From NCBI RefSeq assembly GCF_022968795.1, contig NZ_JALJRB010000002.1, forward strand, positions 62,001 through 126,000: 64,000 nt of DNA, given 5' to 3'. Made by a program: the position numbers and the translations under genes. The DNA comes from Desulfatitalea alkaliphila (lineage in GTDB: Bacteria > Desulfobacterota > Desulfobacteria > Desulfobacterales > Desulfosarcinaceae). The notes below the pieces were generated by a model, which saw nothing but the letters and a program-made list of their open reading frames with translations, was not told the origin of the DNA and searched no databases. Shown in pieces: positions 1-64,000 of this stretch. Each line of letters starts with the position of its first letter. Within the stretch, counting starts at the first letter, position 1.

Positions 1-1
1 C

Positions 2-958
2 CTCCACCTGGCCACCCACCTGGGCCAGCAACTGTCCGCCATCGAGCCGCCGTCCACCGCCATGGCCGCCTTTCTGGCCATGCACCCCCCCGCTCAAAAC
101 AACGGCCCCTTCGGGCTGTTGCGCCTCGACACCGGAGGCGGCGAACTTTGCATTTACCGGAACGGCCTGCTGAGGGCCTCGCAGTGGATCGAAACCCCGA
201 CCGCCGCCGAAGACGCCGCGGACCGTCTGATGACGGCCGCCCGAGCGGTTGAAGGACGCTCCGAGACGCAACACCGGTGGTACTGCGTTGCGGCGGGGGC
301 ATCCCACGAAGTGCCCGCCGTCTTTCGGGAAGGCACCCCCCCGCTGAACATCGTGCCCCTGGACACAACCGCGGCCGGCCTCCCGGAAGCCCAATGGGCG
401 ACGGCTTACGGTCTGGCTCTGCGCGGGTTGCGCCAGGGCAACGGCGCCGTCAACCTGCTGCCGCCGACCATGCGCAAAAAGCCCGATCGCAGCGCCTATT
501 ACACCCTGATGGCGCTGACGGCGGCGGTCTTCCTGCTAGCCGGCGCCTGGGGTGTCAGCCATCTCATCCGCCACAGGATGGCCGTGGCCCACATCGAATC
601 GGAGCTCAAACACCTGCGGCCCCGGGTGGCCGAAACCGAATCCCTGCGGGCCGACAACAGCCGCCTGGAAGACCGCATCCAGGGTTTGGAGGCCTTGCGC
701 CGATCCAGGACCTCCGCTCTGGTGACCCTGGAAGAGCTCAGCGCCCGCATCCCCACCACGGCCTGGGTGGAACACCTGAACTTTCAAAATCAAGGAGTGC
801 GCATCACCGGTTTCGCCGACTCGGCCAGCGAACTGGTCACGCTCCTGGAAGAGTCCCCCCTGTTCACGAACGTGGTGTTTCTGTCCGCCATCACCCGCAC
901 CCGGGACGGAAAGGAACGGTTTCAGATCGGCATGGATTTCGAAAACCCCCAAAGCTAA
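2..958 (+). CDS. gspL: Type II secretion GspL-like protein (5' truncated)
   Basis: The reading frame is open to the left edge, so the N-terminus lies outside the window; the internal ATG at 62 is not a convincing start. The visible part has the end of a PilM/GspL cytoplasmic actin-like region, then an AVNLLPP motif, which is where PilN-type domains begin, one transmembrane helix (about residues 147-168 counted from the ATG at 62), a coiled coil and a small periplasmic ferredoxin-like domain. GspL links the cytoplasmic ATPase GspE to the inner-membrane platform. It is followed after 30 bases by a GspM-like gene, then GspC and GspD, which supports the secretion role over type IV pilus PilN. Assignment to GspL rests on context and domain order. 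Confidence 0.75.
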   Translation, partial: LHLATHLGQQLSAIEPPSTAMAAFLAMHPPAQNNGPFGLLRLDTGGGELCIYRNGLLRASQWIETPTAAEDAADRLMTAARAVEGRSETQHRWYCVAAGASHEVPAVFREGTPPLNIVPLDTTAAGLPEAQWATAYGLALRGLRQGNGAVNLLPPTMRKKPDRSAYYTLMALTAAVFLLAGAWGVSHLIRHRMAVAHIESELKHLRPRVAETESLRADNSRLEDRIQGLEALRRSRTSALVTLEELSARIPTTAWVEHLNFQNQGVRITGFADSASELVTLLEESPLFTNVVFLSAITRTRDGKERFQIGMDFENPQS

Positions 959-988
959 CCGCCACAGCGCCGATCGCCGAACACACAG

Positions 989-1588
989 ATGCCCAAAGAA
1001 CGCAAATACCTGCTCATCGCCGGCACCATCCTGCTCCTGCTGGGGGCCGTCTACCGCTTCTACCCGGACCTGGCCGCCTATTTCGGCGGTTCCAATGAAT
1101 CCGCGCTCCAGATGCGGCAGTTGAGCCGCTACCGCCAGGCAGCCGCCGAAAGGCCCCGCCTGCAGGCACAGCACACCGCCCTGCAAAGCCGGCTGGAGCG
1201 CGCCGAACAGATCCTGCTCGGCGCCCCCACCCCCTCCCTGGGGGCCGTGGACATCCAGAACGTCATCAACGACATCGCCTACGCCAACAACCTGGTGGTG
1301 GAATCGGTCCGCGTGCAACGCACCAAGGACGCTCCGGTGGAGGGCTTCCTCGAAGTGCCGGTCACCGTGACCATCAAGCTGCGCATCCGCCAGCTCACCG
1401 ACCTGCTGCACCGCATCGAAGCAGCGCCCCAGCTCTTGGCCGTCACGGACATGAATCTGCGCGCCGCGCCGGCCGGCGAACCGGACACCCTGAATGCCGT
1501 CATCACCGTGTCCGGCTACATGCCCAAACCCGAAAACGAATCCCAAAGCCAGCAACGCCGCGGAGCATCGCCGCCGCCACGGCGCTGA
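989..1588 (+). CDS. gspM: Type II secretion GspM/PilO-like protein
   Basis: 199 residues with one N-terminal transmembrane helix (about residues 7-24), a coiled-coil stretch (about 45-75) and a C-terminal alpha/beta domain of PilO/GspM type. Such proteins pair with GspL through the periplasmic domains and form part of the inner-membrane platform. The gene sits 30 bases after gspL and just ahead of gspC. The C-terminal tail is Gln/Arg/Pro-rich and probably disordered. Length fits the family. PilO and GspM cannot be separated by eye, and the choice rests on the neighbouring GspC and GspD. Confidence 0.7.
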   Translation: MPKERKYLLIAGTILLLLGAVYRFYPDLAAYFGGSNESALQMRQLSRYRQAAAERPRLQAQHTALQSRLERAEQILLGAPTPSLGAVDIQNVINDIAYANNLVVESVRVQRTKDAPVEGFLEVPVTVTIKLRIRQLTDLLHRIEAAPQLLAVTDMNLRAAPAGEPDTLNAVITVSGYMPKPENESQSQQRRGASPPPRR

Positions 1589-1607
1589 AACGGCAGCCGG
1601 AGGACCC

Positions 1608-2378
1608 ATGATCACCCGAATCGTCGCAATCAATTTGGCCCTGGCCCTCGTCGGGCTCCTGTTGCTCATCGCAACCATCGGCGTCTGGCGCAACCCGCCG
1701 CCCCTTGCCGAAACGCCTGCCACGAGCAGCGCGCACCCACAGGAGAGCCCTGTCCAGAGAGGAACCACCCGCCTCAACGAACCCGGCGTACCGCCCAAAT
1801 CCGCCTTCAACAACATCGGCGCCCGCAACCTCTTCAGCCCGGACCGCCGCGAAATGTCGGCGGCGGAGACCGAGGAGGACATCGAGGAGTTGACGGCCGT
1901 CGCGGAAGAGGCGCCGGCCCCCAAAGTGGACGGCCGCCTGATCCAGCTCTTCGGCGTGGTGCTGGCCGAGGAGCTGACCACCGCCCTGGTCAGCGACCCC
2001 TCCGTCCGCACCGGGCGGGGGCAGAACCGATGGGTGCGCCCCGGGGACCGGATCGGGCAACTCGAGGTGGAACGCATCGAACCGGAAGCGGTGATCTTCG
2101 CCGACGACCAAAGCAAGCGCTTCCGGGTGGCCCTGCACTCGCCCGACAAATCCCGCAGCAGCGCCGGCGCGGCATCCTCGCCGGGCACCCCCCGCCCCAC
2201 CGTGGTGACCACGCAACCCACGCCGGAGCCACGACCCGCGGCCCGGCCTGAAACCCGCGATGCAGCGCCATCCGGCCCGGACCGGACAACCCGGGATGGA
2301 ACGGGGACGGATGAGCAGGAGTATGTCATCATCAAAACGCCGTTTGGCGATATCAAACGACCGAAGAGTCAACCATGA
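1608..2378 (+). CDS. gspC: Type II secretion GspC-like protein
   Basis: 256 residues from the ATG at 1608, preceded by a GGAGG ribosome site; an upstream in-frame ATG at 1494 lies inside gspM and has no such site. It has one N-terminal membrane anchor (about residues 4-24), a linker, then an HR-type domain (about 60-165) containing the typical motif ARNLFSPDRR and a stretch around VDGRLIQLFGVVL. There is no PDZ domain; the C-terminus is a long Pro/Arg/Thr-rich tail. GspC couples the inner-membrane platform to the N0 domain of the secretin. The stop overlaps the gspD start (ATGA), implying translational coupling. Confidence 0.75.
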   Translation: MITRIVAINLALALVGLLLLIATIGVWRNPPPLAETPATSSAHPQESPVQRGTTRLNEPGVPPKSAFNNIGARNLFSPDRREMSAAETEEDIEELTAVAEEAPAPKVDGRLIQLFGVVLAEELTTALVSDPSVRTGRGQNRWVRPGDRIGQLEVERIEPEAVIFADDQSKRFRVALHSPDKSRSSAGAASSPGTPRPTVVTTQPTPEPRPAARPETRDAAPSGPDRTTRDGTGTDEQEYVIIKTPFGDIKRPKSQP

Positions 2379-4588
2379 CGATACCGAAACCAATGCCCAA
2401 ACACCGACCCGTCCTCGTGCTGATCGCCCTGCTGGCCTGTTTGACCATCATCGGAGCGTGCGCCCATCGGCCACCCGCGGAATCAAAGGCGGCTAATCCG
2501 CCGGCACCCGCACTCGAGGCGGAAGCACCGGAAGCCCGGGCCGTCTCGACACCCATAACTACCGAAGTGCCGCGGCAAAATGACGCCGATCCTTTGCCGG
2601 ACAAAGTTCAGCCGTTCGAGAACCCCTCGGATCGGCTTTCCGTTGCCGGCCGTGCGCCCCGCAAGGCTTTGCAGACAGCACCGCAGCGGCCGGGCGCCAT
2701 ACTGAACGCAAACGGATCCGACCCGGAGCCGAACCCGGAGGCCTCTTCGAAACAGGGCGGCATCACGCTCAATTTCGATGACGCCGACATCTATGAAGTG
2801 ATCCGCACCATGACCTCCCTGCTGGGCATCAACTACATCGTGGACCCCGGCGTGCGGGGCCGTGTGACCATCCAGACCGCCGGCGCCATCCGGCCCGACG
2901 AACTTTTTGGCGTCTTTTATCAAATACTGGAAGCCAACGGCTTGACGGCCATCGAGGAGGGACCGGTTTACCGCATCACCACCCTCAAGGACGCCGCGCG
3001 ACTGCCCCTGAAGACCCACCACGGCACCGATCACACCCCCTTGCCGCCCGGCCGGCGTATCGTGATGCAGATCATACCGTTGAACAACATTCTGGCGGCG
3101 GAAATGACCAAACTGCTCACCCCCTTCGTCTCCGCCGACGGCACCATCATCGCCGACGCCGACACCAACACCCTGTTGCTGGTGGACCGCGACAGCAACA
3201 TCGAAAAAGCCCTCCAGCTGGTGGAGACCTTCGACATCGACCTCTATGAAGGGGTCAGGTACCATTTTTTCAGGATCGATCATGTTTACGTGAACGACAT
3301 CGTTCCGGTCATAGAAAGCGCCATGGCCGCCTTTCCTGCCGGGTTTCGATCGGAAGTGAAGCTGATCCCCATCGAACGGATCAACACCCTGCTGGTCATG
3401 GCCCGGCAACAGCGCCAGTTTGACAGGGTCAAGGACCTGCTGTTCAAGCTGGACACCCCCAGCGAAGGCACCCAATCCCAGATTTTCATCTACTCCGTAC
3501 AAAACGGAGAGGCCGATGATCTGGCCGGCCTGCTGGACCGGACCTTCTCAAAAACCGCCGTGCAGGGCCAAGGGGAAAAACCAAAGGAAGAAACCGTCCG
3601 CCGCACCGACCCCAACCCTTTTCTTCGGGCCGAGGAAAGGCCCGCCGAGGCCAATCAGGAGACGGTTCCCGTCCTGGAAAGCGGCGCTTTGCCGGGAACG
3701 TTGCGCGGCGATATCCGGATCGTCCCCGACACAGCACGCAACCTGCTGATCATCGAGGCCCTGCCCACCGACTGGCCCATGATCCAGGCGGTGCTGGCCC
3801 GCCTCGACATTCTGGCCCGCCAAGTACTGATCGAGGCCATGATCGCCGAAATCCGGCTGGACGACCGCACTGAGCTGGGACTCGAATTTCAATACGTGGA
3901 AGGCCCCGGATGGATGAGCACAACGCTGCTGGGCGCCGCCACGGGCGTCGGCGGCCTGCAGTACATGATCGGCCAGACCAACCGCTGGAACGCCACCCTC
4001 AGCGCCCTGGCCAAAAAAGAAAAGATCAATGTGCTCTCGTCGCCCACCCTGCTGGCCTCCAATGGAAAGGAGGCGCGCATTGAAATCGCCGACGAAGTGC
4101 CCGTGGCCAGCGCCCAGTTCCGTTACGGCGGCGGAACGGAGCCGCCGGTAACCCAAACCAGCATCGACTACCGCACCACCGGCATCATCCTGAACGTCAC
4201 CCCCCATATCAACGAAAACGGCATGGTCACCATGGACATCCGACAAGAAGTGAGCCAGCAGGCCGGCAATGTCACCGTCGGCGACCAATCCTACCCCTCC
4301 TTTTTCAAACGCAGCGTCAACACCAACTTGACCGTCGGCCACAACCAGACTATCGTGCTGGGCGGCCTCATCCGCGAAGACGAGGAGCGCACCCGCACCG
4401 GCGTGCCCTTCTTGAGCCGGATCCCCCTGCTCGGCTTCCTTTTCGGCAAGGACGTGCGTTCAGGCGTCAAGACCGAACTGATCATCCTGATCACACCACG
4501 GGTGATCGTCCATCTGGGCGATGTGGACGCGATCACGGACGATTTCAGCCAGAAGGTGAAACGCATTCGCTATCCGGCCGATTCATAG
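2375..4588 (+). CDS. gspD: Type II secretion secretin GspD (lipoprotein form)
   Basis: 737 residues. The signal sequence ends in a lipobox (IIGAC, Cys29), so the precursor is probably a lipoprotein, unlike the classical GspD with a plain signal peptide. After a low-complexity stretch to about residue 125 comes the N0 domain (ITLNFDDADIYEVI onward), then N1-N3 repeats including ADTNTLLLVDRDSNIEKAL. The C-terminal secretin domain has the hallmark run VLGGLIREDEERTRTGVPFL near residues 665-690. It forms the outer-membrane channel for folded exoproteins. Start overlaps gspC by four bases. Several secreted proteins encoded downstream are plausible substrates. Confidence 0.93.
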   Translation: MTIPKPMPKHRPVLVLIALLACLTIIGACAHRPPAESKAANPPAPALEAEAPEARAVSTPITTEVPRQNDADPLPDKVQPFENPSDRLSVAGRAPRKALQTAPQRPGAILNANGSDPEPNPEASSKQGGITLNFDDADIYEVIRTMTSLLGINYIVDPGVRGRVTIQTAGAIRPDELFGVFYQILEANGLTAIEEGPVYRITTLKDAARLPLKTHHGTDHTPLPPGRRIVMQIIPLNNILAAEMTKLLTPFVSADGTIIADADTNTLLLVDRDSNIEKALQLVETFDIDLYEGVRYHFFRIDHVYVNDIVPVIESAMAAFPAGFRSEVKLIPIERINTLLVMARQQRQFDRVKDLLFKLDTPSEGTQSQIFIYSVQNGEADDLAGLLDRTFSKTAVQGQGEKPKEETVRRTDPNPFLRAEERPAEANQETVPVLESGALPGTLRGDIRIVPDTARNLLIIEALPTDWPMIQAVLARLDILARQVLIEAMIAEIRLDDRTELGLEFQYVEGPGWMSTTLLGAATGVGGLQYMIGQTNRWNATLSALAKKEKINVLSSPTLLASNGKEARIEIADEVPVASAQFRYGGGTEPPVTQTSIDYRTTGIILNVTPHINENGMVTMDIRQEVSQQAGNVTVGDQSYPSFFKRSVNTNLTVGHNQTIVLGGLIREDEERTRTGVPFLSRIPLLGFLFGKDVRSGVKTELIILITPRVIVHLGDVDAITDDFSQKVKRIRYPADS

Positions 4589-4592
4589 GAAT

Positions 4593-4612
4593 CGCGAGCG
4601 ATCCAGCTCGCG
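4593..4612. other. Short hairpin after gspD
   Basis: Seven-base arms CGCGAGC and GCTCGCG around a six-base loop, five bases after the gspD stop. No T-tract follows, so it is not a canonical intrinsic terminator; it may stabilise the gspD mRNA end or help factor-dependent termination. Confidence 0.4.
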
Positions 4613-4670
4613 CCAATCCCCGGGGAAACTTTTTGCGCCGCTGCCGCCCCGTGGCGCCGATCAACGCCCT

Positions 4671-5666
4671 TTGACCAAACAACGCCGCTACGCAATGGCC
4701 GCGTCATCCGGCCGCACCGCCGCCCTCCGGCGTCCCGTGCGCATCCTGCTGTCGCTGCCGGCCCTTCTCCTACTGATTCCGGTGATCGTTGCCGGCGCGA
4801 CCGCCGTTCCGCCGGAGGCGGCCCGCATCTCGGTGGTGGTGTCATCCAACCTGAAACCCTACATGGAAACGCTGCAAGGATTGGAGGCCGGCTTGCAGGC
4901 AGCGGCGGCGGCAACGCCCACCGTTCACTTCCTCGATCCGCTCAACGACCCCTCGCACACCCTGCTGGCCGGCATACTGCAAAAACAGGATCCGGACCTG
5001 CTCATATCCGTCGGCCCGGAGGCCATGGCCTTTTGCTGGAACGCCTTTGCGGACCAACCGCCCCCCATGGTCTACAGCATGGTGCTCCACCCGCACCGCG
5101 TGGTGCCCGAAGCGCCTTCCCTGTGCGGCATTTCCCTGAGCCTAGCGCCGGATCTGCAACTGCGCCACTTCCAGCACGCCTTCCCTCGCCTGGAACGCCT
5201 CGGGCTGATTTTCGATCCCGCCCACAACGAACCTTTCGCCGTGGCGGCGGCGACGGCGGCCGAACGCCTCGGCATCACCCTGGTGCCCCTTGCGGTCCGC
5301 CAACGGCAGGAGATCCCCAGCGTACTGGACCGCCACTGGCATGATATCGAGGCCCTCTGGGTGATCCCCGACGCCACCGTGATTTCCGAAAGCCTGGTGC
5401 ATTTCATCATCAAGCGGGCCCTGACCCATGGCGTCCCCGTCTTCGGGTACAACCAGTTCTTCGCCGACAGCGGCGCCGCCCTGGCCCTGGTATGCGACTA
5501 CGAAGCCATCGGCCGGCAGGCCGCGGAGGCCGCCACGGCCCTGTTGCAGGGGCGGCCATGCCCCGCCACCCACCCGGCCCATGAAGTGGTGCTCAACGAG
5601 CGGGTGCTGCAAGCCTTGGGGATGACGGCGTCCCCGCCGCCCGACAGGCCGGGGGAGGCGCCATGA
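4671..5666 (+). CDS. Periplasmic binding protein, ABC_sub_bind family
   Basis: 331 residues from a TTG at 4671, or 323 from the ATG at 4695; neither has a strong ribosome site. A signal peptide/membrane segment (LLSLPALLLLIPVIVAGATA) precedes a two-lobed periplasmic binding fold of the COG2984 type: ISVVVSSNLKPYMETLQGL, LLISVGPEAM and a conserved end region GVPVFGYNQFFADSGAALAL. No ABC permease or ATPase is adjacent. The stop overlaps the start of a membrane sensor kinase (ATGA), which suggests the protein serves as the extracytoplasmic sensor for that kinase rather than as a transporter subunit. The ligand is unknown. Confidence 0.72.
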   Translation: MTKQRRYAMAASSGRTAALRRPVRILLSLPALLLLIPVIVAGATAVPPEAARISVVVSSNLKPYMETLQGLEAGLQAAAAATPTVHFLDPLNDPSHTLLAGILQKQDPDLLISVGPEAMAFCWNAFADQPPPMVYSMVLHPHRVVPEAPSLCGISLSLAPDLQLRHFQHAFPRLERLGLIFDPAHNEPFAVAAATAAERLGITLVPLAVRQRQEIPSVLDRHWHDIEALWVIPDATVISESLVHFIIKRALTHGVPVFGYNQFFADSGAALALVCDYEAIGRQAAEAATALLQGRPCPATHPAHEVVLNERVLQALGMTASPPPDRPGEAP

Positions 5667-7174
5667 AACGCTTGAGCATCCATTCACGGCTGGTGATCGC
5701 CGCATTTCTGGTCATCGGCGCCGTGGCACTGGTCCTGGGCACTCTGGGCATCCAGGTGACCAACCACTTCATGCACGAGCGGTTCCACGACCGGATCGAT
5801 TTTCTCGCCCGCTACCTCGCCATGAATTCCGAAGTCGGGGTTTTGATCAGCGACACCCGGGGTCTCAACAGCCTGGCCCACAATCTGCTCGGTGAGGAGG
5901 ACGTCGCACGGGTCATGATACTCGACAGCGACGACAACACCCTGGTGGACCTGGAACGGCCGGAGTCCGGCCCCCTTTCCATGGTGGAGACGCCGGTGGT
6001 GTTCAAGCGCGCCAGGGGCGAAAACCTGCTCTTCAACGACGCGCTGCGCCAGACCAACCCATTCATCAGCAAACAGCCTGAAGCGGAAGTGCACATCGGC
6101 AAGGTGCGCATCTATTTCAGCACCCGCGGCATCAACGACCTGACGCGCCTCATCGGCAGGCAATTCCTTTGGTTTTCAGTGGTCGCCTGCCTGGTGGCCG
6201 GATTGGTGTTTTTCCTGGTCTCGCGTCCCATGGGAACGGAACTCAAACAGCTCACTGCCGCGGCCCAGCAGATCGGCCGCGGCGATGCCGAACTGCGGGT
6301 GATCCCGGGCCGTTTGCCGGAAACGCGCGCCTTGGCATTCTCCTTCAACGCCATGCTCGACTCGCTTGAGCACAGCCAGGCCGCCTTGCAGAAAGTGCAC
6401 CAGGAGATGAGCCGCCAGAAGGCCCTTGCGGAGATCGGCAAGTTTTCGTTGATGATCGCCCACGAAGTCAAAAACCCGCTGGCCATCATCAAAAGCTCCC
6501 TGGACATCCTCAAGCGGGAATCGCGGCTGGACCCCGAAAACACCATGGTGGGCTACATCGAAGACGAAATCGTGCGCCTGAACCGCCTGATCGAGGCGTT
6601 CCTGCAATTTTCACGGCCGGCGAAACCCGCCTTCCGCACCATCGACCTCAACCAGACCCTGGCCGATGCGGTGGCGCGCCTGCAAATGACCCATGGCGAC
6701 AACGGCATCACCATGCACATATCCCCGGCGCCCGGCCGCATTGCCGCAGCGCGGGCGGACAGGGACCTGTTGACCCGCGCCTTTTCCAACATCATCGACA
6801 ACGCCTGTGCCGCCGCCGGCACCGGGGGATCCGTCCGGGTCAGCACCACCATCGGCACCGACTATTGGCGGGCCGCCATCATCGACAGCGGCGAGGGCAT
6901 CGACCCGGCCATCGCCCAACGGGTCTTCGAACCCTTTTTCACCACCCGCAGCAAAGGCACCGGCCTCGGCCTGGCCTTCGCCGCCCAGGTGATCCTGGCC
7001 CACGGCGGCACCATAGAGGCCGACAACGCGCCCGAGGGCGGTGCCGTTTTCACCGTGCGGCTGCCCCTGACGACAGGGCCGCCGACCGCCGGCCCTTCGC
7101 TTCCGCAAGAAAAGGGGCCGGTGTTGAACGCAGATACCTGTGCTGTTGCCAACCCCGATGCCAGGAGGACCTGA
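5663..7174 (+). CDS. Membrane sensor histidine kinase
   Basis: 503 residues. Two transmembrane helices (about 10-35 and 172-192) enclose a periplasmic sensor domain. A HAMP region follows (about 193-245), then the HisKA H-box AHEVKNPLAI with phospho-acceptor His267, and an HATPase domain with N-box (NIIDNA), G1 (DSGEGID) and G2 (GTGLGLA) motifs. It overlaps the upstream binding-protein gene by four bases and ends at 7174, directly before the response regulator start at 7175. The order binding protein, kinase, regulator, TonB receptor suggests sensing of an imported ligand. The C-terminal extension of about 35 residues is without recognisable domain. Confidence 0.93.
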   Translation: MKRLSIHSRLVIAAFLVIGAVALVLGTLGIQVTNHFMHERFHDRIDFLARYLAMNSEVGVLISDTRGLNSLAHNLLGEEDVARVMILDSDDNTLVDLERPESGPLSMVETPVVFKRARGENLLFNDALRQTNPFISKQPEAEVHIGKVRIYFSTRGINDLTRLIGRQFLWFSVVACLVAGLVFFLVSRPMGTELKQLTAAAQQIGRGDAELRVIPGRLPETRALAFSFNAMLDSLEHSQAALQKVHQEMSRQKALAEIGKFSLMIAHEVKNPLAIIKSSLDILKRESRLDPENTMVGYIEDEIVRLNRLIEAFLQFSRPAKPAFRTIDLNQTLADAVARLQMTHGDNGITMHISPAPGRIAAARADRDLLTRAFSNIIDNACAAAGTGGSVRVSTTIGTDYWRAAIIDSGEGIDPAIAQRVFEPFFTTRSKGTGLGLAFAAQVILAHGGTIEADNAPEGGAVFTVRLPLTTGPPTAGPSLPQEKGPVLNADTCAVANPDARRT

Positions 7175-8524
7175 ATGGCCCGCATATTGGTAGTGGATGA
7201 CGAAGAGCGCATGCGCCATCTTCTTGGCCTCATGCTCAAAGGATCCGGGCACCAGGTGAGCGAGGCCGGAGACGGCCACGCGGCCTGGACCATGATCCAG
7301 GAAAAGCCCTTCGACATGATCATCAGCGACATCAAGATGCCCCGGCTCAGCGGCATGGAGCTGCTCCGCCGCACCCGGGAAAAAGAGGCGGCCTGCCCCA
7401 TCGTCTTCATCACCGCTTTTGCCACGGTGGATTCGGCCGTCGAGGCCATGCGGTTGGGTGCGGCCGACTACATCACCAAGCCCTTCGAGGAAGAACGCAT
7501 CCTGCTGACGGTGGAACGCACCCTCAAGCTCTCCCGGGTGCTGGCCGAAAACCGCGCCTTGCGGCAGCAGCTCAGCGAAGCCGACGCCGAAGCGCCGATC
7601 ATCCACGCCTCCGAGCCCATGGGCCGGCTGCTGGAAATGGCCGTCAAGGTGGCCCAGCGGGCCTCCGTGGTCCTGATCCAGGGCGAATCGGGCACCGGCA
7701 AGGAGCTGCTGGCCCGCTTCATCCACAAACAGAGCCCCTGCGGCCAGGGCCGTTTCGTGGCCATCAACTGCGCCGCCATCTCGCCCCACCTGGTGGAATC
7801 CGAGCTGTTCGGTCATGAAAAAGGGGCCTTCACCGGCGCCGACCGGCAGAAACCGGGCAAGTTCGAATACGCCTCGGACGGCACCCTCTTTCTGGACGAA
7901 ATCGGGGACATGCCCCTGGAGGCCCAGGCCAAAGTGCTGCGCACCCTCCAGGAAAAGACCATCCAGCGCGTCGGCGGCAACCAGGAGATCCCCGTGGAAG
8001 CGCGCATCATCTGCGCCACCAACCAGGACCTGGAAGTGCTGGCGGCACGGGGCCGATTCCGCCAGGACCTTTTTTACCGCATCAACGTCGTGCCCCTGAA
8101 CATGCCGTCGCTGCGGGATAGGCGGGAAGACATTCTGCCCCTGGCGCGCCACTTCCTCGAGCGCATTTACAGGGGCCGGCCGTTCGCCTTGACCCCCGGC
8201 GCCGCAGCGCTGCTGCAGCGCTACCCATGGCCCGGCAACGTGCGGGAGCTGGCCAACGCCATGGAGCGCGTGGCCATCCTCTCCGGCCAGGCCGCCACCA
8301 TCGATCAGGCGGCTCTCGACTTCCTGGAGCGTCGCGCACCGGGTTGCACCGACCCCGACGACTTTCAATTGCCCGCCGGCGGTTTGGACCTGGAACGGTT
8401 CGAGCGGCGCCTGATCCGCCAGGCCCTGGATCAGGCCGCCGGCAATCAGTCCCGCGCCGCCCGGCTGCTCGGCCTGACCCGGGCGAAGTTCCGCACCCTG
8501 ATGAAGAACTGTAGACAAAAGTAG
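7175..8524 (+). CDS. NtrC-family sigma54-dependent response regulator
   Basis: 449 residues with the complete three-domain layout: receiver domain with phospho-acceptor Asp52 (IISDIKMP), AAA+ domain with Walker A GESGTGKE and the sigma54-contacting GAFTGA loop at residues 217-222, and a Fis-type helix-turn-helix at the end (GNQSRAARLLGLTR). It should activate RpoN promoters when phosphorylated by the adjacent kinase. I did not find a convincing -24/-12 promoter within this cluster; genes 5663-10596 are so tightly packed that the target promoter may lie upstream of 4671 or elsewhere. Confidence 0.95.
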   Translation: MARILVVDDEERMRHLLGLMLKGSGHQVSEAGDGHAAWTMIQEKPFDMIISDIKMPRLSGMELLRRTREKEAACPIVFITAFATVDSAVEAMRLGAADYITKPFEEERILLTVERTLKLSRVLAENRALRQQLSEADAEAPIIHASEPMGRLLEMAVKVAQRASVVLIQGESGTGKELLARFIHKQSPCGQGRFVAINCAAISPHLVESELFGHEKGAFTGADRQKPGKFEYASDGTLFLDEIGDMPLEAQAKVLRTLQEKTIQRVGGNQEIPVEARIICATNQDLEVLAARGRFRQDLFYRINVVPLNMPSLRDRREDILPLARHFLERIYRGRPFALTPGAAALLQRYPWPGNVRELANAMERVAILSGQAATIDQAALDFLERRAPGCTDPDDFQLPAGGLDLERFERRLIRQALDQAAGNQSRAARLLGLTRAKFRTLMKNCRQK

Positions 8525-8529
8525 ACACC

Positions 8530-10596
8530 ATGGCCCTTCAGATCCTGTTTCGCTTTCTCTTCCTCGGTCTTGTCGCCCTGCCGCTAGGGGTCCCGGCCCT
8601 GGCGGCGGACAACCGAACCCCTGGTCCGGCATCGCCGGCCGACGACACTTTGCTGATGTTCGTGGGCGAGCGCACCCCCATGCTGCGCATCGCCTCCCGG
8701 CGCGAGCAAAGCGCCTGGCAGGCGCCGGCCATCGCCCGGGTGATCGAGCGCGATGAACTCCGGGAGCGGGGAGCGCACACCCTGAGCCAGGCCCTGGAAA
8801 CGGTGCCCGGCTTTTTGATGGCGCCCCGGGAGTGGGGCACCCTGCCCTACCAGCGCGGCATCCCCAACGGCACCCTCTTTCTGCACGACACCGTTCCCGT
8901 CCAATCGGAAGTCAACAAGGCGCTCCACCACATCGACCATGCGCTGCCCCTCTGGTCCGCCAAGCAGATCGAAATCATCAGCGGCCCCGGATCGGTGCTC
9001 TGGGGCCCGGACGCCTTCGCCGGCATCGTCAACCTGGTGCCCCTGACCGGCAAGGACCTGCAAGGGGTGGAAAGCGGCGCCTTTTACGGCCTCCCGGGCG
9101 ACCAGCACGGCGCCTTTGTCAACGCCGGCTACGACGGCGGCCTGTGGGACGGTTTCCTCTCCCTCAGCGGCCGCCGGGGCCGCCACGACAGCCGCGCCCG
9201 CAACATCGTGCGCTTCACCGGCCCGGACGGCCGGCCCCTGCCCCCCGAGCAGCGGGCGGGCCGGGATTTGCCGGACGATGCGGAATACCTGGACATTTAC
9301 GGCCACTTCGCCCACGGCGGCTGGTTGAACCTCTCGGGACGCCTGGCCCTCAACCAAACCCCCTACACCATGACCGCCGGCAACGGTGCAATCGCCTGGG
9401 GCGAAACCCGCGGCACCCCCTTCGGCTTCTTAAAGATGGAGGCCAAGCGCGACCTGGATTGGCGCTCGGCCCTCAAGCTCACCGCCTACTATACGCACCT
9501 GGCCCACGAACACGAGGTGATCGACCGCAAACGCACCCTGAGGGAGTCCACCGGCTATGGGGAGCTGGTCTACGACCGCACCCTTTTTCAAGGCGCCGGC
9601 CGGTTCACCGGCGGCCTGTCCCACCGACACCGCACCATCCGCAACGCCCCCATATGGACCGGGTATCTGCCCGGCTACTTGGCTTCGGAGAACCCAACCT
9701 TCACTCCCATCGTTTTGGAAACCGACTTTCACAGCCGGATGACCTCCCTGTTCGGCCAGTACATGCACACCTTCGGCCCCGTCGATCTCTTTGCCGGCTT
9801 GCGCCACGACATGCACGCCAACCTGGCGGACCAGACCAGCGTCAACGCCGGCATCGGCTGGTCCCCGGCGCGCAGTTGGCGCCTCAAGCTGCAGTACGGC
9901 ACCGCCTACCGCACCCCCTTCTCCCGCCAGCGACACACCGGCAGCCACCCCGACCCGGAGGAGATCCACAGCGCCAACCTGCAACTGGCCTGGCAACCCG
10001 ACCAACGGCTGGAGACCTCTGCCACGGGCTTCTTCCAGCGCATCGACCGCCATGTGCTGGAGGACCCCTACGCCGGACTATCCCAGCCCAACCGCCAGGA
10101 GATCTACGGTGTTGAACTGGAAGCGCGCATCCGCCCCCACAAGACCCTCTCCCTCCATGCCGGACTGACCTGGACGGCCAACAGCGGCCCTGATGAAAAG
10201 TACCGCTACCTGGAAGCCATTGTACTGGAACCCGACGGCACCATCCGCGAGCTTTACGGCGAAAACACCTACCCCTACGACCTTGGCGCCGACCTGCTGT
10301 TCACCGCCGGCGCCACATGGCGGCCCCTGAACCGCCTGAGCCTGAACCTGCGCACCGTCCACGTGGCCGCCCGCCATCTGATCCTGCCCCGGCAGGAGGC
10401 CTTGGGACGGACGCAGGCCCCCGCGTTCTGGCGGCTGGATGCCGCCGCCGTGATCCGCGACGTCCTCCGACCCGGCATGGACCTGGAAATCGCCCTGCGC
10501 AACTTCACAGACCGGCGACACCCTACCCCCGGTACCTACGACATTTTTCAAAGCGAACCCTTCACCGCCACATTTATACTTCGCGTCCGGTGGTGA
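8530..10596 (+). CDS. TonB-dependent outer-membrane receptor
   Basis: 688 residues, starting five bases after the response regulator stop. A signal peptide (cleavage near ALAA, residue 26) is followed by a plug domain (about 60-190) containing RVIERDELRERGAHTLSQAL and IEIISGPGSVLWGPDAFAGI, and a beta-barrel ending in FILRVRW with a terminal aromatic residue as required for BAM insertion. It probably imports a chelate, cofactor or oligosaccharide across the outer membrane. No ExbB/ExbD/TonB is in the window. Co-transcription with a binding protein and two-component system suggests ligand-responsive expression. The substrate cannot be told. Confidence 0.92.
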   Translation: MALQILFRFLFLGLVALPLGVPALAADNRTPGPASPADDTLLMFVGERTPMLRIASRREQSAWQAPAIARVIERDELRERGAHTLSQALETVPGFLMAPREWGTLPYQRGIPNGTLFLHDTVPVQSEVNKALHHIDHALPLWSAKQIEIISGPGSVLWGPDAFAGIVNLVPLTGKDLQGVESGAFYGLPGDQHGAFVNAGYDGGLWDGFLSLSGRRGRHDSRARNIVRFTGPDGRPLPPEQRAGRDLPDDAEYLDIYGHFAHGGWLNLSGRLALNQTPYTMTAGNGAIAWGETRGTPFGFLKMEAKRDLDWRSALKLTAYYTHLAHEHEVIDRKRTLRESTGYGELVYDRTLFQGAGRFTGGLSHRHRTIRNAPIWTGYLPGYLASENPTFTPIVLETDFHSRMTSLFGQYMHTFGPVDLFAGLRHDMHANLADQTSVNAGIGWSPARSWRLKLQYGTAYRTPFSRQRHTGSHPDPEEIHSANLQLAWQPDQRLETSATGFFQRIDRHVLEDPYAGLSQPNRQEIYGVELEARIRPHKTLSLHAGLTWTANSGPDEKYRYLEAIVLEPDGTIRELYGENTYPYDLGADLLFTAGATWRPLNRLSLNLRTVHVAARHLILPRQEALGRTQAPAFWRLDAAAVIRDVLRPGMDLEIALRNFTDRRHPTPGTYDIFQSEPFTATFILRVRW

Positions 10597-10621
10597 TAAT
10601 TACCAGACGAGGCCAATCCCC

Positions 10622-11401
10622 ATGCCACCCTACAAACTCCACAACATATTGAATAAACTATTTATAAAGATATTTTCACCGAATAAGGACACGACGACGC
10701 AGGTACCCCTGCCTCCTGAAGTCTACATGCGCCTCGTATGCGGCCAGCATGATGACCTGGCGGACCAATTCAACTGGGCAGGCGAGGTAGTCCTTAACAT
10801 GCTGGACGAAGAGGGCATGACCGCAGACGGCACCTCCTTTCTGGATGTCGGATGCGGCTGCGGACGTATTGCGCGCCGGTTGATGGAACGACCCATTTCC
10901 AGTTACACTGGCTTTGATCGCCACCCGGGCATGATCCGTTGGTGCAGGGAACAAATCGGTGCCCGGGATCCTCGCTTCGCCTTCCACTATTTCAGCCTGC
11001 AGAGCAGCTACCAAACTCTGGATGGCCACAAAGGACGACAACCCGCATCCGCCTTCGCCTTTCCCTATCCGGCTGCGTCCTTCAGTGCCGTACTGCTGGC
11101 CTCCATCTTCACTCACATGCCACTTCAGGAAAGTGTGCACTATTTAAGGGAATTGTACCGGGTACTGGCTCCCGGGGGGAAGATCCTGCTGTCGGTCTTT
11201 CTCAGTGATGATGAGGAGGATGGCTGCTCAGAGGTCGATTTTTACTATCATACCGGCACCTTCCTGGGCTGCCTGGAAGAGATCGGTTTTAAGGCCCGGT
11301 TTAGACAGAAGCTGGCGGAGCACCATTGGTACACCCTGTCCACGTCCGAGGCGGCACCTGCACTGCTACTTGATAGGGATGTTGAACAAACATCTGGTTG
11401 A
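10622..11401 (+). CDS. Class I SAM-dependent methyltransferase
   Basis: 259 residues. Motif I FLDVGCGCG lies at about residues 73-81, followed by an acidic post-I region (TGFDRHPGMI), and LYRVLAPGGKILLSVFL is the conserved segment after motif III. This is the Methyltransf_11/25 type. The N-terminus is Lys/Asn-rich and codon use is less GC-biased than in the upstream genes, hinting at separate ancestry. It lies 25 bases after the TonB receptor but without overlap, so co-transcription is uncertain. The substrate is unknown; no glycan genes are directly adjacent. Confidence 0.8.
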   Translation: MPPYKLHNILNKLFIKIFSPNKDTTTQVPLPPEVYMRLVCGQHDDLADQFNWAGEVVLNMLDEEGMTADGTSFLDVGCGCGRIARRLMERPISSYTGFDRHPGMIRWCREQIGARDPRFAFHYFSLQSSYQTLDGHKGRQPASAFAFPYPAASFSAVLLASIFTHMPLQESVHYLRELYRVLAPGGKILLSVFLSDDEEDGCSEVDFYYHTGTFLGCLEEIGFKARFRQKLAEHHWYTLSTSEAAPALLLDRDVEQTSG

Positions 11402-11600
11402 ATCCGGCCACGACTGGCTGAATTCAACCAATCTCCACGCTAATGCCTCCCCTTCATCTACGATCACCAAAACGTGCAAACCATAGATAAACTGATTTTT
11501 CAATTGGTTGTCATCTGCAAAACCGCCACCACACACCGTGGTACACAAATTGCTTGTTGTCAGATGATGTTCGAGCCAACACCAAACCCGACGGCGTGCG

Positions 11601-13079
11601 ATGAACTTCTGCGATCATATCAAGTATAAAATGTGCATCCTCATGGCGGCGCTATCCGTCCTACTGATCACACCGTTCAGTGGCCGGGCAGACTTTCGCG
11701 AGGAGATGGCGACGCAACTGCTCCATCTGTTCAATTCCGCCCGCTCAAATCCCGCCGGCGTCGCCGCCACCATCGGCGTGTCCGCCGACGAACTGGCCTT
11801 GATTCGGCCCGGGCTCGCCCCTTCCCTCGATCATGGCTTGCCTCCGCTCGAGGCCGAGACTGTCCTCGGAGAGACAGCTCGCCGGCACACCGCCCACATG
11901 CTGGCCACCAACCATTTCGCCTACGATGACCCCGACGGCCTGCCCCTGGCCGAGCGGCTGCGCCGACAAGGTTATTTTGCCCGGCTCACCGGGGAAGGTA
12001 TTGGACTGGTTGGGTTTTTCAACTTCATAGACCCGCAACAGGCGGTGGGTCAAATTTTTGACAGCCTTCTCCGGCGAGAGCTCGACCCGTCCCGGAGCGC
12101 ACAGCTGACATTTTTACAGCCGGCATTCCAGCATGTCGGCATCGCGTTCGACTCAGGGCCCATGATGCTCAATGGCTTGAATTACAACGTGTACATGGTG
12201 ACATGTTACTTCGGGCAGCCTTTGGTTTTCGAGAAAAGCGAAATGCGCCAAATGTCCCGCCAGCTCACGGCCATGATCAACCAGTTCCGCGCCGACCCGG
12301 CGGGAGTGGTCCAGTCGCTGGGCCTGGATGCAGCAAGCTTTTTTGCCGAATCCGCCTTCCCGCCGGATGATTTCCTTTATGCCGCCGCGCCGCCGCTCGT
12401 TTCCAACGCCGTGCTCGAACTGGTTGCCGGCCGGCTGGCCGACGAAACAGGGGGCGTTCCCCATGAATATTTGGCGCCGAATCCGGAACACATTGCGCAG
12501 CAGCTTTCGGAAGCCGGGTACATCCCGGTCCAAAGCGCATATACCCTTTCCATGGCCGCCCTCTCCGACATCGGCGATGGACGGCAAGCCCTGGACACGC
12601 TTTTCACGGATCTGGTCCTGGGGGAAATGGCATATTACAGAACCCTCGGCACACTGAAACTGCTTGACGAACGGGTCAAGGACATCGGCGTCGCCATTGC
12701 GGCGAGTGTGCACGATCCTTGGACCGGCGGCAGAAGCGGCGACATTTCGGCAACGGTGCTGTTAGGCGTGACACCCAACTCCGATGTAGACTATATCGTC
12801 GGCTCCGTTTATATAGACAAAGATCATAACTGGCTCCACAACCTCGGCGAGGGGTTGGCGGGAATAAGAGTCACACTCGCCTCGACCGCGGAAGACGAAC
12901 ATCACGATGCGGCCTTCCGCGAAACCGTGACCAACGATGCGGGGACCTTTGCCATCCCCGTCGATCAATCGGGGGCTCACGAGGTACGTTTGTACATCCC
13001 CGGTGATGAACCCGTCGACTATTGGGTGCAAACCGAAGGGGCAAATGTGCTTCTGGACCATTCCCTGCTGCCTCGATGA
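11601..13079 (+). CDS. Secreted protein with tandem CAP-like domains and Cna-B-like C-terminus
   Basis: 492 residues with a signal peptide (about 1-30). Residues about 35-210 form a bacterial CAP/SCP domain, with LLHLFNSARSNPAGVA, the helix ARRHTAHMLATNHFAYDD and a strand segment ending VYMVTCYFG. Residues about 215-385 look like a degenerate second copy: QLTAMINQFRADPAGVVQSL aligns with the first-domain start, but the His-rich helix is replaced (AGRLADETGG). The C-terminal part (about 395-490) has a Cna-B/SdrD-like fold signature GSVYIDKDHNWLHNLGEGLA. CAP proteins are extracellular and of varied function. The gene stands alone, flanked by about 200 bases on each side. Confidence 0.72.
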   Translation: MNFCDHIKYKMCILMAALSVLLITPFSGRADFREEMATQLLHLFNSARSNPAGVAATIGVSADELALIRPGLAPSLDHGLPPLEAETVLGETARRHTAHMLATNHFAYDDPDGLPLAERLRRQGYFARLTGEGIGLVGFFNFIDPQQAVGQIFDSLLRRELDPSRSAQLTFLQPAFQHVGIAFDSGPMMLNGLNYNVYMVTCYFGQPLVFEKSEMRQMSRQLTAMINQFRADPAGVVQSLGLDAASFFAESAFPPDDFLYAAAPPLVSNAVLELVAGRLADETGGVPHEYLAPNPEHIAQQLSEAGYIPVQSAYTLSMAALSDIGDGRQALDTLFTDLVLGEMAYYRTLGTLKLLDERVKDIGVAIAASVHDPWTGGRSGDISATVLLGVTPNSDVDYIVGSVYIDKDHNWLHNLGEGLAGIRVTLASTAEDEHHDAAFRETVTNDAGTFAIPVDQSGAHEVRLYIPGDEPVDYWVQTEGANVLLDHSLLPR

Positions 13080-13313
13080 TACCGTCGGGGATGCAAGGAG
13101 GAAGGCCGAAATGCCTTGCGCATGCCAGGGGATTGGCCTTACGCCGACCAAACGCCGAAGGCGTTCCGCCGGAACCGGAAGCACTGCTATGTTTCATGTC
13201 AACAGGCGTATGTGAAAGGGGGGATGCATAAAAACGAAAGCGGTTTGATCTTATTTTATGTGATGTGCAAGCTCGGCAATTTCATTTTAACCCACGAATA
13301 AAGAGGAAACAGT

Positions 13314-14783
13314 ATGAAACGATTTACATTGATTGCCTTGGCCGCAATGCTGATTGTCACCATGGCTGCGGGGGCCGCCCTCGCCGATTCCTACAACGTC
13401 ACCGCCAACTTCGGTATCCGCGTGACGGAACAGGGCACCTCCGAGCGCGTCGGCGCCATTACACTCCAGGGCGCAACAGCTGCCGATCTGTTCGAAGCTG
13501 GCCCACCCGAGCAAGCTATTGTCGGGGAACTGCTCGGCGGCGCCACCATCAGCCGCACCTTCGCCGCCTCCTACGATTACGGTGGAACCCTGATCGAAGA
13601 ATGGACCCCGACCGCTGGCGACCGTTATGGCGACGCAACTCTGGCGGCCGACTACTATGTCGTCGCCATCGCGGGCCAGGATTTCTTCTCCATCCAGATC
13701 AACGTTGACTCGGTAGCCGACGAAACGGTGGTGCTCGGGCACGACGATGCCAGCGCCCTGTGCTTCAACATCGCCGGCACCCAGTACACCGCCAGTGACC
13801 CCAACCGCCAGTTGGTGCTGGTCAGCTATGCGGACAACCTGTTCAACACCTACTCCGGCGACATTTATGTCGCCACCGTTAAAGCCCGCTCCATTGCCTT
13901 CGACCTTTGCGGCAAGGCCCTGCCCTATGACATCATCACTGTCTCCGGACTCGGACAGGGTGAGGATTGCGGCATCGGGTTCGGCGAAGAGTGCATCTTC
14001 CGGTTCACCGACAATGCTTCCGGCGCCCTGAACGGCCCCTACCGATTCGTCATCGGAAAGACCACCGGCGCCAAAGCAGGGGTTGGCTTCGAGGCGATCT
14101 ACATCGAAAAATTGGAAGCCGGATCCTGGGTGAACATCAATGGCCTTGGCGTGGCCGCGACCGTGACCAACCGCCGCAACCGTTTGGGCGAGGCCGACCT
14201 GACAATGGATCCGGCCGAAACTTCTGAAATCACGGTTACTTCCACCCTGACCGGCCCGGGCTCCTATCGGATCGTCGCCGCTTATGAATATGACACCTGC
14301 GTGCCCATTACGCCGGGCGTCTGGACGATCGACATTTTCGCAAACCTGATTCCCTGCGGTTCCAGCTTCAGCGCAATCGACTGGGATGCCATGGAGTTCT
14401 TCGATCCGGCCGGCACCCCCATGGCCGCCGTATTCCCCTATGCCGCGGCTACCGCGGGCGGCGCCTGGTTCAACGGCCTGGTGTTCACCAACCCGCTGTC
14501 CACACCGGTGACCATCGACGTGCAGATTGTCGAAGCCGACGGCGACATGTACATCGGCCAGGTTACCGTTCCGGGCAACGAGATGGTCGTGGGCACGGTG
14601 GCGGACGTGGTCAACCCCGTCCTGGCCCCGAGCCACACCGACGCGGAATTCGGCGACGAGTCCTACGCCATTTACGCCGGCTCCGAGAGCGGCGCCTTCT
14701 ACGGCTTCCTGTTCATCGGCAACGGCACCATGGCCCAGGGCTATCTGCCTATTCTGACCAGCGGCGGCCACATGCTGCCATAA
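13314..14783 (+). CDS. Secreted surface-type protein of unknown function
   Basis: 489 residues with a clear signal peptide (cleavage near ALA-DS, residue 25) and a good ribosome site (AGAGGA). No enzymatic motif is visible. The composition (Gly, Ala, Thr, Asp, few Lys) and beta-rich pattern fit an exported structural or binding protein. Two pairs of Cys (around residues 150-230) could form disulfides. The last 110 residues (FPYAAATAGGAWFNGLVFTN onward) resemble the repeated beta modules near the C-terminus of the transglutaminase-like protein encoded at 18432. It is monocistronic: a 230-base leader precedes it and a strong terminator follows at 14894. Possibly abundant and a type II secretion substrate. 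Confidence 0.6.
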   Translation: MKRFTLIALAAMLIVTMAAGAALADSYNVTANFGIRVTEQGTSERVGAITLQGATAADLFEAGPPEQAIVGELLGGATISRTFAASYDYGGTLIEEWTPTAGDRYGDATLAADYYVVAIAGQDFFSIQINVDSVADETVVLGHDDASALCFNIAGTQYTASDPNRQLVLVSYADNLFNTYSGDIYVATVKARSIAFDLCGKALPYDIITVSGLGQGEDCGIGFGEECIFRFTDNASGALNGPYRFVIGKTTGAKAGVGFEAIYIEKLEAGSWVNINGLGVAATVTNRRNRLGEADLTMDPAETSEITVTSTLTGPGSYRIVAAYEYDTCVPITPGVWTIDIFANLIPCGSSFSAIDWDAMEFFDPAGTPMAAVFPYAAATAGGAWFNGLVFTNPLSTPVTIDVQIVEADGDMYIGQVTVPGNEMVVGTVADVVNPVLAPSHTDAEFGDESYAIYAGSESGAFYGFLFIGNGTMAQGYLPILTSGGHMLP

Positions 14784-14893
14784 CCACAGTCGGTCCGATT
14801 GACGACTGATACCAGAACCCCCCACCGGCCGGGCGCTTCCCCCTTGCGGGCGGCCCCGGCCGGCAAAAGATCCAAAGCAGTTCCGGTTTACCG

Positions 14894-14922
14894 AAAGAGG
14901 GGCCCGGCGGCCCCTCTTTTCC
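14894..14922 (+). terminator. Intrinsic terminator after the surface-protein gene
   Basis: Perfect 11-base-pair stem (AAAGAGGGGCC / GGCCCCTCTTT) with a four-base loop, ending in T residues, about 110 bases after the stop of the preceding gene and 40 before the next start. The A/T ends also allow some function in the reverse direction. Confidence 0.88.
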
Positions 14923-14962
14923 ATTCAGTTTGCCCGAATCAGCCAAGTAACAGGAATTGAAC

Positions 14963-16075
14963 ATGCACGATCCGACCCTCCAACGGTTTCCCCGGGAAAT
15001 CGCCGCTTATCTTCGGCGCACGGCCCTGCTCGCGTTGCTCGCCCTTGCATTCGTTGCCGGACCTGTTCCGGCCATGGCCGGAGACGCCGCCCCATCCCAG
15101 CGACTGCGCATCCTCGTAACCGGGAACCTGCAGGGAACCCTGCTGCCCACCTGGCACTGCACCGGCGAAAGCATCGGCGGCCTGCCCCGGCGGATGAGTT
15201 TTGTGCACTTCTTGCGGCAGGAATCGGCTGAGGAGGCTGTGCCGCTGCTGTTGATCGACAACGGCGCCTTCTTCGGCCGGGAATCTGAATTCCAGCTCTT
15301 TTATGCCGAATTCTACGCGGCCGTCTTCAACCGCATGGGGTACGATGTAATCAATTTGGGAGCGCCTGAGCTCACACAAGGCGATGCCGTGATAGACCGC
15401 ATGGTCCAACCCGCCGGCTTTTCGCTGATCGGTGGAAATGTGCGGCGCAAGGCGGCCGACACACCCTGGCGGCCCTACATGGTCAAGACCATTGGCGGCG
15501 TGCGCGTCGCCATGATCGGAATGGTCGGGCCCGACCGCCTTGCCGCCTCCGGTGGGGTGGAATCGGGCCCTCCGCACCAGGCCCTGCGGACCTTGATCGA
15601 GGAAATCGGGGATCAGGCCGACCTGGTGATCCTGATGGCCCAGATGACCCCCTTTCAGGCCGCGGCCCTTACCGAGGACATCCCCGGTGTCGACATCACC
15701 GTGACGGGATTCTCCAGCGATCCTTTCCACGACGAAACCCCGGCGGGTATGCTGCTGATGAGCCCTGGCAGCAATGGACAGTTCGTCGGCGTGTTGGATG
15801 TGGAAGTGGACCTTGGCCGTAAAAACGGCACAGCGCCGCGGGCGGACGTGACCTTTTTCGCCCTGGATGAATCGCTTCCCGACGATCCGTCGTTTTTCGA
15901 TATGACGCAGGCCCTCAACGACCAGATCGACAACGCCCGCGCCGAGGCCTATGCGCTGCGCAAGATCATCGGACAGCAGAAAGCTTCCAGCATGGTGGAG
16001 GAGACCCGCAACATGTCACCGGAAGAGTTTCTCAAAAACTATGACCACCGTTTGAACCGAAAGCAGGAACAATGA
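14963..16075 (+). CDS. UshA-like secreted protein with degenerate metal site (copy 1)
   Basis: 370 residues from the ATG at 14963; a TTG two codons earlier is possible. A signal peptide (about 1-38) leads into a metallophosphatase/5'-nucleotidase N-terminal fold: ILVTGNLQGTLLPTW aligns with the metal motif of UshA but lacks the Asp-x-His pair; LLIDNGAFF replaces the Gly-Asp motif; VINLGAPEL replaces Gly-Asn-His-Glu; no His-x-His is evident. It is therefore probably not a working nucleotidase. It ends in MSPEEFLKNYDH, shared with the paralogue at 16544. The stop overlaps the next gene (ATGA). NCBI annotates a family of UshA-like (seleno)proteins; whether this belongs there is recollection, not shown. 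Confidence 0.65.
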   Translation: MHDPTLQRFPREIAAYLRRTALLALLALAFVAGPVPAMAGDAAPSQRLRILVTGNLQGTLLPTWHCTGESIGGLPRRMSFVHFLRQESAEEAVPLLLIDNGAFFGRESEFQLFYAEFYAAVFNRMGYDVINLGAPELTQGDAVIDRMVQPAGFSLIGGNVRRKAADTPWRPYMVKTIGGVRVAMIGMVGPDRLAASGGVESGPPHQALRTLIEEIGDQADLVILMAQMTPFQAAALTEDIPGVDITVTGFSSDPFHDETPAGMLLMSPGSNGQFVGVLDVEVDLGRKNGTAPRADVTFFALDESLPDDPSFFDMTQALNDQIDNARAEAYALRKIIGQQKASSMVEETRNMSPEEFLKNYDHRLNRKQEQ

Positions 16076-16488
16076 AACTGCATGCATCGCAAATGGCCGG
16101 CCTGCTGGCGCTGCTTCTGCTTGCCGGATGCGCCCATTGGGGCGAACAGGATCCGCACGCCGAATTGCTGAAAAGTGTCACGGCCCATTGGCAGTACAAG
16201 CAGGAGAAGCAGTGGGACAAGGCCTATAACGCTTTCTGCAAGGATGTCCGCGAGCAGCAGTCCCGGACCCAATACATCCAGGGCGCCAACCTGGACACAT
16301 CGGCCTTTCGCATCGAGGAGGTCGTGCTGACCGAGGATGGAAAAGCCGGTGAAGTCACAGTGGTTTTCGACGCGGTGGTGCAAGGATTCACGCTCAAAGG
16401 TATCCAACTCAAGGAGCAGTGGCGGTACGAGAATGATGGTTGGTGCCTGGCGCCGTCCGGAACGCTCAAGGATCTGTTCAGCCGTTGA
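16072..16488 (+). CDS. Small lipoprotein, possibly NTF2-like
   Basis: 138 residues. The signal sequence ends in a lipobox (LLAGC, Cys at about residue 22), so this is a lipoprotein. The mature part has a helix-rich start (QYKQEKQWDKAYNAFCKDVREQQ) followed by beta strands ending in EQWRYENDGWCLAP, a pattern typical of small NTF2-like/DUF4878-type domains, but I cannot name a family. It lies between the two UshA-like genes and overlaps the first by four bases, suggesting it works with them at the membrane surface. Confidence 0.65.
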   Translation: MKLHASQMAGLLALLLLAGCAHWGEQDPHAELLKSVTAHWQYKQEKQWDKAYNAFCKDVREQQSRTQYIQGANLDTSAFRIEEVVLTEDGKAGEVTVVFDAVVQGFTLKGIQLKEQWRYENDGWCLAPSGTLKDLFSR

Positions 16489-16543
16489 CCCGTTGAAGCA
16501 TCGGAAGTCCTTCAGGACCCGATTCTTAGAACAAGGAGGGAGC

Positions 16544-17647
16544 ATGGGCCAGATGACCGGCCTTCGGACCGTTCCGCCGCGCACGGTCGCCTGCGTCTTG
16601 CTGATTTTGGCGGCCCTGCTGCTGGTTCCCCTTGGGCAGCCCGCGTCAGCGCAGGAAACCGCCCCGCCCAAGCCGATGCGGAGAGTGGTGGTTGTGGCCA
16701 CGAACGACTTGCGCGGCCAGCTGCTGCCGTGCGCGTACTGCGGCGATATCACCTTTGGCGGTCTTCCCCGACGGGCCGCATTTCTGCAAACCCTTCGCGC
16801 GAGTGCAGGGGAGACGCTCGCTCCGATGCCTTTCATCCTGATTGAAAACGGCGACCTCCTTGCGCCCGGCCAGGAGTTTCCGGATCTCCATGCGGAATTG
16901 CTTGTTTCGGCGCTCAACCGGATGGGTTACGATCTTTTCAGCATTGGCGCGGTGGATCTTCGGGGAGGGCCCAACCATTTGCGCAAGCTGGCGGATATGG
17001 CGGAATTTCCCTTGCTCGGCGCAAATGTGAATCCGCAAGTGGCGGACTCGCAACTGCAGCCCCTTGCATTCAAAACCATGGATGGCGTGCGGGTGGCCTT
17101 CATCGGTTGGATCGACCCCGAATCGATCATCAGAACCGCTTCAAGTCCGACACTTCCTGATGGCGCCGCCCTTCAGGAGCTGGTTGCCGAGGCACGCACC
17201 GAGGCAGACATCGTTATACTTTCGGCCCACATGCGGCTTTCCCGGATAAAAGCGTTGCTGCGCGTCGTTCCCGGCATTGATCTCGCGATTCTCTCGCATC
17301 ACCGGCAGACCTACCATGGTCGCATCGAGGGCGGTCCCCTGGTCATTAGCCCGGGCTGGAAAGGCGAAAAGGTGGCGGTCATACAACTGTCCTGGGACCC
17401 TGCGTCTAAGCGCGTCGCCGCCATGGACTACGCATTGCACACCCTCGACCGAACGATTGCCGACGACCCCGGCATGCTCCAAACGATATCCGCTTTCAAC
17501 GCAGAACTTGACGGCGCGCGGCAGGGGGAGAAGACGCGCCAAGCGATGGTCAAAGATATGGTGGAAAACGCGCGCCACATGTCTCCGGAAGAGTTTTTCA
17601 GAGCCTATGGGCTGTCATTGGACAACACTCCGCCAATGCAGCGCTGA
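16544..17647 (+). CDS. UshA-like secreted protein with degenerate metal site (copy 2)
   Basis: 367 residues from the ATG at 16544, which has an AAGGAGGG ribosome site; upstream in-frame codons lie in the lipoprotein gene. The signal peptide runs to about residue 38. It is a clear paralogue of the protein at 14963 over its whole length, sharing GGLPRR, LNRMGYD and the ending MSPEEFF. Metal motifs are less decayed: ATNDLRG keeps Asp but has Arg for His, NGDLL keeps Asp, and ILSHHRQT retains His residues. A CxxC pair (CAYC) sits straight after the first motif, which copy 1 has reduced to one Cys. Catalysis by a two-metal mechanism is doubtful; a redox or metal-binding role is possible. Confidence 0.65.
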   Translation: MGQMTGLRTVPPRTVACVLLILAALLLVPLGQPASAQETAPPKPMRRVVVVATNDLRGQLLPCAYCGDITFGGLPRRAAFLQTLRASAGETLAPMPFILIENGDLLAPGQEFPDLHAELLVSALNRMGYDLFSIGAVDLRGGPNHLRKLADMAEFPLLGANVNPQVADSQLQPLAFKTMDGVRVAFIGWIDPESIIRTASSPTLPDGAALQELVAEARTEADIVILSAHMRLSRIKALLRVVPGIDLAILSHHRQTYHGRIEGGPLVISPGWKGEKVAVIQLSWDPASKRVAAMDYALHTLDRTIADDPGMLQTISAFNAELDGARQGEKTRQAMVKDMVENARHMSPEEFFRAYGLSLDNTPPMQR

Positions 17648-17688
17648 AGGGAAACGAAAGAGCCATCGGAGAGGTGGAAGACAGCATC

Positions 17689-18435
17689 ATGCAACATCCG
17701 TATACCCATCAAGTGAACGTCGTCCGATCAGCAACGGGAATCGCCCGCACGCTAGCGGGCCTGGCCATGATTCTGACGGCAATCCTGCTTTGCCCGGCAG
17801 ATAGCGCACGCGCGGAGCTTCCGGCCGCATGGCACACCTTCGAAACGTGGCAGGTCAGGGCGTCATACCGGCAGTCCGACGGCAGCTGGTCCGCTCCGGT
17901 GACATGGCGATTCGCCATTTTCTCCGAGGACACCGACGGCTTTATCGTGGATGTCGATGGGGGAGGGGGCAGCCGGGCCCGTCTGTTTTTTGAAAGGCCG
18001 TCCGGCCAGCTTCGGCGCATTGGCCTCACCGACAACATCAGGGGCGAAACGGTGTATCGCGATGTGGTGATTGAAAGCAACGCACCGATCTACCCGCTTT
18101 TTTCAGCGATACCTTACCATTTTCCCCTTCTCGCCCCGGAAGATGCCAACGGCACTTTCCAATTGCAGCGCTATCTCAATGGGCGACGCTTGACCGCAGA
18201 AACGATCAGCCAGTCCCGTTCCGATGTCCAACCCGCGTCGCTGCTGGAAACCGTTCCGGAGGCAGCGCGGGCCGATATCGCGCCCTTCTTGTCGCCGCCG
18301 ATTGTCGGCACGATGTATCGGATCGAAAAGGCCGGTGAAATGCTATTCACCCAATATTGGGTTCCCCGCTTGCCTTGGGCGCTGTACACCGAAAGCCCAT
18401 CGTGCCGGGCCTGGCTGGCAAGGGGGGCGCAGTGA
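17689..18435 (+). CDS. Secreted protein of unknown function
   Basis: 248 residues from the ATG at 17689, with GAGAGG about 11 bases upstream; an alternative GTG lies at 17674. A signal peptide (about 1-41, ending near ARA-EL) precedes a beta-rich domain (WRFAIFSEDTDGFIVDVDGGGG onward). I do not recognise a family. The stop overlaps the GTG start of the transglutaminase-like gene, and it follows the UshA-like pair closely, so all five genes from 14963 to 20933 probably form one operon for exported proteins. Confidence 0.6.
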   Translation: MQHPYTHQVNVVRSATGIARTLAGLAMILTAILLCPADSARAELPAAWHTFETWQVRASYRQSDGSWSAPVTWRFAIFSEDTDGFIVDVDGGGGSRARLFFERPSGQLRRIGLTDNIRGETVYRDVVIESNAPIYPLFSAIPYHFPLLAPEDANGTFQLQRYLNGRRLTAETISQSRSDVQPASLLETVPEAARADIAPFLSPPIVGTMYRIEKAGEMLFTQYWVPRLPWALYTESPSCRAWLARGAQ

Positions 18436-20933
18436 TCAACAAAGTACTCGTCTGGTCGATTTTCGCTTGGATCTCGATGGTTGCCACCACTTTGGCCGGG
18501 TACGACGCGGCCTCCGTTCCGGCGAACCGGATTCCCTGGTCCGGCTATTGGTGGCCGAAGAACCAGGGCGGCCTGGTCAACGGCTATTCGGACCATCCCG
18601 CGCCTTTGAAAAAGTACGATGCCTATGTGGAAGGTTTTTATCCGGGCATGGCGATGGAAACCGGCCGGGCCACCGAATATGATCCCACCGCGCCCGCATG
18701 GCACGGGTTGTGCGATGCCTGGGCGGCGGCATCCATTCTGGAACCGGAGGCTGTCCGGGCCGGCACCCTGAACGGAATTCCCTTTGCCGTGGGAGACAAG
18801 AAGGGCCTGCTGACCTCCTATTACCGCAACAACTACTCCGCCGTGGTGTATGGCAGCCGTTATACCGGCCCCGGTCAGGACCATGCGGATATCCACCCGG
18901 GCGGCATCGGCGGCTTCCACCAGACTTTGATCAACTACATCGGCATCCAGGGGCTGCCGATCGTGATGGACATGGATCCGGGCGTGGAGGTGTGGAGCTA
19001 CCCGGTTTACCGATACGAGATGACATGGGTCGACAGCGGCAACACCCGGCATGTCACCTGCACCGTCTGGATGGCGGACAACAGCGTCGCGCCGGATTTC
19101 ACGGGCACCCTGTCACGCAGCGAAACCTACACCTACCTGCTGGACATCGACGCCTCCGGGGCGCTACTGGATAGCCGCGGGCAATGGACAGGGGACAGCG
19201 TGAGCAATCACCCGGACTTCATGTGGTTTCCCACATCGGTCGGAGGCAATCACCCCTACCTCGATCGCAACACCGTGCGGGCCATCGTCGACAGCCACCC
19301 GGACGGCAGCGATGACCGCTTCGAACCCAACACGACCATGCAGACAGCCTACCCGATAACGGATGGCATCAAAGGCCGCTTTTTCTGGGGCAACGCCCGG
19401 AACGAGGATTGGTACCGCGTGGTATTGGGTAAAGGCGACGATTTCTATACTTTCATGCTTTCCCCGGCGAACGATCTGGATATTCGCCTCTTCGACGCCG
19501 ACGGCACTGAGGTGGGATCATCGATCCCCAATGGCGTTCGGCATACCAATGTCGGCGCGGATGGTGACTATTACATAAGGGTGATCCCCGGCGCAACCTT
19601 GGGCGCATTCTACAATATCAGCTTTTTCAGCTCGCCGTCCGACCTGATTCCCCACCTGGCCACGGCTGGCGGATGGGAAACCAACCTTACCCTCATTGGG
19701 CGGGAACAGCACAATAACAGCGCACGGCTCAACCTGTTCGGCCCGGACCGGGCCCTCATCGGCCACAGCGACCTCCAGGTGCCGGAAAACGCCCGCGTGC
19801 ATGCGAACCTCGGCACTGTTGTGGACGGCAGCGAGGCATCATCCGCCAGGACCGCCAAGATCCTCCATCTGGATGCCGATTCCCCCCACAGGGGTTTTTT
19901 CAGCTATACAATGGGGAATCAAAGGACAAGCATCCCCTTGGGCGGGACACCGTCCCGCGGGCTTGTGGTTCCGCGAACCCTTCACGAAGGCCCGTGGTAC
20001 ACCGGACTGGCGGTGATGAACACCCACCCCCAAAACCAGACGACAGTCAGGATGGCGGCATTGAACGATGCGGGGCGTATTTTGGCCGAAAGCGCCTTCA
20101 TCCTGGCGCCCGGTCAACATTTCGCCGCCCCGCTGGAGGTATTCGGCTCCATACCTGAGGACACCACCTGGGCTTCCTTGACATCCGAGCAACCCCTGGA
20201 AGGATTCGTGCTGTGGGGGTTCTACGGTCCCGACGGACAAGCCGGATTGGCAGGAGTGCCGCTCCTGCGTAACCAGCTCACGGGGCGGACCCTCTATCTT
20301 CCCCATCTGGCCACCTATGATGGTTGGACCACCGAGGCCGCCATCGTCAATAACAACAACGCACCGGCAGCCGTTGTGGTGACCGGATACAGCGCCCGGG
20401 GAACCCCCGGGGCCACGCGCACCTTCACCATCGCGCCCCAAGGCGTCTGGCGGGGATCGGTTCAAGCGCTGGTAGGCGAACAGTGGAACCCCGGACTGGC
20501 CTGGGCCAGAATCGAGGCCGACCAGGAAGTAGGCGGCTACCAGCTCTTTGTCGGTGACAATAGCGGACTGGCCGCAATGCCGCTGATGACGGAGCACGAT
20601 GCAAAAACCGAATTGAGTATCAAATATGTGCCCGAACTGAGCCGGGATTGGCTGGGCCTGGCCCTGCTGAACCCAGCCGGCCGGAAAACGGATATCTGGG
20701 CGATTCCCTATGATGCGCTCGGCAATCAACTGAACAACGGCAATTTTCTCTGGTACAATATACCTAATGGACTTGCCGGCCTGAACAATACCGTTGACGT
20801 GATTGAAAACATCTTCCATGGCATTCCTACGGAAACCCATACGCTGCGTTTGTTCAGCGAACAGCCCATCCTTGGGCTGGGCATTTTCGGAGAAGTTCTC
20901 GAAAATCGCGTGGATGTGCTTTATCTGGACTGA
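18432..20933 (+). CDS. Secreted transglutaminase-elicitor-like protein with PPC and beta modules
   Basis: 833 residues from the GTG at 18432 (GTGA overlap with the preceding stop); the signal peptide spans about residues 1-24. Residues about 30-300 match the pattern of the transglutaminase elicitor family first known from oomycetes: WHGLCDAWAAAS with probable nucleophile Cys94, DHADIHPGGIGGFHQ with the likely His, and VMDMDPGVEVWSYPVYRYE. A PPC-type domain follows (about 300-395, FEPNTTMQTAYPI to YYIRVIPG), then three to four repeated beta modules beginning HLATAGGWETNLT and HLATYDGWTTEAA. It should crosslink or hydrolyse protein amide groups outside the cell, and is a likely type II secretion substrate. 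Family assignment is from remembered motifs. Confidence 0.7.
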   Translation: MINKVLVWSIFAWISMVATTLAGYDAASVPANRIPWSGYWWPKNQGGLVNGYSDHPAPLKKYDAYVEGFYPGMAMETGRATEYDPTAPAWHGLCDAWAAASILEPEAVRAGTLNGIPFAVGDKKGLLTSYYRNNYSAVVYGSRYTGPGQDHADIHPGGIGGFHQTLINYIGIQGLPIVMDMDPGVEVWSYPVYRYEMTWVDSGNTRHVTCTVWMADNSVAPDFTGTLSRSETYTYLLDIDASGALLDSRGQWTGDSVSNHPDFMWFPTSVGGNHPYLDRNTVRAIVDSHPDGSDDRFEPNTTMQTAYPITDGIKGRFFWGNARNEDWYRVVLGKGDDFYTFMLSPANDLDIRLFDADGTEVGSSIPNGVRHTNVGADGDYYIRVIPGATLGAFYNISFFSSPSDLIPHLATAGGWETNLTLIGREQHNNSARLNLFGPDRALIGHSDLQVPENARVHANLGTVVDGSEASSARTAKILHLDADSPHRGFFSYTMGNQRTSIPLGGTPSRGLVVPRTLHEGPWYTGLAVMNTHPQNQTTVRMAALNDAGRILAESAFILAPGQHFAAPLEVFGSIPEDTTWASLTSEQPLEGFVLWGFYGPDGQAGLAGVPLLRNQLTGRTLYLPHLATYDGWTTEAAIVNNNNAPAAVVVTGYSARGTPGATRTFTIAPQGVWRGSVQALVGEQWNPGLAWARIEADQEVGGYQLFVGDNSGLAAMPLMTEHDAKTELSIKYVPELSRDWLGLALLNPAGRKTDIWAIPYDALGNQLNNGNFLWYNIPNGLAGLNNTVDVIENIFHGIPTETHTLRLFSEQPILGLGIFGEVLENRVDVLYLD

Positions 20934-21018
20934 TGCGTCTCCTTTTGACACGCCATAGCACCCCTATCCACCAACCGCCGCACCGTCGGCGATCTCCGGA
21001 GCAACACGCTTAACCGCC

Positions 21019-22017
21019 ATGCTCGACGCCCTTTTCCATTCGCCTCATGCCTTCGATACGCCGGAACGGCTGACCGATGTCTCCTCATGGCACGGCCACC
21101 TGCCCTTTGCGCTGTTTTCCATCTCTTTTTTCAAGCCCCGCGTGTTCGTGGAGCTCGGCACCCACAAGGGAGATTCGTATTGCGCCTTCTGCCAAGCGGT
21201 CAAGACCCTGGACCTGCCGACCCGCTGTTTTGCCGTGGACACCTGGCAGGGGGACGCCCAGTCCGGCCATTACGGCCCCGGGGTGTTCGACGAGCTGGCG
21301 CAATACAACACCGTCCGTTATGCCGATTTTTCAGAGCTGTTGCGGATGACGTTCGATGAAGCACTGCACCGGTTCGCGGATGGCACGGTGGACCTGTTGC
21401 ACATTGACGGTCTGCACACCTATGCGGCGGTGCGCCATGATTTCGATGCCTGGCTGCCGAAAATGAGTCCCGCCGGCGTGGTGCTGCTTCACGACACCCA
21501 TGTCACCCAGGACGATTTCGGTGTGTGGCGGCTGTGGAAAGAGTTATCGGAGCGCTATCCATCTTTCTGCTTCCAGCACAGCAGCGGCCTGGGTGTGCTG
21601 GCCGTCGGCCAGCACCAGCCCCCCGGCACCGAGATCCTGTTCCACCTATCGCCGCCGGCGGCCCAATGGGTCCGACACCTGTTCCGGTGCCTCGGCGAAC
21701 GGGTCACACTTTGCCGACGAACGGAAGAGCTCAAAAACCGCCTGCATGCAGTTGACTGGGAGCTCGGGACAACCCGAACCTACGCGCGCGACCTGGAGGA
21801 GCGGGTGGAGGAAATCGCCGCGAACGACGCCCGGCGGGGTCGCTACATACAAGGGCTTGAGGAGCGGCTCGATCATCTCGCCGGCCTTTACGAGGAAAGG
21901 GGACGTTGGATCGAGGTGTTGGAACAGCGCCTAGCGGAACCCTTATCCGCGCGCTTGATGCGCATGGCGCGCGCCGACATCGCCCGGCTCAGGGCCAGGT
22001 TGCGGGGGGCGGTTTGA
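21019..22017 (+). CDS. Class I methyltransferase with C-terminal coiled coil
   Basis: 332 residues. The N-terminal 190 residues form a Methyltransf_24-type domain: VFVELGTHKGDSYCAFC is motif I, FAVDTWQGD the following strand, and DLLHIDGLHTYAAVRHDFDAWLPKM the conserved acidic segment. The last 110 residues form a coiled coil (heptads of Leu/Arg/Glu from about 235 to 315), common in bifunctional glycan-synthesis proteins. It is the first gene of a glycan operon whose next three members are family 2 glycosyltransferases, so it probably methylates a sugar or chain end. Confidence 0.75.
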   Translation: MLDALFHSPHAFDTPERLTDVSSWHGHLPFALFSISFFKPRVFVELGTHKGDSYCAFCQAVKTLDLPTRCFAVDTWQGDAQSGHYGPGVFDELAQYNTVRYADFSELLRMTFDEALHRFADGTVDLLHIDGLHTYAAVRHDFDAWLPKMSPAGVVLLHDTHVTQDDFGVWRLWKELSERYPSFCFQHSSGLGVLAVGQHQPPGTEILFHLSPPAAQWVRHLFRCLGERVTLCRRTEELKNRLHAVDWELGTTRTYARDLEERVEEIAANDARRGRYIQGLEERLDHLAGLYEERGRWIEVLEQRLAEPLSARLMRMARADIARLRARLRGAV

Positions 22018-22973
22018 TCCCCGCGCCCGCTGAAACAGTCGCTTCCGACATGCGCTTCGGGGCCATCGTCCGCACCCAGGGCAATCGTCCCGAGCTGTTG
22101 GTCGAAGCGTTGGAGTCGCTGCGCTGCCAGCGGCCGGCCTGCACAGCGGTGGTCACGGTGCATGCCAGCCCGGAGGTGTTCGAATCCGTGCAGACGCTCT
22201 GCAGCCGGGTGGACCTGCCGATGCAACTGCTTCATGCGGCGGAAGTGCGGCGCCGAAGGGGATACCCGCTCAATGTGGGATTGGCCTGGTGCTATGAGAA
22301 CGGGGGCTTCGACGCACTGTTCTTCCTCGATGACGATGATATCGTCTACCCCATGTTCACCCGCTGCATGGCCCAGGCCTTCAGCGCCACCGGCGCCGAT
22401 GTGGTTTACGCGGCCAGCAACAAGCGCCGGCTGCCCGATGCACCGGAAGCGGGTTACCGCCCCATGCACTTCTCGCGCCTTGTGGTGGAAAATTTCATCC
22501 CCATCAACAGTTATGCCGTCCGCTGCACGCGCCTGACGCAGACACGACCGCTGTTCGATGAAACTTTGGACTACACCGAGGATTGGAGCTTTCTTTTAAA
22601 TCTGCTGGCATTGGGCTTCCGCTTCGAGCCGCTGGGCATCACCCTTTCGGAATTTCGCATCACTTCGGACGGCAATACGGCCGTCAAGCGCAACCCCAAG
22701 GCATGGGAACGGGATGCGCTCAGAATCCGCGAGCAGATAGAACGCACCATGTTCCCGCTGGCCGGCGACGCGTTGGTCCGGATGGCGCTGCACCTCAACG
22801 CCGATGGGACAGCGCGCCATGGCATGCCGGCATGCGGCAACGCCGACGCCGACCCGCGAGCTTTGCTGCTGTGGGGCCGTCTGCGCAAAGCTTGGCACCA
22901 GTTGCCGTTTCCAGCTCGGCGGATCATCGTCCGACTGTATCAGCGCCTGTCCGGCGAAAAAGAGGCGAGCTGA
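22014..22973 (+). CDS. Glycosyltransferase family 2-like protein
   Basis: 319 residues if the TTG at 22014 is used; this overlaps the preceding stop (TTGA) and has a G-rich ribosome site. The ATG at 22050 gives 307 residues and still keeps the whole domain. The GT-A fold starts at FGAIVRTQGNRPELLVEAL; the nucleotide-sugar/metal site is LFFLDDDDIVYP. The second half carries DYTEDWSFLL, equivalent to the acceptor-side ED motif. No membrane segment is visible, so it is a soluble cytoplasmic enzyme building a surface polysaccharide. Confidence 0.78.
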   Translation: MIPAPAETVASDMRFGAIVRTQGNRPELLVEALESLRCQRPACTAVVTVHASPEVFESVQTLCSRVDLPMQLLHAAEVRRRRGYPLNVGLAWCYENGGFDALFFLDDDDIVYPMFTRCMAQAFSATGADVVYAASNKRRLPDAPEAGYRPMHFSRLVVENFIPINSYAVRCTRLTQTRPLFDETLDYTEDWSFLLNLLALGFRFEPLGITLSEFRITSDGNTAVKRNPKAWERDALRIREQIERTMFPLAGDALVRMALHLNADGTARHGMPACGNADADPRALLLWGRLRKAWHQLPFPARRIIVRLYQRLSGEKEAS

Positions 22974-22979
22974 ACCGCC

Positions 22980-24008
22980 ATGGCCTTCGATGGCATATCC
23001 ATTCTTCTTCCGTCCTTTTGCCCCAGATCAAGCGGTGTCTGGATCGAGCGTTTTCACAGAGCAGCCGCCTCCGTCCTCTCACAGGCAACCGATCTACCCA
23101 TGGAGCTGCTGGTCATCGATGACGGCAGCGCGGTCCCCATTGCCTCCCACCCTAAGCTGGCGGACCTTTTCGCTGACCCGCGCGTCACCCTCATCCGTCT
23201 CGAACGCAACAACGGCCTCGTTTTCGGCCTGAACACCGGTCTCAACCTTGCCCGCCATGAGCTTATCGCCCGTATCGACAGCGATGACGCATGGCGGCCC
23301 GGCAAGCTGACCAGGCAGTTGGCCCTTTTCGGGGCGGATCCGGACCTGACCATTTCCGGCACCGGCATGCGACTCGTGCACACCAGCGGCAACGAGATGG
23401 ATGTGGATCTCATCCGGCCGGGCAGCTGGGAAGGCGTATTGAAATTCACCGCCTCCGTAGGCTGCCCTTTCCCCCACGGCAGCATCCTGGCCAGGCGTGA
23501 TCTGTTTTGGCTGCTGGGAGGCTATTCCCACGACCCGGCAACGGCCCATTGCGAGGACTTCGCGTTGTGGGCCCTGTGGCTGCGCTTTTTCAAAGTCGCC
23601 ATGGTGGAAGAGGTGCTCTACGACTACACGGTGTCCGACCAGGCGATCAGCGCCGTGCATGCCCCTCGGCAACGCGCGGCTTCCGGAACGGTCCATGCCG
23701 CTTTTCTGGCAACCGACTGGGAGGCGATCCCGGAGATTCTGCACCGATTGGCCGACTACTTGGGGCTCTCGCTTTTAGAGACCGGCCGGGCTTGTTTCAC
23801 GGCATGGCGGTTTGGCGACCCCATTGTGGCGGACCCGGAAATCGTCTCCGATCTGCATCGATTGATGCCCGACAGACAGGTGATCGCGACGGAATCGGCC
23901 AGACGCCATCTGGGAGGCCGCTTTTTCTACCTCTCGAAACGGCCCGAGGCCATGCCGCCCGGTAGCCGACGCATCGCCGGCATCACATCCGCGCGGAACC
24001 TTACATGA
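22980..24008 (+). CDS. Glycosyltransferase family 2
   Basis: 342 residues. Classic GT2 order: ISILLPSF at the start, ELLVIDDGS (residues about 41-49), the metal-binding RIDSDDAWRPGKL and the HCEDFALW motif near residue 195. The family transfers sugars from nucleotide donors with inversion. The C-terminal 100 residues are helical without recognised domain. It starts six bases after the preceding glycosyltransferase and overlaps the next one by four (ATGA), so the three enzymes are translationally linked. Confidence 0.88.
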   Translation: MAFDGISILLPSFCPRSSGVWIERFHRAAASVLSQATDLPMELLVIDDGSAVPIASHPKLADLFADPRVTLIRLERNNGLVFGLNTGLNLARHELIARIDSDDAWRPGKLTRQLALFGADPDLTISGTGMRLVHTSGNEMDVDLIRPGSWEGVLKFTASVGCPFPHGSILARRDLFWLLGGYSHDPATAHCEDFALWALWLRFFKVAMVEEVLYDYTVSDQAISAVHAPRQRAASGTVHAAFLATDWEAIPEILHRLADYLGLSLLETGRACFTAWRFGDPIVADPEIVSDLHRLMPDRQVIATESARRHLGGRFFYLSKRPEAMPPGSRRIAGITSARNLT

Positions 24009-25261
24009 GCGAGAATCCACTGGAGAGCATCGTGCGCGCGGTATTGCGACGGCTTTATCATCGAAGAGTGTCGCAGGGTGACCATTCTCACCCCGACCCG
24101 CTGGACCGGGCATGGGGGACGCTTATGGCCCGCACCGGCGTTGACCGCGTTTTTGCCTGGCAGAATCAGCGGGACACCCTTGCCATCCTGGACCGGTTTC
24201 CCGAAGTCCTGCCCGCGGACATCGCCGAGCCTGAACGCCCCTTGATCCCCCCGGAATTGAGATCGGAATGGATGCGGGAATTCATGGCCCTGGCCGAGAG
24301 GACCCAGCGGCGGCAACCCCGGGCGACTCCCATGCAACCCGCTTTCACGGTGGCCATACCTTTTTATGGACACCTGGGTTTTCTGCAAGCGTGCCTGTCC
24401 TCCGTCGCGCGTGCCATGAAAAAAACACCGCAGGTACCCCTGGAGATTGTGCTGGTTAACGATGATCCGGCTGTGGGGCTCAAGCAGCTGGCCGTTGCGG
24501 TCCCCTCTCCATTGCGGCGCCATGCGCGGATTTTCCAGAATCCGGCCAACCTGGGCATCTGCGCCACCCTGAACAAGGCGGTGAGAGAAGCCCGGTACCC
24601 ATGGATCGTGCACCTGGACTGCGACGATCTACTGCCAGCGAACTGCCTGCGTGTGCTGCAACGTCGCATCCGCCAATACCCGCGTGCCCGCTACATCAGC
24701 ACGCGCATGCTGGACATCGATGCGCAGGGGCGCCTGCTGAGGGCGCGTCTGCGGGATGAGCGCCCCAGCCACCTGATAATGCGGGGAATGGTGGCCGGCC
24801 ATCTGAAAGTGATCCGCAGGGACCTATTCGACGACATCGGACCATATCAGCAACGGTATGCGGGATGTCAAGATTATGAATTCGCCCTGCGTGCCAGTCT
24901 TGTCGAGCCGCTGCTCTTCGTCCCGGACTATCTGTACGCCTACCGGTGGCATGGCCGCACCCAATCGGTGGCTCAGGCGCGGCGGCAGGATCGGATTGCT
25001 GGTGCGATCATCGACACCTATTTGTTGGCAGGTCGCATGCTCACATCAAGGCGCCCGCCCAGGCCATTGCAATTTCAGGGTCCGGAAAGCGAAACATGGC
25101 AGCGACGTTTCCCACTGCATCGCAATTATGCAGTGGCACCCATCGAACTATTCACGCAGCGCCCCTGCACCACCTTGAATCAAACCCTGTTGGCTGTTGC
25201 AGTAGCTCAGCACGTGATCACGCACCGTGATGCCGACATCATTTCGCCGCTGCGATTCTGA
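24005..25261 (+). CDS. Glycosyltransferase family 2 with N-terminal extension
   Basis: 418 residues. The first 110 residues are a helical extension of unknown role; the GT2 domain then starts at FTVAIPFYGHLGFLQACL, with LEIVLVNDDPAVG, the metal site VHLDCDDLLPANCL and the CQDYEFALRA motif. It is the last gene of the plus-strand glycan operon. Convergent minus-strand genes of the same locus end only about 90 bases away, and no convincing terminator lies between. Confidence 0.85.
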   Translation: MSENPLESIVRAVLRRLYHRRVSQGDHSHPDPLDRAWGTLMARTGVDRVFAWQNQRDTLAILDRFPEVLPADIAEPERPLIPPELRSEWMREFMALAERTQRRQPRATPMQPAFTVAIPFYGHLGFLQACLSSVARAMKKTPQVPLEIVLVNDDPAVGLKQLAVAVPSPLRRHARIFQNPANLGICATLNKAVREARYPWIVHLDCDDLLPANCLRVLQRRIRQYPRARYISTRMLDIDAQGRLLRARLRDERPSHLIMRGMVAGHLKVIRRDLFDDIGPYQQRYAGCQDYEFALRASLVEPLLFVPDYLYAYRWHGRTQSVAQARRQDRIAGAIIDTYLLAGRMLTSRRPPRPLQFQGPESETWQRRFPLHRNYAVAPIELFTQRPCTTLNQTLLAVAVAQHVITHRDADIISPLRF

Positions 25262-25350
25262 TTGTAGGTAAAGCAGCTGCAATGAAAATCGTATTATGCC
25301 GGGGTTGTGCGAATTATGAAATAAAGGCGCTGTCTGCAAATCTACAAATT

Positions 25351-25959
25351 TCAAGGTTTCCGGAACGTTAGCGCCAAGTGACGAATCCAACAGTAAAAAC
25401 CGCACAAAAAGTTTCCCCAGCGACCATGATCGGGCTTTCGGGCAACCAGCATGGTGTCGTGCCACTGGTCGCTGCCATCCTCATAGCCAAGATCATTCCA
25501 TTGAGTGCTTGCCTCCACCACTTCTAAACAGGCGAAGGCCGCCGCCGCCCGCATGCCATCGGGAAAAAAACGCCAGCAGTCCTTGGGATACCGATGTTCG
25601 GGTCCGGCGGATGGGGCTAAAATACAACATAGACCGCTGGGTTTAAGTACCCGGGTAATCTCCAGCATAGTAATCCAGAAATAGTCGATATGCTCAAAAG
25701 CCTGCCCTGAAATTACGACATCCGCCGATCGTGAAGGAATGGTACGAAACCTATAGGGATGGCGCAAAACAATGTCCACGTTCTTTCCCGGTGCCATATC
25801 CACCCCACGATATCGCCAAAGCGAGTTGGCGAAGATTCCCTTATAGCTGCCATTAACATCCTGGCTTCCGACATCGTAGATGAGAAGTGGCAAGTGAAAA
25901 TGTTGCCCGAGATATCGATCGCGGAATATGGTCATCTTGTCGTAGGAGCTCCGATGCAT
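25351..25959 (-). CDS. Class I SAM-dependent methyltransferase (glycan locus)
   Basis: 202 residues from the ATG at 25959, which overlaps the stop of the upstream gene as TGATG; a longer reading frame to 26022 exists but this coupled start is more likely. Motif I is the variant IYDVGSQDVNGSY; SADVVISGQAFEHIDYFW and VLKPSGLCCILAPS are typical of Methyltransf_11 proteins that act on polysaccharide chain ends. GC content is visibly lower than in flanking operons. As the last gene of the Wzm-Wzt operon it may encode a chain-terminating methyltransferase recognised by the Wzt C-terminal domain. Confidence 0.75.
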   Translation of the reverse strand: MHRSSYDKMTIFRDRYLGQHFHLPLLIYDVGSQDVNGSYKGIFANSLWRYRGVDMAPGKNVDIVLRHPYRFRTIPSRSADVVISGQAFEHIDYFWITMLEITRVLKPSGLCCILAPSAGPEHRYPKDCWRFFPDGMRAAAAFACLEVVEASTQWNDLGYEDGSDQWHDTMLVARKPDHGRWGNFLCGFYCWIRHLALTFRKP

Positions 25960-26756
25960 CAGACTTCTACATCTGCAGTGTTGGCAGATGCCCTCCTCCG
26001 CAGCAACCAAGCATCCGGCCAATATGTCAACGACTTGATCGCATGTTCCTGACCGAACAACGCCTCGGGTGGCTCGATAACAAAATCTTCATTGGTTCGC
26101 ACAAAATCACGTGCCGCGACAGCAGGATTGTCGTGAAGCCATTTTGGAGAACCAATAGGGGTGTCGCCCAAGCGCTCCATGATGCCGTCGGCGGCGACAA
26201 TATAAGAGCCTACCGATACCATGTCGGCATAGGCATTCAGTTCTCGCAAAACATGGCTTTTAGAATGATCGCTGTCCAGGAAGAAGAAGGTTTTTTCATG
26301 CCTGCCGATCAGCTGCCGAACCAAGCGAACCGTTTCCGGAGCCACGGAATCGGATTCAATCAGGGTAATCATGTCCCCGTATGGGCTTTGCGCAATAGCG
26401 TCACGGACATTTGGCGGAATTTCGATATCGATAGCAATGACCCGTCCCTTACCAATCAAACGGCACAAGGAAGCAAAAAAGACCGCACTGCCACCCTGAT
26501 TGACACCTGTTTCCACAATTACGTCCGGCCCTAAACGGAAAAGCACTTCCTGCAGACGCAAAAGATCCTCCGAAAGCTGGAGTAGGGGAAAGCCATGCCA
26601 GGAGAGGGATCGCCATGCCAATTGATTCCACTGTACCTTGATCCATATTTCCGTCAAAGCTTCAATGCCAGCCTTGGAATACAAGGGGATGAGCTCAATG
26701 CTGCCGTTTCTATCGAATTCGATGGTCTTCATTTCGGTATCGATGCGAATATTCAT
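25959..26756 (-). CDS. CmcI-like (cephalosporin hydroxylase family) methyltransferase-fold protein
   Basis: 265 residues from the ATG at 26756, which overlaps the stop of the ABC ATPase gene (ATGA). The sequence VIVETGVNQGGSAVFFASLC is the SAM-binding motif of the CmcI/rhamnosyl O-methyltransferase family, and FFFLDSDHSKSHVLREL carries the conserved acidic pair. Family members named cephalosporin hydroxylase are usually O-methyltransferases; in glycan loci they modify sugars. A sugar O-methylation role in the polysaccharide made here is inferred from context. Confidence 0.8.
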   Translation of the reverse strand: MNIRIDTEMKTIEFDRNGSIELIPLYSKAGIEALTEIWIKVQWNQLAWRSLSWHGFPLLQLSEDLLRLQEVLFRLGPDVIVETGVNQGGSAVFFASLCRLIGKGRVIAIDIEIPPNVRDAIAQSPYGDMITLIESDSVAPETVRLVRQLIGRHEKTFFFLDSDHSKSHVLRELNAYADMVSVGSYIVAADGIMERLGDTPIGSPKWLHDNPAVAARDFVRTNEDFVIEPPEALFGQEHAIKSLTYWPDAWLLRRRASANTADVEV

Positions 26757-28111
26757 GCAACCTGAATCCTGATATCTTTCATGGGAACTCCTATGAGGCC
26801 GAAGCAAACCGCACTACTGTGTACTTTGAAAATGATCGCTTCGTGAATCAAGTGGTGTTGAATGTGCACATTTTGGGAACCTTCCGCCGTTGATGCCGTT
26901 ATCGCATAGTCACCTGGAGGCATCAAGGGCATTCGAAAAGCAAAGTGGGCATGGTAATCTTTACCTGCCGGCACATGCAGAGGATTATCCAGGGTCATCA
27001 GGTAGGTATTGTCGGCGAATATGGCCTGGCCGAGCCTATCTTTCACCATGAAACCAATGATAGCTCCCTTTAACGCCTCCCGCGCCTTGCAGTAAATCTT
27101 CAAGATGACCATTTCGCCGCCAACAACCCATGATAATGCCTTTTCGTGCTGATCGGTCAACTGAACACAGGTCACCATCGCTCCACCCTTACCGAACTGT
27201 TCCGCATCCGGTCTAAAAGTGAAAAGCTGGATGTCGTTTCGCAAAGGCGAACTGTTTATAAAATCCTGGCGCATGTCCCGCGGCCATTCTGGATCCTCGA
27301 ACACCGGGGCCAGCATATCAGTGGAATGATCGACGCTATCGCCTTGCTGAAGCGCATAGCATGCTTCGAGATATTTTGCCACGACATCCTTTGGGACTCC
27401 CTGCCTCAAAATTCGTCCCTTGTCCAACCATATTGCGGTGCGGCACAGGTTGGTGACACTGCCGGTGTCGTGGCTGACGAAAATGATCGTGCCCGTTTCC
27501 ATGAAGCGCCTCAAGAAACGCATGCACTTTTGCACGAAAAAAGCGTCGCCCACGGCAAGCGCTTCGTCGATGACCAGTATGTCGGCATCCACGTGGGCGA
27601 TGACGGCAAAGGCCAGGCGGACATACATCCCGCTGGAATAAGTTTTAACCGGCTGGTCGATGAATTCTCCAATATCGGCGAAAGCGGCGATGGCATCGAA
27701 ACGGGCATCGATGGCCGCCTTGTCCAGCCCCAGCAGGGCGGCATTCATGTACACGTTTTCGCGGCCGCTGAAATCGGGATTGAACCCGGAGCCCAGCTCC
27801 AGCAAGGCGGCTACGCGACCGTTGGTCTCCACGGTCCCGGCGGTGGGGGTCAGGGTGCCGCAGATGATCTGCAGCAAGGTGGACTTGCCGGCGCCGTTGC
27901 GGCCGATGATCCCCACCGTTTCGCCGCGCCGCACCTCGAAGGAGATGTCCTTCAAGGCCCAAAACTCTTCGTGGTAGGCCTTCGGCGGCCGGCCGACCAG
28001 TCGCTGAAGGCGGGGCAGGACAAACTGCTTGAGCCGATCCCGGGGCGTTTTGTAAATTTGATACCCCTTGTCCAGGTTTTCGACCCGTATGGCGACCGGT
28101 TCAGAGCACAT
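26753..28111 (-). CDS. wzt: ABC transporter ATPase Wzt with carbohydrate-binding C-terminus
   Basis: 452 residues from the ATG at 28111, overlapping the permease gene end by 11 bases. The ATPase domain (about 1-245) has Walker A GRNGAGKST, Q-loop, Walker B ILVIDEALAVGD and the H-loop VSHD; an N-terminal extension before the ATPase motifs is typical of polysaccharide exporters. Residues about 290-450 form an immunoglobulin-like Wzt C-terminal domain, which in O-antigen exporters recognises the modified end of the glycan. Paired with the adjacent permease it exports lipid-linked polysaccharide across the inner membrane. Confidence 0.92.
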   Translation of the reverse strand: MCSEPVAIRVENLDKGYQIYKTPRDRLKQFVLPRLQRLVGRPPKAYHEEFWALKDISFEVRRGETVGIIGRNGAGKSTLLQIICGTLTPTAGTVETNGRVAALLELGSGFNPDFSGRENVYMNAALLGLDKAAIDARFDAIAAFADIGEFIDQPVKTYSSGMYVRLAFAVIAHVDADILVIDEALAVGDAFFVQKCMRFLRRFMETGTIIFVSHDTGSVTNLCRTAIWLDKGRILRQGVPKDVVAKYLEACYALQQGDSVDHSTDMLAPVFEDPEWPRDMRQDFINSSPLRNDIQLFTFRPDAEQFGKGGAMVTCVQLTDQHEKALSWVVGGEMVILKIYCKAREALKGAIIGFMVKDRLGQAIFADNTYLMTLDNPLHVPAGKDYHAHFAFRMPLMPPGDYAITASTAEGSQNVHIQHHLIHEAIIFKVHSSAVCFGLIGVPMKDIRIQVA

Positions 28112-28931
28112 CGGCGAATCCTTTGCGCGTTTTCTGAAACCAGGCGAATCCGGCCCAGGCCGCTGCGACCGCAACGGCACTATAGAGCAAAAGCCCGCGC
28201 CAGTGAGGAAGCTCTCCCCAGATGAGCACCGCGCGGGCCTGTTCGATCACAAAAGTCAAAGGGTTGAGCAGCAACCAGGGGCGGAAGGCTTCCGGCAAAG
28301 CCGAAACGGGATAAAAGATGGGCGAAACGAACAGCATGATGGTGGTGACGATCCCGATGATTTGCCCCACATCCCGCAGGTAGACACCCAAGGAGGCCAA
28401 CACCCAGGCAAAGCCAAGGGTGGCGACGACGATGGGCAGCAGCACCAGCGGGCACAGCACCGCAGTCCAGGACACCGCACCGTTTACCAGCAACACCGCC
28501 AATAAAAGTACGATCAAACTGACCAGCCCTTGAAAAAGGGCCGTGCCGATGGCCACCACAGGAAGTATTTCCAGTGGAAACAACACTTTTTTTACGAAAT
28601 TGACGTTTTGCAAAATAAGATAGGGCGCACGGTTGGCGGTTTCGGCGAAGAGATTGTAGATGATCAAGCCGGCAAAGAGCACGAGAGCGAACTGCAACCG
28701 GCTTTCCTCCGTCCCCACTCCCCAGCGGGCCTTGAAAACGACCGAAAACACAAAAGTGTAAACCGCGAGCATCAGCAGAGGATGAAAAAAGGACCATGCC
28801 AATCCCAATATGGAGCCGCGATAGCGGCCGATCACTTCCCGCCGTATCATTCGCAGAATCAGGGCGCGGTGCCCCCAAAGAGAGGCGGCGAGAGCGGCAA
28901 AGGAAGCGGAATGGTTCCGATCAAAGGTCAT
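28101..28931 (-). CDS. wzm: ABC-2 type polysaccharide export permease Wzm
   Basis: 276 residues from the ATG at 28931, a typical Wzm/KpsM length; the frame is open further upstream but lacks conservation-like sequence. Six hydrophobic segments follow an amphipathic N-terminus containing REVIGRYRGSILGLAWSFFHPLL, the signature of the family. It forms the membrane channel for the ATPase encoded next. It is the first gene of the minus-strand operon, and its promoter must lie in the 630-base gap before the RND gene. Confidence 0.92.
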   Translation of the reverse strand: MTFDRNHSASFAALAASLWGHRALILRMIRREVIGRYRGSILGLAWSFFHPLLMLAVYTFVFSVVFKARWGVGTEESRLQFALVLFAGLIIYNLFAETANRAPYLILQNVNFVKKVLFPLEILPVVAIGTALFQGLVSLIVLLLAVLLVNGAVSWTAVLCPLVLLPIVVATLGFAWVLASLGVYLRDVGQIIGIVTTIMLFVSPIFYPVSALPEAFRPWLLLNPLTFVIEQARAVLIWGELPHWRGLLLYSAVAVAAAWAGFAWFQKTRKGFADVL

Positions 28932-29562
28932 GGCATTGTAAACCGGTGCGGTCACATGGGTTGGTTGTTGGATGATGCAAGGGAGTTTCGGTTTCCGCGC
29001 GCTTGCTTCGAATGGGTCGGGGGCATCCTGAATCTTTCCGGTGTCGCACTTGGTACGCGTGGCCCGTTCCGAGTGCGGGGCGGGCAAAGCCAATGCGACC
29101 TTGCCGTATTTGAACATCATGAACATCAGGTGTTTAGCCGACTGGAAGCCACCATGTCAAGGAATGATTGGCATCAGCAGGCATAAACGAAACCATCGCC
29201 GACCGATTCCGCATCGGAAAAATCCACATCCGATATTCATAATGAATGAAGGGGGCCTCTTGGAAAAGAGGCCCTTTTTTTTGTGCCCTGTGGATTTGCC
29301 CGCCGCCCTTTTCGGAAAGACTTGCGTTGTGGCGCAGGGCATATCAGAATGTACCCGAACGCCTGCGCTAAACGGTCGCCTTGTAGGCGTGTGGCAGTCG
29401 GATGGCAATTGGCGCCGGACGCCGCCCATTGATGCCCGGCACAGGGAAAAGCTGAACGGTCAACCAGGTGCGCAACGACCGGCACACCCAGTGATCGCGT
29501 CCAACAAACGGCCGCAGGACGGAAACTGCAGCGGCCGACTTTTTGCGGAGTTGTGAACCGCC
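28932..29562. other. Intergenic region between the exporter and RND genes
   Basis: About 630 bases without a supportable protein gene. It must contain divergent promoters for the minus-strand Wzm operon and the plus-strand RND gene. A strong plus-strand terminator lies inside it (29252-29282). The open frames seen here are short, have no ribosome sites and show no codon bias. Confidence 0.5.
29252..29282 (+). terminator. Orphan intrinsic terminator
   Basis: Stem GGGCCTCTT / AAGAGGCCC with a short loop (GGAA) and a run of eight to nine T on the plus strand. All genes for 3.9 kb upstream are on the minus strand, so it has no obvious plus-strand client; it may end an unrecognised small RNA or insulate the RND gene. 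Confidence 0.8.
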
Positions 29563-32500
29563 ATGCCCCGGGTCGTCCGCTACACCCTCAAACAGACCGT
29601 TCTGATCAATGTACTGTTCGTGATCCTGGTGGTGGCCGGGGTGTTCAGCCTGTTGACCACCCCCACGGAAAACATGCCCCTGGTGGATATGGGCCGGGTG
29701 TTCGTGCACACGGTCTACTACGGGGCCTCGGCCGAGGATGTGGAGCAGCTGGTCACGCGCAAGATCGAGGACGCCCTGGAGGACCTGGAGAGCGTCGAGT
29801 ACGTCCAGTCCCACTCCTACCGCAACTTCTCCTCGGTGCAAGTCAAGTTCCTCGACGACACCGATTACCGCTATCTGTACGACGAGCTGCGCTTTCTGGT
29901 GCTCAACATCAAGGACGAGCTGCCCCGGGGGGCCGAGGAGCCCACTTTCATCTGGCTGGACACCGACATCTGGAAGCCGGTGATCGAGGTGCACGTGGGC
30001 GGCGATCTGTCGTTGCGCGGGTTGGAACGCTATGCCGAGGAGCTGCGGGTGCAGCTGCTGGCCGTGCCCGATGTGCGGGACGTGGCGATCCGCGGGTCGG
30101 TGACCGAGGAGTTTCACCTGGCCCTGGACCCGGAGCGGCTGCGGCGCTTCGGGGTTACCTTCATGGAGGTGGTGCGGGCGGTGGAGAGCGCCGGCACCAA
30201 GATCCCCACGGGGCGCTTTCGCACCGGCGACACGGCCTTCATGCTGGACACCGGCCGCCGCCTGGAGCGCCGGCAGCAGGTGCTGGAGGTGGTGGTGCGC
30301 CGCGACGGCGACGGCAATTTCATCCGGGTGGGCGACCTGGCCGCCTCGGCCCGGCTGCATCACCGGGACCCCATCACCATCGCCTCGGTCAACGGCCACA
30401 GCGCCATCCGCATGGTGGTGACCAAGGAGCGGCAGGGCAACGCGGTGACCATCAGCGGGCAGGTCAAGACGGCGGCCCAGCGCTTCGGCGAGCGCCACGC
30501 CGACGAGGGGATCTCGGTGGTGTTCACCAACGACTCCACCATCGAGATCAACGACGCCCTGCGCACCCTGGGCGGCAACCTGCTGCTGGGCATGGCCCTG
30601 GTGATCCTGGTGCTGTGGCTCACCCTGGGGTTCCGCAACGCCATGATCACGGCCGTCGGCATCCCCTTCTCCTTTCTGTGCGCCCTGGCCATCATGAAGT
30701 TCACCGGGCTGACCATCAACACCATCAGCCTCTTCTCCTTCGTGCTGGTCACCGGCATCATCGTGGACGACGCCGTGATCATCGTGGAGAACACCTTCCG
30801 TCACATGCAGATGGGCAAGAACCGGCGGCAGGCCATCATCGACGGCACCGCGGAAGTGATGCTGCCGGTGATCAGCGCGGCCCTGACCACCTTGCTGGCC
30901 TTTCTGCCCATGCTGATCATGACCGGCCACATCGGCGATTTCTTCGCCATCATCCCCAAGACGGTGGCCTTCGCCCTGATCGCCTCCTTGCTCGAGGCCC
31001 TGTTCATCCTGCCCATCCACGTGTGGGACTGGGGCCCGCGGCAACCGTCGACGGCGCGGCAGATCAACGACAAGGCCACGCCCTTCGCCCATCTGCAAAG
31101 CGGCGTTTTCGGCCTGGTGTGGCGTGTCTACCGCCGGCTGCTGCTCTGGGTGTTGGACCACAAGCTGCCGGCCCTGCTGGGCATGAACCTGCTGCTGGCG
31201 GCGGCCGTGGCCATTCTGCTGCTCTCCATGCTGGGCATCGCGCCCCTGATCCAGGTCAAATTCTTCCCGGGCAACTACTTCCGCTACCATGTCACCTTGC
31301 AGACCGCCGCCGGCACCTCCCTGGAGCGCACCGACGAGATGGTGCGCGAGACCAGCCGCTTCATTCTCTCCCTGGGCCCCGGCCAGGCCGAGTCGGCGGC
31401 CGGCATGGCCGGTTATTACGAAGACCAGGATTACGTGCGCCACAACGGCCCCAATTACGGCCAGGTGGTGGTGACCCTGCCCGAGGTGCGGCAGCGCGAT
31501 TTTCCAGGCATCCCCGGCAACGACCCCATTCGTTACCTTCCCGAGGTGCGCCGCAAGATCGCAGACCACGTGGCCGCCACCTACGGCGACGATCCGGCCA
31601 ACCCCCGGGTGCAGGTGTTCGAGGAGGTGGACGGCCCGCCCACGGGCAAGGCGGTCAATGTGCGCATCCAGGGCCCCGCCATGGAAGAGGCCCTGGCCGC
31701 CGCCGACCACCTGCTGGCGCGCATGCGCGACGATGCGGCCCTGAGCGACCTGGTGGACCTGGGCGACGACCGCCCCTCGCAGCACCGCACGGTGCGCTTC
31801 GAACCGCGCCAGGAGGCGGTCTATGAATACAACCTATCGGTGGATCGGGTGACCGCCCTGGTGGCCGGGGTGCTCAACGGCTGGTACGCCGGGGTGTACC
31901 GCACCATCGACGAGGAGGTGGACATGGTGGTGCGCCTGGCGCGCCACGACGACCCGGTGGGCGGCGCCAACGGCCTGGCCACACCCCTGGACGCCCTGGC
32001 CGTGCCGGTGATCGACCACAGCGCGGCGCCCATCTACCTGCGCGACCTGGTCAACGCCCGCTACGCGCGCGAACCCAACGTGCGCTCCCGCTACCAGGGG
32101 CGCCCCACGGTGACGGTCAGCGCCGACATCCGCGCCGGCGCCAACCTCTCGGCGGCAGCGGCGCGCAACCGGATCCAGGCCCACTGGCAATCGGCCGCCG
32201 ACACCATGCCGGGCGTGGTGCTCACCTTCGGCGGCGAGTTCGAATCGACCCTCAAGTCCTACACCTCCCTGGCAACGGCCTTCGCCATCGCCATCCTGGG
32301 CATCTACATGGTGCTCTCCTCCCAGTTCCGGGACTACCTGCAACCGCTGATCATCCTGGCGGCGGTGCCCTTCTCCCTGATCGGCGTCTCCTTCGGCATC
32401 TTCTTCACCCGGGGCATCTTCACCATCGCCAGCTTCATCGCCACGGTCGGGCTGTCGGGCGTAGCGGTCAACAACACCATCCTGCTCCTCGATTTCATGA

Positions 32501-32802
32501 ACAAGCGCTACCGCGACGGCAAGGACCTGCGCCCGGCCATCCTGGAATCGTGCGCCGCCCGCATGCGGCCGGTCCTGATCACCACCGTGACCACCCTGCT
32601 GGGCCTCCTGCCCATGGCCATCGGCATTCCCTCCAAGTCCCTCACCTGGGCCCCCATGGCCACCGCCTTCGTCACCGGCCTGAGCAGCGCAACGGTGCTG
32701 GCGCTGTTGATCACGCCGGTGAATTATGAGTTGTTGGAGGGGTGGCGGGCGAAGTTGCGGCGGCGGCGGATCGGGAAGTTGAGAAGGAAGGGAGCGTTTT
32801 AA
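29563..32802 (+). CDS. RND-family efflux transporter (AcrB/MdtB-like)
   Basis: 1079 residues, the full length of the HAE-type RND family. The first transmembrane helix (residues about 11-32) is followed by a periplasmic porter domain (about 35-330), helices 2-6 with the proton-relay motif GIIVDDAVIIVEN, a second periplasmic domain (about 560-860) and a final helix block containing SSQFRDYLQPLIILAAVPFSL and GVAVNNTILLLDF. It should expel compounds by proton antiport. No membrane-fusion protein or TolC gene is adjacent, so it is either an orphan or pairs with partners elsewhere. Its last 75 bases are unusually C-poor and the stop codon lies inside a heptamer repeat. Confidence 0.93.
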   Translation: MPRVVRYTLKQTVLINVLFVILVVAGVFSLLTTPTENMPLVDMGRVFVHTVYYGASAEDVEQLVTRKIEDALEDLESVEYVQSHSYRNFSSVQVKFLDDTDYRYLYDELRFLVLNIKDELPRGAEEPTFIWLDTDIWKPVIEVHVGGDLSLRGLERYAEELRVQLLAVPDVRDVAIRGSVTEEFHLALDPERLRRFGVTFMEVVRAVESAGTKIPTGRFRTGDTAFMLDTGRRLERRQQVLEVVVRRDGDGNFIRVGDLAASARLHHRDPITIASVNGHSAIRMVVTKERQGNAVTISGQVKTAAQRFGERHADEGISVVFTNDSTIEINDALRTLGGNLLLGMALVILVLWLTLGFRNAMITAVGIPFSFLCALAIMKFTGLTINTISLFSFVLVTGIIVDDAVIIVENTFRHMQMGKNRRQAIIDGTAEVMLPVISAALTTLLAFLPMLIMTGHIGDFFAIIPKTVAFALIASLLEALFILPIHVWDWGPRQPSTARQINDKATPFAHLQSGVFGLVWRVYRRLLLWVLDHKLPALLGMNLLLAAAVAILLLSMLGIAPLIQVKFFPGNYFRYHVTLQTAAGTSLERTDEMVRETSRFILSLGPGQAESAAGMAGYYEDQDYVRHNGPNYGQVVVTLPEVRQRDFPGIPGNDPIRYLPEVRRKIADHVAATYGDDPANPRVQVFEEVDGPPTGKAVNVRIQGPAMEEALAAADHLLARMRDDAALSDLVDLGDDRPSQHRTVRFEPRQEAVYEYNLSVDRVTALVAGVLNGWYAGVYRTIDEEVDMVVRLARHDDPVGGANGLATPLDALAVPVIDHSAAPIYLRDLVNARYAREPNVRSRYQGRPTVTVSADIRAGANLSAAAARNRIQAHWQSAADTMPGVVLTFGGEFESTLKSYTSLATAFAIAILGIYMVLSSQFRDYLQPLIILAAVPFSLIGVSFGIFFTRGIFTIASFIATVGLSGVAVNNTILLLDFMNKRYRDGKDLRPAILESCAARMRPVLITTVTTLLGLLPMAIGIPSKSLTWAPMATAFVTGLSSATVLALLITPVNYELLEGWRAKLRRRRIGKLRRKGAF

Positions 32803-32843
32803 GTGTTAAGTGTTAAGTTTTAAGTTTTAAGTTTTAAGTTAAG
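32797..32843 (+). repeat. Heptamer repeat, copy A
   Basis: Six tandem units of TTAAGTG or TTAAGTT, then AAGG and a G-rich tail. The TAA stop of the RND gene is part of it. Together with inverted copy B at 33157 it bounds a 395-base segment; both are followed outward-in by similar sequence (AGTTAAGG then TTCTGTCGGTTAG in A, TTCCGTCGATTTTAG in B). Flanks on the repeat-bearing strand are C-poor: by hand count 39 G and 8 C in 32721-32796, 27 G and 4 C in 32851-32900. Confidence 0.85.
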
Positions 32844-33213
32844 GAATTCTGTCGGTTAGATAGGGTGAGGGGTGCGGATGGGGGAGGCGATTTGGTCTGG
32901 ATTCGACGGCTGTCCGCACTGTTCAACCGTTGGGTGGTTGGAATGGGGTTGAACAGTGGCCCAAGTCTGAATATCATACACTATTGGAGGTCCTGAATCG
33001 GAACGCGCCGAAGGAGCGAAATGGCACCGCCCGTTCGTGCGTAATAGCCGCAAGGACCGGCGAATGGAATAAACAAGGGTGCCGCACCACAGCGACACAG
33101 TTCGGCAACCCAACAACAACCCCACACAACCACCAAACCTAAAATCGACGGAACACCTTAACTTAACACTTAAAACTTAACACTTAAAACTATCTTTTCT
33201 CCAAGGAGCCCCC
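32803..33213. other. Intergenic segment bounded by inverted repeats
   Basis: About 410 bases with no supportable gene. Repeat copies A and B stand at its ends in opposite orientation, giving it the outline of a small non-autonomous element, though no target-site duplication is evident. The centre (about 32900-33100) has normal base composition and includes the near-inverted pair ACTGTTCAACC / GGTTGAACAGT (32918 and 32948 regions), which can form a hairpin. Promoter signals for ridA would have to lie near 33100-33190. Confidence 0.5.
33157..33191 (-). repeat. Heptamer repeat, copy B (inverted)
   Basis: On the minus strand four units TTAAGTK followed by AAGG. It ends 22 bases before the ridA start. 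The strand asymmetry is mirrored: by hand count 33191-33290 on the plus strand holds 46 C and only 8 G, so the minus strand, which carries the TTAAGTK units, is C-poor as in the other copies. Confidence 0.85.
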
Positions 33214-33657
33214 ATGCCCACCACCAACACCCCAAATTCCGATACCACCACCCCAAATTCCGATACCACCACCCCAATCGCCACAGACAACGCCCCCCGC
33301 GCCATCGGGCCTTACGCCCAGGGACGGATCGGCGGCGGACTGGTTTACGTCAGCGGCCAACTGGGCTTCGATCCGGCCAGCGGCGATTTCGTCGGCGGCG
33401 ACTTCGCCAGCCAGGCGCGCCAGGCCCTGGAAAATATGAAAGCCGTGCTGGATGCGGCCGGCTGCCGGCTCAGCGACGTGATCGCCGTGGATGTTTTCCT
33501 GATCGACATGGGCAACTTCGTGGAGTTCAACCGCATCTACCAGGCTTTTTTCGGCGAACACAAGCCGGCCCGGGCCGTGGTGGCGGTCCACGCCCTGCCC
33601 AAGAACGGCCGCGTGGAGGTCAAGTGCGTGGCAGTGCAACCGTCCGGGGCCAAATGA
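33214..33657 (+). CDS. ridA: RidA/YjgF-family imine deaminase
   Basis: 147 residues with an AAGGAG ribosome site. From about residue 25 it is a full RidA domain: AIGPYAQGRIGGGLVYVSGQ at the start, and PARAVVAVHALPKNGRVEVK near the end, which keeps the Arg and Glu corresponding to Arg105 and Glu120 of E. coli RidA. It should hydrolyse reactive enamine/imine intermediates from PLP enzymes. The first 24 residues are atypical: two copies of TPNSDTT encoded by a 21-base tandem repeat next to heptamer repeat B; an added low-complexity tail rather than part of the enzyme. Neighbouring enzymes do not identify a specific substrate. Confidence 0.9.
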   Translation: MPTTNTPNSDTTTPNSDTTTPIATDNAPRAIGPYAQGRIGGGLVYVSGQLGFDPASGDFVGGDFASQARQALENMKAVLDAAGCRLSDVIAVDVFLIDMGNFVEFNRIYQAFFGEHKPARAVVAVHALPKNGRVEVKCVAVQPSGAK

Positions 33658-33665
33658 AAGCAACG

Positions 33666-33739
33666 AGGGGACGCCCTTTATATTTTTATATTTCTGCCCG
33701 AAAAGCGGCAGAAATATAAAAATATAAAGAACGTCCCCT
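33666..33739. repeat. Large REP-like palindrome, probable bidirectional terminator
   Basis: A hairpin with an outer 8-base stem (AGGGGACG / CGTCCCCT), a 2x2 internal loop, a 23-base-pair inner stem (left arm 33676-33698, right arm 33707-33729) and an 8-base loop, followed by TTTTT. It lies between the convergent genes ridA and the ThDP enzyme. The terminal GGGGACG motif recurs in the palindrome at 39861, so both belong to one dispersed family, likely REP elements mobilised by a Y1-type transposase elsewhere (inference). Confidence 0.8.
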
Positions 33740-33758
33740 TTTTACTACTCTTGACCCC

Positions 33759-35513
33759 TTACATGGAAATGGACCCTTCCCGGAAATCGGTGGGGCCCAG
33801 CCACACATTGATCAGCACCGGCATGCCTTTGCGGGCGAATTCGCGGGCTTGCGCCAGGGCGGGGTCGATTTCTTCCCGGGTGCGCACCAGCAGGCCCTTG
33901 GCACCGAAGCCTCGGGCCACGATGTGGTAGTCGCTGCGGCGCAGGGTGGTGGCCACATCGTCTTCTAGAAGTTTCACCTGGTCCCGGGCGATTTGGGCCC
34001 AGGCGGCGTCGTTGCCCACAACGGCGATGATGGGCAGGCCGTGGCGCACGAAGGTGTCCATCTCCTGCAGGCTGTAACCGGCGGCGCCGTCACCGTAGAG
34101 CAGCCAGACTTCTTCGCCGGGGCGCACCAGTTGGGCGCCCGCGGCAAAGCCGGCCCCCACGCCGAGGGTGCCGAAGGGGCCGGGGTCGAGCCAGCGCAAC
34201 GGGCCCCGCGGGCGCAGCACATAGGCGGCGGTGGCCACGAAATCGCCGCCGTCGGCCACCAGGGTGGCGCGCTCATCCAGAAAGTTTTCCAGCCGGTTGA
34301 AAAAGGCGATGGGGTTGACCCCTTGGGCCGCGGGGCGGTCGGCCAAGGCGGCGATCTCATCTTCCCGCTCCTGGTCGGCGCGGCGCAAGGTCGCCGTCCA
34401 TTCGGACCAGGGGGCCGCAATGTCTTCCAGCGGCCGCTCTTCGGACAAGACGCATAGAAAGTCGCCGGGGTCGGCGTGCAGCGCCAGGGTCGGCCGGCGA
34501 TTGAGGGTCAGGGCCGCCTTGTCCCGGTTGGCGGCGATCAGGGTGGCGGCGGATGGAATGGCGCGACCGTAATTCAGGCGGAAGTCGCAGGGCATTCCGG
34601 CCAGCAGCACCAGGTCGGCGGCCGCCAGGGCCTTTTTTCGGTGGTGGCGCATCTGCAAGGGATGATCGACGCCCAACAGGCCCCGGGCCATGCCGGTCAG
34701 ATAGACCGGCGCGCCGATGCGCGTGACCGCGTCGGCCAGGCGGCGGGTGCTTTCGGGTTGCAGCAGGGCCTGGCTGCCCACGATCAGCACGGGACGGCGG
34801 GCGGCGCCCAACAGGCGGGCCGCCTTGTCCACCTTGGCGGCCGGCAGCTCGGGGGCTTCGACCGGTTCGAGCAGCGGGGGCATGTCGTCGAAATCGCATA
34901 CGAACATGCGGTCCAGATGGCGTTGCAGGTAGAATTGAAACAGCTTGCTCTTGAGCCCCTTGGTCTCGGCCGCGCCGTCGCGGGCACCGCCGTACCAGCG
35001 GCGCACCTCCGTTTCGGCGTAAAGCAGGTCGATGGGACACTCCACAAAGACCGGTCCCGGCACATCGGAACGGGCCACGCGGAAAGCGTGGGCCAGCACC
35101 GGCACGATGTCGCAGTTGCGGTTGATGGTGAGGGCCACCTTGACGATGGATTTGACCAGGCCGATCTGGTCGATGTCCTGCAGCGAGCCGCGTCCCTTGA
35201 TGATGGTGGCCGCCGCCCCGCCCAGCAGCACAAGGGGGCTTTGGGCCATCTGGGCGTTCTTGAGGGCCGTCAGGGCGTTGGTCACCCCCGGCCCGGCGGT
35301 CACCGCCGCCACCCCGGGTCGGCCGGTCAGCCGCGCCAGCGCATCGGCCGCAAAGACTGCGCCGGCTTCGCCGCGCATGTCGATCACCCGGATGCCGCGG
35401 GCCTTGGCGCCCACCAGGATGGGGGAGATGTGCCCGCCGCAGAGGGTGAACAGATGGCGCACGCCGTGGCTTTGCAATACGTCCGCGATGATGTGCCCGC
35501 CGTGGGTTTCCAT
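33759..35513 (-). CDS. Thiamine diphosphate enzyme, acetolactate synthase/2-hydroxyacyl-CoA lyase-like
   Basis: 584 residues from the ATG at 35513, which has a GGGAGG ribosome site; the longer frame to 35687 has none. Layout is that of the ThDP superfamily: N-terminal pyrimidine-binding domain with the catalytic Glu in DMRGEAGAVFAADALARLTG, a central domain (about 200-335) and the C-terminal diphosphate-binding domain with LLYGDGAAGYSLQEMDTFVRHGLPIIAVVGND. It resembles the ILVBL/2-hydroxyacyl-CoA lyase branch and lacks a companion IlvN subunit. Divergent from the dehydratase-like operon at 35701, it may cleave or form 2-hydroxyacyl-CoA compounds; that link is inference. Confidence 0.82.
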   Translation of the reverse strand: METHGGHIIADVLQSHGVRHLFTLCGGHISPILVGAKARGIRVIDMRGEAGAVFAADALARLTGRPGVAAVTAGPGVTNALTALKNAQMAQSPLVLLGGAAATIIKGRGSLQDIDQIGLVKSIVKVALTINRNCDIVPVLAHAFRVARSDVPGPVFVECPIDLLYAETEVRRWYGGARDGAAETKGLKSKLFQFYLQRHLDRMFVCDFDDMPPLLEPVEAPELPAAKVDKAARLLGAARRPVLIVGSQALLQPESTRRLADAVTRIGAPVYLTGMARGLLGVDHPLQMRHHRKKALAAADLVLLAGMPCDFRLNYGRAIPSAATLIAANRDKAALTLNRRPTLALHADPGDFLCVLSEERPLEDIAAPWSEWTATLRRADQEREDEIAALADRPAAQGVNPIAFFNRLENFLDERATLVADGGDFVATAAYVLRPRGPLRWLDPGPFGTLGVGAGFAAGAQLVRPGEEVWLLYGDGAAGYSLQEMDTFVRHGLPIIAVVGNDAAWAQIARDQVKLLEDDVATTLRRSDYHIVARGFGAKGLLVRTREEIDPALAQAREFARKGMPVLINVWLGPTDFREGSISM

Positions 35514-35700
35514 GATGCCTCCCGCAGATGGATCAAATGGCTTAAGATGGAAGGTTACCGGGCGATTGTCAATGGCCCGTCCCAATCGGCCTTTGCCCAT
35601 GTATTTGGTGGTTTGCCCCCAAACCGATTCATGGTATGTAGCAAAAACGTGACGTTGATTCAGTTTTTGGGTGCAACCCATTCCCAATCAAGGAGTCTCC

Positions 35701-36819
35701 ATGCCCCTCAGCGAACCGCTGCACCAGGCCGGGGAACATCCCCGCGATTACGCACGTCTTTGGAAAGAACGTTCCGGCGGCAAGGTGGTCGGTTATTTTT
35801 GTTCCTACACGCCCCAGGAATTGATCTCCGCGGCCCGCGCCTTGCCCTTTCGCATTTGGAGCAGCGGCGCCGACATCAGCCGCGCCGACAGCCACCTGCA
35901 GGCCTACAGTTGCAGCCTGGTGCGCGGCGCCTTGGAGGATGCCCTGGCCGGCCGGCTCGATTTTCTGGACGGCGCCGCCTTTCCCCACACCTGCGATTCC
36001 ATCATGCGGCTGTCGGACATCTGGCGTATGAACACCCATTTCGGGTTCCACGCCGACCTGGTGATGCCGGTCAAGTTGAACACCGACAGCGCCGCCGAAT
36101 ACATGACCGCCGTACTGCACCGCTTTCGGAGCGATCTGGAAAAGGGGCTGGGCGTCAACATCACGGATCAGCGCCTCCACGAGGCCATCCAAGACTGGAA
36201 CCGGGTGCGGCGGCTGTTGGGCAGCCTCTACGCCCGCCGCGCCGGCGATCCCTCGTCCCTGGGCGCCGCCGAACTGCACCAGGTGTTCCGGGCGGCCATG
36301 GTGATGGAGCCGCGGGCATCGGCGCGGGCACTGGAAGCCTTGATCCACAGCCTGCCCGCCGCCAAGCCGGATCGACGCCCGGCAGGGGTGCCCATTATCC
36401 TCAGCGGCGGCTTGTGCGGCATGCCCGACATCCACCAGGTGGTGGAAGCGGCCGGCGGCCGGGTGGTGTGGGACGACTTCTGCACCGGCGCCCGCTATTT
36501 CGAAGGCCTGGTGGACGAATCGGAAGAACCCGTTGCCGCCCTTGCCCGGCGACTGCTGACCCGCGTGGTCTGCCCGGCCAAGCACACCGGCATCCACAGC
36601 CGCGGCCACTACCTGCTGGACAAGGTGCGCCAACAAGGGGCCAGGGGGGTCGTCTTTCTCTACCTCAAATTCTGCGATCCCCACGCCTTCGACCACCCCT
36701 ACTTGAAAGCGATGCTGGATGAGGAGGGCATTCCCAGCATGCTGATCGAAGTGGAGGACGCAACCGGGGCGGAGGGGCAGTTGCGGACGCGGTTGGAAGC
36801 ATTCATGGAGATGGTTTGA
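35701..36819 (+). CDS. 2-hydroxyacyl-CoA dehydratase/benzoyl-CoA reductase-like subunit (first)
   Basis: 372 residues from the ATG at 35701 with an AAGGAG ribosome site. It is of the HgdB/BcrB/BcrC fold: VVGYFCSYTPQELISAA at the start, DFLDGAAFPHTCDSIMRLSDIW (a Cys that ligates the [4Fe-4S] cluster), SGGLCGMPDIHQVVEAAGGRVVWDDFC and FLYLKFCDPHAFDHPYLKAMLDEEGIPSMLIEVE. Such subunits form heterodimers that take one electron from an ATP-driven activator and carry out reductive dehydration or ring reduction. The partner subunit and activator follow on the same strand. Confidence 0.88.
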   Translation: MPLSEPLHQAGEHPRDYARLWKERSGGKVVGYFCSYTPQELISAARALPFRIWSSGADISRADSHLQAYSCSLVRGALEDALAGRLDFLDGAAFPHTCDSIMRLSDIWRMNTHFGFHADLVMPVKLNTDSAAEYMTAVLHRFRSDLEKGLGVNITDQRLHEAIQDWNRVRRLLGSLYARRAGDPSSLGAAELHQVFRAAMVMEPRASARALEALIHSLPAAKPDRRPAGVPIILSGGLCGMPDIHQVVEAAGGRVVWDDFCTGARYFEGLVDESEEPVAALARRLLTRVVCPAKHTGIHSRGHYLLDKVRQQGARGVVFLYLKFCDPHAFDHPYLKAMLDEEGIPSMLIEVEDATGAEGQLRTRLEAFMEMV

Positions 36820-36832
36820 CCGGCTGCGCCGG

Positions 36833-36870
36833 TAGTTTTAAGTGTTAAGTGTTAAGTTTTAAGTTGAAGG
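36833..36870 (+). repeat. Heptamer repeat, copy C
   Basis: Four units TTAAGTK then GAAGG, located between the two reductase-type subunit genes. The following 90 bases (36871-36960), which include the start of the next gene, contain 46 G and 5 C by hand count. Confidence 0.85.
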
Positions 36871-36929
36871 ATTGGGGTCGTTTGGATGGGGTGGGTGAAT
36901 AGCGTTTTGTGGTGGGAAGGAGATGGGTG

Positions 36930-38168
36930 ATGGGTGAGGATGGGCGGGTTTTGGATCCGGATAGGGAGAAGCGGAAGATCAAGGCCGATAAGCGGATGCG
37001 GGAGATCATGGCCGAATACTACATCGAGGCCAAGACCCCGCGCGAGCAGCGCGGCAAGCCAATTGCCTGGATCACCAGCGGCGGTCCCGTGGAGCCGCTG
37101 CACGTGATGGATGTGATTCCCGTCTACCCGGAGAACTACGGCGCCATGATCGGGGCTTCGAAGATGGGAGTGGGCTTGTGCGAAACGGCCGAAGAGATGG
37201 GCTACAGCCGCGATCTGTGCTCCTACGCGCGAGCGGACATCGCCAGCGCCACGGTCAACGGCGGGCCCATCGGCGGACTGCCCGAGCCGGACATGCTGAT
37301 CTGCTGCAACAACATCTGCGGCACGGTGCTCAAGTGGTACGAAGTCCAGGCCCGCTATTTCAACGTACCGCTGTTCATCTTCGACACTCCCATCACCCAC
37401 ACCCGTTTCGACGACGACATGCGCCGCTATGTCAAGCGCCAGAGCAAGGAGTACATCGCCTTCCTGGAGCGGGTGTGCGGCAAACCCTTCGACCAGGACC
37501 GCATGAAGGTGGTGGGCGAACTCTCCCTGGAGGGACAGGCCCTGTGGCAGGAGATCCTGGAGACCACCATGCACAAGCCGGCCCCCATGACCTGCTTCGA
37601 CGCCTTTTTTCATCTGGCCATGATCGTCACCCTGCGCGGCACTCAAACCGCGGTGGATTACTACAAAATGCTGCTGGCCGAAATGCGCGAACGGGTGGCG
37701 CAAGGTATCGGCATGCTGGCCGAGGAGAAGTACCGCCTGGTGTGGGACAACATCCCCATCTGGTACCGCATGCGCTGGCTTTCGGAGAAGTTCATGGCCC
37801 GCTCGGCCTGCCTGGTGGCCGACACCTACACCTCCGGCTGGACCGGATGGCTGCCCGGGGCCGACCGCAATGACTTCCTGGGCTTCATGGGCGAGAGCTA
37901 CGCGCGCATCTTCCTCAACAGCGGCACCGACCTGATGGCCGAAAACATCCTGCGCATGGTGGAGAAGTACCATGCCGACGGCGTGGTGTTTCACTCCAAC
38001 CGCAGCTGCAAGCCCTATTCATTAGGGCAGTACGACATCCAGCGCATCGTGCAGGAGAAGATGGGTATCCCCACTTTGATGATCGAGGCCGATATGGTGG
38101 ATGAGCGCAGTTTTGCCGAGAGTCAGATAGATACACGGATCGATGCGTTTATTGAGATGTTGGGATAA
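36930..38168 (+). CDS. 2-hydroxyacyl-CoA dehydratase/benzoyl-CoA reductase-like subunit (second)
   Basis: 412 residues from the ATG at 36930, preceded by AAGGAG; a GTG at 36909 is in frame but has no ribosome site. It belongs to the same fold as the preceding subunit: IAWITSGGPVEPLHVMDVIPVYPENYGA, PDMLICCNNICGTVLKWYE, and a C-terminal DGVVFHSNRSCKPYSLGQYDIQ with cluster-ligating Cys. The first 25 residues lie in a G-rich, C-poor stretch linked to repeat C and are probably not conserved. With the first subunit and the ATPase it makes up a complete two-component system; the substrate is not evident. Confidence 0.88.
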   Translation: MGEDGRVLDPDREKRKIKADKRMREIMAEYYIEAKTPREQRGKPIAWITSGGPVEPLHVMDVIPVYPENYGAMIGASKMGVGLCETAEEMGYSRDLCSYARADIASATVNGGPIGGLPEPDMLICCNNICGTVLKWYEVQARYFNVPLFIFDTPITHTRFDDDMRRYVKRQSKEYIAFLERVCGKPFDQDRMKVVGELSLEGQALWQEILETTMHKPAPMTCFDAFFHLAMIVTLRGTQTAVDYYKMLLAEMRERVAQGIGMLAEEKYRLVWDNIPIWYRMRWLSEKFMARSACLVADTYTSGWTGWLPGADRNDFLGFMGESYARIFLNSGTDLMAENILRMVEKYHADGVVFHSNRSCKPYSLGQYDIQRIVQEKMGIPTLMIEADMVDERSFAESQIDTRIDAFIEMLG

Positions 38169-38174
38169 GAAGAA

Positions 38175-38211
38175 AAGTTTTAAGTTTTAAGTGTTAAGTT
38201 TTAAGTTGAGG
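38175..38211 (+). repeat. Heptamer repeat, copy D
   Basis: Four units TTAAGTK then GAGG, just after the second subunit stop and 40 bases before the activator start. By hand count 38211-38320 contains 55 G and only 6 C; normal composition returns near 38320. Confidence 0.85.
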
Positions 38212-38250
38212 TATTCTGGCGGTTATATTGGGTGGAGAGGTGATGGGGTT

Positions 38251-39021
38251 ATGGTGAGTGTTGGGGTGGATGTGGGGTCGATTAGTGCCAAGGCGGTGGT
38301 GATGGGGGTAGGTGGGGTTTTGGCCGCCGATGTGATGTTGACCGGTTATAACAGCCGTGGCGCCGGGCGGCAGGTGTATGAGCGGGTGCTGGCGGCCACG
38401 GATCTGCGGCCGGAGCAGGTGGACCGGATCGTTGCCACCGGGTACGGTCGCAACAGCATCGACTTCGCCCACAAGGCGGTCACCGAGATCACTTGTCACG
38501 CCGCCGGCGCTTACTACTTGGATGCGGCCGTACGCACCATCATCGACATCGGGGGCCAGGACAGCAAGGTGATCGCCCTGGACGCCAAAGGCAAGGTGCG
38601 GGATTTTGCCATGAACGACAAGTGCGCCGCCGGCACTGGCCGTTTCCTGGAAGTGATGGCCCGCGCCCTGGAGTTGGACCTGGACGCCTTCGGCGACCTT
38701 TCCCTGGCGGCCGAGCGCGCCGCGCCCATCAGCAGCATGTGTACCGTCTTCGCCGAATCGGAAGTGATCTCCCTGATCGCCAAGGGCGAAGAGCGGGCCA
38801 ACATCATCGCCGGCATCCACGCCGCCATCGCCGCCCGGGTGGCGGCCATGGCCAAACGGGTCGGCCTGCGCCCGACGGTGATGATGACCGGCGGCGTGGC
38901 CCGCAACGCGGGCGTGGTCAAGGCGCTGGCAGCCAAGCTGGAAATCCCGCTGGTCGTCTCGGAACAGGCCCAGGTCACCGGTGCCCTGGGCGCGGCCATC
39001 CTCGCCGCCGGCCTTGGATAG
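38251..39021 (+). CDS. ATPase activator of 2-hydroxyacyl-CoA dehydratase/benzoyl-CoA reductase (BadF/HgdC type)
   Basis: 256 residues from the ATG at 38251 with a GGAGAGG ribosome site. It is an ASKHA-fold ATPase: VGVDVGSISAKAVVM (phosphate 1), IDIGGQDSKVIAL, the cluster-binding region AMNDKCAAGTGRFLE and ISSMCTVFAESEVISL whose two Cys hold the [4Fe-4S] cluster between two subunits, and MMTGGVARNAGVV. The size fits a homodimeric HgdC-type activator rather than the larger BcrA/BcrD pair. It uses ATP hydrolysis to push a low-potential electron into the dehydratase/reductase encoded just upstream. Its first 25 codons lie in the C-depleted zone after repeat D. Confidence 0.92.
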   Translation: MVSVGVDVGSISAKAVVMGVGGVLAADVMLTGYNSRGAGRQVYERVLAATDLRPEQVDRIVATGYGRNSIDFAHKAVTEITCHAAGAYYLDAAVRTIIDIGGQDSKVIALDAKGKVRDFAMNDKCAAGTGRFLEVMARALELDLDAFGDLSLAAERAAPISSMCTVFAESEVISLIAKGEERANIIAGIHAAIAARVAAMAKRVGLRPTVMMTGGVARNAGVVKALAAKLEIPLVVSEQAQVTGALGAAILAAGLG

Positions 39022-39030
39022 GGCGGCGTC

Positions 39031-39876
39031 ATGGCCTTCTGCAAAACCAGCGACGGGTGTTCCATCTACTACGAAGTACTCGGAGAAGGTCCCGGCAAGC
39101 CTACCCTCACCCTGATCAACGGCACCCTGCAAACCACCATCAACTGGAAGCCGGCCGTCAAGGCGTTGACCCGGCAGTTCCGCCTGCTGCTCTACGACAC
39201 CCGGGGCCAGGGGGCCAGCGACCTGGGACAGCAACCCCTCTCCCTGGAGCTGCACGCCCGTGACCTGGAAGAACTGCTGCTGGAGACCGGCATCCGCCAA
39301 ACGGCCGTGGCGGGCCTCAGCCACGGCGCGCGGGTGGCCCTGGCCCTGGCCCAACGATCACCCGACCCCATCACCCGGCTGGTGCTGTGCAGCCTCTCCA
39401 CCCGCGCCACTTTCCGCGCCCGCATGATCGTGCGCTCCTGGCACGAAATCCTGCAGCGCCACAGCCTGGACGCCATGGTGTGGGCCGCCGTGCCCCACGT
39501 CTTCGGCCGCGCCTTCCTGCGGCAGAACGAAAAGCAGTTGGAGCGCATCGTCCAGACCATCGTGCGCCGCAACCAGAGCGATGCCCTGCGCGCCCACCTG
39601 GCGGCCCTGCAGCACTACCCGCCGCTGTCCGGCACCCTGAAACCCCTGCCCTTTCTTTCACTGGTGCTCACCGGCGAAGACGACCCCCTGGTCACCCGCG
39701 AGGGTGCCGAAGAGATTGCCCGCATCATTGGCGGTCGCCACGTGGAGCTTCCCAATGTCGGCCACTCCCTTGCCGCCGAAGCCCCGGAAATCTTCGTGGA
39801 CATTGTGAACGGCTTCTTGGAATTCGGAATTCGGGGACGTCGGAATTCGGGGACGGGAATTCGGGGACGTACATGA
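39031..39876 (+). CDS. Alpha/beta hydrolase
   Basis: 281 residues. Catalytic triad is recognisable: nucleophile elbow GLSHG (Ser near residue 95), acid in LTGEDDPLV, and His in NVGHSLA; the oxyanion region is LINGTLQTT. Close to the 3-oxoadipate enol-lactonase/proline iminopeptidase type; might act as a thioesterase or lactonase with the CoA enzymes upstream (inference). The authentic domain ends near GFLEFG; the last 19 residues are encoded by the direct repeats and left arm of the palindrome at 39829-39930, so the native stop has been replaced by an insertion. Confidence 0.85.
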   Translation: MAFCKTSDGCSIYYEVLGEGPGKPTLTLINGTLQTTINWKPAVKALTRQFRLLLYDTRGQGASDLGQQPLSLELHARDLEELLLETGIRQTAVAGLSHGARVALALAQRSPDPITRLVLCSLSTRATFRARMIVRSWHEILQRHSLDAMVWAAVPHVFGRAFLRQNEKQLERIVQTIVRRNQSDALRAHLAALQHYPPLSGTLKPLPFLSLVLTGEDDPLVTREGAEEIARIIGGRHVELPNVGHSLAAEAPEIFVDIVNGFLEFGIRGRRNSGTGIRGRT

Positions 39877-39975
39877 AAATATGAATTTTTTGAACCCCAA
39901 AAAAATTCATATTTTCATGTACGTCCCCGATTTGGCCTAGTTTCATGTACGTCCCCGATTTGGCCGATTTGGCGT
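39829..39975. repeat. REP-like element with 70-base palindrome
   Basis: Three direct copies of GGAATTCGGGGACG lead into a near-perfect palindrome (39861-39930, arms of about 32 bases, loop AACCCC), followed by a second partial right arm containing TTTCATGTACGTCCCCGATTTGG. The stop codon of the alpha/beta hydrolase lies inside the left arm. It separates convergent genes and can end transcription both ways. It shares the GGGGACG end motif with the palindrome at 33666. Confidence 0.82.
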
Positions 39976-39986
39976 CCCCGGTTTTG

Positions 39987-41012
39987 CTACACCCACCGCA
40001 CCGCATCGGGCGAATAGGCGAGGCGGGCTTTGTTGCCGGGGGTGAAGTGGCCGGTGGCGGCCATTTCAGGGGGTAGATAGGCGGTGAAGGGGGTGGCGCC
40101 GACGGTCAGGGAGACGCTGATCTGGCCGCTGGTTTTTCCAAGGGCCAGGGCGGTGATGGTGCCTTCCACGACGGCCGTGCCCGGTGGGAGCGGATCGGTG
40201 AGGGCGTGGAGGGTGAGGTGGCGGGCATCGAGGGCGGCGATGTCGCTTTCGGCCGCACCGGCGGGCGGCGGATCGAGGGTGAGCCACTGGTCCCGGCCCA
40301 ATGGCGCGGCCAGGCGCCGGTTCTCCCCGGGTTGCCAGGGGCCGAACACCAGGGTGAAGTCGCCCCGGCCCAGGATTCTACCCTGGAACAGGTGCACGGT
40401 TTCGTCGCAGGTGTCCTGCAGCCAATGGTGGTCGTGGCTGGTGACGATCAGGCAGGTGCCCCACTGCCTATGGGCGTGCAGGGCGGCTGCCTGGATCATC
40501 TGGGCGCTGGCGCTGTCCACGCTGGCGGTGGGTTCGTCCAGCAGCAGCACGCGGGGGCGCAGGACAAGGCGCGCCGCCAGGGCCACCCGCCGGGCTTCGC
40601 CGCCCGACAGGGCGAACCAGGGCCGTTGGGCGAAGGCATCGGGGTCCAGCCCCACCAGGCCCAGGCTCTCCCCCACCCGCTGCCGGATGTCGCAGCGCAC
40701 CCGGCCGATACGCAACCCGTAGGCCACGTTTTTATAAACCGTGCGCCGCAGCATGTACGAGGCCTGGGGCAGCAGCACCACCCGGCCGCGCACGGCATCG
40801 GCATAGGGTTCGGCCGGGCGCCCCTGGTAGTGAATGGTGCCGCGCACGGGCCGTTCCACGAACCCCAGCAGCCGCAGCAGAGTGCTTTTGCCGCTGCCGT
40901 TGGGACCGCACAAGCCCACGATCTTGCCTTCCGGCACCTGCCACGCATCGATGGTCAGCACGGTGCGGCCGGCGTAGGCCTGAAGGATCCGGTGCAACTC
41001 GAACAGCGGCAT
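39987..41012 (-). CDS. tupC: Tungstate ABC transporter ATPase TupC
   Basis: 341 residues. ATPase motifs: Walker A GPNGSGKST, signature LSGGEARR, Walker B VLLLDEPTAS and H-loop VTSHDHHWL. A C-terminal extension (about 265-340, from GTAVVEGTITALALGKTSGQ) resembles a TOBE/Mop oxyanion-binding domain, which may let cytoplasmic tungstate or molybdate inhibit uptake. It follows tupB by six bases. Assignment to tungstate rather than molybdate depends on the TupA-type binding protein in the same operon. Confidence 0.9.
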   Translation of the reverse strand: MPLFELHRILQAYAGRTVLTIDAWQVPEGKIVGLCGPNGSGKSTLLRLLGFVERPVRGTIHYQGRPAEPYADAVRGRVVLLPQASYMLRRTVYKNVAYGLRIGRVRCDIRQRVGESLGLVGLDPDAFAQRPWFALSGGEARRVALAARLVLRPRVLLLDEPTASVDSASAQMIQAAALHAHRQWGTCLIVTSHDHHWLQDTCDETVHLFQGRILGRGDFTLVFGPWQPGENRRLAAPLGRDQWLTLDPPPAGAAESDIAALDARHLTLHALTDPLPPGTAVVEGTITALALGKTSGQISVSLTVGATPFTAYLPPEMAATGHFTPGNKARLAYSPDAVRWV

Positions 41013-41018
41013 GAGGGT

Positions 41019-41705
41019 TTATTTCCTTCGCAGAAAGGAGACCGCCGCGTTGGCGCCGAAGGCGATCAGCAGCAGCACCAGGCCCAGGGCGATGCCCATG
41101 GCGAACATGCCCTTGCTGGTTTCCAGGGCGATGGCGGTGGTGATGGTGCGGGTGTGCCACTTGATGTTGCCGCCCACCATCATGGAGATGCCCACCTCGG
41201 TCATCACCCGGCCGTAGGCGGTCACCCCGGCGGCCAGGATGCCGTGGCGGGCCTCCCAGAGGCTGCCGGCCAGCAACTGAGCGCGGCTGGCTCCCAGCGA
41301 GAGGAGGCTGGTGCGCAGTTCGGCGTCCATGCTTTCAACGGCGGTGGCCGTCAGGGCGATCACCACGGGCAGGGCCAGGATGGTCTGGCCGATGGCCACC
41401 CCCGGCAGGGTGAAAAGCAACCCCATCTGGCCCATGGGGCCTTGCCGGGACAGGAAGGCGTACACCATCAGGCCGATGAACACCGTGGGCAGGGAGAGCA
41501 GGGTGTCCACCACCAGGCGGGCCTGGCGCTTGCCGGGAAAATCGAAATGGCCCAGGCAGAACCCCAGGGGAATGCCCATCAGCAGGCTGGCGGCCATTGC
41601 CATGCTGGACACCTTGACCGTGGCCGCCACCGCCGAGTAGGTCTCCGGGTCGCCGCCGACCAACAGCCGCAGCGCCTGAATGACCCCCTGAAGGATGAAA
41701 TCCAT
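41019..41705 (-). CDS. tupB: Tungstate ABC transporter permease TupB
   Basis: 228 residues with five to six hydrophobic segments and the cytoplasmic EAA-type loop ESMDAELRTSLLSLGASRAQLLAGSLWEARHGILAAG that docks to the ATPase. The length and sequence pattern match TupB, which forms a homodimeric channel. It sits eight bases after tupA and six before tupC in one minus-strand operon. Confidence 0.92.
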   Translation of the reverse strand: MDFILQGVIQALRLLVGGDPETYSAVAATVKVSSMAMAASLLMGIPLGFCLGHFDFPGKRQARLVVDTLLSLPTVFIGLMVYAFLSRQGPMGQMGLLFTLPGVAIGQTILALPVVIALTATAVESMDAELRTSLLSLGASRAQLLAGSLWEARHGILAAGVTAYGRVMTEVGISMMVGGNIKWHTRTITTAIALETSKGMFAMGIALGLVLLLIAFGANAAVSFLRRK

Positions 41706-41713
41706 GCCGCGTT

Positions 41714-42553
41714 CTATTCGGCATCCGGAAAGAAGAGCGGCTGGCCCATCAGCTTGAAGTCAGCGATCAGGGCCTGCCCCCGTGTTCCGGCCATCCATTC
41801 GCCGAAACGGTTCGCCAGGTCCCCCTTGACCTTGGGGCAGCGGTCGGGGTTGACGCTGATCACGGCATAGGGGTTGAGCAGGGCGGCATCGCCCTCCACC
41901 AGAATCACCAACGGCGGTTGGCCGCCCTTGTCGTGGGCGTACTTGATGAAGGTGCCCCGGTCGGTCATGGTGTAGCCGTTGCGTTCGGCCGCCATGTTGA
42001 TGGTGGTCAGCATCCCCTGCCCGGCCTGGATGTACCAGGATTCCCGCTCGGGTACCGGCCGGTCCGCACGGGCCCAGAGGGAAAGCTCCTTTTTGTGGGT
42101 GCCGGAATCGTCTCCACGGCTGACAAAAACCGCTTTTTGATCGGCAATGGCCGTCATGGCCGCGGCCACCCCCTGTCCCTTGGTGCCGGCCGGATCCGCG
42201 GCAGGCCCGATGATGACGAAATCGTTGTACATGACGGGTCGCCGATGGATGCCGAAACCGGCTTCGACAAAGGCGATCTCCGCCGCGGGGGCATGCACCA
42301 GCAAAACATCCACATCGCAGTTGCGGCCCAGTTCGAGGGCTTTACCGGTTCCCGTGGAAGTCCAACGCAGTTCGATGCCCGTTTCCTCGGTGAAGTGGGG
42401 TGCCAGATAGTCCAGCAACCCGGTGTTGTCCGTGCTGGTGGTGGTGGCCATCATCAGCACTTCGCCTTCGGCGGCCGCCGCCGCCGGCAAACCAAGAATC
42501 GCCGCAACGCACAACAGCGCCAACAGCCGCCCGATGCTCCATCTTCGCTTCAT
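41714..42553 (-). CDS. tupA: Tungstate-binding periplasmic protein TupA
   Basis: 279 residues with a Sec signal peptide (cleavage near AAA-EG, residue 29). The mature N-terminus has MATTTSTDNTGLLDYL, which carries the TTTS oxyanion-binding motif of TupA/WtpA-like proteins; FVSRGDDSGTHKKEL is the second ligand loop. TupA proteins bind tungstate with much higher affinity than molybdate. A 78-base gap separates it from the upstream regulator gene, enough for its own ribosome site. Confidence 0.93.
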   Translation of the reverse strand: MKRRWSIGRLLALLCVAAILGLPAAAAAEGEVLMMATTTSTDNTGLLDYLAPHFTEETGIELRWTSTGTGKALELGRNCDVDVLLVHAPAAEIAFVEAGFGIHRRPVMYNDFVIIGPAADPAGTKGQGVAAAMTAIADQKAVFVSRGDDSGTHKKELSLWARADRPVPERESWYIQAGQGMLTTINMAAERNGYTMTDRGTFIKYAHDKGGQPPLVILVEGDAALLNPYAVISVNPDRCPKVKGDLANRFGEWMAGTRGQALIADFKLMGQPLFFPDAE

Positions 42554-42631
42554 AGCGTCCTCCTTGCAGTGGTTGAACCCGTCTAAAGCCGTTGCCGACC
42601 GTCACCATGACCGTCGGCACGGCGAATTGGC

Positions 42632-43558
42632 CTATGCTTCCGCCGCCTTGGGCGCCTGGGGGAAAATGATCTTGCCGCTGATGGAGGTGTCGTACCCCTG
42701 GAAAGCGGCGGCCGATGCCTGAAAACGCGTTTCGTGCAGCAGACCCAGGAATTGCTGCATGGCCTTGTCGAAAAAGCGCTCCTTGTGCATCAGCAGGTCG
42801 TAGCGTTCCCAGCGCCAGGGGATGAAGTCGAGCCCCAACTGTTCGGCCACCGGCTGAATCGCCGGCCCGGCGTCGGCCTGGCCCTTGAGCACGGCCAGCC
42901 CCACATCCATGTGCCGTTGGCACTCATTGTCATACCCGTCGATGCGGCCCGGGGCCAGGTCCGCCGCCTTGAGCTCCCGGTCGAACAACTGCCGGGTGCC
43001 GGTACCCAGCTTGCGGTTGACCACCCGCAGCCCCGGCTGTCCCAGGTCCGCGGTGGCGCGGATGCGCCGGGGATTGCCCTTGGCCACGATCAACCCCTGG
43101 TGGCGCCGGCAGAAATTGACCACCACCGGGGCCGGCTGGAGAAATTGCTCGGCGATTTCGAAATTGTATTCGCTGCCGTTCTCCTGCAGCAGATGGCTGG
43201 TGGCGATGTGGCACAGGTCCTGTTTGAGGCAACGGATGCCGCCCAGGCTGCCCAGGTTGCCGAACACCGCCAGGTTGTCGGGGTAGAGGCCGTTGAAAAC
43301 ACCGATCATCTGCTCCAGCAGGGGATCGTTGCTGCCGGCGATCACCAGCAGCCCCTCGCTGGCGGGCATCGCGCCGGCCGTCGGTTGGAGGTTGATGGTG
43401 TGGGCCTCCACCCAGCGATCCACCAAATGACGGGGAAAGAGCCATTTGCCCGTCACCTTGGAGGCGGGCAAGCCCTTTTCGGAGATCAGGGAATAGATCA
43501 TCTTTTCGTTGACCCCCAGATGGGCGGCCACCTCCTTGGTGCTCATCAACTGGCTCAT
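42632..43558 (-). CDS. HTH regulator with periplasmic-binding-protein-like domain
   Basis: 308 residues from the ATG at 43558, nine bases after a GAGGAGG ribosome site; the ATG at 43567 touches that site and is less likely. The N-terminal MerR/excisionase-type helix-turn-helix (MSTKEVAAHLGVNEKMIYSLISEKGLPASKV) joins a PBP-like domain (about 65-290) of the PF12727 type, containing LVIAGSNDPLLEQM and VVNRKLGTGTRQLFD. Such regulators sit next to molybdate/tungstate transporters and likely sense the oxyanion or a related ligand. It probably controls the tup operon immediately downstream on the same strand. Confidence 0.82.
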   Translation of the reverse strand: MSQLMSTKEVAAHLGVNEKMIYSLISEKGLPASKVTGKWLFPRHLVDRWVEAHTINLQPTAGAMPASEGLLVIAGSNDPLLEQMIGVFNGLYPDNLAVFGNLGSLGGIRCLKQDLCHIATSHLLQENGSEYNFEIAEQFLQPAPVVVNFCRRHQGLIVAKGNPRRIRATADLGQPGLRVVNRKLGTGTRQLFDRELKAADLAPGRIDGYDNECQRHMDVGLAVLKGQADAGPAIQPVAEQLGLDFIPWRWERYDLLMHKERFFDKAMQQFLGLLHETRFQASAAAFQGYDTSISGKIIFPQAPKAAEA

Positions 43559-43630
43559 GGCGCGCATCCTCCTCGCTGCGACATCGTGCTGAAAATGGAG
43601 TCAATTATGAACGGTGAAGGTGAGTTGTCA

Positions 43631-43675
43631 ACAGGTTTGCATTTGCAAAACCAATAACTACCAAAGACAACCTGT
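43631..43675 (-). promoter_or_regulatory. Candidate operator region upstream of the tup regulator
   Basis: Inverted arms ACAGGTT (43631-43637) and AACCTGT (43669-43675) with a second nested near-palindrome GGTTTGC...GCAAAACC between them, about 75-115 bases upstream of the regulator start on the minus strand. A good place for autoregulation, but no experiment or motif library supports it. Confidence 0.4.
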
Positions 43676-43767
43676 AATAACGATTAGCCGGCGCAAAGGG
43701 GTGGCCTTCGGCGGGCGCGGATGCGCTGGGGGAGGGAGGTGGACGGCCGTCGGCACTGTGCGGGTTC

Positions 43768-45009
43768 TCAGACCGACAGCTTGTCCGACCGCAGGGCGTA
43801 GGCCGCCAGGGTACCGGCGATGAAACCCGCCGCCAGATTGGAAGCCAGGGTGATGCCCACCACCAGAATGGGCACGAACAGCTCCTTGCGGGTGTTCATG
43901 TCCAGCAGGGTCAGGCTCAGCTGGGCACCGGCGAATACCAGCAACACCCCCAGGGCGGCCATGGGCAGCAGGTGGATGATTCCCATCAGGTGCGGCCCCA
44001 GCAGCAGCGCCAGCAGGATGAAGAGGACACCGATGATCAGGTTGGAACCGCCACTGCGGGCACCGAAACGGTAGCGCGAGGCCAGCCCCCCCGCGCCATG
44101 GCACATGGGCATGCCGCCCAGGCAGAAGCTGAGCAGGTTGCCGAGGGCCATGCTGAGGCTCAAGGCCCGGTAGGTGACCCGGCGGCCGTCCCGGGGAAAG
44201 TATTGCAGCGACAGGTCGGCGTTGGCCACCACCGCGTTGCCCACGGTCATGGGCATCTGGGGCAGCACCAGCACCATCAAGGCGAAGGTGAGATCGCTCA
44301 CCGAAGGCAGGCCGAAGGGCAGCAGGGAGGGCCAGTACAAGCCGGGCCGCATTTGGGCCAGCCCCTCGCGAGTGCCGAACAGAAGGCCGATCGCCATACC
44401 GGCGCCGACGATGACGATGGCGGCCGGCAGCCGTTTGTTGTCCAGCAGCATCAGGGTCGCGGCCCCCAGCGCGGCGCCGATGATCAGACCCAAAGGAACC
44501 GGCCCCATGGCCTGGATGGCGAGGTAGGGTTCCCCCGCGCCGTGCATGGCCTGGAACGGAGAGGTGCCCAGCATCAGCTTGACCCCCTGGGTGACCAGCA
44601 ACACCCCCGTGGAGAGTTGTACGCCACGAATCACGGGCCGGGGGATGGCCCGGCCGATGACCGTGATCAGGCCGGTGCCGCCGATCAACAGCAGCACCAG
44701 AAACGTCCACAGGGTGGCGGCCTGGATCTGGGCGGCGCCGATGCCCGTGGCCACGGCGTAGGCGCCGATCACCTTCATCGGCTCCACGGGCACGGTGACC
44801 CGGAAATAGAGACCGCATCCGATGTAAAAAAGACCGACGGCCAGAAAAAGCCCCAGGGGGTGCAGGCCGTTGATCAGGATCATGCCGATGGCCAGGGGCA
44901 GAATCGTGCCCAGGTCCCCCAGGGAGCCGGCCAATTCCAGGCGGTTGAAAAGGAAAGGCGGGTTGTGGGCGGCTTTTTCCGTTGAAGCGGTTTCCATGCG
45001 CTGATCCAT
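43768..45009 (-). CDS. MOT1-type molybdate/sulfate transporter
   Basis: 413 residues from the ATG at 45009 with a GAGGAG ribosome site; an upstream in-frame ATG at 45072 lacks one. Ten or more hydrophobic segments. Two motifs typical of the MOT1/MolN branch of SulP-related transporters are present: PVEPMKVIGAYA and LPQMPMTVGNAVVANADL. These proteins move molybdate with high affinity without ATP hydrolysis. It is transcribed toward the tup regulator, 209 bases downstream, and divergently from tunR, so the cell appears to have a secondary molybdate carrier besides the ABC tungstate system. Confidence 0.88.
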   Translation of the reverse strand: MDQRMETASTEKAAHNPPFLFNRLELAGSLGDLGTILPLAIGMILINGLHPLGLFLAVGLFYIGCGLYFRVTVPVEPMKVIGAYAVATGIGAAQIQAATLWTFLVLLLIGGTGLITVIGRAIPRPVIRGVQLSTGVLLVTQGVKLMLGTSPFQAMHGAGEPYLAIQAMGPVPLGLIIGAALGAATLMLLDNKRLPAAIVIVGAGMAIGLLFGTREGLAQMRPGLYWPSLLPFGLPSVSDLTFALMVLVLPQMPMTVGNAVVANADLSLQYFPRDGRRVTYRALSLSMALGNLLSFCLGGMPMCHGAGGLASRYRFGARSGGSNLIIGVLFILLALLLGPHLMGIIHLLPMAALGVLLVFAGAQLSLTLLDMNTRKELFVPILVVGITLASNLAAGFIAGTLAAYALRSDKLSV

Positions 45010-45328
45010 GGCATGCTCCTCGTTGGGCGTTGGGGGAGGCCCTTTATACCGGATGCTTGTCGTTGGTTGCAACGCAGGTCGCTCCGGTCATGATAGTTAC
45101 GAATATCATCTTTATCGTGATAATACGATGTCCAACCACGATCGTCAAGACCAAGATCGGATCCAGATCCGGGATGGGGCCCAACACCCATTGCGCCGAA
45201 TGCCGCCACCCAGCCTGGAGGGTACCGTATTGACATCGCCCGCCGTACCTTCTAAGCATGGAACATAGCGCGCAAGGGACCGCAATGGATCACCCATCTC
45301 CAGGATCCACCACCGACAAGAGGCTTGT
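45010..45328. promoter_or_regulatory. Divergent promoter region between the MOT1 transporter and tunR
   Basis: About 320 bases, locally AT-rich around 45085-45135 against a GC-rich background. Two inverted repeats lie side by side: ATGATA/TATCAT with an 8-base spacer (45090-45109) and ATCGT/ACGAT with a 6-base spacer (45114-45129). Their position suits binding by TunR or a ModE-like factor acting on both genes. The rest of the gap (45135-45318) shows no gene. Confidence 0.5.
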
Positions 45329-46447
45329 ATGGGCGCCAAAAACGATGCCGATCCTGAAATCGCCCTTCCTGGCGAACCGCCGTCACCTTCGGTTCCCGGG
45401 ACCGCGGCCAAAGGCCGCATCCACTCCATGCCGGGTTCGGAAAAATGCCTCGACCCCATCCAGCTGGAAGCCCTGGAGCGCGCCTTCAGGGAATGGCGGC
45501 ATGACTCTCCCCGGGCGGATATCAGAAGCGCCCGCCATCGGGTGCTGCTGATCTTCCTGCTGATCCGCTACACCGGCGCCAAACTCAGCGAGGTGCTGGG
45601 CCTGGATCTGCAACAGGACGTGGACTGCGAACGGAGAACGGCGCTCTTGCGCCGCGGTGACAGCCGCGCGGCCAAGGCACAGCGCCAAGTGCCGCTGCCG
45701 GCCGCTCTCTGCGACGACATCCGCCGGTACCTGGACCACGCCCGCGCAACCGATGCACCCACGCGGTTGGCGGTGGATCCCGGTTTCGTGCGTCGTAAAT
45801 TCTACGAGCGGGCCGAGGCCTGCGGCCTGGCAAAGGCGTTGGGCGCGCCGGAGGTGCTCCGCCGATCCCGCGCGGTGGAGCTGATGCAAAACCACATGCC
45901 GTTGCCGGCGGTGCAGATGCTCCTGGGACACGGCACGCCCAATCTGACCTCCGCCTACGTCACTTTTTCCGAAGCGGAGATGGAACAGGTGACCCGCACT
46001 TTCATGGAAAAGGAGGGGGTGCGGCGCACCAGCGCCCGCAACTCTTTTTACGGCAAGGTCCGCTCCATCCAGCAAGACGCCGTGCAGTCCATGGTGGAGC
46101 TGGCCACCATGGGCGGCCACCTCATCCGATCGGTCATCACCAACCACAGCGCACGCCGGCTCGGCCTGCAACCGGGCAAAACCATCACGGCCGAGGTCAA
46201 GGCACCTTGGGTGATGCTGCACAAAGGCGCGGCGGACCCGGCGTCATCGGCCGACAACGCCCTGCACGGCACGGTGCGGGCCATCACCCGTGCGGCGGTC
46301 AATGTGGAGTACATCGTGCGGCTGGCGGATGAAACGGAGGTGTGCGCCATCGTGACCCGCACAGCCGACGCGCGCCTGGAGCTTTGCGAGGGTGATCCGG
46401 TGACGGTGCTTTTCAGCAGCTTTGCCGTGGTCTTGCTGGCCGAGTGA
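45329..46447 (+). CDS. tunR: TunR-type tungstate-responsive regulator
   Basis: 372 residues. Residues about 40-225 form a tyrosine-recombinase (lambda integrase) fold: RYTGAKLSEVLGLDL, then EVLRRSRAVELMQNHMPLPAVQMLLGHGTPNLTSAYVTF, aligning with the HxLRH...LGH...Y core of XerD. Catalytic residues are mostly lost: first Arg is Lys, His is Glu, the second His is Arg; so it binds DNA without recombining. The C-terminus (about 235-372) has TOBE-like oxyanion-binding segments (NSFYGKVRSIQQDAVQSMV and LHGTVRAITRAAVNVEYIV, two repeats). This matches the TunR family of sulfate reducers that responds to tungstate and molybdate. Divergent from a molybdate transporter. Confidence 0.88.
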   Translation: MGAKNDADPEIALPGEPPSPSVPGTAAKGRIHSMPGSEKCLDPIQLEALERAFREWRHDSPRADIRSARHRVLLIFLLIRYTGAKLSEVLGLDLQQDVDCERRTALLRRGDSRAAKAQRQVPLPAALCDDIRRYLDHARATDAPTRLAVDPGFVRRKFYERAEACGLAKALGAPEVLRRSRAVELMQNHMPLPAVQMLLGHGTPNLTSAYVTFSEAEMEQVTRTFMEKEGVRRTSARNSFYGKVRSIQQDAVQSMVELATMGGHLIRSVITNHSARRLGLQPGKTITAEVKAPWVMLHKGAADPASSADNALHGTVRAITRAAVNVEYIVRLADETEVCAIVTRTADARLELCEGDPVTVLFSSFAVVLLAE

Positions 46448-46546
46448 AACCGAGTGGCGGGCCGGGGCGATTCATGATAAACAAGCCGTAACAACCATCC
46501 CGTGTACAGCCGCCCGCGCGGGCACCCCAAAGGAGCACAGCCACCC

Positions 46547-47422
46547 ATGAGCAAACTGATCAAAGAGCCTTCGGAAACCGGCCGCCTGCATATCGACACG
46601 CCCCTGATGGGCGCATCCCTGGTGAGCAAGGAGCTGTTGAAACGCACCGAGGCGAGCAGCTATTTTCGCATGCACCCGGATATCAACGTGATCAAGATCG
46701 GTGGGCAAAGCATCATGGACCGCGGCGCCAAGGCGCTGCTGCCCATCCTCGATGCGTTGATCGAAGCCAAGGAAAACCACAAGATCCTGTTGATGACCGG
46801 GGGTGGCACACGCGCGCGCCACGTCTACAACATCGCGGTGGATCTGGGCATGCCCACCGGGGTGCTCTCCAAGCTGGGGGACAAGGTTTCCTGGCAGAAC
46901 GCGGAAATGCTTTCCGTGCTGTTGGCCAAGCACGGCGGCGTGAAGATCGGCCACGGCGACAACCTGGAACAGCTCACCATGTTCTGTCGCCTGGGCTATC
47001 TGCCCATCACCTACGGCGTGCCGCCCTACGGATTTTTCGAGCACCCCGCCGAACACGGCTCCATTCCGCCCCACCGCACCGATTGCGGCGCCTTCCTGCT
47101 GGCGGAAAACATCGGTGCCCGCTCCCTGATCTATCTCAAGGACGAGAAAGGGCTCTACAGCGCCGATCCCAAAACAACCGATCCGGCCGGTCTCACTTTC
47201 TACGACCGCATTTCGGCACGGGAGCTCTTGGCCCTCGATCTGGACGACCTGATCATCGAACGCCCCATCCTGGCGCTTCTGCAGCGCTCCAAGTGCCTCA
47301 AGGAGCTGCAGATCATCGACGCGCTGCGCCACCCGGAGCACATCGCCGCGGCGCTGAACGGGGAGCATGTGGGCACCATCATTTACCAGGAACCGGACCC
47401 GTCGTCACAACCGGCGGCCTGA
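46547..47422 (+). CDS. Molybdenum/tungsten storage protein subunit (MosA/MosB-like)
   Basis: 291 residues from the ATG at 46547 with an AAGGAG site. It belongs to the amino-acid-kinase superfamily, nearest to UMP kinase and the molybdenum storage protein: VIKIGGQSIMDRGAKAL, LLMTGGGTRARHVYNIAVDLGMPTGVLSKLG, and DEKGLYSADPKT. The Azotobacter storage protein is an alpha3beta3 cage that uses ATP to deposit polyoxomolybdate or tungstate clusters; only one subunit gene is visible here, so a homohexamer is possible. Position 100 bases after tunR fits a Mo/W role. A plain UMP kinase is unlikely given the N-terminal extension and location. Confidence 0.85.
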   Translation: MSKLIKEPSETGRLHIDTPLMGASLVSKELLKRTEASSYFRMHPDINVIKIGGQSIMDRGAKALLPILDALIEAKENHKILLMTGGGTRARHVYNIAVDLGMPTGVLSKLGDKVSWQNAEMLSVLLAKHGGVKIGHGDNLEQLTMFCRLGYLPITYGVPPYGFFEHPAEHGSIPPHRTDCGAFLLAENIGARSLIYLKDEKGLYSADPKTTDPAGLTFYDRISARELLALDLDDLIIERPILALLQRSKCLKELQIIDALRHPEHIAAALNGEHVGTIIYQEPDPSSQPAA

Positions 47423-47437
47423 CGCCGGCGCGGCCGT

Positions 47438-47659
47438 TCAGTCGGCCGTTTGGCCGCCGCCGTTGCGCTCGCCCTTGCCGGCTTGCAGATAGACCGCCTC
47501 GGCGCCGCTGGCGGCGCAGATCTGCTCCAGTTCTTTTTTGCGCACATGGCGGGCGTACAGTTTCACGTCGCCGCCGCTGACGCCGACGACCCGAAAACGG
47601 GGTTTTTTCTCGCCCTTTTCGATTTTGCGCCGTTCGCGTACAAAAATTTTGGTGGTCAT
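47438..47659 (-). CDS. Small basic protein of unknown function
   Basis: 73 residues from the ATG at 47659 with a GGAGG ribosome site. Rich in Lys/Arg (TTKIFVRERRKIEKGEKKPRF) with a probable beta-alpha pattern and no membrane segment. The frame is open further upstream to 47746, but that part overlaps the PadR start and has no ribosome site. It is divergent from the padR-type gene across a shared 70-base region with a palindrome, so it may be a target of that regulator. I recognise no family. Confidence 0.62.
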   Translation of the reverse strand: MTTKIFVRERRKIEKGEKKPRFRVVGVSGGDVKLYARHVRKKELEQICAASGAEAVYLQAGKGERNGGGQTAD

Positions 47660-47708
47660 AACGCCCTCCTGTGGTATTGTCACCATGGGTTTATTGATAA
47701 CTGAAATA

Positions 47709-47729
47709 ATATATCCTACAAAGATATAT
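47709..47729. promoter_or_regulatory. Palindromic operator over the padR start codon
   Basis: Perfect inverted repeat ATATATC-N7-GATATAT. The second arm covers the first base pair of the ATG at 47728, so a bound repressor would block both the divergent promoter region and the padR start itself. PadR proteins commonly bind AT-rich dyads of this size. Confidence 0.65.
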
Positions 47730-48117
47730 GTCAAAAGAAAACACATCGCGCAAACGCACCAAAAGCATCGGCGGCCGCAAGGGCGAACGCTACATGCAAC
47801 CGTCCATCCTCATGACCTTGAAGCAGGGGCCGACCTACGGGTACGAGCTGATTCAGAACATCAGCCGGTTCGCTTTCATCCGTGGCAATGCGCCCCCCGG
47901 CATGGTGTACCGGCATCTGCGGGAAATGGAGGAGAGCGGCCTGGTGGTGTCGGAATGGAAGACCGATGAGGGGGGGCCGGCCAAGCGCATTTACCGGCTG
48001 ACCCCCGACGGGGAAGAGGTGCTGGGCTACTGGATCGATTACATGGAGCAACTGGCGCGCAAGATGCTGGCGTTTGTGGAAATGTATCGCGAACAGGTCA
48101 GCGGGCGGCGGTCTTGA
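47728..48117 (+). CDS. PadR-family transcriptional regulator
   Basis: 129 residues. The winged helix-turn-helix is typical: MQPSILMTLKQGPTYGYELIQNISRF, then PGMVYRHLREMEESGLVVSEWK and RIYRLTPDGEEVLGYW; the C-terminal helix would provide dimerisation. The first 22 residues are basic. No ribosome site is seen before the ATG and the start codon is part of an AT-rich palindrome, so the mRNA may be leaderless or weakly translated. The 3' end overlaps the convergent TiaS-like gene by 20 bases. Effector unknown; similar short PadR-like proteins occur in other anaerobes near Mo genes (recollection, weak). Confidence 0.88.
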   Translation: MSKENTSRKRTKSIGGRKGERYMQPSILMTLKQGPTYGYELIQNISRFAFIRGNAPPGMVYRHLREMEESGLVVSEWKTDEGGPAKRIYRLTPDGEEVLGYWIDYMEQLARKMLAFVEMYREQVSGRRS

Positions 48118-48877
48118 CGGCCCCGGCGCATTGCGGCGTATCGAGCCCCCGGCCGTGTTTGCGTTTTTTCGCGTGCAGGTTGCGCCAGAGCCCCGGCGCT
48201 TCGCAGCCGACCAGCAGCACCGGGCCCCGCGCCATATGCATGGGACGCAGCCAACCGTTGGTCAGCACCCTGTCTTCCGGGGCGGGCGCGGGGGCATCAC
48301 GATCCACCGCCATGACCCGAATGCCGCGCGTACGCAACTGAGCGACACTGACCTCGGCGGGTGTGTCCCGCAAGCCATCCAGCTCGATATAGCGGCCGAG
48401 CCACCCCTCGGCCGTCAAACCGACGGCCGCCGCCGCCCCGATGATGCCGTCGTCGGTGCCGCCGTGCCCGGAGAGGTGGGCCGCGCCGGCCGCCGCCGTC
48501 GCCTGGGATCGGGTGCACACACGGTGGGTGCAGGCCCTGCCGAAGGCCATCAAGCCCGGCAGTGCCGGATCCGATTCGGTCACCACGCACAGGCCCGGAT
48601 CGCTGCCCGGCACCGCATTGTCCACAATGGTGCGAACGGCCTGGTCGATCACCGCGGGCAGCAGCGCCGCGGCGGCCACATCGGCCAGGATGCAGGCAGC
48701 GCTGTTGTGGGAAGTGTAGGCAATCTCCGGGGAGACCAGCAATTGCTGGCGCACCACCCCTTGGCAACGGCACCCGTCCGGCAGGGCGGCGCTGAGCCAA
48801 CGGGCCAGCTTGCCGGTGCCGAAGGGGGCGTCAATGGTGTCGGTGTCGTCCAGTCCGATGTAGATGCGCATGTTCAT
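48098..48877 (-). CDS. TiaS-like domain protein
   Basis: 259 residues. It starts IYIGLDDTDTIDAPFGTGKLARWL, the signature of the archaeal tRNA(Ile2) agmatinylcytidine synthetase N-terminal domain, and has SHNSAACILADV and GHGGTDDGIIGAAAAVGLTAEG later. Archaeal TiaS is over 400 residues with OB-fold and zinc-ribbon parts that are absent here, and bacteria use TilS instead, so the function is likely different. The ATP-binding Asp-rich motif GLDDTDT is intact. It is convergent with padR and followed upstream by the ModE-like gene on the same strand, 130 bases away. Confidence 0.7.
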   Translation of the reverse strand: MNMRIYIGLDDTDTIDAPFGTGKLARWLSAALPDGCRCQGVVRQQLLVSPEIAYTSHNSAACILADVAAAALLPAVIDQAVRTIVDNAVPGSDPGLCVVTESDPALPGLMAFGRACTHRVCTRSQATAAAGAAHLSGHGGTDDGIIGAAAAVGLTAEGWLGRYIELDGLRDTPAEVSVAQLRTRGIRVMAVDRDAPAPAPEDRVLTNGWLRPMHMARGPVLLVGCEAPGLWRNLHAKKRKHGRGLDTPQCAGAVKTAAR

Positions 48878-49007
48878 TCACTCGATAACGTTCAATACCG
48901 CAGCCGGCCGGCGGGACGGCCCCCGATGGTCCGCCGGCGCGGGCGGCCCCATGCCATGGGGCCGCGCGGGCACAAGCCTGCATAGCTACTATTGTCGCCG
49001 GAAGCTG

Positions 49008-49394
49008 TCAACCCGATTCCTCGGATGGCGGGTCCTGCGGTCCTTCCGGCAGGCGGTCCGCCATCAATCCTTCGAAAAAGCGGTCCGATTCCGCGATCAC
49101 CCGCGCGTGCAGCCGGTCGAATCCGTCCATCAGCGACTCGCCGAAAGGGGTCAGGCGCGAACCGTTGCCATCCCGCATCACCAGGGGCCGGCCCAGGCGC
49201 TCTTCCGATTTGCGGATGCGCATCCACACCGCCCGGTAGCTCATTTTCAGGGCCTTGGCGGCGGCATTCAACGATCCGGTGCGACGCACCAGATCGAGCA
49301 TGCGGTAGCGACCCAGACCGAACACCACCTTTCCCCCCTCGTCTTCGATCCAGATTTTGGACCGCATCCGAAAGCGGACCTCATGTGAGCACAT
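49008..49394 (-). CDS. ModE N-terminal-like regulator (DNA-binding half only)
   Basis: 128 residues with a GGAGG ribosome site. The LysR-type winged helix of ModE is clear: LDLVRRTGSLNAAAKALKMSYRAVWMRIRKSEERLGRPLV followed by LTPFGESLMDGF. Full ModE is about 260 residues and has two TOBE/Mop domains that bind molybdate; these are absent, and the C-terminus is a short charged tail. Such one-domain proteins occur in sulfate reducers and may act constitutively or sense by another means. Divergent from the Mop operon, so it is the best candidate for its regulator. Confidence 0.88.
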   Translation of the reverse strand: MCSHEVRFRMRSKIWIEDEGGKVVFGLGRYRMLDLVRRTGSLNAAAKALKMSYRAVWMRIRKSEERLGRPLVMRDGNGSRLTPFGESLMDGFDRLHARVIAESDRFFEGLMADRLPEGPQDPPSEESG

Positions 49395-49798
49395 GACCTT
49401 TCCTCCTGTTCACCAAAAACCTGAATGCGCTCCTGAGTCATCCAAGGTCATTCCAGACACTTTCCGACAGCCGAATGACGCGACGGCGTCCATGACGACA
49501 CTTTCCGACTATATCATTATTGACACAACGCCGCGCTTTCGATAGATCCTTGGCAAACAGGGACCTTTTCGCGGTCGCCCCTGCACGTACCGCCCACCCG
49601 GCAAAGACCGTCGAATGCCCGTTGCTTCACAAACGTCAACCGTTCCGGCGTCGGATCAGGAAATGATACCATGGGCACCATAGACCAAAACGTCCGCCGG
49701 CTCAATGATGACGAGCGGCGTGGTGCACCCACGGCGCCCGGGCGCACCCGCGGCACGGGCGCCCGCCGCTTTTCGTCGGCACTGAAGGGGGATCGACC
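49395..49798. promoter_or_regulatory. Divergent promoter region of modE-like gene and Mop operon
   Basis: About 400 bases without a gene. A 12-base direct repeat ACACTTTCCGAC occurs at 49457-49468 and 49498-49509, 41 bases apart, and an AT-rich patch CTATATCATTATTGACA follows the second copy. This could be a regulator site plus promoter. The 49560-49790 part has ordinary GC-rich sequence and no recognisable riboswitch; I looked for a moco-type fold but could not support one by eye. Confidence 0.45.
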
Positions 49799-50821
49799 AT
49801 GAAGGCCATTGCCGTGGAAAAGGCCGTGGGCATGGTGCTGGGCCACGACGTGACCCGCATCGTGGCCGGCGGCGAGAAAGGCCCCGCCTTTCGCAGGGGC
49901 CACGTCATCCAGCCGGGGGACATCCCTTTGCTGCTGGATATCGGCAAGCGCCATGTGTTCGTGGCCGATTGCTCTCCCGGGATGCTGCACGAAGATGAAG
50001 CGGCGCGGCGCCTGGCCCGCGCCGTCGCCGGTCCGGGCCTGGACGCCACCGAGCCCTGCGAGGGCCGCATCAACCTGAAAGCGCGGCACGCCGGGCTGCT
50101 CACCATCGATGTACCGGCGTTACAGCGCTGCAACGGTCTGGGCGAAATCGTGGTGACCACCCGCCACACCCATCGCCCGGTGGCGTCCGGACAGGCGGTG
50201 GCCGGGTTGCGCGTGGTGCCCCTGACCATCGCCGAAGAACGCCTCGCGGCGGCGGAAACCCTTTGCCGAGAGGCGTTTCCCCTGGTCCAGGTGCGCCATT
50301 TCCGCCCCCTTCCCGTGGGGATGGTCACCACCGGCAGCGAAGTCTATTCGGGCCGCATCGCCGACACCTTCGGCCCGGTGGTGCGGGAGAAATTCGCGGC
50401 CATGGGCTGTCCCATCCTGCGCCAAATTCTGGTTTCCGACGACACCGCCATGACCGCCGAGGCCATTCTGACCTTGATCGGCGAAGGCGCCCGCATGGTG
50501 GTGGTCACCGGCGGCATGTCGGTGGACCCCGATGACCGCACCCCGGCGGCCATCCGCGCCGCCGGCGCCCAAGTCACGCTTTACGGCGCACCGGTCTTTC
50601 CCGGCGCCATGTTCCTGCTGGCCCATATCGGCGAGGTGCCGGTGCTGGGGTTGCCGGGTTGCGTGATGTACTACCGCGCCAGCATCTTCGACCTGATTGT
50701 GCCCCGCCTGCTGGCCGGCGTGCCGGTCTGCAAGGAGGACATCACCGCGCTGGGCCACGGCGGCTACTGCGCCGGCTGCGCCGAATGCCGTTTTCCGGAT
50801 TGCGGCTTCGGCTGCGGCTGA
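49799..50821 (+). CDS. MoeA-related molybdopterin-binding protein with Cys-rich tail
   Basis: 340 residues. The C-terminal half is a MoCF/MogA-like domain (GMVTTGSEVYSGRIADTFGP at about 178-197, VVVTGGMSVDPDDRTPAAI, LGLPGCVMYYRASIFDLIVPRLL), while the N-terminal half (AVEKAVGMVLGHDVTRI onward) resembles MoeA domain III/II rearranged. It should bind molybdopterin or adenylyl-molybdopterin. The tail ends in YCAGCAECRFPDCGFGCG, with five Cys suited to bind an Fe-S cluster or zinc, which MoeA lacks. First gene of the long Mop operon, 50 bases before mop. Confidence 0.85.
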   Translation: MKAIAVEKAVGMVLGHDVTRIVAGGEKGPAFRRGHVIQPGDIPLLLDIGKRHVFVADCSPGMLHEDEAARRLARAVAGPGLDATEPCEGRINLKARHAGLLTIDVPALQRCNGLGEIVVTTRHTHRPVASGQAVAGLRVVPLTIAEERLAAAETLCREAFPLVQVRHFRPLPVGMVTTGSEVYSGRIADTFGPVVREKFAAMGCPILRQILVSDDTAMTAEAILTLIGEGARMVVVTGGMSVDPDDRTPAAIRAAGAQVTLYGAPVFPGAMFLLAHIGEVPVLGLPGCVMYYRASIFDLIVPRLLAGVPVCKEDITALGHGGYCAGCAECRFPDCGFGCG

Positions 50822-50874
50822 CATCCAGGCGGACAACCGATCCACGAAACCTTACATATAAAGGAGAAACGATC

Positions 50875-53598
50875 ATGCTGAAACGCAAACTGAAGATCAA
50901 CGGCGTGGTTCGGGAAGTGATCGCCGATGCCGATCAGAGCCTGGCCAACGTGCTGCGCGAGCAAATGGGCCTGACGGGCACCAAGATCGGCTGCGGCCAG
51001 GCCCAGTGCGGTTGCTGCAATGTGCTCCTGGACGACAAGCTGGTGCGCTCGTGCGTCACCAAGATGGCCAAGGTGCCCGACGGCGCCGCGGTAATCACCG
51101 TGGAGGGGATCGGCGATCCGGAAAATTTGCATCCCATCCAGCTGGCATGGATCGCCCATGGCGGCGCCCAGTGCGGCTTCTGCACACCGGGGTTCATCGT
51201 GTCGGTCAAGGCCCTGCTGGACGAAAACCCCGATCCCACCCGCGAGGCGGTGCGCGACTGGTTCCAGACCCATCGCAACGCCTGCCGCTGCACCGGCTAC
51301 AAGCAGCTGGTGGATGCCGTGATGGATGCGGCCAAGGTGCTGCGGGGCGAAATGGCGGCCGAGGAGTTGCTGTTCAAAATGCCGGCCGACGGCAGCATCT
51401 GGGGCGGCAACTACCCGCGGCCGAGCGCCGTTGCCAAAGTCACCGGCACCCTTGATTACGGGGCCGACCTGGGCCTGAAGATGCCGCCCGACACCCTCTT
51501 TCTGGCCCTGGTGCAGGCCGAGGTCTCCCACGCCCTGATCAAGGGGATCGACACCGGCGAAGCCGAAAAGATGCCGGGCGTGGTCAAAGTGGTGACGGCC
51601 AAGGATGTGAAGGGCAAGAACCGCATCACGGGTCTGATCACCTTCCCCACCAACAAGGGCGATGGCTGGGACCGACCCATTTTGTGCGACGAAAAGGTGT
51701 TTCAGTACGGCGACGCCATCGCCATCGTCTGTGCCGAAAACGAATACCAGGCGCGGCGGGCGGCGGAAAAGGTGAAGGTCGAGCTGGAAGAGCTGCCGGC
51801 CTACATGAGCGCGCCGGCGGCCATGGCCGAAGATGCCATGGAGATCCATCCCGGCACGCCCAATGTCTACTTCGAGATTCCGGTGGTCAAAGGTGAAGAC
51901 ACGGCGCCCTTGATGCAGTCGGCGGCCCACACGGTGGAAGGGGAGTACTACCTGCAACGCCAACCCCACCTGACCATGGAAACCGATGTGGGGCTGGCCT
52001 ATTTCGATGAGGCGCAGCGGCTGACCATTCACTCCAAGAGCATCGGCATCCATCTGCACCACGCCATGATCGCGCCGGGCATCGGGGTGGCGCCGGACAA
52101 GCTGCGACTGGTGCAGAATCCGACCGGCGGCACCTTCGGCTACAAATTCAGTCCCACCATGGAAGCCCTGCTGGGCGTGGCCTGCCTGGCCACCCAGCGG
52201 CCGGTCTACCTGCGCTACGACTACCACCAGCACATCACTTACACCGGCAAACGTTCCCCCTTCTGGATGAAGCTCAAACTGGGCGCCGATGCCGACGGCA
52301 AGATCGTGGCCATGGAAAGCGATTGGTCGGTGGATCACGGGCCCTATTCCGAGTTCGGCGACTTGCTCACCCTGCGTGGCGCCCAGTTCATCGGTGCCGG
52401 CTACGGCATCGCCAACATCCGCGGCCTGGGTCGCACGGTCTGCACCAACCACGCCTGGGGGTCGGCCTTCCGGGCCTACGGCTCCCCCCAGAGCTTCTTC
52501 GCCGGCGAAAGCCTGATGGACGAGCTGGCCGCCAAGACCGGCATCGATCCTCTGGAGTTGCGGGCGCGCAATGTTTACCGGCCCGGCGACACCACCCCCA
52601 CCGGCCAGGAACCGGAGGTGTTCTCCTTTCCCGAAATGGTGGACAAACTGCGCCCCCTGTACAAAGCCGCACGGGAAAAGGCCGCGGCGGAAAGCACCGC
52701 CGACGTGAAGCGCGGCGTGGGCATCTCTCTGGGCATCTACGGCTGCGGGCTGGACGGGGCCGACAGTTCGGACATCAGCGTGGAGCTCAACGCGGACAAC
52801 ACCATCACCCTCTATTGCAGCTGGGAAGACCACGGACAGGGCGCCGACATGGGGGCCCTGGGCACGGCCCACAAGGCGCTGGCCCCGCTGGGCCTGGCAC
52901 CCGAAAAGATCCACCTGGTGATGAACGACACGGCGTTGACCCCCAACAGCGGACCGTCGGGCGGCAGCCGCCAGCAGGTGGTCACCGGCAACGCCATCAA
53001 GAACGGCTGCGAGATGCTGCTGGCCGCCATGCGCAAACCCGACGGCACCTATCGCAGCTACGATGAGATGGTGGCCGAAAACATGGCGTTGCGCTACTCC
53101 GGCAAGTGGACCGCTTCCGTCTGCACCAACTGCGATCTGCAAACCGCCCAGGGCGCGCCCTTCTCGGTCTACATGTACGGCATGTTCATGGCCGAGGTGG
53201 CCGTGGAGGTCGCCACCGGCAAAACCAGTGTGGAAAAATTCACCGCCGTGGCCGATGTGGGCAGCATCAACAACCGCTTGGTGGTGGACGGCCAGATGTA
53301 CGGCGGCATCGCCCAGGGCATCGGCCTGGCCCTCAGCGAGGATTTCGAAGATTTGAAGAAACACACCTCCCTGCGCGCCTGCGGCCTGCCCTACGCCAAG
53401 ATGATTCCGGACCGGATCGACCTGATCTATGTGGAAACGCCGCGGGAGCACGGCCCCTTCGGCGCCGCCGGGGTGGGTGAGTTGCCGCTGACCGCCTCCC
53501 ATGTGGCGGTGATCAACGCCATCGACAACGCCTGCGGCGCCCGTGTGCGCCATCTGCCGGCACTGCCCGACAAGGTGCTGGCGGCCATGAACGGCTGA
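50875..53598 (+). CDS. mop: Molybdenum aldehyde oxidoreductase Mop
   Basis: 907 residues from the ATG at 50875 with an AAGGAG site, the same length as the Desulfovibrio gigas enzyme. Order: plant-type [2Fe-2S] domain with GCGQAQCGCCNVLL (residues about 40-53), second [2Fe-2S] helical domain with QCGFCTPGFIVSVKALL and NACRCTGYKQL, then the large molybdopterin-cytosine-dinucleotide domain with GGTFGYKF, RAYGSPQS, and the base Glu in AGVGELPLTA near residue 869. No FAD domain, as in Mop. It oxidises aldehydes to carboxylates in the cytoplasm or periplasm; no Tat signal is present here. Central gene of the operon. Confidence 0.96.
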   Translation: MLKRKLKINGVVREVIADADQSLANVLREQMGLTGTKIGCGQAQCGCCNVLLDDKLVRSCVTKMAKVPDGAAVITVEGIGDPENLHPIQLAWIAHGGAQCGFCTPGFIVSVKALLDENPDPTREAVRDWFQTHRNACRCTGYKQLVDAVMDAAKVLRGEMAAEELLFKMPADGSIWGGNYPRPSAVAKVTGTLDYGADLGLKMPPDTLFLALVQAEVSHALIKGIDTGEAEKMPGVVKVVTAKDVKGKNRITGLITFPTNKGDGWDRPILCDEKVFQYGDAIAIVCAENEYQARRAAEKVKVELEELPAYMSAPAAMAEDAMEIHPGTPNVYFEIPVVKGEDTAPLMQSAAHTVEGEYYLQRQPHLTMETDVGLAYFDEAQRLTIHSKSIGIHLHHAMIAPGIGVAPDKLRLVQNPTGGTFGYKFSPTMEALLGVACLATQRPVYLRYDYHQHITYTGKRSPFWMKLKLGADADGKIVAMESDWSVDHGPYSEFGDLLTLRGAQFIGAGYGIANIRGLGRTVCTNHAWGSAFRAYGSPQSFFAGESLMDELAAKTGIDPLELRARNVYRPGDTTPTGQEPEVFSFPEMVDKLRPLYKAAREKAAAESTADVKRGVGISLGIYGCGLDGADSSDISVELNADNTITLYCSWEDHGQGADMGALGTAHKALAPLGLAPEKIHLVMNDTALTPNSGPSGGSRQQVVTGNAIKNGCEMLLAAMRKPDGTYRSYDEMVAENMALRYSGKWTASVCTNCDLQTAQGAPFSVYMYGMFMAEVAVEVATGKTSVEKFTAVADVGSINNRLVVDGQMYGGIAQGIGLALSEDFEDLKKHTSLRACGLPYAKMIPDRIDLIYVETPREHGPFGAAGVGELPLTASHVAVINAIDNACGARVRHLPALPDKVLAAMNG

Positions 53599-53611
53599 GG
53601 CACCACCCCTT

Positions 53612-53643
53612 GCGCCGGCGGGACCGCAGGGCCCCGCCGGCGC
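53612..53643. other. GC-rich hairpin between mop and the accessory genes
   Basis: An 11-base-pair perfect stem (GCGCCGGCGGG / CCCGCCGGCGC) with a 10-base loop in the 70-base gap after mop. No T-tract follows. Most accessory genes overlap, so this is the one structured gap; it likely protects the mop message 3' end or lowers read-through into the maturation genes. Confidence 0.5.
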
Positions 53644-53668
53644 TGTCTCTGGATGCGAGGACAGCCCC

Positions 53669-56197
53669 ATGGACCAGAGGGAACTGCGTCAATGGGAGGC
53701 GCGCTGTATTCAAGAGGAACCGTCCGAGTGCACGGCGGCTTGCCCCCTGCACCTGGACGTGCGCGGCTTGATCGGCCACCTGCGTGCAGGCAACTGGAAC
53801 GCCGGCTGGCAGCTGCTGCACCGCGCCCTGCCCCTGGCCGGTTTGCTGGCGCGGGTGTGCGACGCGCCCTGCGAGGCCCACTGCAAACGCAACCCCCTCG
53901 GCGGCGCCATCCGCATCGGCGCCTTGGAGCGGGCCTGCGCCACGCAGGCCGACAACACCTATCCGGCCCCGCCGGCCCTTCCCCGCAAGGGAAAACGCGT
54001 GGCCGTGCTGGGCGACGACTGGAGTGCGCTGGCGGCGGCCTGGGACCTGTGCCGCAAAGGGTATGCGGTCACGCTCCATGCCCCCGGCCGGGAACCGGGC
54101 GAACGCCTTACAGAGCGCCACGATCATCGGCTCACCCCGTCCCTGCTTGAAACCACCTTGTCCTCGATGGCCGGCTGGGGCGTGACCTTTCAAACCATGG
54201 CCGCCGACCCGCCGCGCGCCTTGCTGGAGGAACTGCAACAGGGTTGCGATGCCCTGTTCGTGGATCTTGCGGTGCTGCCCCGTCCCGCGCTGGATCTGGA
54301 AAGCGGTCCCGACGGAACCGCGGCGTTCGCCCCCAAGGCCCACACCACCCGGGTGCCCGGTGTGTTCGCCGGCGGAACAGGGTCGAGCACCATCCTGCGC
54401 GCCGCCCACGGGCGTTGGGCCGCGACCGCCATCGACCGCTTCCTGCAGCAGGTCTCGCTGACGGCGGGACGCGAACGGGAAGGGCCCCTGTCCACCCGGC
54501 TCCACACCCCCGTGGATCAAGTCGTCCCCGCGCCGCCGGTGGCGGCGCGGGACCCACGTCAGGGCTATGACGCCGACGAGGCGATGGCCGAATCCCGGCG
54601 CTGTCTGCAGTGCGAGTGCCTCGCCTGTGTGCGGGTGTGCCCCTACCTGGAGACCTTCGGGGCCTATCCGCGCAAATACGCCAGGGAGATCTACAACAAC
54701 GCGGCCATCGTCATGGGGAACCACTCGGCCAATCGTTTGATCAACGCCTGCAGCCTTTGCGGCCTGTGCGAGGCGGTCTGTCCCGAAGGGTTCGCCATGC
54801 AGACCCTTTGTCTCAACGCGCGGCAGGCCATGGTGGACAGCGGTAAGATGCCCCCTTCGGCCCATGCCTTCGCCCTGGCGGACATGGCCTTCAGCCAGGG
54901 CGACGCCTTTTTCATGGTGCGCCACGCCCCGGACGCCGCGCAAAGCACCCATCTGCTGTTTCCCGGCTGTCAGCTCTGCGCATCGGCACCGGAGCAGGTG
55001 GCGCGCCTCTACGACCACCTGCGGGCCCATCTGGCCGGCGGCGTGGGCTTGGCCTTGGGCTGTTGCGGCACCCCGGCCCACTGGGCGGGCCGCCGGGCCG
55101 AGCGGGATGCGGTGCTGGACCGCTGGCGCGGGGAGTGGGCGGCCATCGGGCGGCCCCGCATCCTCCTGGCCTGCAGCACCTGCCACCGCATGTTCCGCGA
55201 TTTCTGGCCCGAAGCGCCCATTGAATCCTTGTGGCAAACATTGGCCGCCCTGCCCGAACCGGCCGCATCATGCCCCCCCGGCGGCGGCCCCCTGGCCATT
55301 CACGATCCGTGCACCACGCGGGACCAGCCGGCCGTGCAGCAAGCGGTGCGCGGCCTGCTGGCGGCGCTGGGGGTTGCGATCACGGAATTGCCGCTGTCCG
55401 GGGCGCTGACCGAATGCTGCGGCTTCGGCGGCCTGATGGACAACGCCAACCCGGCCATCGCCCGCACCGTTACGGAACGGCGCGCAGCCATGAGCGAACA
55501 GGATTACCTGGCCTATTGCGCCATGTGCCGCGACCGGCTGGCCGCCGTGGGCAAGCGCAGCCTGCACCTGCTGGACCTGTTCTTTCCCGATGGCACCGAT
55601 GCGGCGGCCCGACCGCGGCCGGGGTGGTCCCGGCGCCGCGAGAACCGTGCCCGGCTCAAGGCGGACCTGCTCGAGCGATTGTGGGGCGAAACGCCGCCGG
55701 CCGACCCGCCGCACCGCCGCATCCCGCTGACCATGGCCCCTGCGGTCCAGGCGACACTGGAGGAGCGCCGTATTCTCATCGACGAAGTGCAACAGGTGAT
55801 CGCCCGCGCCGCAACGGACGGCCCCTGGTTCCGCCACCCGAAGGACGGCCGCCTGCTGACGGCCGCGCGCCTCGGCCACGCCACCTATTGGGTGTCGTAT
55901 GCGCGCCGCGACCAAGGCCATGCGGTGTTCGGCGCCTACAGTCACCGCATGGTGGTGGCCGACGTTGCAGCGGCGACGTCGCAAGGCACCCCCGCCGACA
56001 TCCCCATGGAAGGCATGGATTGGCGCTGCGCGGCCTGTGATACGCCTTTGGCGGCGGGAGAAGTGACCGTGGAATACCTGGACAACCGTTTCACCACCCG
56101 GATGCCGAGTTGCCTGCACTGCGGCCGGGCGTTGGTGTCCGAAACCCTGGCGCTGGGCAAAATGGCCGAGGTGGAAAGCATTCTGGAGGACAAGTGA
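53669..56197 (+). CDS. Fe-S/flavoprotein-like fusion: dicluster NAD(P)-disulfide oxidoreductase type plus CCG domain and CxxC redox domain
   Basis: 842 residues. The N-terminus resembles the small-subunit-GltD Fe-S domain (ECTAACPLHLDVRGLIGHL, RVCDAPCEAHCKRNPL). A Rossmann-like stretch follows (KRVAVLGDDWSALAAAWDLCRKG), but its GxGxxG is degenerate, so FAD binding is doubtful. Two 4Fe-4S motifs (CLQCECLACVRVCPY; CSLCGLCEAVCPEG, about 310-375) and heterodisulfide-reductase CCG domains (CCGTPAHW, CSTCHRMF, DPCTTRDQP, CCGFGGLMD) come next. Residues about 690-842 form a separate redox-like domain ending in two CxxC pairs (CAACD, CLHCG). In Desulfovibrio homologous parts are encoded by separate genes near mop, as I recall. 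Likely supplies electrons for Mop maturation or turnover. Confidence 0.78.
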   Translation: MDQRELRQWEARCIQEEPSECTAACPLHLDVRGLIGHLRAGNWNAGWQLLHRALPLAGLLARVCDAPCEAHCKRNPLGGAIRIGALERACATQADNTYPAPPALPRKGKRVAVLGDDWSALAAAWDLCRKGYAVTLHAPGREPGERLTERHDHRLTPSLLETTLSSMAGWGVTFQTMAADPPRALLEELQQGCDALFVDLAVLPRPALDLESGPDGTAAFAPKAHTTRVPGVFAGGTGSSTILRAAHGRWAATAIDRFLQQVSLTAGREREGPLSTRLHTPVDQVVPAPPVAARDPRQGYDADEAMAESRRCLQCECLACVRVCPYLETFGAYPRKYAREIYNNAAIVMGNHSANRLINACSLCGLCEAVCPEGFAMQTLCLNARQAMVDSGKMPPSAHAFALADMAFSQGDAFFMVRHAPDAAQSTHLLFPGCQLCASAPEQVARLYDHLRAHLAGGVGLALGCCGTPAHWAGRRAERDAVLDRWRGEWAAIGRPRILLACSTCHRMFRDFWPEAPIESLWQTLAALPEPAASCPPGGGPLAIHDPCTTRDQPAVQQAVRGLLAALGVAITELPLSGALTECCGFGGLMDNANPAIARTVTERRAAMSEQDYLAYCAMCRDRLAAVGKRSLHLLDLFFPDGTDAAARPRPGWSRRRENRARLKADLLERLWGETPPADPPHRRIPLTMAPAVQATLEERRILIDEVQQVIARAATDGPWFRHPKDGRLLTAARLGHATYWVSYARRDQGHAVFGAYSHRMVVADVAAATSQGTPADIPMEGMDWRCAACDTPLAAGEVTVEYLDNRFTTRMPSCLHCGRALVSETLALGKMAEVESILEDK

Positions 56198-56895
56198 TGG
56201 CCCTTTCCCAAGCGGTCCCTTTTTACCAATCCGACGCCCTGCGGACGGTGGCCGGTCCGGCCTTGCGCCCCGGTGGGCTTGCCCTGACCGACCGGGCGGT
56301 CTCCTTTTGCAAAATGGCGCCCGGAGCGCGGGTGCTGGATGTGGGATGCGGCCCGGGGGCCACGGTGGACCACCTTCGCCGCCATTACCGACTGGCGGCC
56401 ATGGGCCTCGATTGCACCCCGGCGATGCTGGACGAGGCGCGCCGCCGCTGCGGCGCCGCTTGCCTGATCAGGGGCCGCGCCGGCGCCTTGCCGTTTGACA
56501 ATGGGGCCCTGGCGGCCCTCTTCGCGGAGTGCGTGCTGAGCCTGCTGCCTGTCGCGCCGGCGGTGCTCGCCGAATGGCACCGGGCGCTGGCGCCGGGCGG
56601 TTGGCTCGTGGTGTCCGACCTCTATCGGCGGAACGGCATCGGACCGCCGCCGGGCGGCGCTCTGCAGGGCTGTGTGGCCGGCGCCCTGAACGGCCCCGCG
56701 GTACAGGCGCGGATCGTCGAAGCCGGCTTCCGGGTCTACCTCTTCGAGGATCACAGCCCTTTGTTGCGACAGCTGGCGGCCGAGCTGGTATGGCACTGCG
56801 GCTCCCTGGCGGCCCTCCGGCAAGCGGGCTGCGGCGGCCCGGGCGGATTCCGACCGGGCTATTTTCTCCTGGTGGCCAGAAAGGGAAGATGGTGA
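56197..56895 (+). CDS. SAM-dependent methyltransferase of the Mop operon
   Basis: 232 residues. The ATG overlaps the preceding stop as TGATG. Motif I VLDVGCGPGATVDHL (about residues 47-61) and LDCTPAMLDEA, CVLSLLPVAPAVLAEW and ALAPGGWLVVSDLY define a UbiE/Methyltransf_11-type enzyme. The equivalent in Desulfovibrio vulgaris belongs, as I recall, to a family named after DVU_1556 (TrsM). Being inside an operon with a radical SAM protein and a CoA ligase, it may methylate a cofactor intermediate; the substrate is unknown. Confidence 0.85.
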   Translation: MALSQAVPFYQSDALRTVAGPALRPGGLALTDRAVSFCKMAPGARVLDVGCGPGATVDHLRRHYRLAAMGLDCTPAMLDEARRRCGAACLIRGRAGALPFDNGALAALFAECVLSLLPVAPAVLAEWHRALAPGGWLVVSDLYRRNGIGPPPGGALQGCVAGALNGPAVQARIVEAGFRVYLFEDHSPLLRQLAAELVWHCGSLAALRQAGCGGPGGFRPGYFLLVARKGRW

Positions 56896-56896
56896 C

Positions 56897-57331
56897 ATGA
56901 ATGACCGCATGGTGCAGTTCATGCGTTGGGGACAGCAAGGCTACAGCTGCGGCCAGATCCTTTTCCTGCTGGCCTTGGGCGGTACATCCGCAACCAACCC
57001 CGGACTGGTGCGGGCCATGGCCGGCTTGGCCTACGGCGGCGGCTCGGGCCGCGGCACCTGCGGCGCCCTGAGCGGCGGCGCCTGCCTGCTGGCCTTTTTT
57101 TCCGCCGCTACGCCCGATGCCGACCAACCCTCCGATCGGCTGCCGCTGATGCTCAATGAATGGACCGACTGGTTCGCGGCACGGACGGGTCAAGACACCG
57201 GCCCCATGGCCTGCGATGACCTGGTGGGGCCCGGCGGACCGGCCGCGGCCCGACAAGGATGCGCGCTGCTGGTCAGCGACACCTATGACCAGGTGGTTTC
57301 CATCCTGGCAGCGCACGGATTGTGGGCATGA
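56897..57331 (+). CDS. C_GCAxxG_C_C family protein
   Basis: 144 residues. Spaced Cys pattern of the C_GCAxxG_C_C family: YSCGQ near residue 18, GTCGALSGG (in place of GCAxxG) near 54, and later single Cys in GACLL, ACDD and GCALLV. Family members are thought to hold a metal or Fe-S cluster and pair with radical SAM proteins or oxidoreductases. It lies one base after the methyltransferase, and its stop overlaps the radical SAM start (ATGA). Corresponds in context to the DVU_1555-type gene by recollection. Confidence 0.85.
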   Translation: MNDRMVQFMRWGQQGYSCGQILFLLALGGTSATNPGLVRAMAGLAYGGGSGRGTCGALSGGACLLAFFSAATPDADQPSDRLPLMLNEWTDWFAARTGQDTGPMACDDLVGPGGPAAARQGCALLVSDTYDQVVSILAAHGLWA

Positions 57332-58704
57332 ACGGTGGCGCAGCCGATAACGGCGCCACCGCCAGTCTCTGCCCCGTCTGCCTGAAGCACTTGCCGGCGC
57401 GGCGGGTGCACCGGGACCGCGGCATCTATCTGGAGAAACAGTGCCCGGATCACGGCGCCTTTGCCGCCCTGATCTGGCAAGGTCTCCCGGAAATGGCCGG
57501 CTGGCGGCGGCCGAAAATCCCGACGCACCCGGCCACGCCCGGACACCCGGTGGAACACGGCTGCCCCTTCGACTGCGGTCTCTGCCCTGAACATCGCCAG
57601 CGCTCCTGCACCATTCTCCTGGAGGTGACGCCGCGCTGCGACCTGGGCTGCCCGATCTGCTACGCCGCCTCGGGGCCGGACGGCGCGGACCCGCCTGTGG
57701 AGCGCATCGCCACCTGGTACCGGCTGGCCCGCCGGTTCGGACCCGGCGCCAACATCCAACTCTCCGGGGGCGAACCCACCCTGCGCGACGACCTGCCCGA
57801 ACTGGTGGCCCTCGGGCGGCAATCGGGCCTGCCCTTCATCCAGATCAACACCAACGGCCTGCGGCTGGCCCGCGAACCGGGCTATGCCGAAACACTCAAG
57901 GCAGCCGGTGCCGGTTCGATTTTCCTGCAGTTCGACGGGGTTGACGACACAGTGTACCGCACCCTGCGCGGGCGCCCGCTGTGGGCGGAAAAGCAGGCGG
58001 CCGTGGCGGCCTGTGCACGGGCCGGACTGGGGGTGGTGCTGGTGCCCACCCTGGTGCCGGGGGTGAACACCCATGCCGTGGGCACCATCCTGGAAACCGC
58101 CCTGCGGTGGCACCCCACCGTGCGCGGGGTCCATTTCCAGCCCATCAGCTACTTCGGCCGCCACCCCGGCGCACCCACCGATGAACAGCGGCTCACCCTG
58201 CCCCAACTGATGCGCCTCATGGAGCACGCAACCGCGTGCCTTTTCCGGGTGGACCACTTCCGCCCACCGGGATGCGAGCACTCCTTCTGCTCGTGCCACG
58301 CCCAGTATCTCATCGCCGCCGACGGCCGGCCCCGGCCGCTTATGGCCGCCCCTCCGGTCGCCACGCCGCCGCCCATCCGGGCCGAAGAGGGGGCGGCCAG
58401 GGCCATCGCCGCGGTCGCCCGGCAGTGGGCCGCCCCACCGGCCGCCGCACCAACCGCCTGCGGCTGCACGTCCGAAGGGCAAGGCCGTTGCCATGGGCAT
58501 GCCGGCGACCTGGACGCCTTTCTGGCAACGGCTCGGGAACGCACCTTTTCGGTGTCGGCCATGGTTTTCCAGGATGTGTGGAATTTGGACCTGGAACGGG
58601 TGCAGCAGTGCTGCATTCACATCATGGCACCCGACGGCCGCCTGGTGCCCTTTTGCCTCTACAACCTGACCGCCGCCGACGGCCGGCCCCTCCACCGCCC
58701 ATGA
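57328..58704 (+). CDS. Radical SAM protein (TrsS-like)
   Basis: 458 residues from the ATG at 57328, overlapping the preceding stop. A zinc-ribbon-like CPVCLKH near residue 15 with a second Cys-rich site (HGCPFDCGLCPEH, about 74-86) precedes the radical SAM cluster motif CDLGCPICY (about 106-114). QLSGGEPTLRDDLPELV and INTNGLRLA are typical core motifs of the MoaA/tetraether-synthase branch. A C-terminal Cys cluster (CEHSFCSCH, CGCTSEGQGRC, QCCIH) suggests additional clusters. It starts a radical reaction on an unidentified substrate. The last four bases overlap the CoA ligase. Confidence 0.85.
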   Translation: MNGGAADNGATASLCPVCLKHLPARRVHRDRGIYLEKQCPDHGAFAALIWQGLPEMAGWRRPKIPTHPATPGHPVEHGCPFDCGLCPEHRQRSCTILLEVTPRCDLGCPICYAASGPDGADPPVERIATWYRLARRFGPGANIQLSGGEPTLRDDLPELVALGRQSGLPFIQINTNGLRLAREPGYAETLKAAGAGSIFLQFDGVDDTVYRTLRGRPLWAEKQAAVAACARAGLGVVLVPTLVPGVNTHAVGTILETALRWHPTVRGVHFQPISYFGRHPGAPTDEQRLTLPQLMRLMEHATACLFRVDHFRPPGCEHSFCSCHAQYLIAADGRPRPLMAAPPVATPPPIRAEEGAARAIAAVARQWAAPPAAAPTACGCTSEGQGRCHGHAGDLDAFLATARERTFSVSAMVFQDVWNLDLERVQQCCIHIMAPDGRLVPFCLYNLTAADGRPLHRP

Positions 58705-60038
58705 GACCTTTGCCCCGCACCACCCCCCTGGAACCCTGGATCGCAGGCCGCATCGGTCTGGCCCGCGGGCAGCGGCCCACCCCGCAACGGCTGGCGGCCG
58801 CCCAGCTGCAACGGCTCAACGCGGTCCTGGCCTTGGCCGCGCGTCACAGTCCGTTTTACCGCCGCCGCTGGCAAGGGGTGCCCCCGCGCATCGAGCGACT
58901 GGATCAAATGCCCCGACTGCCCTTAACCACCGCAAAGGACCTGCAGGAGGACCCCTTGCAATTTCTGGCGGCGCGCCGCGCTGAAGTGGCACGCGTGGTG
59001 ACGTTGCACACCTCGGGCACCAGCGGCACGCCCAAGCGGCTCCATTTCAGTGCAGCGGACCTGGCCGACACCATCGCCTTTTTCCGATACGGCATGGCGA
59101 CCCTGGTTCCGCCCGGCCGCAAGGTGCTGATCCTGCTGCCCGGCGAACGGCCCGACAGCGTGGGGGATTTGCTGCGTCGGGCCCTGGCCGCCATGGACAT
59201 CGGCGGCATTGTGCATGGCCCGGTGACCGATCCGGAAGCCACCTTGGCCACCATCCGCGACCAGGGCATCGATGCCCTGGTGGGTGTCCCGGTCCAGGTG
59301 CTGGCCTTGGCGCGGCACCCGCAAGGCGCGCGCCTGCCCGCCGGCACCCCGCTGAGCGTGCTGCTGACCACGGACCACGTTCCGCCGCCCGTGGTCCGTG
59401 AGATCCGGCGCATTTGGGGTTGCGAAGTGTTCCAGCACTATGGCATGACCGAGATGGGCTACGGTGGCGCCGTCTCCTGCAGCGCGCACGACGGCTACCA
59501 CCTGCGGGAAAGCGATCTGCTGTTTGAAATCGTCGATCCGGTCACCGGCGGCCCCCTGGGGCCGGGTCGCACCGGGGAAGTGGTGTTCAGCACCCTGACG
59601 CCCCGGGCCATGCCCCTGATCCGGTACCGTACCGGCGATCTGGCGGCCTGGCGCGACACGCCCTGTCCCTGCGGCACCGTGCTGCGGCGCATGGGCTGGG
59701 TGCAGGGGCGGCGCCAGGCGGCCGTTCGCCTTGCCGACGGTATTCGGCTGACCTTGACCGACTTGGACAATGTCCTTTTCGATCTGCCCGGCGTGGTCGA
59801 TTTCGATGCCGCCCTGACCCGTTTCAAAGAGGGCGACCAGCTGCGCATCCGGCTGTACGCGGCAGCGGGCCTCCCGCCGCCCGACGGCCACAGCGCCGCC
59901 GCGGCATTGACGGGTATCCCAGCCGTCCGCGCCGCCCTTGCCGGCGGCGTCATGACAGCGCCGCGAATCAGCGTGGCCCAGTGGCCGTCGCCGCGCGCGG
60001 CGACGGCCAAGCGCACCATCCAAGACCTGCGGGTTTAA
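58701..60038 (+). CDS. AMP-dependent CoA ligase, phenylacetate-CoA ligase-like
   Basis: 445 residues from the ATG at 58701 (ATGA overlap). Adenylate-forming motif HTSGTSGTPKRLHFS lies near residue 100, HYGMTEMGYGG is the A5-like motif and YRTGDLAAW the A7-like motif. The size and the PAAK-type order fit phenylacetate-CoA ligase relatives. Why an acyl-CoA/adenylate former sits in a molybdenum-enzyme operon is unexplained; it may activate a carboxylate made by Mop or a cofactor precursor. The Desulfovibrio counterpart is, as I recall, of the DVU_1553 family. Confidence 0.88.
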   Translation: MRPLPRTTPLEPWIAGRIGLARGQRPTPQRLAAAQLQRLNAVLALAARHSPFYRRRWQGVPPRIERLDQMPRLPLTTAKDLQEDPLQFLAARRAEVARVVTLHTSGTSGTPKRLHFSAADLADTIAFFRYGMATLVPPGRKVLILLPGERPDSVGDLLRRALAAMDIGGIVHGPVTDPEATLATIRDQGIDALVGVPVQVLALARHPQGARLPAGTPLSVLLTTDHVPPPVVREIRRIWGCEVFQHYGMTEMGYGGAVSCSAHDGYHLRESDLLFEIVDPVTGGPLGPGRTGEVVFSTLTPRAMPLIRYRTGDLAAWRDTPCPCGTVLRRMGWVQGRRQAAVRLADGIRLTLTDLDNVLFDLPGVVDFDAALTRFKEGDQLRIRLYAAAGLPPPDGHSAAAALTGIPAVRAALAGGVMTAPRISVAQWPSPRAATAKRTIQDLRV

Positions 60039-60050
60039 GGAGCGACCATC

Positions 60051-61118
60051 GTGACATCCATCGTCGAAACCGTTTTCCAATACCTCAACCGTGGCGAACC
60101 GGTTGTCCTGGCCACCATCATCCGTCAACAGGGCGCCACGCCCCGTAAAGCCGGCACCCGCATGGTGGTGGCACCGGACGGCCGTTTTCACGGCACCATC
60201 GGCGGCGGGCTGCTGGAAGCCCGTGTTGTCGACCGCGCCCGTGCCATGCTGCCCGACGCGCCGGCCTGCATCGAGCGTTTCGATCTGGACAGCACCGACG
60301 CGGCCGCCATGGACCTGATCTGCGGCGGCGGCCTCGAAGTGCTCTACGATCCTTTGCGGCCGACGCCCGAAACCATCGCTGTGTTTCAGCGCCGCGCGCA
60401 ATGGGACCCGAAGGCGCGGTCGGCCCTTTTCATCACCTTGATCCGACGGCGGGGCGAGCAGGTGAGCCAAATCCATCATGCCCTGGTGGCGCACGACGGT
60501 CGGGTCCACGGCACACTGCCCGTGGACGACGCGGTGCTGCAAGAGGCACGCCGTGCCGCGGCGGCGGCCGGCGCCATGACCACCCTGACGATGCAGGACG
60601 GCGAGCTGCTCCTGGAGCCGATCCGGCCGCCCTGGCGGGCCATCGTGGTGGGCGCCGGCCACGTGGCCCAACCCACCGCCCATCTGGCCGCCCTGGTGGA
60701 TTTCCAGGTCACGGTGCTGGACGACCGGGCGGCCTTCGCCAACCAACACCGCTTTCCCGATGCGCACCGGGTGGCGGTGGTGCCCGACTTCGCGAACCTT
60801 TTCCGGAATCTGCCCGTGGACCGCCACACCTTCATCATCATCGTCACCCGCGGCCACCTCCACGACCAGGCGGTGCTCGCCCAGGCCTTGCGCACCCCGG
60901 CCGGCTACATCGGCATGATCGGCAGCCGGCGCAAACGGGACGCCATCTATGGCCGGCTGCTGGAACAGGGCGTTGCGGCGACCGACCTGGACAGGGTCCA
61001 CTGCCCCATCGGCCTGGAGATCGCCGCCGAGACACCTACGGAAATCGCCGTGAGCATCGTGGCGGAAATGATCACCGCCCGACGTCGACCCACGGCACAC
61101 CCGAACGGGGAGGAGTGA
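60051..61118 (+). CDS. xdhC: XdhC-family molybdenum cofactor maturation protein
   Basis: 355 residues from the GTG at 60051 with an AAGGAG site. N-terminal XdhC/CoxI domain: VLATIIRQQGATPRKAGTRMVV and GTIGGGLLEARVVDRA; C-terminal Rossmann domain: AIVVGAGHVAQPTAHLAAL, then TRGHLHDQAVLAQAL and YIGMIGSRRKRDAIYGRL. XdhC binds the cofactor, promotes sulfuration of molybdenum in xanthine-oxidase-family enzymes and inserts it into the apo-enzyme, so Mop is the obvious client. Confidence 0.94.
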   Translation: MTSIVETVFQYLNRGEPVVLATIIRQQGATPRKAGTRMVVAPDGRFHGTIGGGLLEARVVDRARAMLPDAPACIERFDLDSTDAAAMDLICGGGLEVLYDPLRPTPETIAVFQRRAQWDPKARSALFITLIRRRGEQVSQIHHALVAHDGRVHGTLPVDDAVLQEARRAAAAAGAMTTLTMQDGELLLEPIRPPWRAIVVGAGHVAQPTAHLAALVDFQVTVLDDRAAFANQHRFPDAHRVAVVPDFANLFRNLPVDRHTFIIIVTRGHLHDQAVLAQALRTPAGYIGMIGSRRKRDAIYGRLLEQGVAATDLDRVHCPIGLEIAAETPTEIAVSIVAEMITARRRPTAHPNGEE

Positions 61119-61123
61119 ACGCC

Positions 61124-62266
61124 ATGGACGGCGTGAGCGCCATCATCCTGGCCGCCGGCGAATCCCGGCGCATGGGCCGTTTCAAACCGTTGCTGCACCT
61201 GGGCGCAACCACGGTGGTGGAGCGGGTGGTGCAACTGTATGCCGCCGCGGGTCTGAAGGACATCATCGTGGTCACCGGCTGCAACAGCGATGCCCTGTGC
61301 ACCGCCCTGACCCATCTGCCGCTGCGTTGCATCCACAATGGGCAGTGGCGGGCCGGCATGTACACCTCCCTCCAGGCCGGCCTTGGGGCCCTGCCGGTGG
61401 ACGCGCGCGCCTTTTTCGTCCATCCGGTGGACATCCCCCTGGTGCGGCCGTCGACGGTCGGCGCCCTGGCCCGCAGCTTCCATGATCAACGCGGCGCGGT
61501 TTGCCACCCTTGCTACGACGGCCGGCGGGGCCACCCGGTCTTGATCCCGGCCGCCCTGGGGGCCGATTTGCTGGCATGGCCGGGAGAAGGGGGCTTGCGC
61601 GCCTTCTGGCAATCGTGGACCGGGCCGTGGCGGGAAGTGGCCGTGGCGGACGAAGGCATCCTGCTCGATCTGGACACCCCGGCGGACCTTCGCATGCTGA
61701 CGCAACGCCTGGAACGGGATGACCGACCCTCCGCCGATGCCTGCCGCGTGCTCATGACCCGCGTTGAACAGGTGCCGCCGGCTGTGTGGCGCCACTGCCG
61801 GGCGGTGGCCGCGGTGGCCGGCGCCATCGCCGATGCCCTGCAGGCCGCCGGGGTGGATCTGGATGCCGACCTGGTGCGCTCCGCCGCCCTGGTGCACGAT
61901 ATCGCCCGCCAAGCACCCCATCACGCCGCTGCCGGCGCCCGACTGCTGGCGGACCTGGGCTATCCCCGGCCGGCCGCCATGGTGGCCGTGCACATGGATC
62001 CGCCCGTGGCGGATGCCGCGACGCCGGACGAAGCGGCGGTACTTTTTCTGGCGGACAAATTGGTGGTGGGCGACCGTCCCGCCGACCTGCACACCCGCTT
62101 CGAACGCAAGATGGCCAAATACGGCAACGATCCCCGGATCGCGAAGGCCATCGCATCGCGCCGGCAGGCCGCCGAGGCCCTTCTGGCCACCGTGGAACGG
62201 TGCATCGGCCGCCCGGTGGCCGCCTTGACGGCCGACCTGCCGTTAAAAGGCGAACAGCCCGGATGA
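61124..62266 (+). CDS. MocA-like nucleotidyltransferase fused to an HD domain
   Basis: 380 residues from the ATG at 61124 with a GGGGAGGAG site. Residues 1-205 are a MobA/MocA-type transferase: IILAAGESRRMGRFKPLLHLG, FVHPVDIPLVRPSTV, HPCYDGRRGHPVLIP; this type adds CMP to molybdopterin to make the cytosine dinucleotide needed by Mop. Residues about 215-370 form an HD-like phosphohydrolase: HCRAVAAVAGAIADAL, SAALVHDIARQAPHH, VAVHMD and LADKLVVGDRP. The fused HD part may remove nucleotides or pyrophosphate by-products. Overlaps the next gene by four bases. Confidence 0.9.
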   Translation: MDGVSAIILAAGESRRMGRFKPLLHLGATTVVERVVQLYAAAGLKDIIVVTGCNSDALCTALTHLPLRCIHNGQWRAGMYTSLQAGLGALPVDARAFFVHPVDIPLVRPSTVGALARSFHDQRGAVCHPCYDGRRGHPVLIPAALGADLLAWPGEGGLRAFWQSWTGPWREVAVADEGILLDLDTPADLRMLTQRLERDDRPSADACRVLMTRVEQVPPAVWRHCRAVAAVAGAIADALQAAGVDLDADLVRSAALVHDIARQAPHHAAAGARLLADLGYPRPAAMVAVHMDPPVADAATPDEAAVLFLADKLVVGDRPADLHTRFERKMAKYGNDPRIAKAIASRRQAAEALLATVERCIGRPVAALTADLPLKGEQPG

Positions 62267-62925
62267 CCGCCGACGCCGCCAATGGCCCAACGGTGCGCAC
62301 CCTTTATCTGTTGCGCCACTGCGCGCCGGTCCAAGCCTCCGGCGGCAAGCGGTACCTGGGGCAAGCAGATCCGCCCCTTTCGCCCGAGGGCATTCAGCAG
62401 GCGCACCGGTGGCGGTACTGGTTCCGCACCATCGCCCTGAGCGCCGTTTATTGCAGCGATCTGCAGCGCGCCCGCCACACCGCCGCGATCGTCTTCGCCG
62501 ATCACCCCTTGTCCATCCACCCCCTTGGCGCCCTGCGGGAGGTGCACCTGGGCGAATGGGAGGGCCTTCCCTTCGCGGAAGTGCGACAGCGCGATCCCAT
62601 CGCCTATGCCGAACGCGGCCGAGACCCGGCCGCCCATCGGCCGCCCGGCGGCGAGTCGTTCCAGGATCTGCGCGAGCGCGTGGTGCCCACCTTTACCCGC
62701 ATCGTCGCCGAGACCCGCGGCGACATCGCCCTGGTGGGCCATGCGGGGGTACTTCGGGTGCTGCTGTGCCACTTGCTGGGCCTGCCCTTGGCCCACCTTT
62801 TTCGCATTGGCCAGGACCCCGGCGGCTTGAGTGTCGTCCTGGCGCGGGCCGACAGTTACCGGGTACAATCCGTCAACATTCCCCCTCCCTGCCTGGATTC
62901 AGGCCATCGGTTGGTTCAAAATTGA
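62263..62925 (+). CDS. Histidine phosphatase family protein (alpha-ribazole phosphatase-like)
   Basis: 220 residues. RHCAP near residue 17 is a variant of the RHG/RHA phospho-acceptor motif; YCSDLQRARHTA, LGEWEGLPFAEV and VGHAGVLRVLLCHLL complete the two-His active site. It resembles CobC/alpha-ribazole phosphatase. As the last gene of the Mop operon it may dephosphorylate a nucleotide intermediate of cofactor assembly. No cobalamin genes are nearby, so CobC function is not favoured. Confidence 0.88.
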   Translation: MTADAANGPTVRTLYLLRHCAPVQASGGKRYLGQADPPLSPEGIQQAHRWRYWFRTIALSAVYCSDLQRARHTAAIVFADHPLSIHPLGALREVHLGEWEGLPFAEVRQRDPIAYAERGRDPAAHRPPGGESFQDLRERVVPTFTRIVAETRGDIALVGHAGVLRVLLCHLLGLPLAHLFRIGQDPGGLSVVLARADSYRVQSVNIPPPCLDSGHRLVQN

Positions 62926-63008
62926 CATAACCCTTGGCGTGTGCTATCGACCCTGCATCCATTTCCGGACCCGAACACAGTTGACCTGGAAAAAACGCAG
63001 GAGTGAGC

Positions 63009-64000
63009 ATGGAATCGATCTATACGGTGTGCGGTATGTGCACGGTGCGCTGTCCGATCATGGCGCGGGTGGATAGTGGCCGCGTGGTGGATCTGCAAGG
63101 CAACCCCCATGTACCGACCATGGCGGGCGGTCTGTGTCCGCGTGGAGCGGCCGGCAGGGCCCTGTTGACCGATACGGAACGGCCCAGGACACCGTTGCTG
63201 CGCGATGGCGCGCGCGGTGAAGGGCGTTGGCGCAAAGTGAGCTGGGACGAGGCCCTGGACCATGTGGCGCAGCGGCTCCAGTCCGTGATGGCGGCGCACG
63301 GCGCGCGGGGCGTCGCCTTGTCCGACCGGGGCGGACCCTTTCGGGACATGCACCGCGCCCTGTTGCGCGGACTGGGATCGCCCAACTATTGCAACCACGA
63401 CGCCTCCTGTGCCCGCAACGTCCATCATGCCCACCTGTCGTTGACCGGGCTGGGGCGCAAGGATGTGGCATACGACTTTGCCAACGCGCGTCACGTGGTG
63501 TTGCAGTTGCGCAACATCTTCGAGTCGGTGGACGTGCAGGAGGTGCACCAGCTCACCGGGGCCCTGGAAAAAGGGTGCCGCTTGTCGGTGATCGACATCC
63601 GCGCCAATGTGCCCGCCACCAAGGCACATGACTTTTTCATGGTCCGACCGAGCAGCGATTACGCCTTCAATCTGGCGGTGATCCACACCTTGATCCAGGA
63701 GCGCTGGTACGACCGCGACTATGTCCAACGCTACTTCAAGGATTTCGATCAACTCGAGGCGTTCATCGTGCCCTACACGCCCGAATGGGCCGCGGCGCAT
63801 ACCGGCATCGAGGCGGGTCGGCTGCGCCGCTTCGTGCAACAACTGGCCCAGGCCGCACCGGCGGTGATCTGGCATCCCGGTTGGATGGCGGCCCGATACC
63901 GCAATTCATTCCACGTGTGCCGTTCCATCTACATCATCAACGCCCTGCTGGGCGCCATCGGAAGCCGGGGCGGTCTGCCGCTGGTCAACAAACCCAAGGA
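63009..64000 (+). CDS. Mo/W-bisPGD oxidoreductase, catalytic subunit (3' truncated)
   Basis: The frame runs off the window after about 330 residues. The start ATG at 63009 gives MESIYTVCGMCTVRCP, whose CxxCxxxC plus a Cys in GGLCPRGAAG around residue 43 bind a [4Fe-4S] cluster. VSWDEALDHVAQRL, SPNYCNHDASCARN (Cys as likely Mo/W ligand, near residue 134), GALEKGCRLSVIDIRANVPATKA and LLGAIGSRGGLPL match the polysulfide/thiosulfate reductase-like branch of the DMSO reductase family. No Tat signal is visible, so it may act in the cytoplasm. It begins 83 bases after the Mop operon and uses the same cofactor supply. Confidence 0.9.
   Translation, partial: MESIYTVCGMCTVRCPIMARVDSGRVVDLQGNPHVPTMAGGLCPRGAAGRALLTDTERPRTPLLRDGARGEGRWRKVSWDEALDHVAQRLQSVMAAHGARGVALSDRGGPFRDMHRALLRGLGSPNYCNHDASCARNVHHAHLSLTGLGRKDVAYDFANARHVVLQLRNIFESVDVQEVHQLTGALEKGCRLSVIDIRANVPATKAHDFFMVRPSSDYAFNLAVIHTLIQERWYDRDYVQRYFKDFDQLEAFIVPYTPEWAAAHTGIEAGRLRRFVQQLAQAAPAVIWHPGWMAARYRNSFHVCRSIYIINALLGAIGSRGGLPLVNKPK

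Follow-up and report, generated by a model that had tools for sequence, protein, structure and literature searches.

Around the tandem TTAAGTK arrays of this genome, cytosine is lost on one of the two DNA strands, an asymmetry confirmed as real in the 64-kb window (the whole stretch of DNA analysed) and in a 1.23-Mb sample of the genome. The strand reading 5'-outside-array-tail-3' is short of most freely changeable C over about 85 bp outside and about 120-150 bp inside, and comparison with relatives indicates that C is lost through substitution in this lineage, with T and G as about equally frequent products. Together, these features point to a local, direction-dependent change process, with which no known process was matched. 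Strand-directional local mutagenesis anchored on a repeated module is the best reading, held tentatively and with slightly less than an even chance of being right.

The window contains four arrays, termed A to D, as originally predicted, with B inverted. Array A (32799..32840, plus strand) comprises six exact TTAAGTK units and harbours the stop codon of an AcrB/AcrD/AcrF-family gene (ACR_tran; 29563..32802, plus strand), whose affected 3' end forms the C-depleted outer flank (32717..32796, plus strand; 41 G and 9 C). The conserved tail of A (32841..32862, plus strand) starts AAGGAATTCTGTCGGTTAGAT, fits the module consensus given below and opens the C-depleted inner flank (32841..32920, plus strand; oriented skew 0.48), which holds 32 G and 8 C at 32841-32910. 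Arrays B, C and D consist of four exact units each. Array B (33160..33187, minus strand) forms an inward-facing pair with A and is followed by a conserved tail sequence (33138..33159, minus strand) within its inner flank (33080..33159, minus strand; oriented skew 0.53). The outer flank of B (33191..33290), C-depleted on the minus strand, lies over the start of an endoribonuclease L-PSP-family gene (33214..33657, plus strand), the 5' end of which is affected on the opposite strand.

Array C (36838..36865, plus strand) separates two HGD-D-family genes. The first (35701..36819, plus strand; its open reading frame as listed starts at 35671) ends in the outer flank of C (36758..36837, plus strand), which at an oriented skew of 0.33 is the weakest of the eight flanks, and the tail and C-depleted inner flank (36866..36978, plus strand) extend into the start of the second (36909..38168, plus strand). 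Array D (38180..38207, plus strand) occupies the spacer between this second gene, which is affected at both ends, and a BcrAD_BadFG-family gene (38251..39021, plus strand). Here the outer flank (38097..38176, plus strand; oriented skew 0.49) covers the 3' end of the former gene, and the tail and C-depleted inner flank (38208..38340, plus strand) reach into the affected 5' end of the latter.

Recounts agree with the predicted base counts on the TTAAGTK strand, namely 55 G and 6 C at 38211-38320 (D) and 46 G and 5 C at 36871-36960 (C), and with the mirror image outside B, where the plus strand carries 8 G and 46 C at 33191-33290. No coordinates had accompanied the counts predicted around A, whose flanks hold the numbers given above. 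A G-C difference of at least 38 per 100 bases, in either direction, is reached in the window in four clusters only, one per array. The eight 80-bp flanks have a mean oriented skew of 0.61, a value reached by none of 20,000 random placements. Searching the window with a two-unit pattern and at most one mismatch gives 14 matches, whereas 100 shuffles average 0.00, and an Rfam search of 32700-38500 gave no match above the gathering score.

The arrays form the outer end of a module with the consensus AGATAGTT-(TTAAGTK)4-AAGGAATTCTRTCGATTA, with a G-rich stretch after it; in several copies a common G-rich sequence lies directly inside the tail. The 1.23-Mb sample contains 101 modules, none of them centred deeper than 20 bp within a called gene, and the module is thus dispersed, non-coding and multi-copy. 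Among 32 neighbours less than 1.5 kb apart, 19 form inward-facing pairs at 83-403 bp and one at 1,278 bp; 63 of the 101 modules lie outside a close inward-facing pair. The outer flanks of module pairs show no mutual complementarity, and the strict module pattern has no match in viral contigs. At one locus (C1:158222) a module pair sits in a 204-bp insert, and the flanking genes abut in the genome G004, which represents the empty site; at other loci of the ten shown, spacer length varies among species. The module is a dispersed intergenic, mobile-looking sequence that resembles a miniature inverted-repeat element. Such elements, including the minisatellite-bearing one of Porphyromonas gingivalis as far as the consulted parts of PMC4596501 describe it, are likewise non-coding and dispersed, with internal tandem repeats, and the inward-facing module pairs may correspond to their inverted terminal parts. 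In contrast to these elements, C loss extends here outside the element.

The sample covers about a quarter of the genome, whose gene content tentatively suggests a member of the Desulfobacterota; contigs C1 and C12 were taken nearly whole, the other stretches were picked for containing arrays, and genes were called by our own script without annotation. Of 82 exact arrays of at least two units, one lacked flanks and 81 were scored for skew. On the TTAAGTK strand G exceeds C in the outer 80 bp of 72 and in the inner 80 bp of 74 of these. When an extreme patch is defined as at most 6 C and at least 24 G per 80 bp, 18 of the 82 arrays are without any such patch. This goes in part against the original prediction, which was to be refuted by other arrays of the genome without skew. 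On C1 and C12, 26 of 41 extreme patches lie no more than 150 bp from an array or module on the same strand and a single one lies that close only to an opposite-strand one, while bases within 150 bp of an array or module make up 1.6% of these contigs; the 14 patches with no module count against a module-anchored reading. The skew does not depend on the module score (Spearman 0.02 outer, 0.06 inner), and 14 modules lacking an exact array still have a mean outer skew of 0.30.

Codon third positions allow the effect to be separated from gene orientation. Their C content is 0-0.24 up to 84 bp outside the arrays and about 0.4-0.5 farther out, and at 84 bp the pooled value jumps (0.17 to 0.40). A fixed 84-bp ruler was rejected, since a ramp to about 122 bp beats a step (log-likelihood -2064.1 vs -2071.1), which counts against the mutagenesis reading. 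In the 60 bp upstream, the C content of third positions, read on the TTAAGTK strand, is 0.05-0.17 in same-strand and 0.07-0.09 in opposite-strand genes; the asymmetry hence tracks the array strand and not the gene strand, as had been proposed. Gene-level codon bias was rightly dismissed in the original prediction, because module-free gene ends keep a third-position C content of 0.35-0.45. A general gene-end bias was likewise rejected: at most 4 C in the last 30 third positions are found in 3 of 682 module-free genes vs 11 of 37 genes whose 3' end adjoins a same-strand array.

The orthologue comparison that had been suggested bears out the original prediction. At the loci compared, orthologues from up to six same-genus genomes lack the asymmetry, and C was lost in the present lineage. 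The reading frames next to the arrays stay intact despite C loss, and the substitutions fall in aligned codons. With gene ends without modules as control for the expectations, synonymous C loss near modules amounts to 46 changes observed vs 15.6 expected and C gain to 7 vs 27.6 against G004, and to 75 vs 28.2 and 10 vs 35.8, respectively, against G002, these pairwise counts being unpolarised. Where the relatives are unanimous (near-module counts from 20 genes), C loss is 22 vs 4.8 and C gain 1 vs 5.9; in this set T (11), G (12) and A (2) replace C at third positions. Compared to G004, C changed at a frequency of 0.683 at position 3 near modules vs 0.259 at module-free gene ends, with a smaller rise at positions 1 and 2 (0.233 vs 0.148) that is absent from the small unanimous set (2/40 vs 7/175). 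Changes that do not involve C are somewhat raised against G004 (41 observed vs 27.7 expected), which a purely C-directed process does not predict; double changes at former C sites may be part of this excess.

These alignments leave it hardly plausible that the module merely picks C-poor strands for insertion and that the skew inside is the element's own sequence, with no process acting at the module. The G-rich sequence shared by several copies inside the tail fits this view, but orthologous coding flanks of relatives keep C, so that the targets were not C-poor beforehand, and the excess of C-losing changes lies in aligned codons; insertion into C-poor targets is contradicted at the loci compared.

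The substitution spectrum also speaks to deamination of C on a strand exposed in a transcription-formed R-loop. A G-rich, C-poor strand, one-sided C loss and C-to-T among the main products are consistent with this mechanism, yet C-to-G is about as frequent as C-to-T, and at fourfold sites the largest gain is that of G (from 0.35 to 0.57), ahead of T (from 0.04 to 0.14) and A (from 0.06 to 0.10). Moreover, no dinucleotide context emerges: for current 5' neighbours of lost C the values are A 10/25, C 11/37, G 17/79 and T 10/37, none clearly preferred, and loss is low with a 3' C neighbour (4/35). Finally, genes of both orientations are affected, and in the opposite-oriented ones exposure would fall on the template strand. 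We therefore consider the R-loop explanation very unlikely, and neither deamination alone nor an R-loop from adjacent-gene transcription, both raised originally, is supported. Templated addition by a reverse transcriptase, the third mechanism raised, fares no better, because the genome (99.68% complete, 98 contigs) has no match to RVT_1 (PF00078), the gene expected for reverse transcriptase-templated change or a diversity-generating retroelement, and substitutions fall in aligned codons. RVT_1 is present in 7 of 11 genomes of the genus.

The main rival is selection against C on the array strand or, equally, against G in RNA from the other strand, which we regard as possible but clearly not probable. 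For example, spacer RNA that is C-rich and G-poor over 80-90 nt could act as a Rho utilisation site and block antisense transcription into genes. Such a site is about 78 nt of unstructured RNA with C>G according to the consulted part of PMC6407284, and the complement strand of the flanks has this composition over about 78 nt, so that size and composition fit. Arrays adjoining gene 3' ends lie on the gene's own strand in 37 of 40 cases, which would place the site in spacer RNA entering the gene antisense; at 5' ends, however, 17 of 27 arrays are on the opposite strand with the same C loss, and the site would then reside in the gene's own mRNA instead of sparing it. Selection would also account for the suppressed C gain and for the base composition of fourfold sites beside modules, which is close to background minus C, but near modules the array strand shows no deficit of G-to-A and G-to-T changes. 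As far as is known Rho is general, and still module-bearing relatives show little or no C loss.

C-loss tracts have fairly sharp ends that differ by locus. At C4:50886, C of the reference is changed at 35, 38, 44, 62 and 89 bp, and all ten reference C sites between 92 and 155 bp are kept. Such ends, along with at least one insert younger than the G004 split, would suit a one-time burst, in which element insertion with error-prone gap or break repair set a strand-coordinated tract once. Against such a burst, which we judge unlikely, loss is partial in most tracts, and modules without an exact array are skewed as if the state were maintained or accumulating. In addition, the module between the two HGD-D-family genes is found in degenerate form in G002 and G007 as well, and its insertion hence looks old.

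Strand-directional mutagenesis at the module is favoured since array-strand dependence holds in genes of either orientation, extreme patches cluster near same-strand modules far beyond the share of bases there, and synonymous C loss exceeds the module-free control in all three comparisons. The C4:50886 tract, the empty site in G004 and the unaffected module-free gene ends also favour it. It is weakened by the lowered C gain alongside raised C loss, as selection against C would give, and by the smaller rise at the first two codon positions, the raised non-C changes and the lack of a clear 5' context. Mechanistically, the module might mark a site at which one strand time and again becomes exposed or is synthesised anew, whether by nicking, fork stalling, breakage or attempted transposition. 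Error-prone repair by a putative enzyme would then strip C from that strand, with gradual loss to T, G and A. The whole process would represent a strand-directional variant of repeat-induced recurrent repair. A further reading, which we rate as rather doubtful, invokes a module-targeted, strand-specific C-removing mutator, host- or element-encoded, that would recognise array or tail and repeatedly edit or resynthesise about 200 bp without an RVT_1-family reverse transcriptase, so that adjacent gene ends would drift through directed mutation.

Known systems share single features with these loci. Under the hypothesis of repeat-induced recurrent repair (3R; PMC3114760, consulted in part), substitutions cluster beside repeats with many transversions, which is put down to error-prone polymerases being recruited over and over. 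Substitution beside the modules is similarly raised against G004 (C loss 46/15.6, non-C 41/27.7), with C gain lowered. In contrast to 3R, for which the consulted text describes no strand direction or single-base loss, the effect is C-, strand- and lineage-specific. APOBEC-type clusters likewise combine C-to-T and C-to-G on one strand, and strand-coordinated C changes occur here, but the preference for TCA/TCT given in the consulted part of PMC10715669 has no counterpart, as a preceding T is not preferred. The TAACTGA repeats of Beggiatoaceae, Cyanobacteria and Bacteroidetes (PMC4679880) also form many short intergenic heptamer arrays; the heptamer differs, and the consulted text describes no skew, conserved tail or C-depleted flank. 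Sites in Geobacter metallireducens (PMC2700814) are dispersed groups of three to five tandem 7-8-mers with opposite-strand pairs and variable spacing, but they have other motifs and are read as regulator binding sites, with no composition effect described in the part consulted. The literature searched, which covered few subscription papers and was partly seen in extracts, did not describe C being lost from one strand next to tandem repeats.

If mutation is the cause, the modules would represent a natural, oriented mutagenic process of local reach, replicated at about 100 sites within the quarter of the genome that was sampled. An internal control strand at each site and unaffected orthologues would make the cause of repeat-linked mutation testable. 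If selection is the cause, an unusually strong composition demand would act on DNA or RNA beside intergenic elements regardless of gene strand. In both cases, bias affects codon choice, ancestral reconstruction and the calling of gene starts near such elements.

The heptamer alone is not sufficient: 11 arrays in G035, a genome of a related family from which 13 stretches were taken, are skew-free beyond 25 bp, a further result that goes in part against the original prediction. In 84 arrays from other public genomes (arrays without 700-bp flanks left out) the outer skew, taken in bins of 20 bp, is 0.40, 0.23, 0.09 and 0.07 in the four nearest and about 0 thereafter, the near-array part being due partly to degenerate repeat units. 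The 14 modules of G002 have a weak outer skew of 0.29, 0.22, 0.10 and 0.20 over 20-100 bp and no inner skew past about 34 bp. The seven modules of G009, which have degenerate arrays and are too few to carry weight, show no outer skew and an inner skew of +0.35, +0.20 and +0.15 at 25-100 bp.

Tandem arrays of the heptamer TTAAGTK are located at positions 32799 (A), 33160 (B), 36838 (C) and 38180 (D) of the window, B on the minus strand and the others on the plus strand. The four arrays, and the flanking G/C counts that were given with coordinates, match the original prediction, whose observation that C is depleted beside them in a strand-specific manner is confirmed. The arrays A-D mark the strongest skew in the window, being its sole places with |G-C| ≥38 per 100 bases, and at each of them the sign of the skew is the one predicted from array orientation. 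A fifth, weaker G-over-C patch (40017-40096; |G-C| ≥31 per 80 bases) holds no TTAAGTK array according to the window search. Other repeats include a 21-base tandem repeat (33223-33277, 2.6 copies) in the first codons of an L-PSP-family gene, within the C-rich flank of array B, and a 16-base tandem repeat (39824-39870, 3.1 copies, TCGGAATTCGGGGACG) located 3' of an ORF. In the spacer that follows the L-PSP-family gene, a strong inverted repeat (33668-33737, ggggacg...tttatatttttatatttctgcc) looks like a terminator or a further dispersed element; its Rfam microRNA matches are all below threshold.

In the 5.07-Mb genome of Desulfatitalea alkaliphila (98 contigs), where the window occupies positions 62001-126000 of contig C12, a search for the triple-unit pattern TTAAGTKTTAAGTKTTAAGTK gives 241 matches with overlaps counted (117 forward, 124 reverse) and none for its reversed control; ten other same-genus genomes contain 0-6 matches each. 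We sampled 1,229,500 bases, comprising contigs C1 and C12 nearly whole and a remainder picked around arrays, which account for 122 of these matches and for 82 arrays with two or more exact units. The array forms the outer end of a dispersed module that continues inward with a conserved tail. Searching the sampled bases with a profile derived from 66 arrays with three or more units yielded 101 module copies (consensus TGAAGGATAGTTTTAAGTTTTAAGTGTTAAGTTTTAAGTTAAGGAATTCTGTCGATTAGATGTG), none of which is centred more than 20 bp within a called gene. Among 32 cases of neighbouring copies within 1.5 kb, 20 are inward-facing, 19 of them separated by 83-403 bp and the other by 1,278 bp; the rest are tandem (7 and 3) or outward-facing (2). 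Arrays A and B constitute such an inward pair, with predicted folding as RNA far above shuffles (z -7.9). Arrays beside gene 3' ends share the strand of the gene in 37/40 cases, those beside 5' ends are on the opposite strand in 17/27, and therefore the outer end of the module usually points toward the gene.

With one mismatch allowed, the tail alone has 162 matches in D. alkaliphila, 52, 47, 38 and 36 in its relatives G002, G007, G009 and G006, and 2-18 in the remaining six genomes (reversed control, 0-8 per genome); thus, the module predates this species, and intact arrays expanded in it. By comparison of spacers, the modules look mobile: at C1:158222, genes that abut in the sister genome G004 are separated by 204 bp with an inward pair, and the spacer at C1:154117 spans 332 bp, compared to about 27 (G001), 59 (G009) or 197 bp in G002, where a related array forms a separate pair. 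At L374 and L377 of G002, closely spaced module pairs form a near-continuous inverted repeat of array and tail; at C4:50869-51258 of D. alkaliphila, palindromic GC-rich stretches (ggggcacggcacgccgtgcccc) between the two arrays of a pair represent a further dispersed repeat.

Around the 76 arrays with 600-bp flanks, the C fraction on the TTAAGTK strand is 0.10-0.21 upstream and 0.08-0.23 downstream within the first 80 bp, and about 0.3 farther away. On C1 and C12 there are 41 extreme patches, defined as 80-bp stretches having at most 6 C and at least 24 G on one strand. A same-strand array or module lies no more than 150 bp from 26 of them, one is this close to an opposite-strand element only, and 14 have neither. 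Just 1.6% of the bases are at such a distance, and the association reflects neither chance nor one-sided sampling.

The depletion extends into coding sequence regardless of gene strand. In script-called genes, third-position C on the array strand is 0.05, 0.17 and 0.26 per 30-bp step, then 0.46-0.53, in same-strand genes upstream of the array, and 0.07, 0.09 and 0.23, then 0.30-0.47, in opposite-strand genes, while it stays at 0.35-0.45 at gene ends without a module. At fourfold sites of same-strand genes, C is 0.19 within 84 bp versus 0.55 beyond 100 bp, the largest gain being that of G (0.35 to 0.57); amino-acid use changes less. Third-position C, when pooled, rises abruptly from 0.17 to 0.40 at a distance of 84 bp from where the array starts, but a ramp extending to about 122 bp gives a better fit than a single step. 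At individual loci changed C runs from the array outward and mostly ends at 60-125 bp (median 91.5 bp, full range 41-230, at 36 well-supported loci), and on the inner side C loss extends about 120-150 bp.

The G/C asymmetry around arrays C and D was not found in the relatives compared (six at both, a seventh at C only), even though a degenerate array and tail occupy the site of C in G002, in G007 and, in weaker form, in others. Using orthologues for 105 genes, we counted synonymous third-position changes near modules against expectations from module-free gene ends. C loss, C gain and other changes were observed/expected at 46/15.6, 7/27.6 and 41/27.7 versus G004, at 75/28.2, 10/35.8 and 55/37.3 versus G002, and at 22/4.8, 1/5.9 and 11/6.3 where all relatives agree. 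Relative to G004, third-position C changed at 82/120 sites near modules, 104/402 at control gene ends and 1,182/5,434 in gene interiors; at positions 1 and 2 the numbers are 37/159, 87/588 and 550/6,541, and in the unanimous set 2/40 near modules versus 7/175. Lost C became T and G with similar frequency and A more rarely.

Any explanation must cover the module's choice of strand, the lack of dependence on gene strand, a limited range, the replacement of C by each of the other bases, and confinement to one lineage. Selection against C fits the lowered C gain and the compositional likeness to a Rho site, and substitution counts do not tell it from exposure or resynthesis of one strand, yet it leaves the opposite-strand gene starts and the pattern in relatives unaccounted for. 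Most likely, recurrent exposure or resynthesis of one strand, anchored on the module, would account for all five features with one inferred step. The original interpretation is partly supported: the directional process is, but the mechanisms named for it (deamination, R-loop formation or templated addition) are not. Context-dependent deamination is not supported, and an RVT_1-family reverse transcriptase was not found in the D. alkaliphila genome. Repeat-linked local change is of a known kind, here with strand-specific loss of one base, and the module-anchored process would be akin to repeat-induced recurrent repair (PMC3114760), with directionality added.

In other genomes the skew is less pronounced. 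Heptamer arrays of G035, from the same order, show none past 25 bp, and around 84 arrays of other public genomes it is limited to the nearest bases. The modules of G002 display weak outer skew, and those of G009 no outer and some inner skew. Within D. alkaliphila, several of the 14 extreme patches lacking an array or module contain a nine-base tandem repeat with units such as TTTGTTGGG. Nine such arrays located apart from exact TTAAGTK arrays (two from one locus, one adjoining a degenerate heptamer array) also have C-poor flanks, chiefly downstream, and therefore repeats other than the heptamer are involved. One strand of the nine-base repeat (TTTGTTGGG/TTTATTGAG) lacks C, and its sites include C1:8781, C1:239629-239680, C12:9938, C12:48516, C12:225942 and C12:281044, among others.
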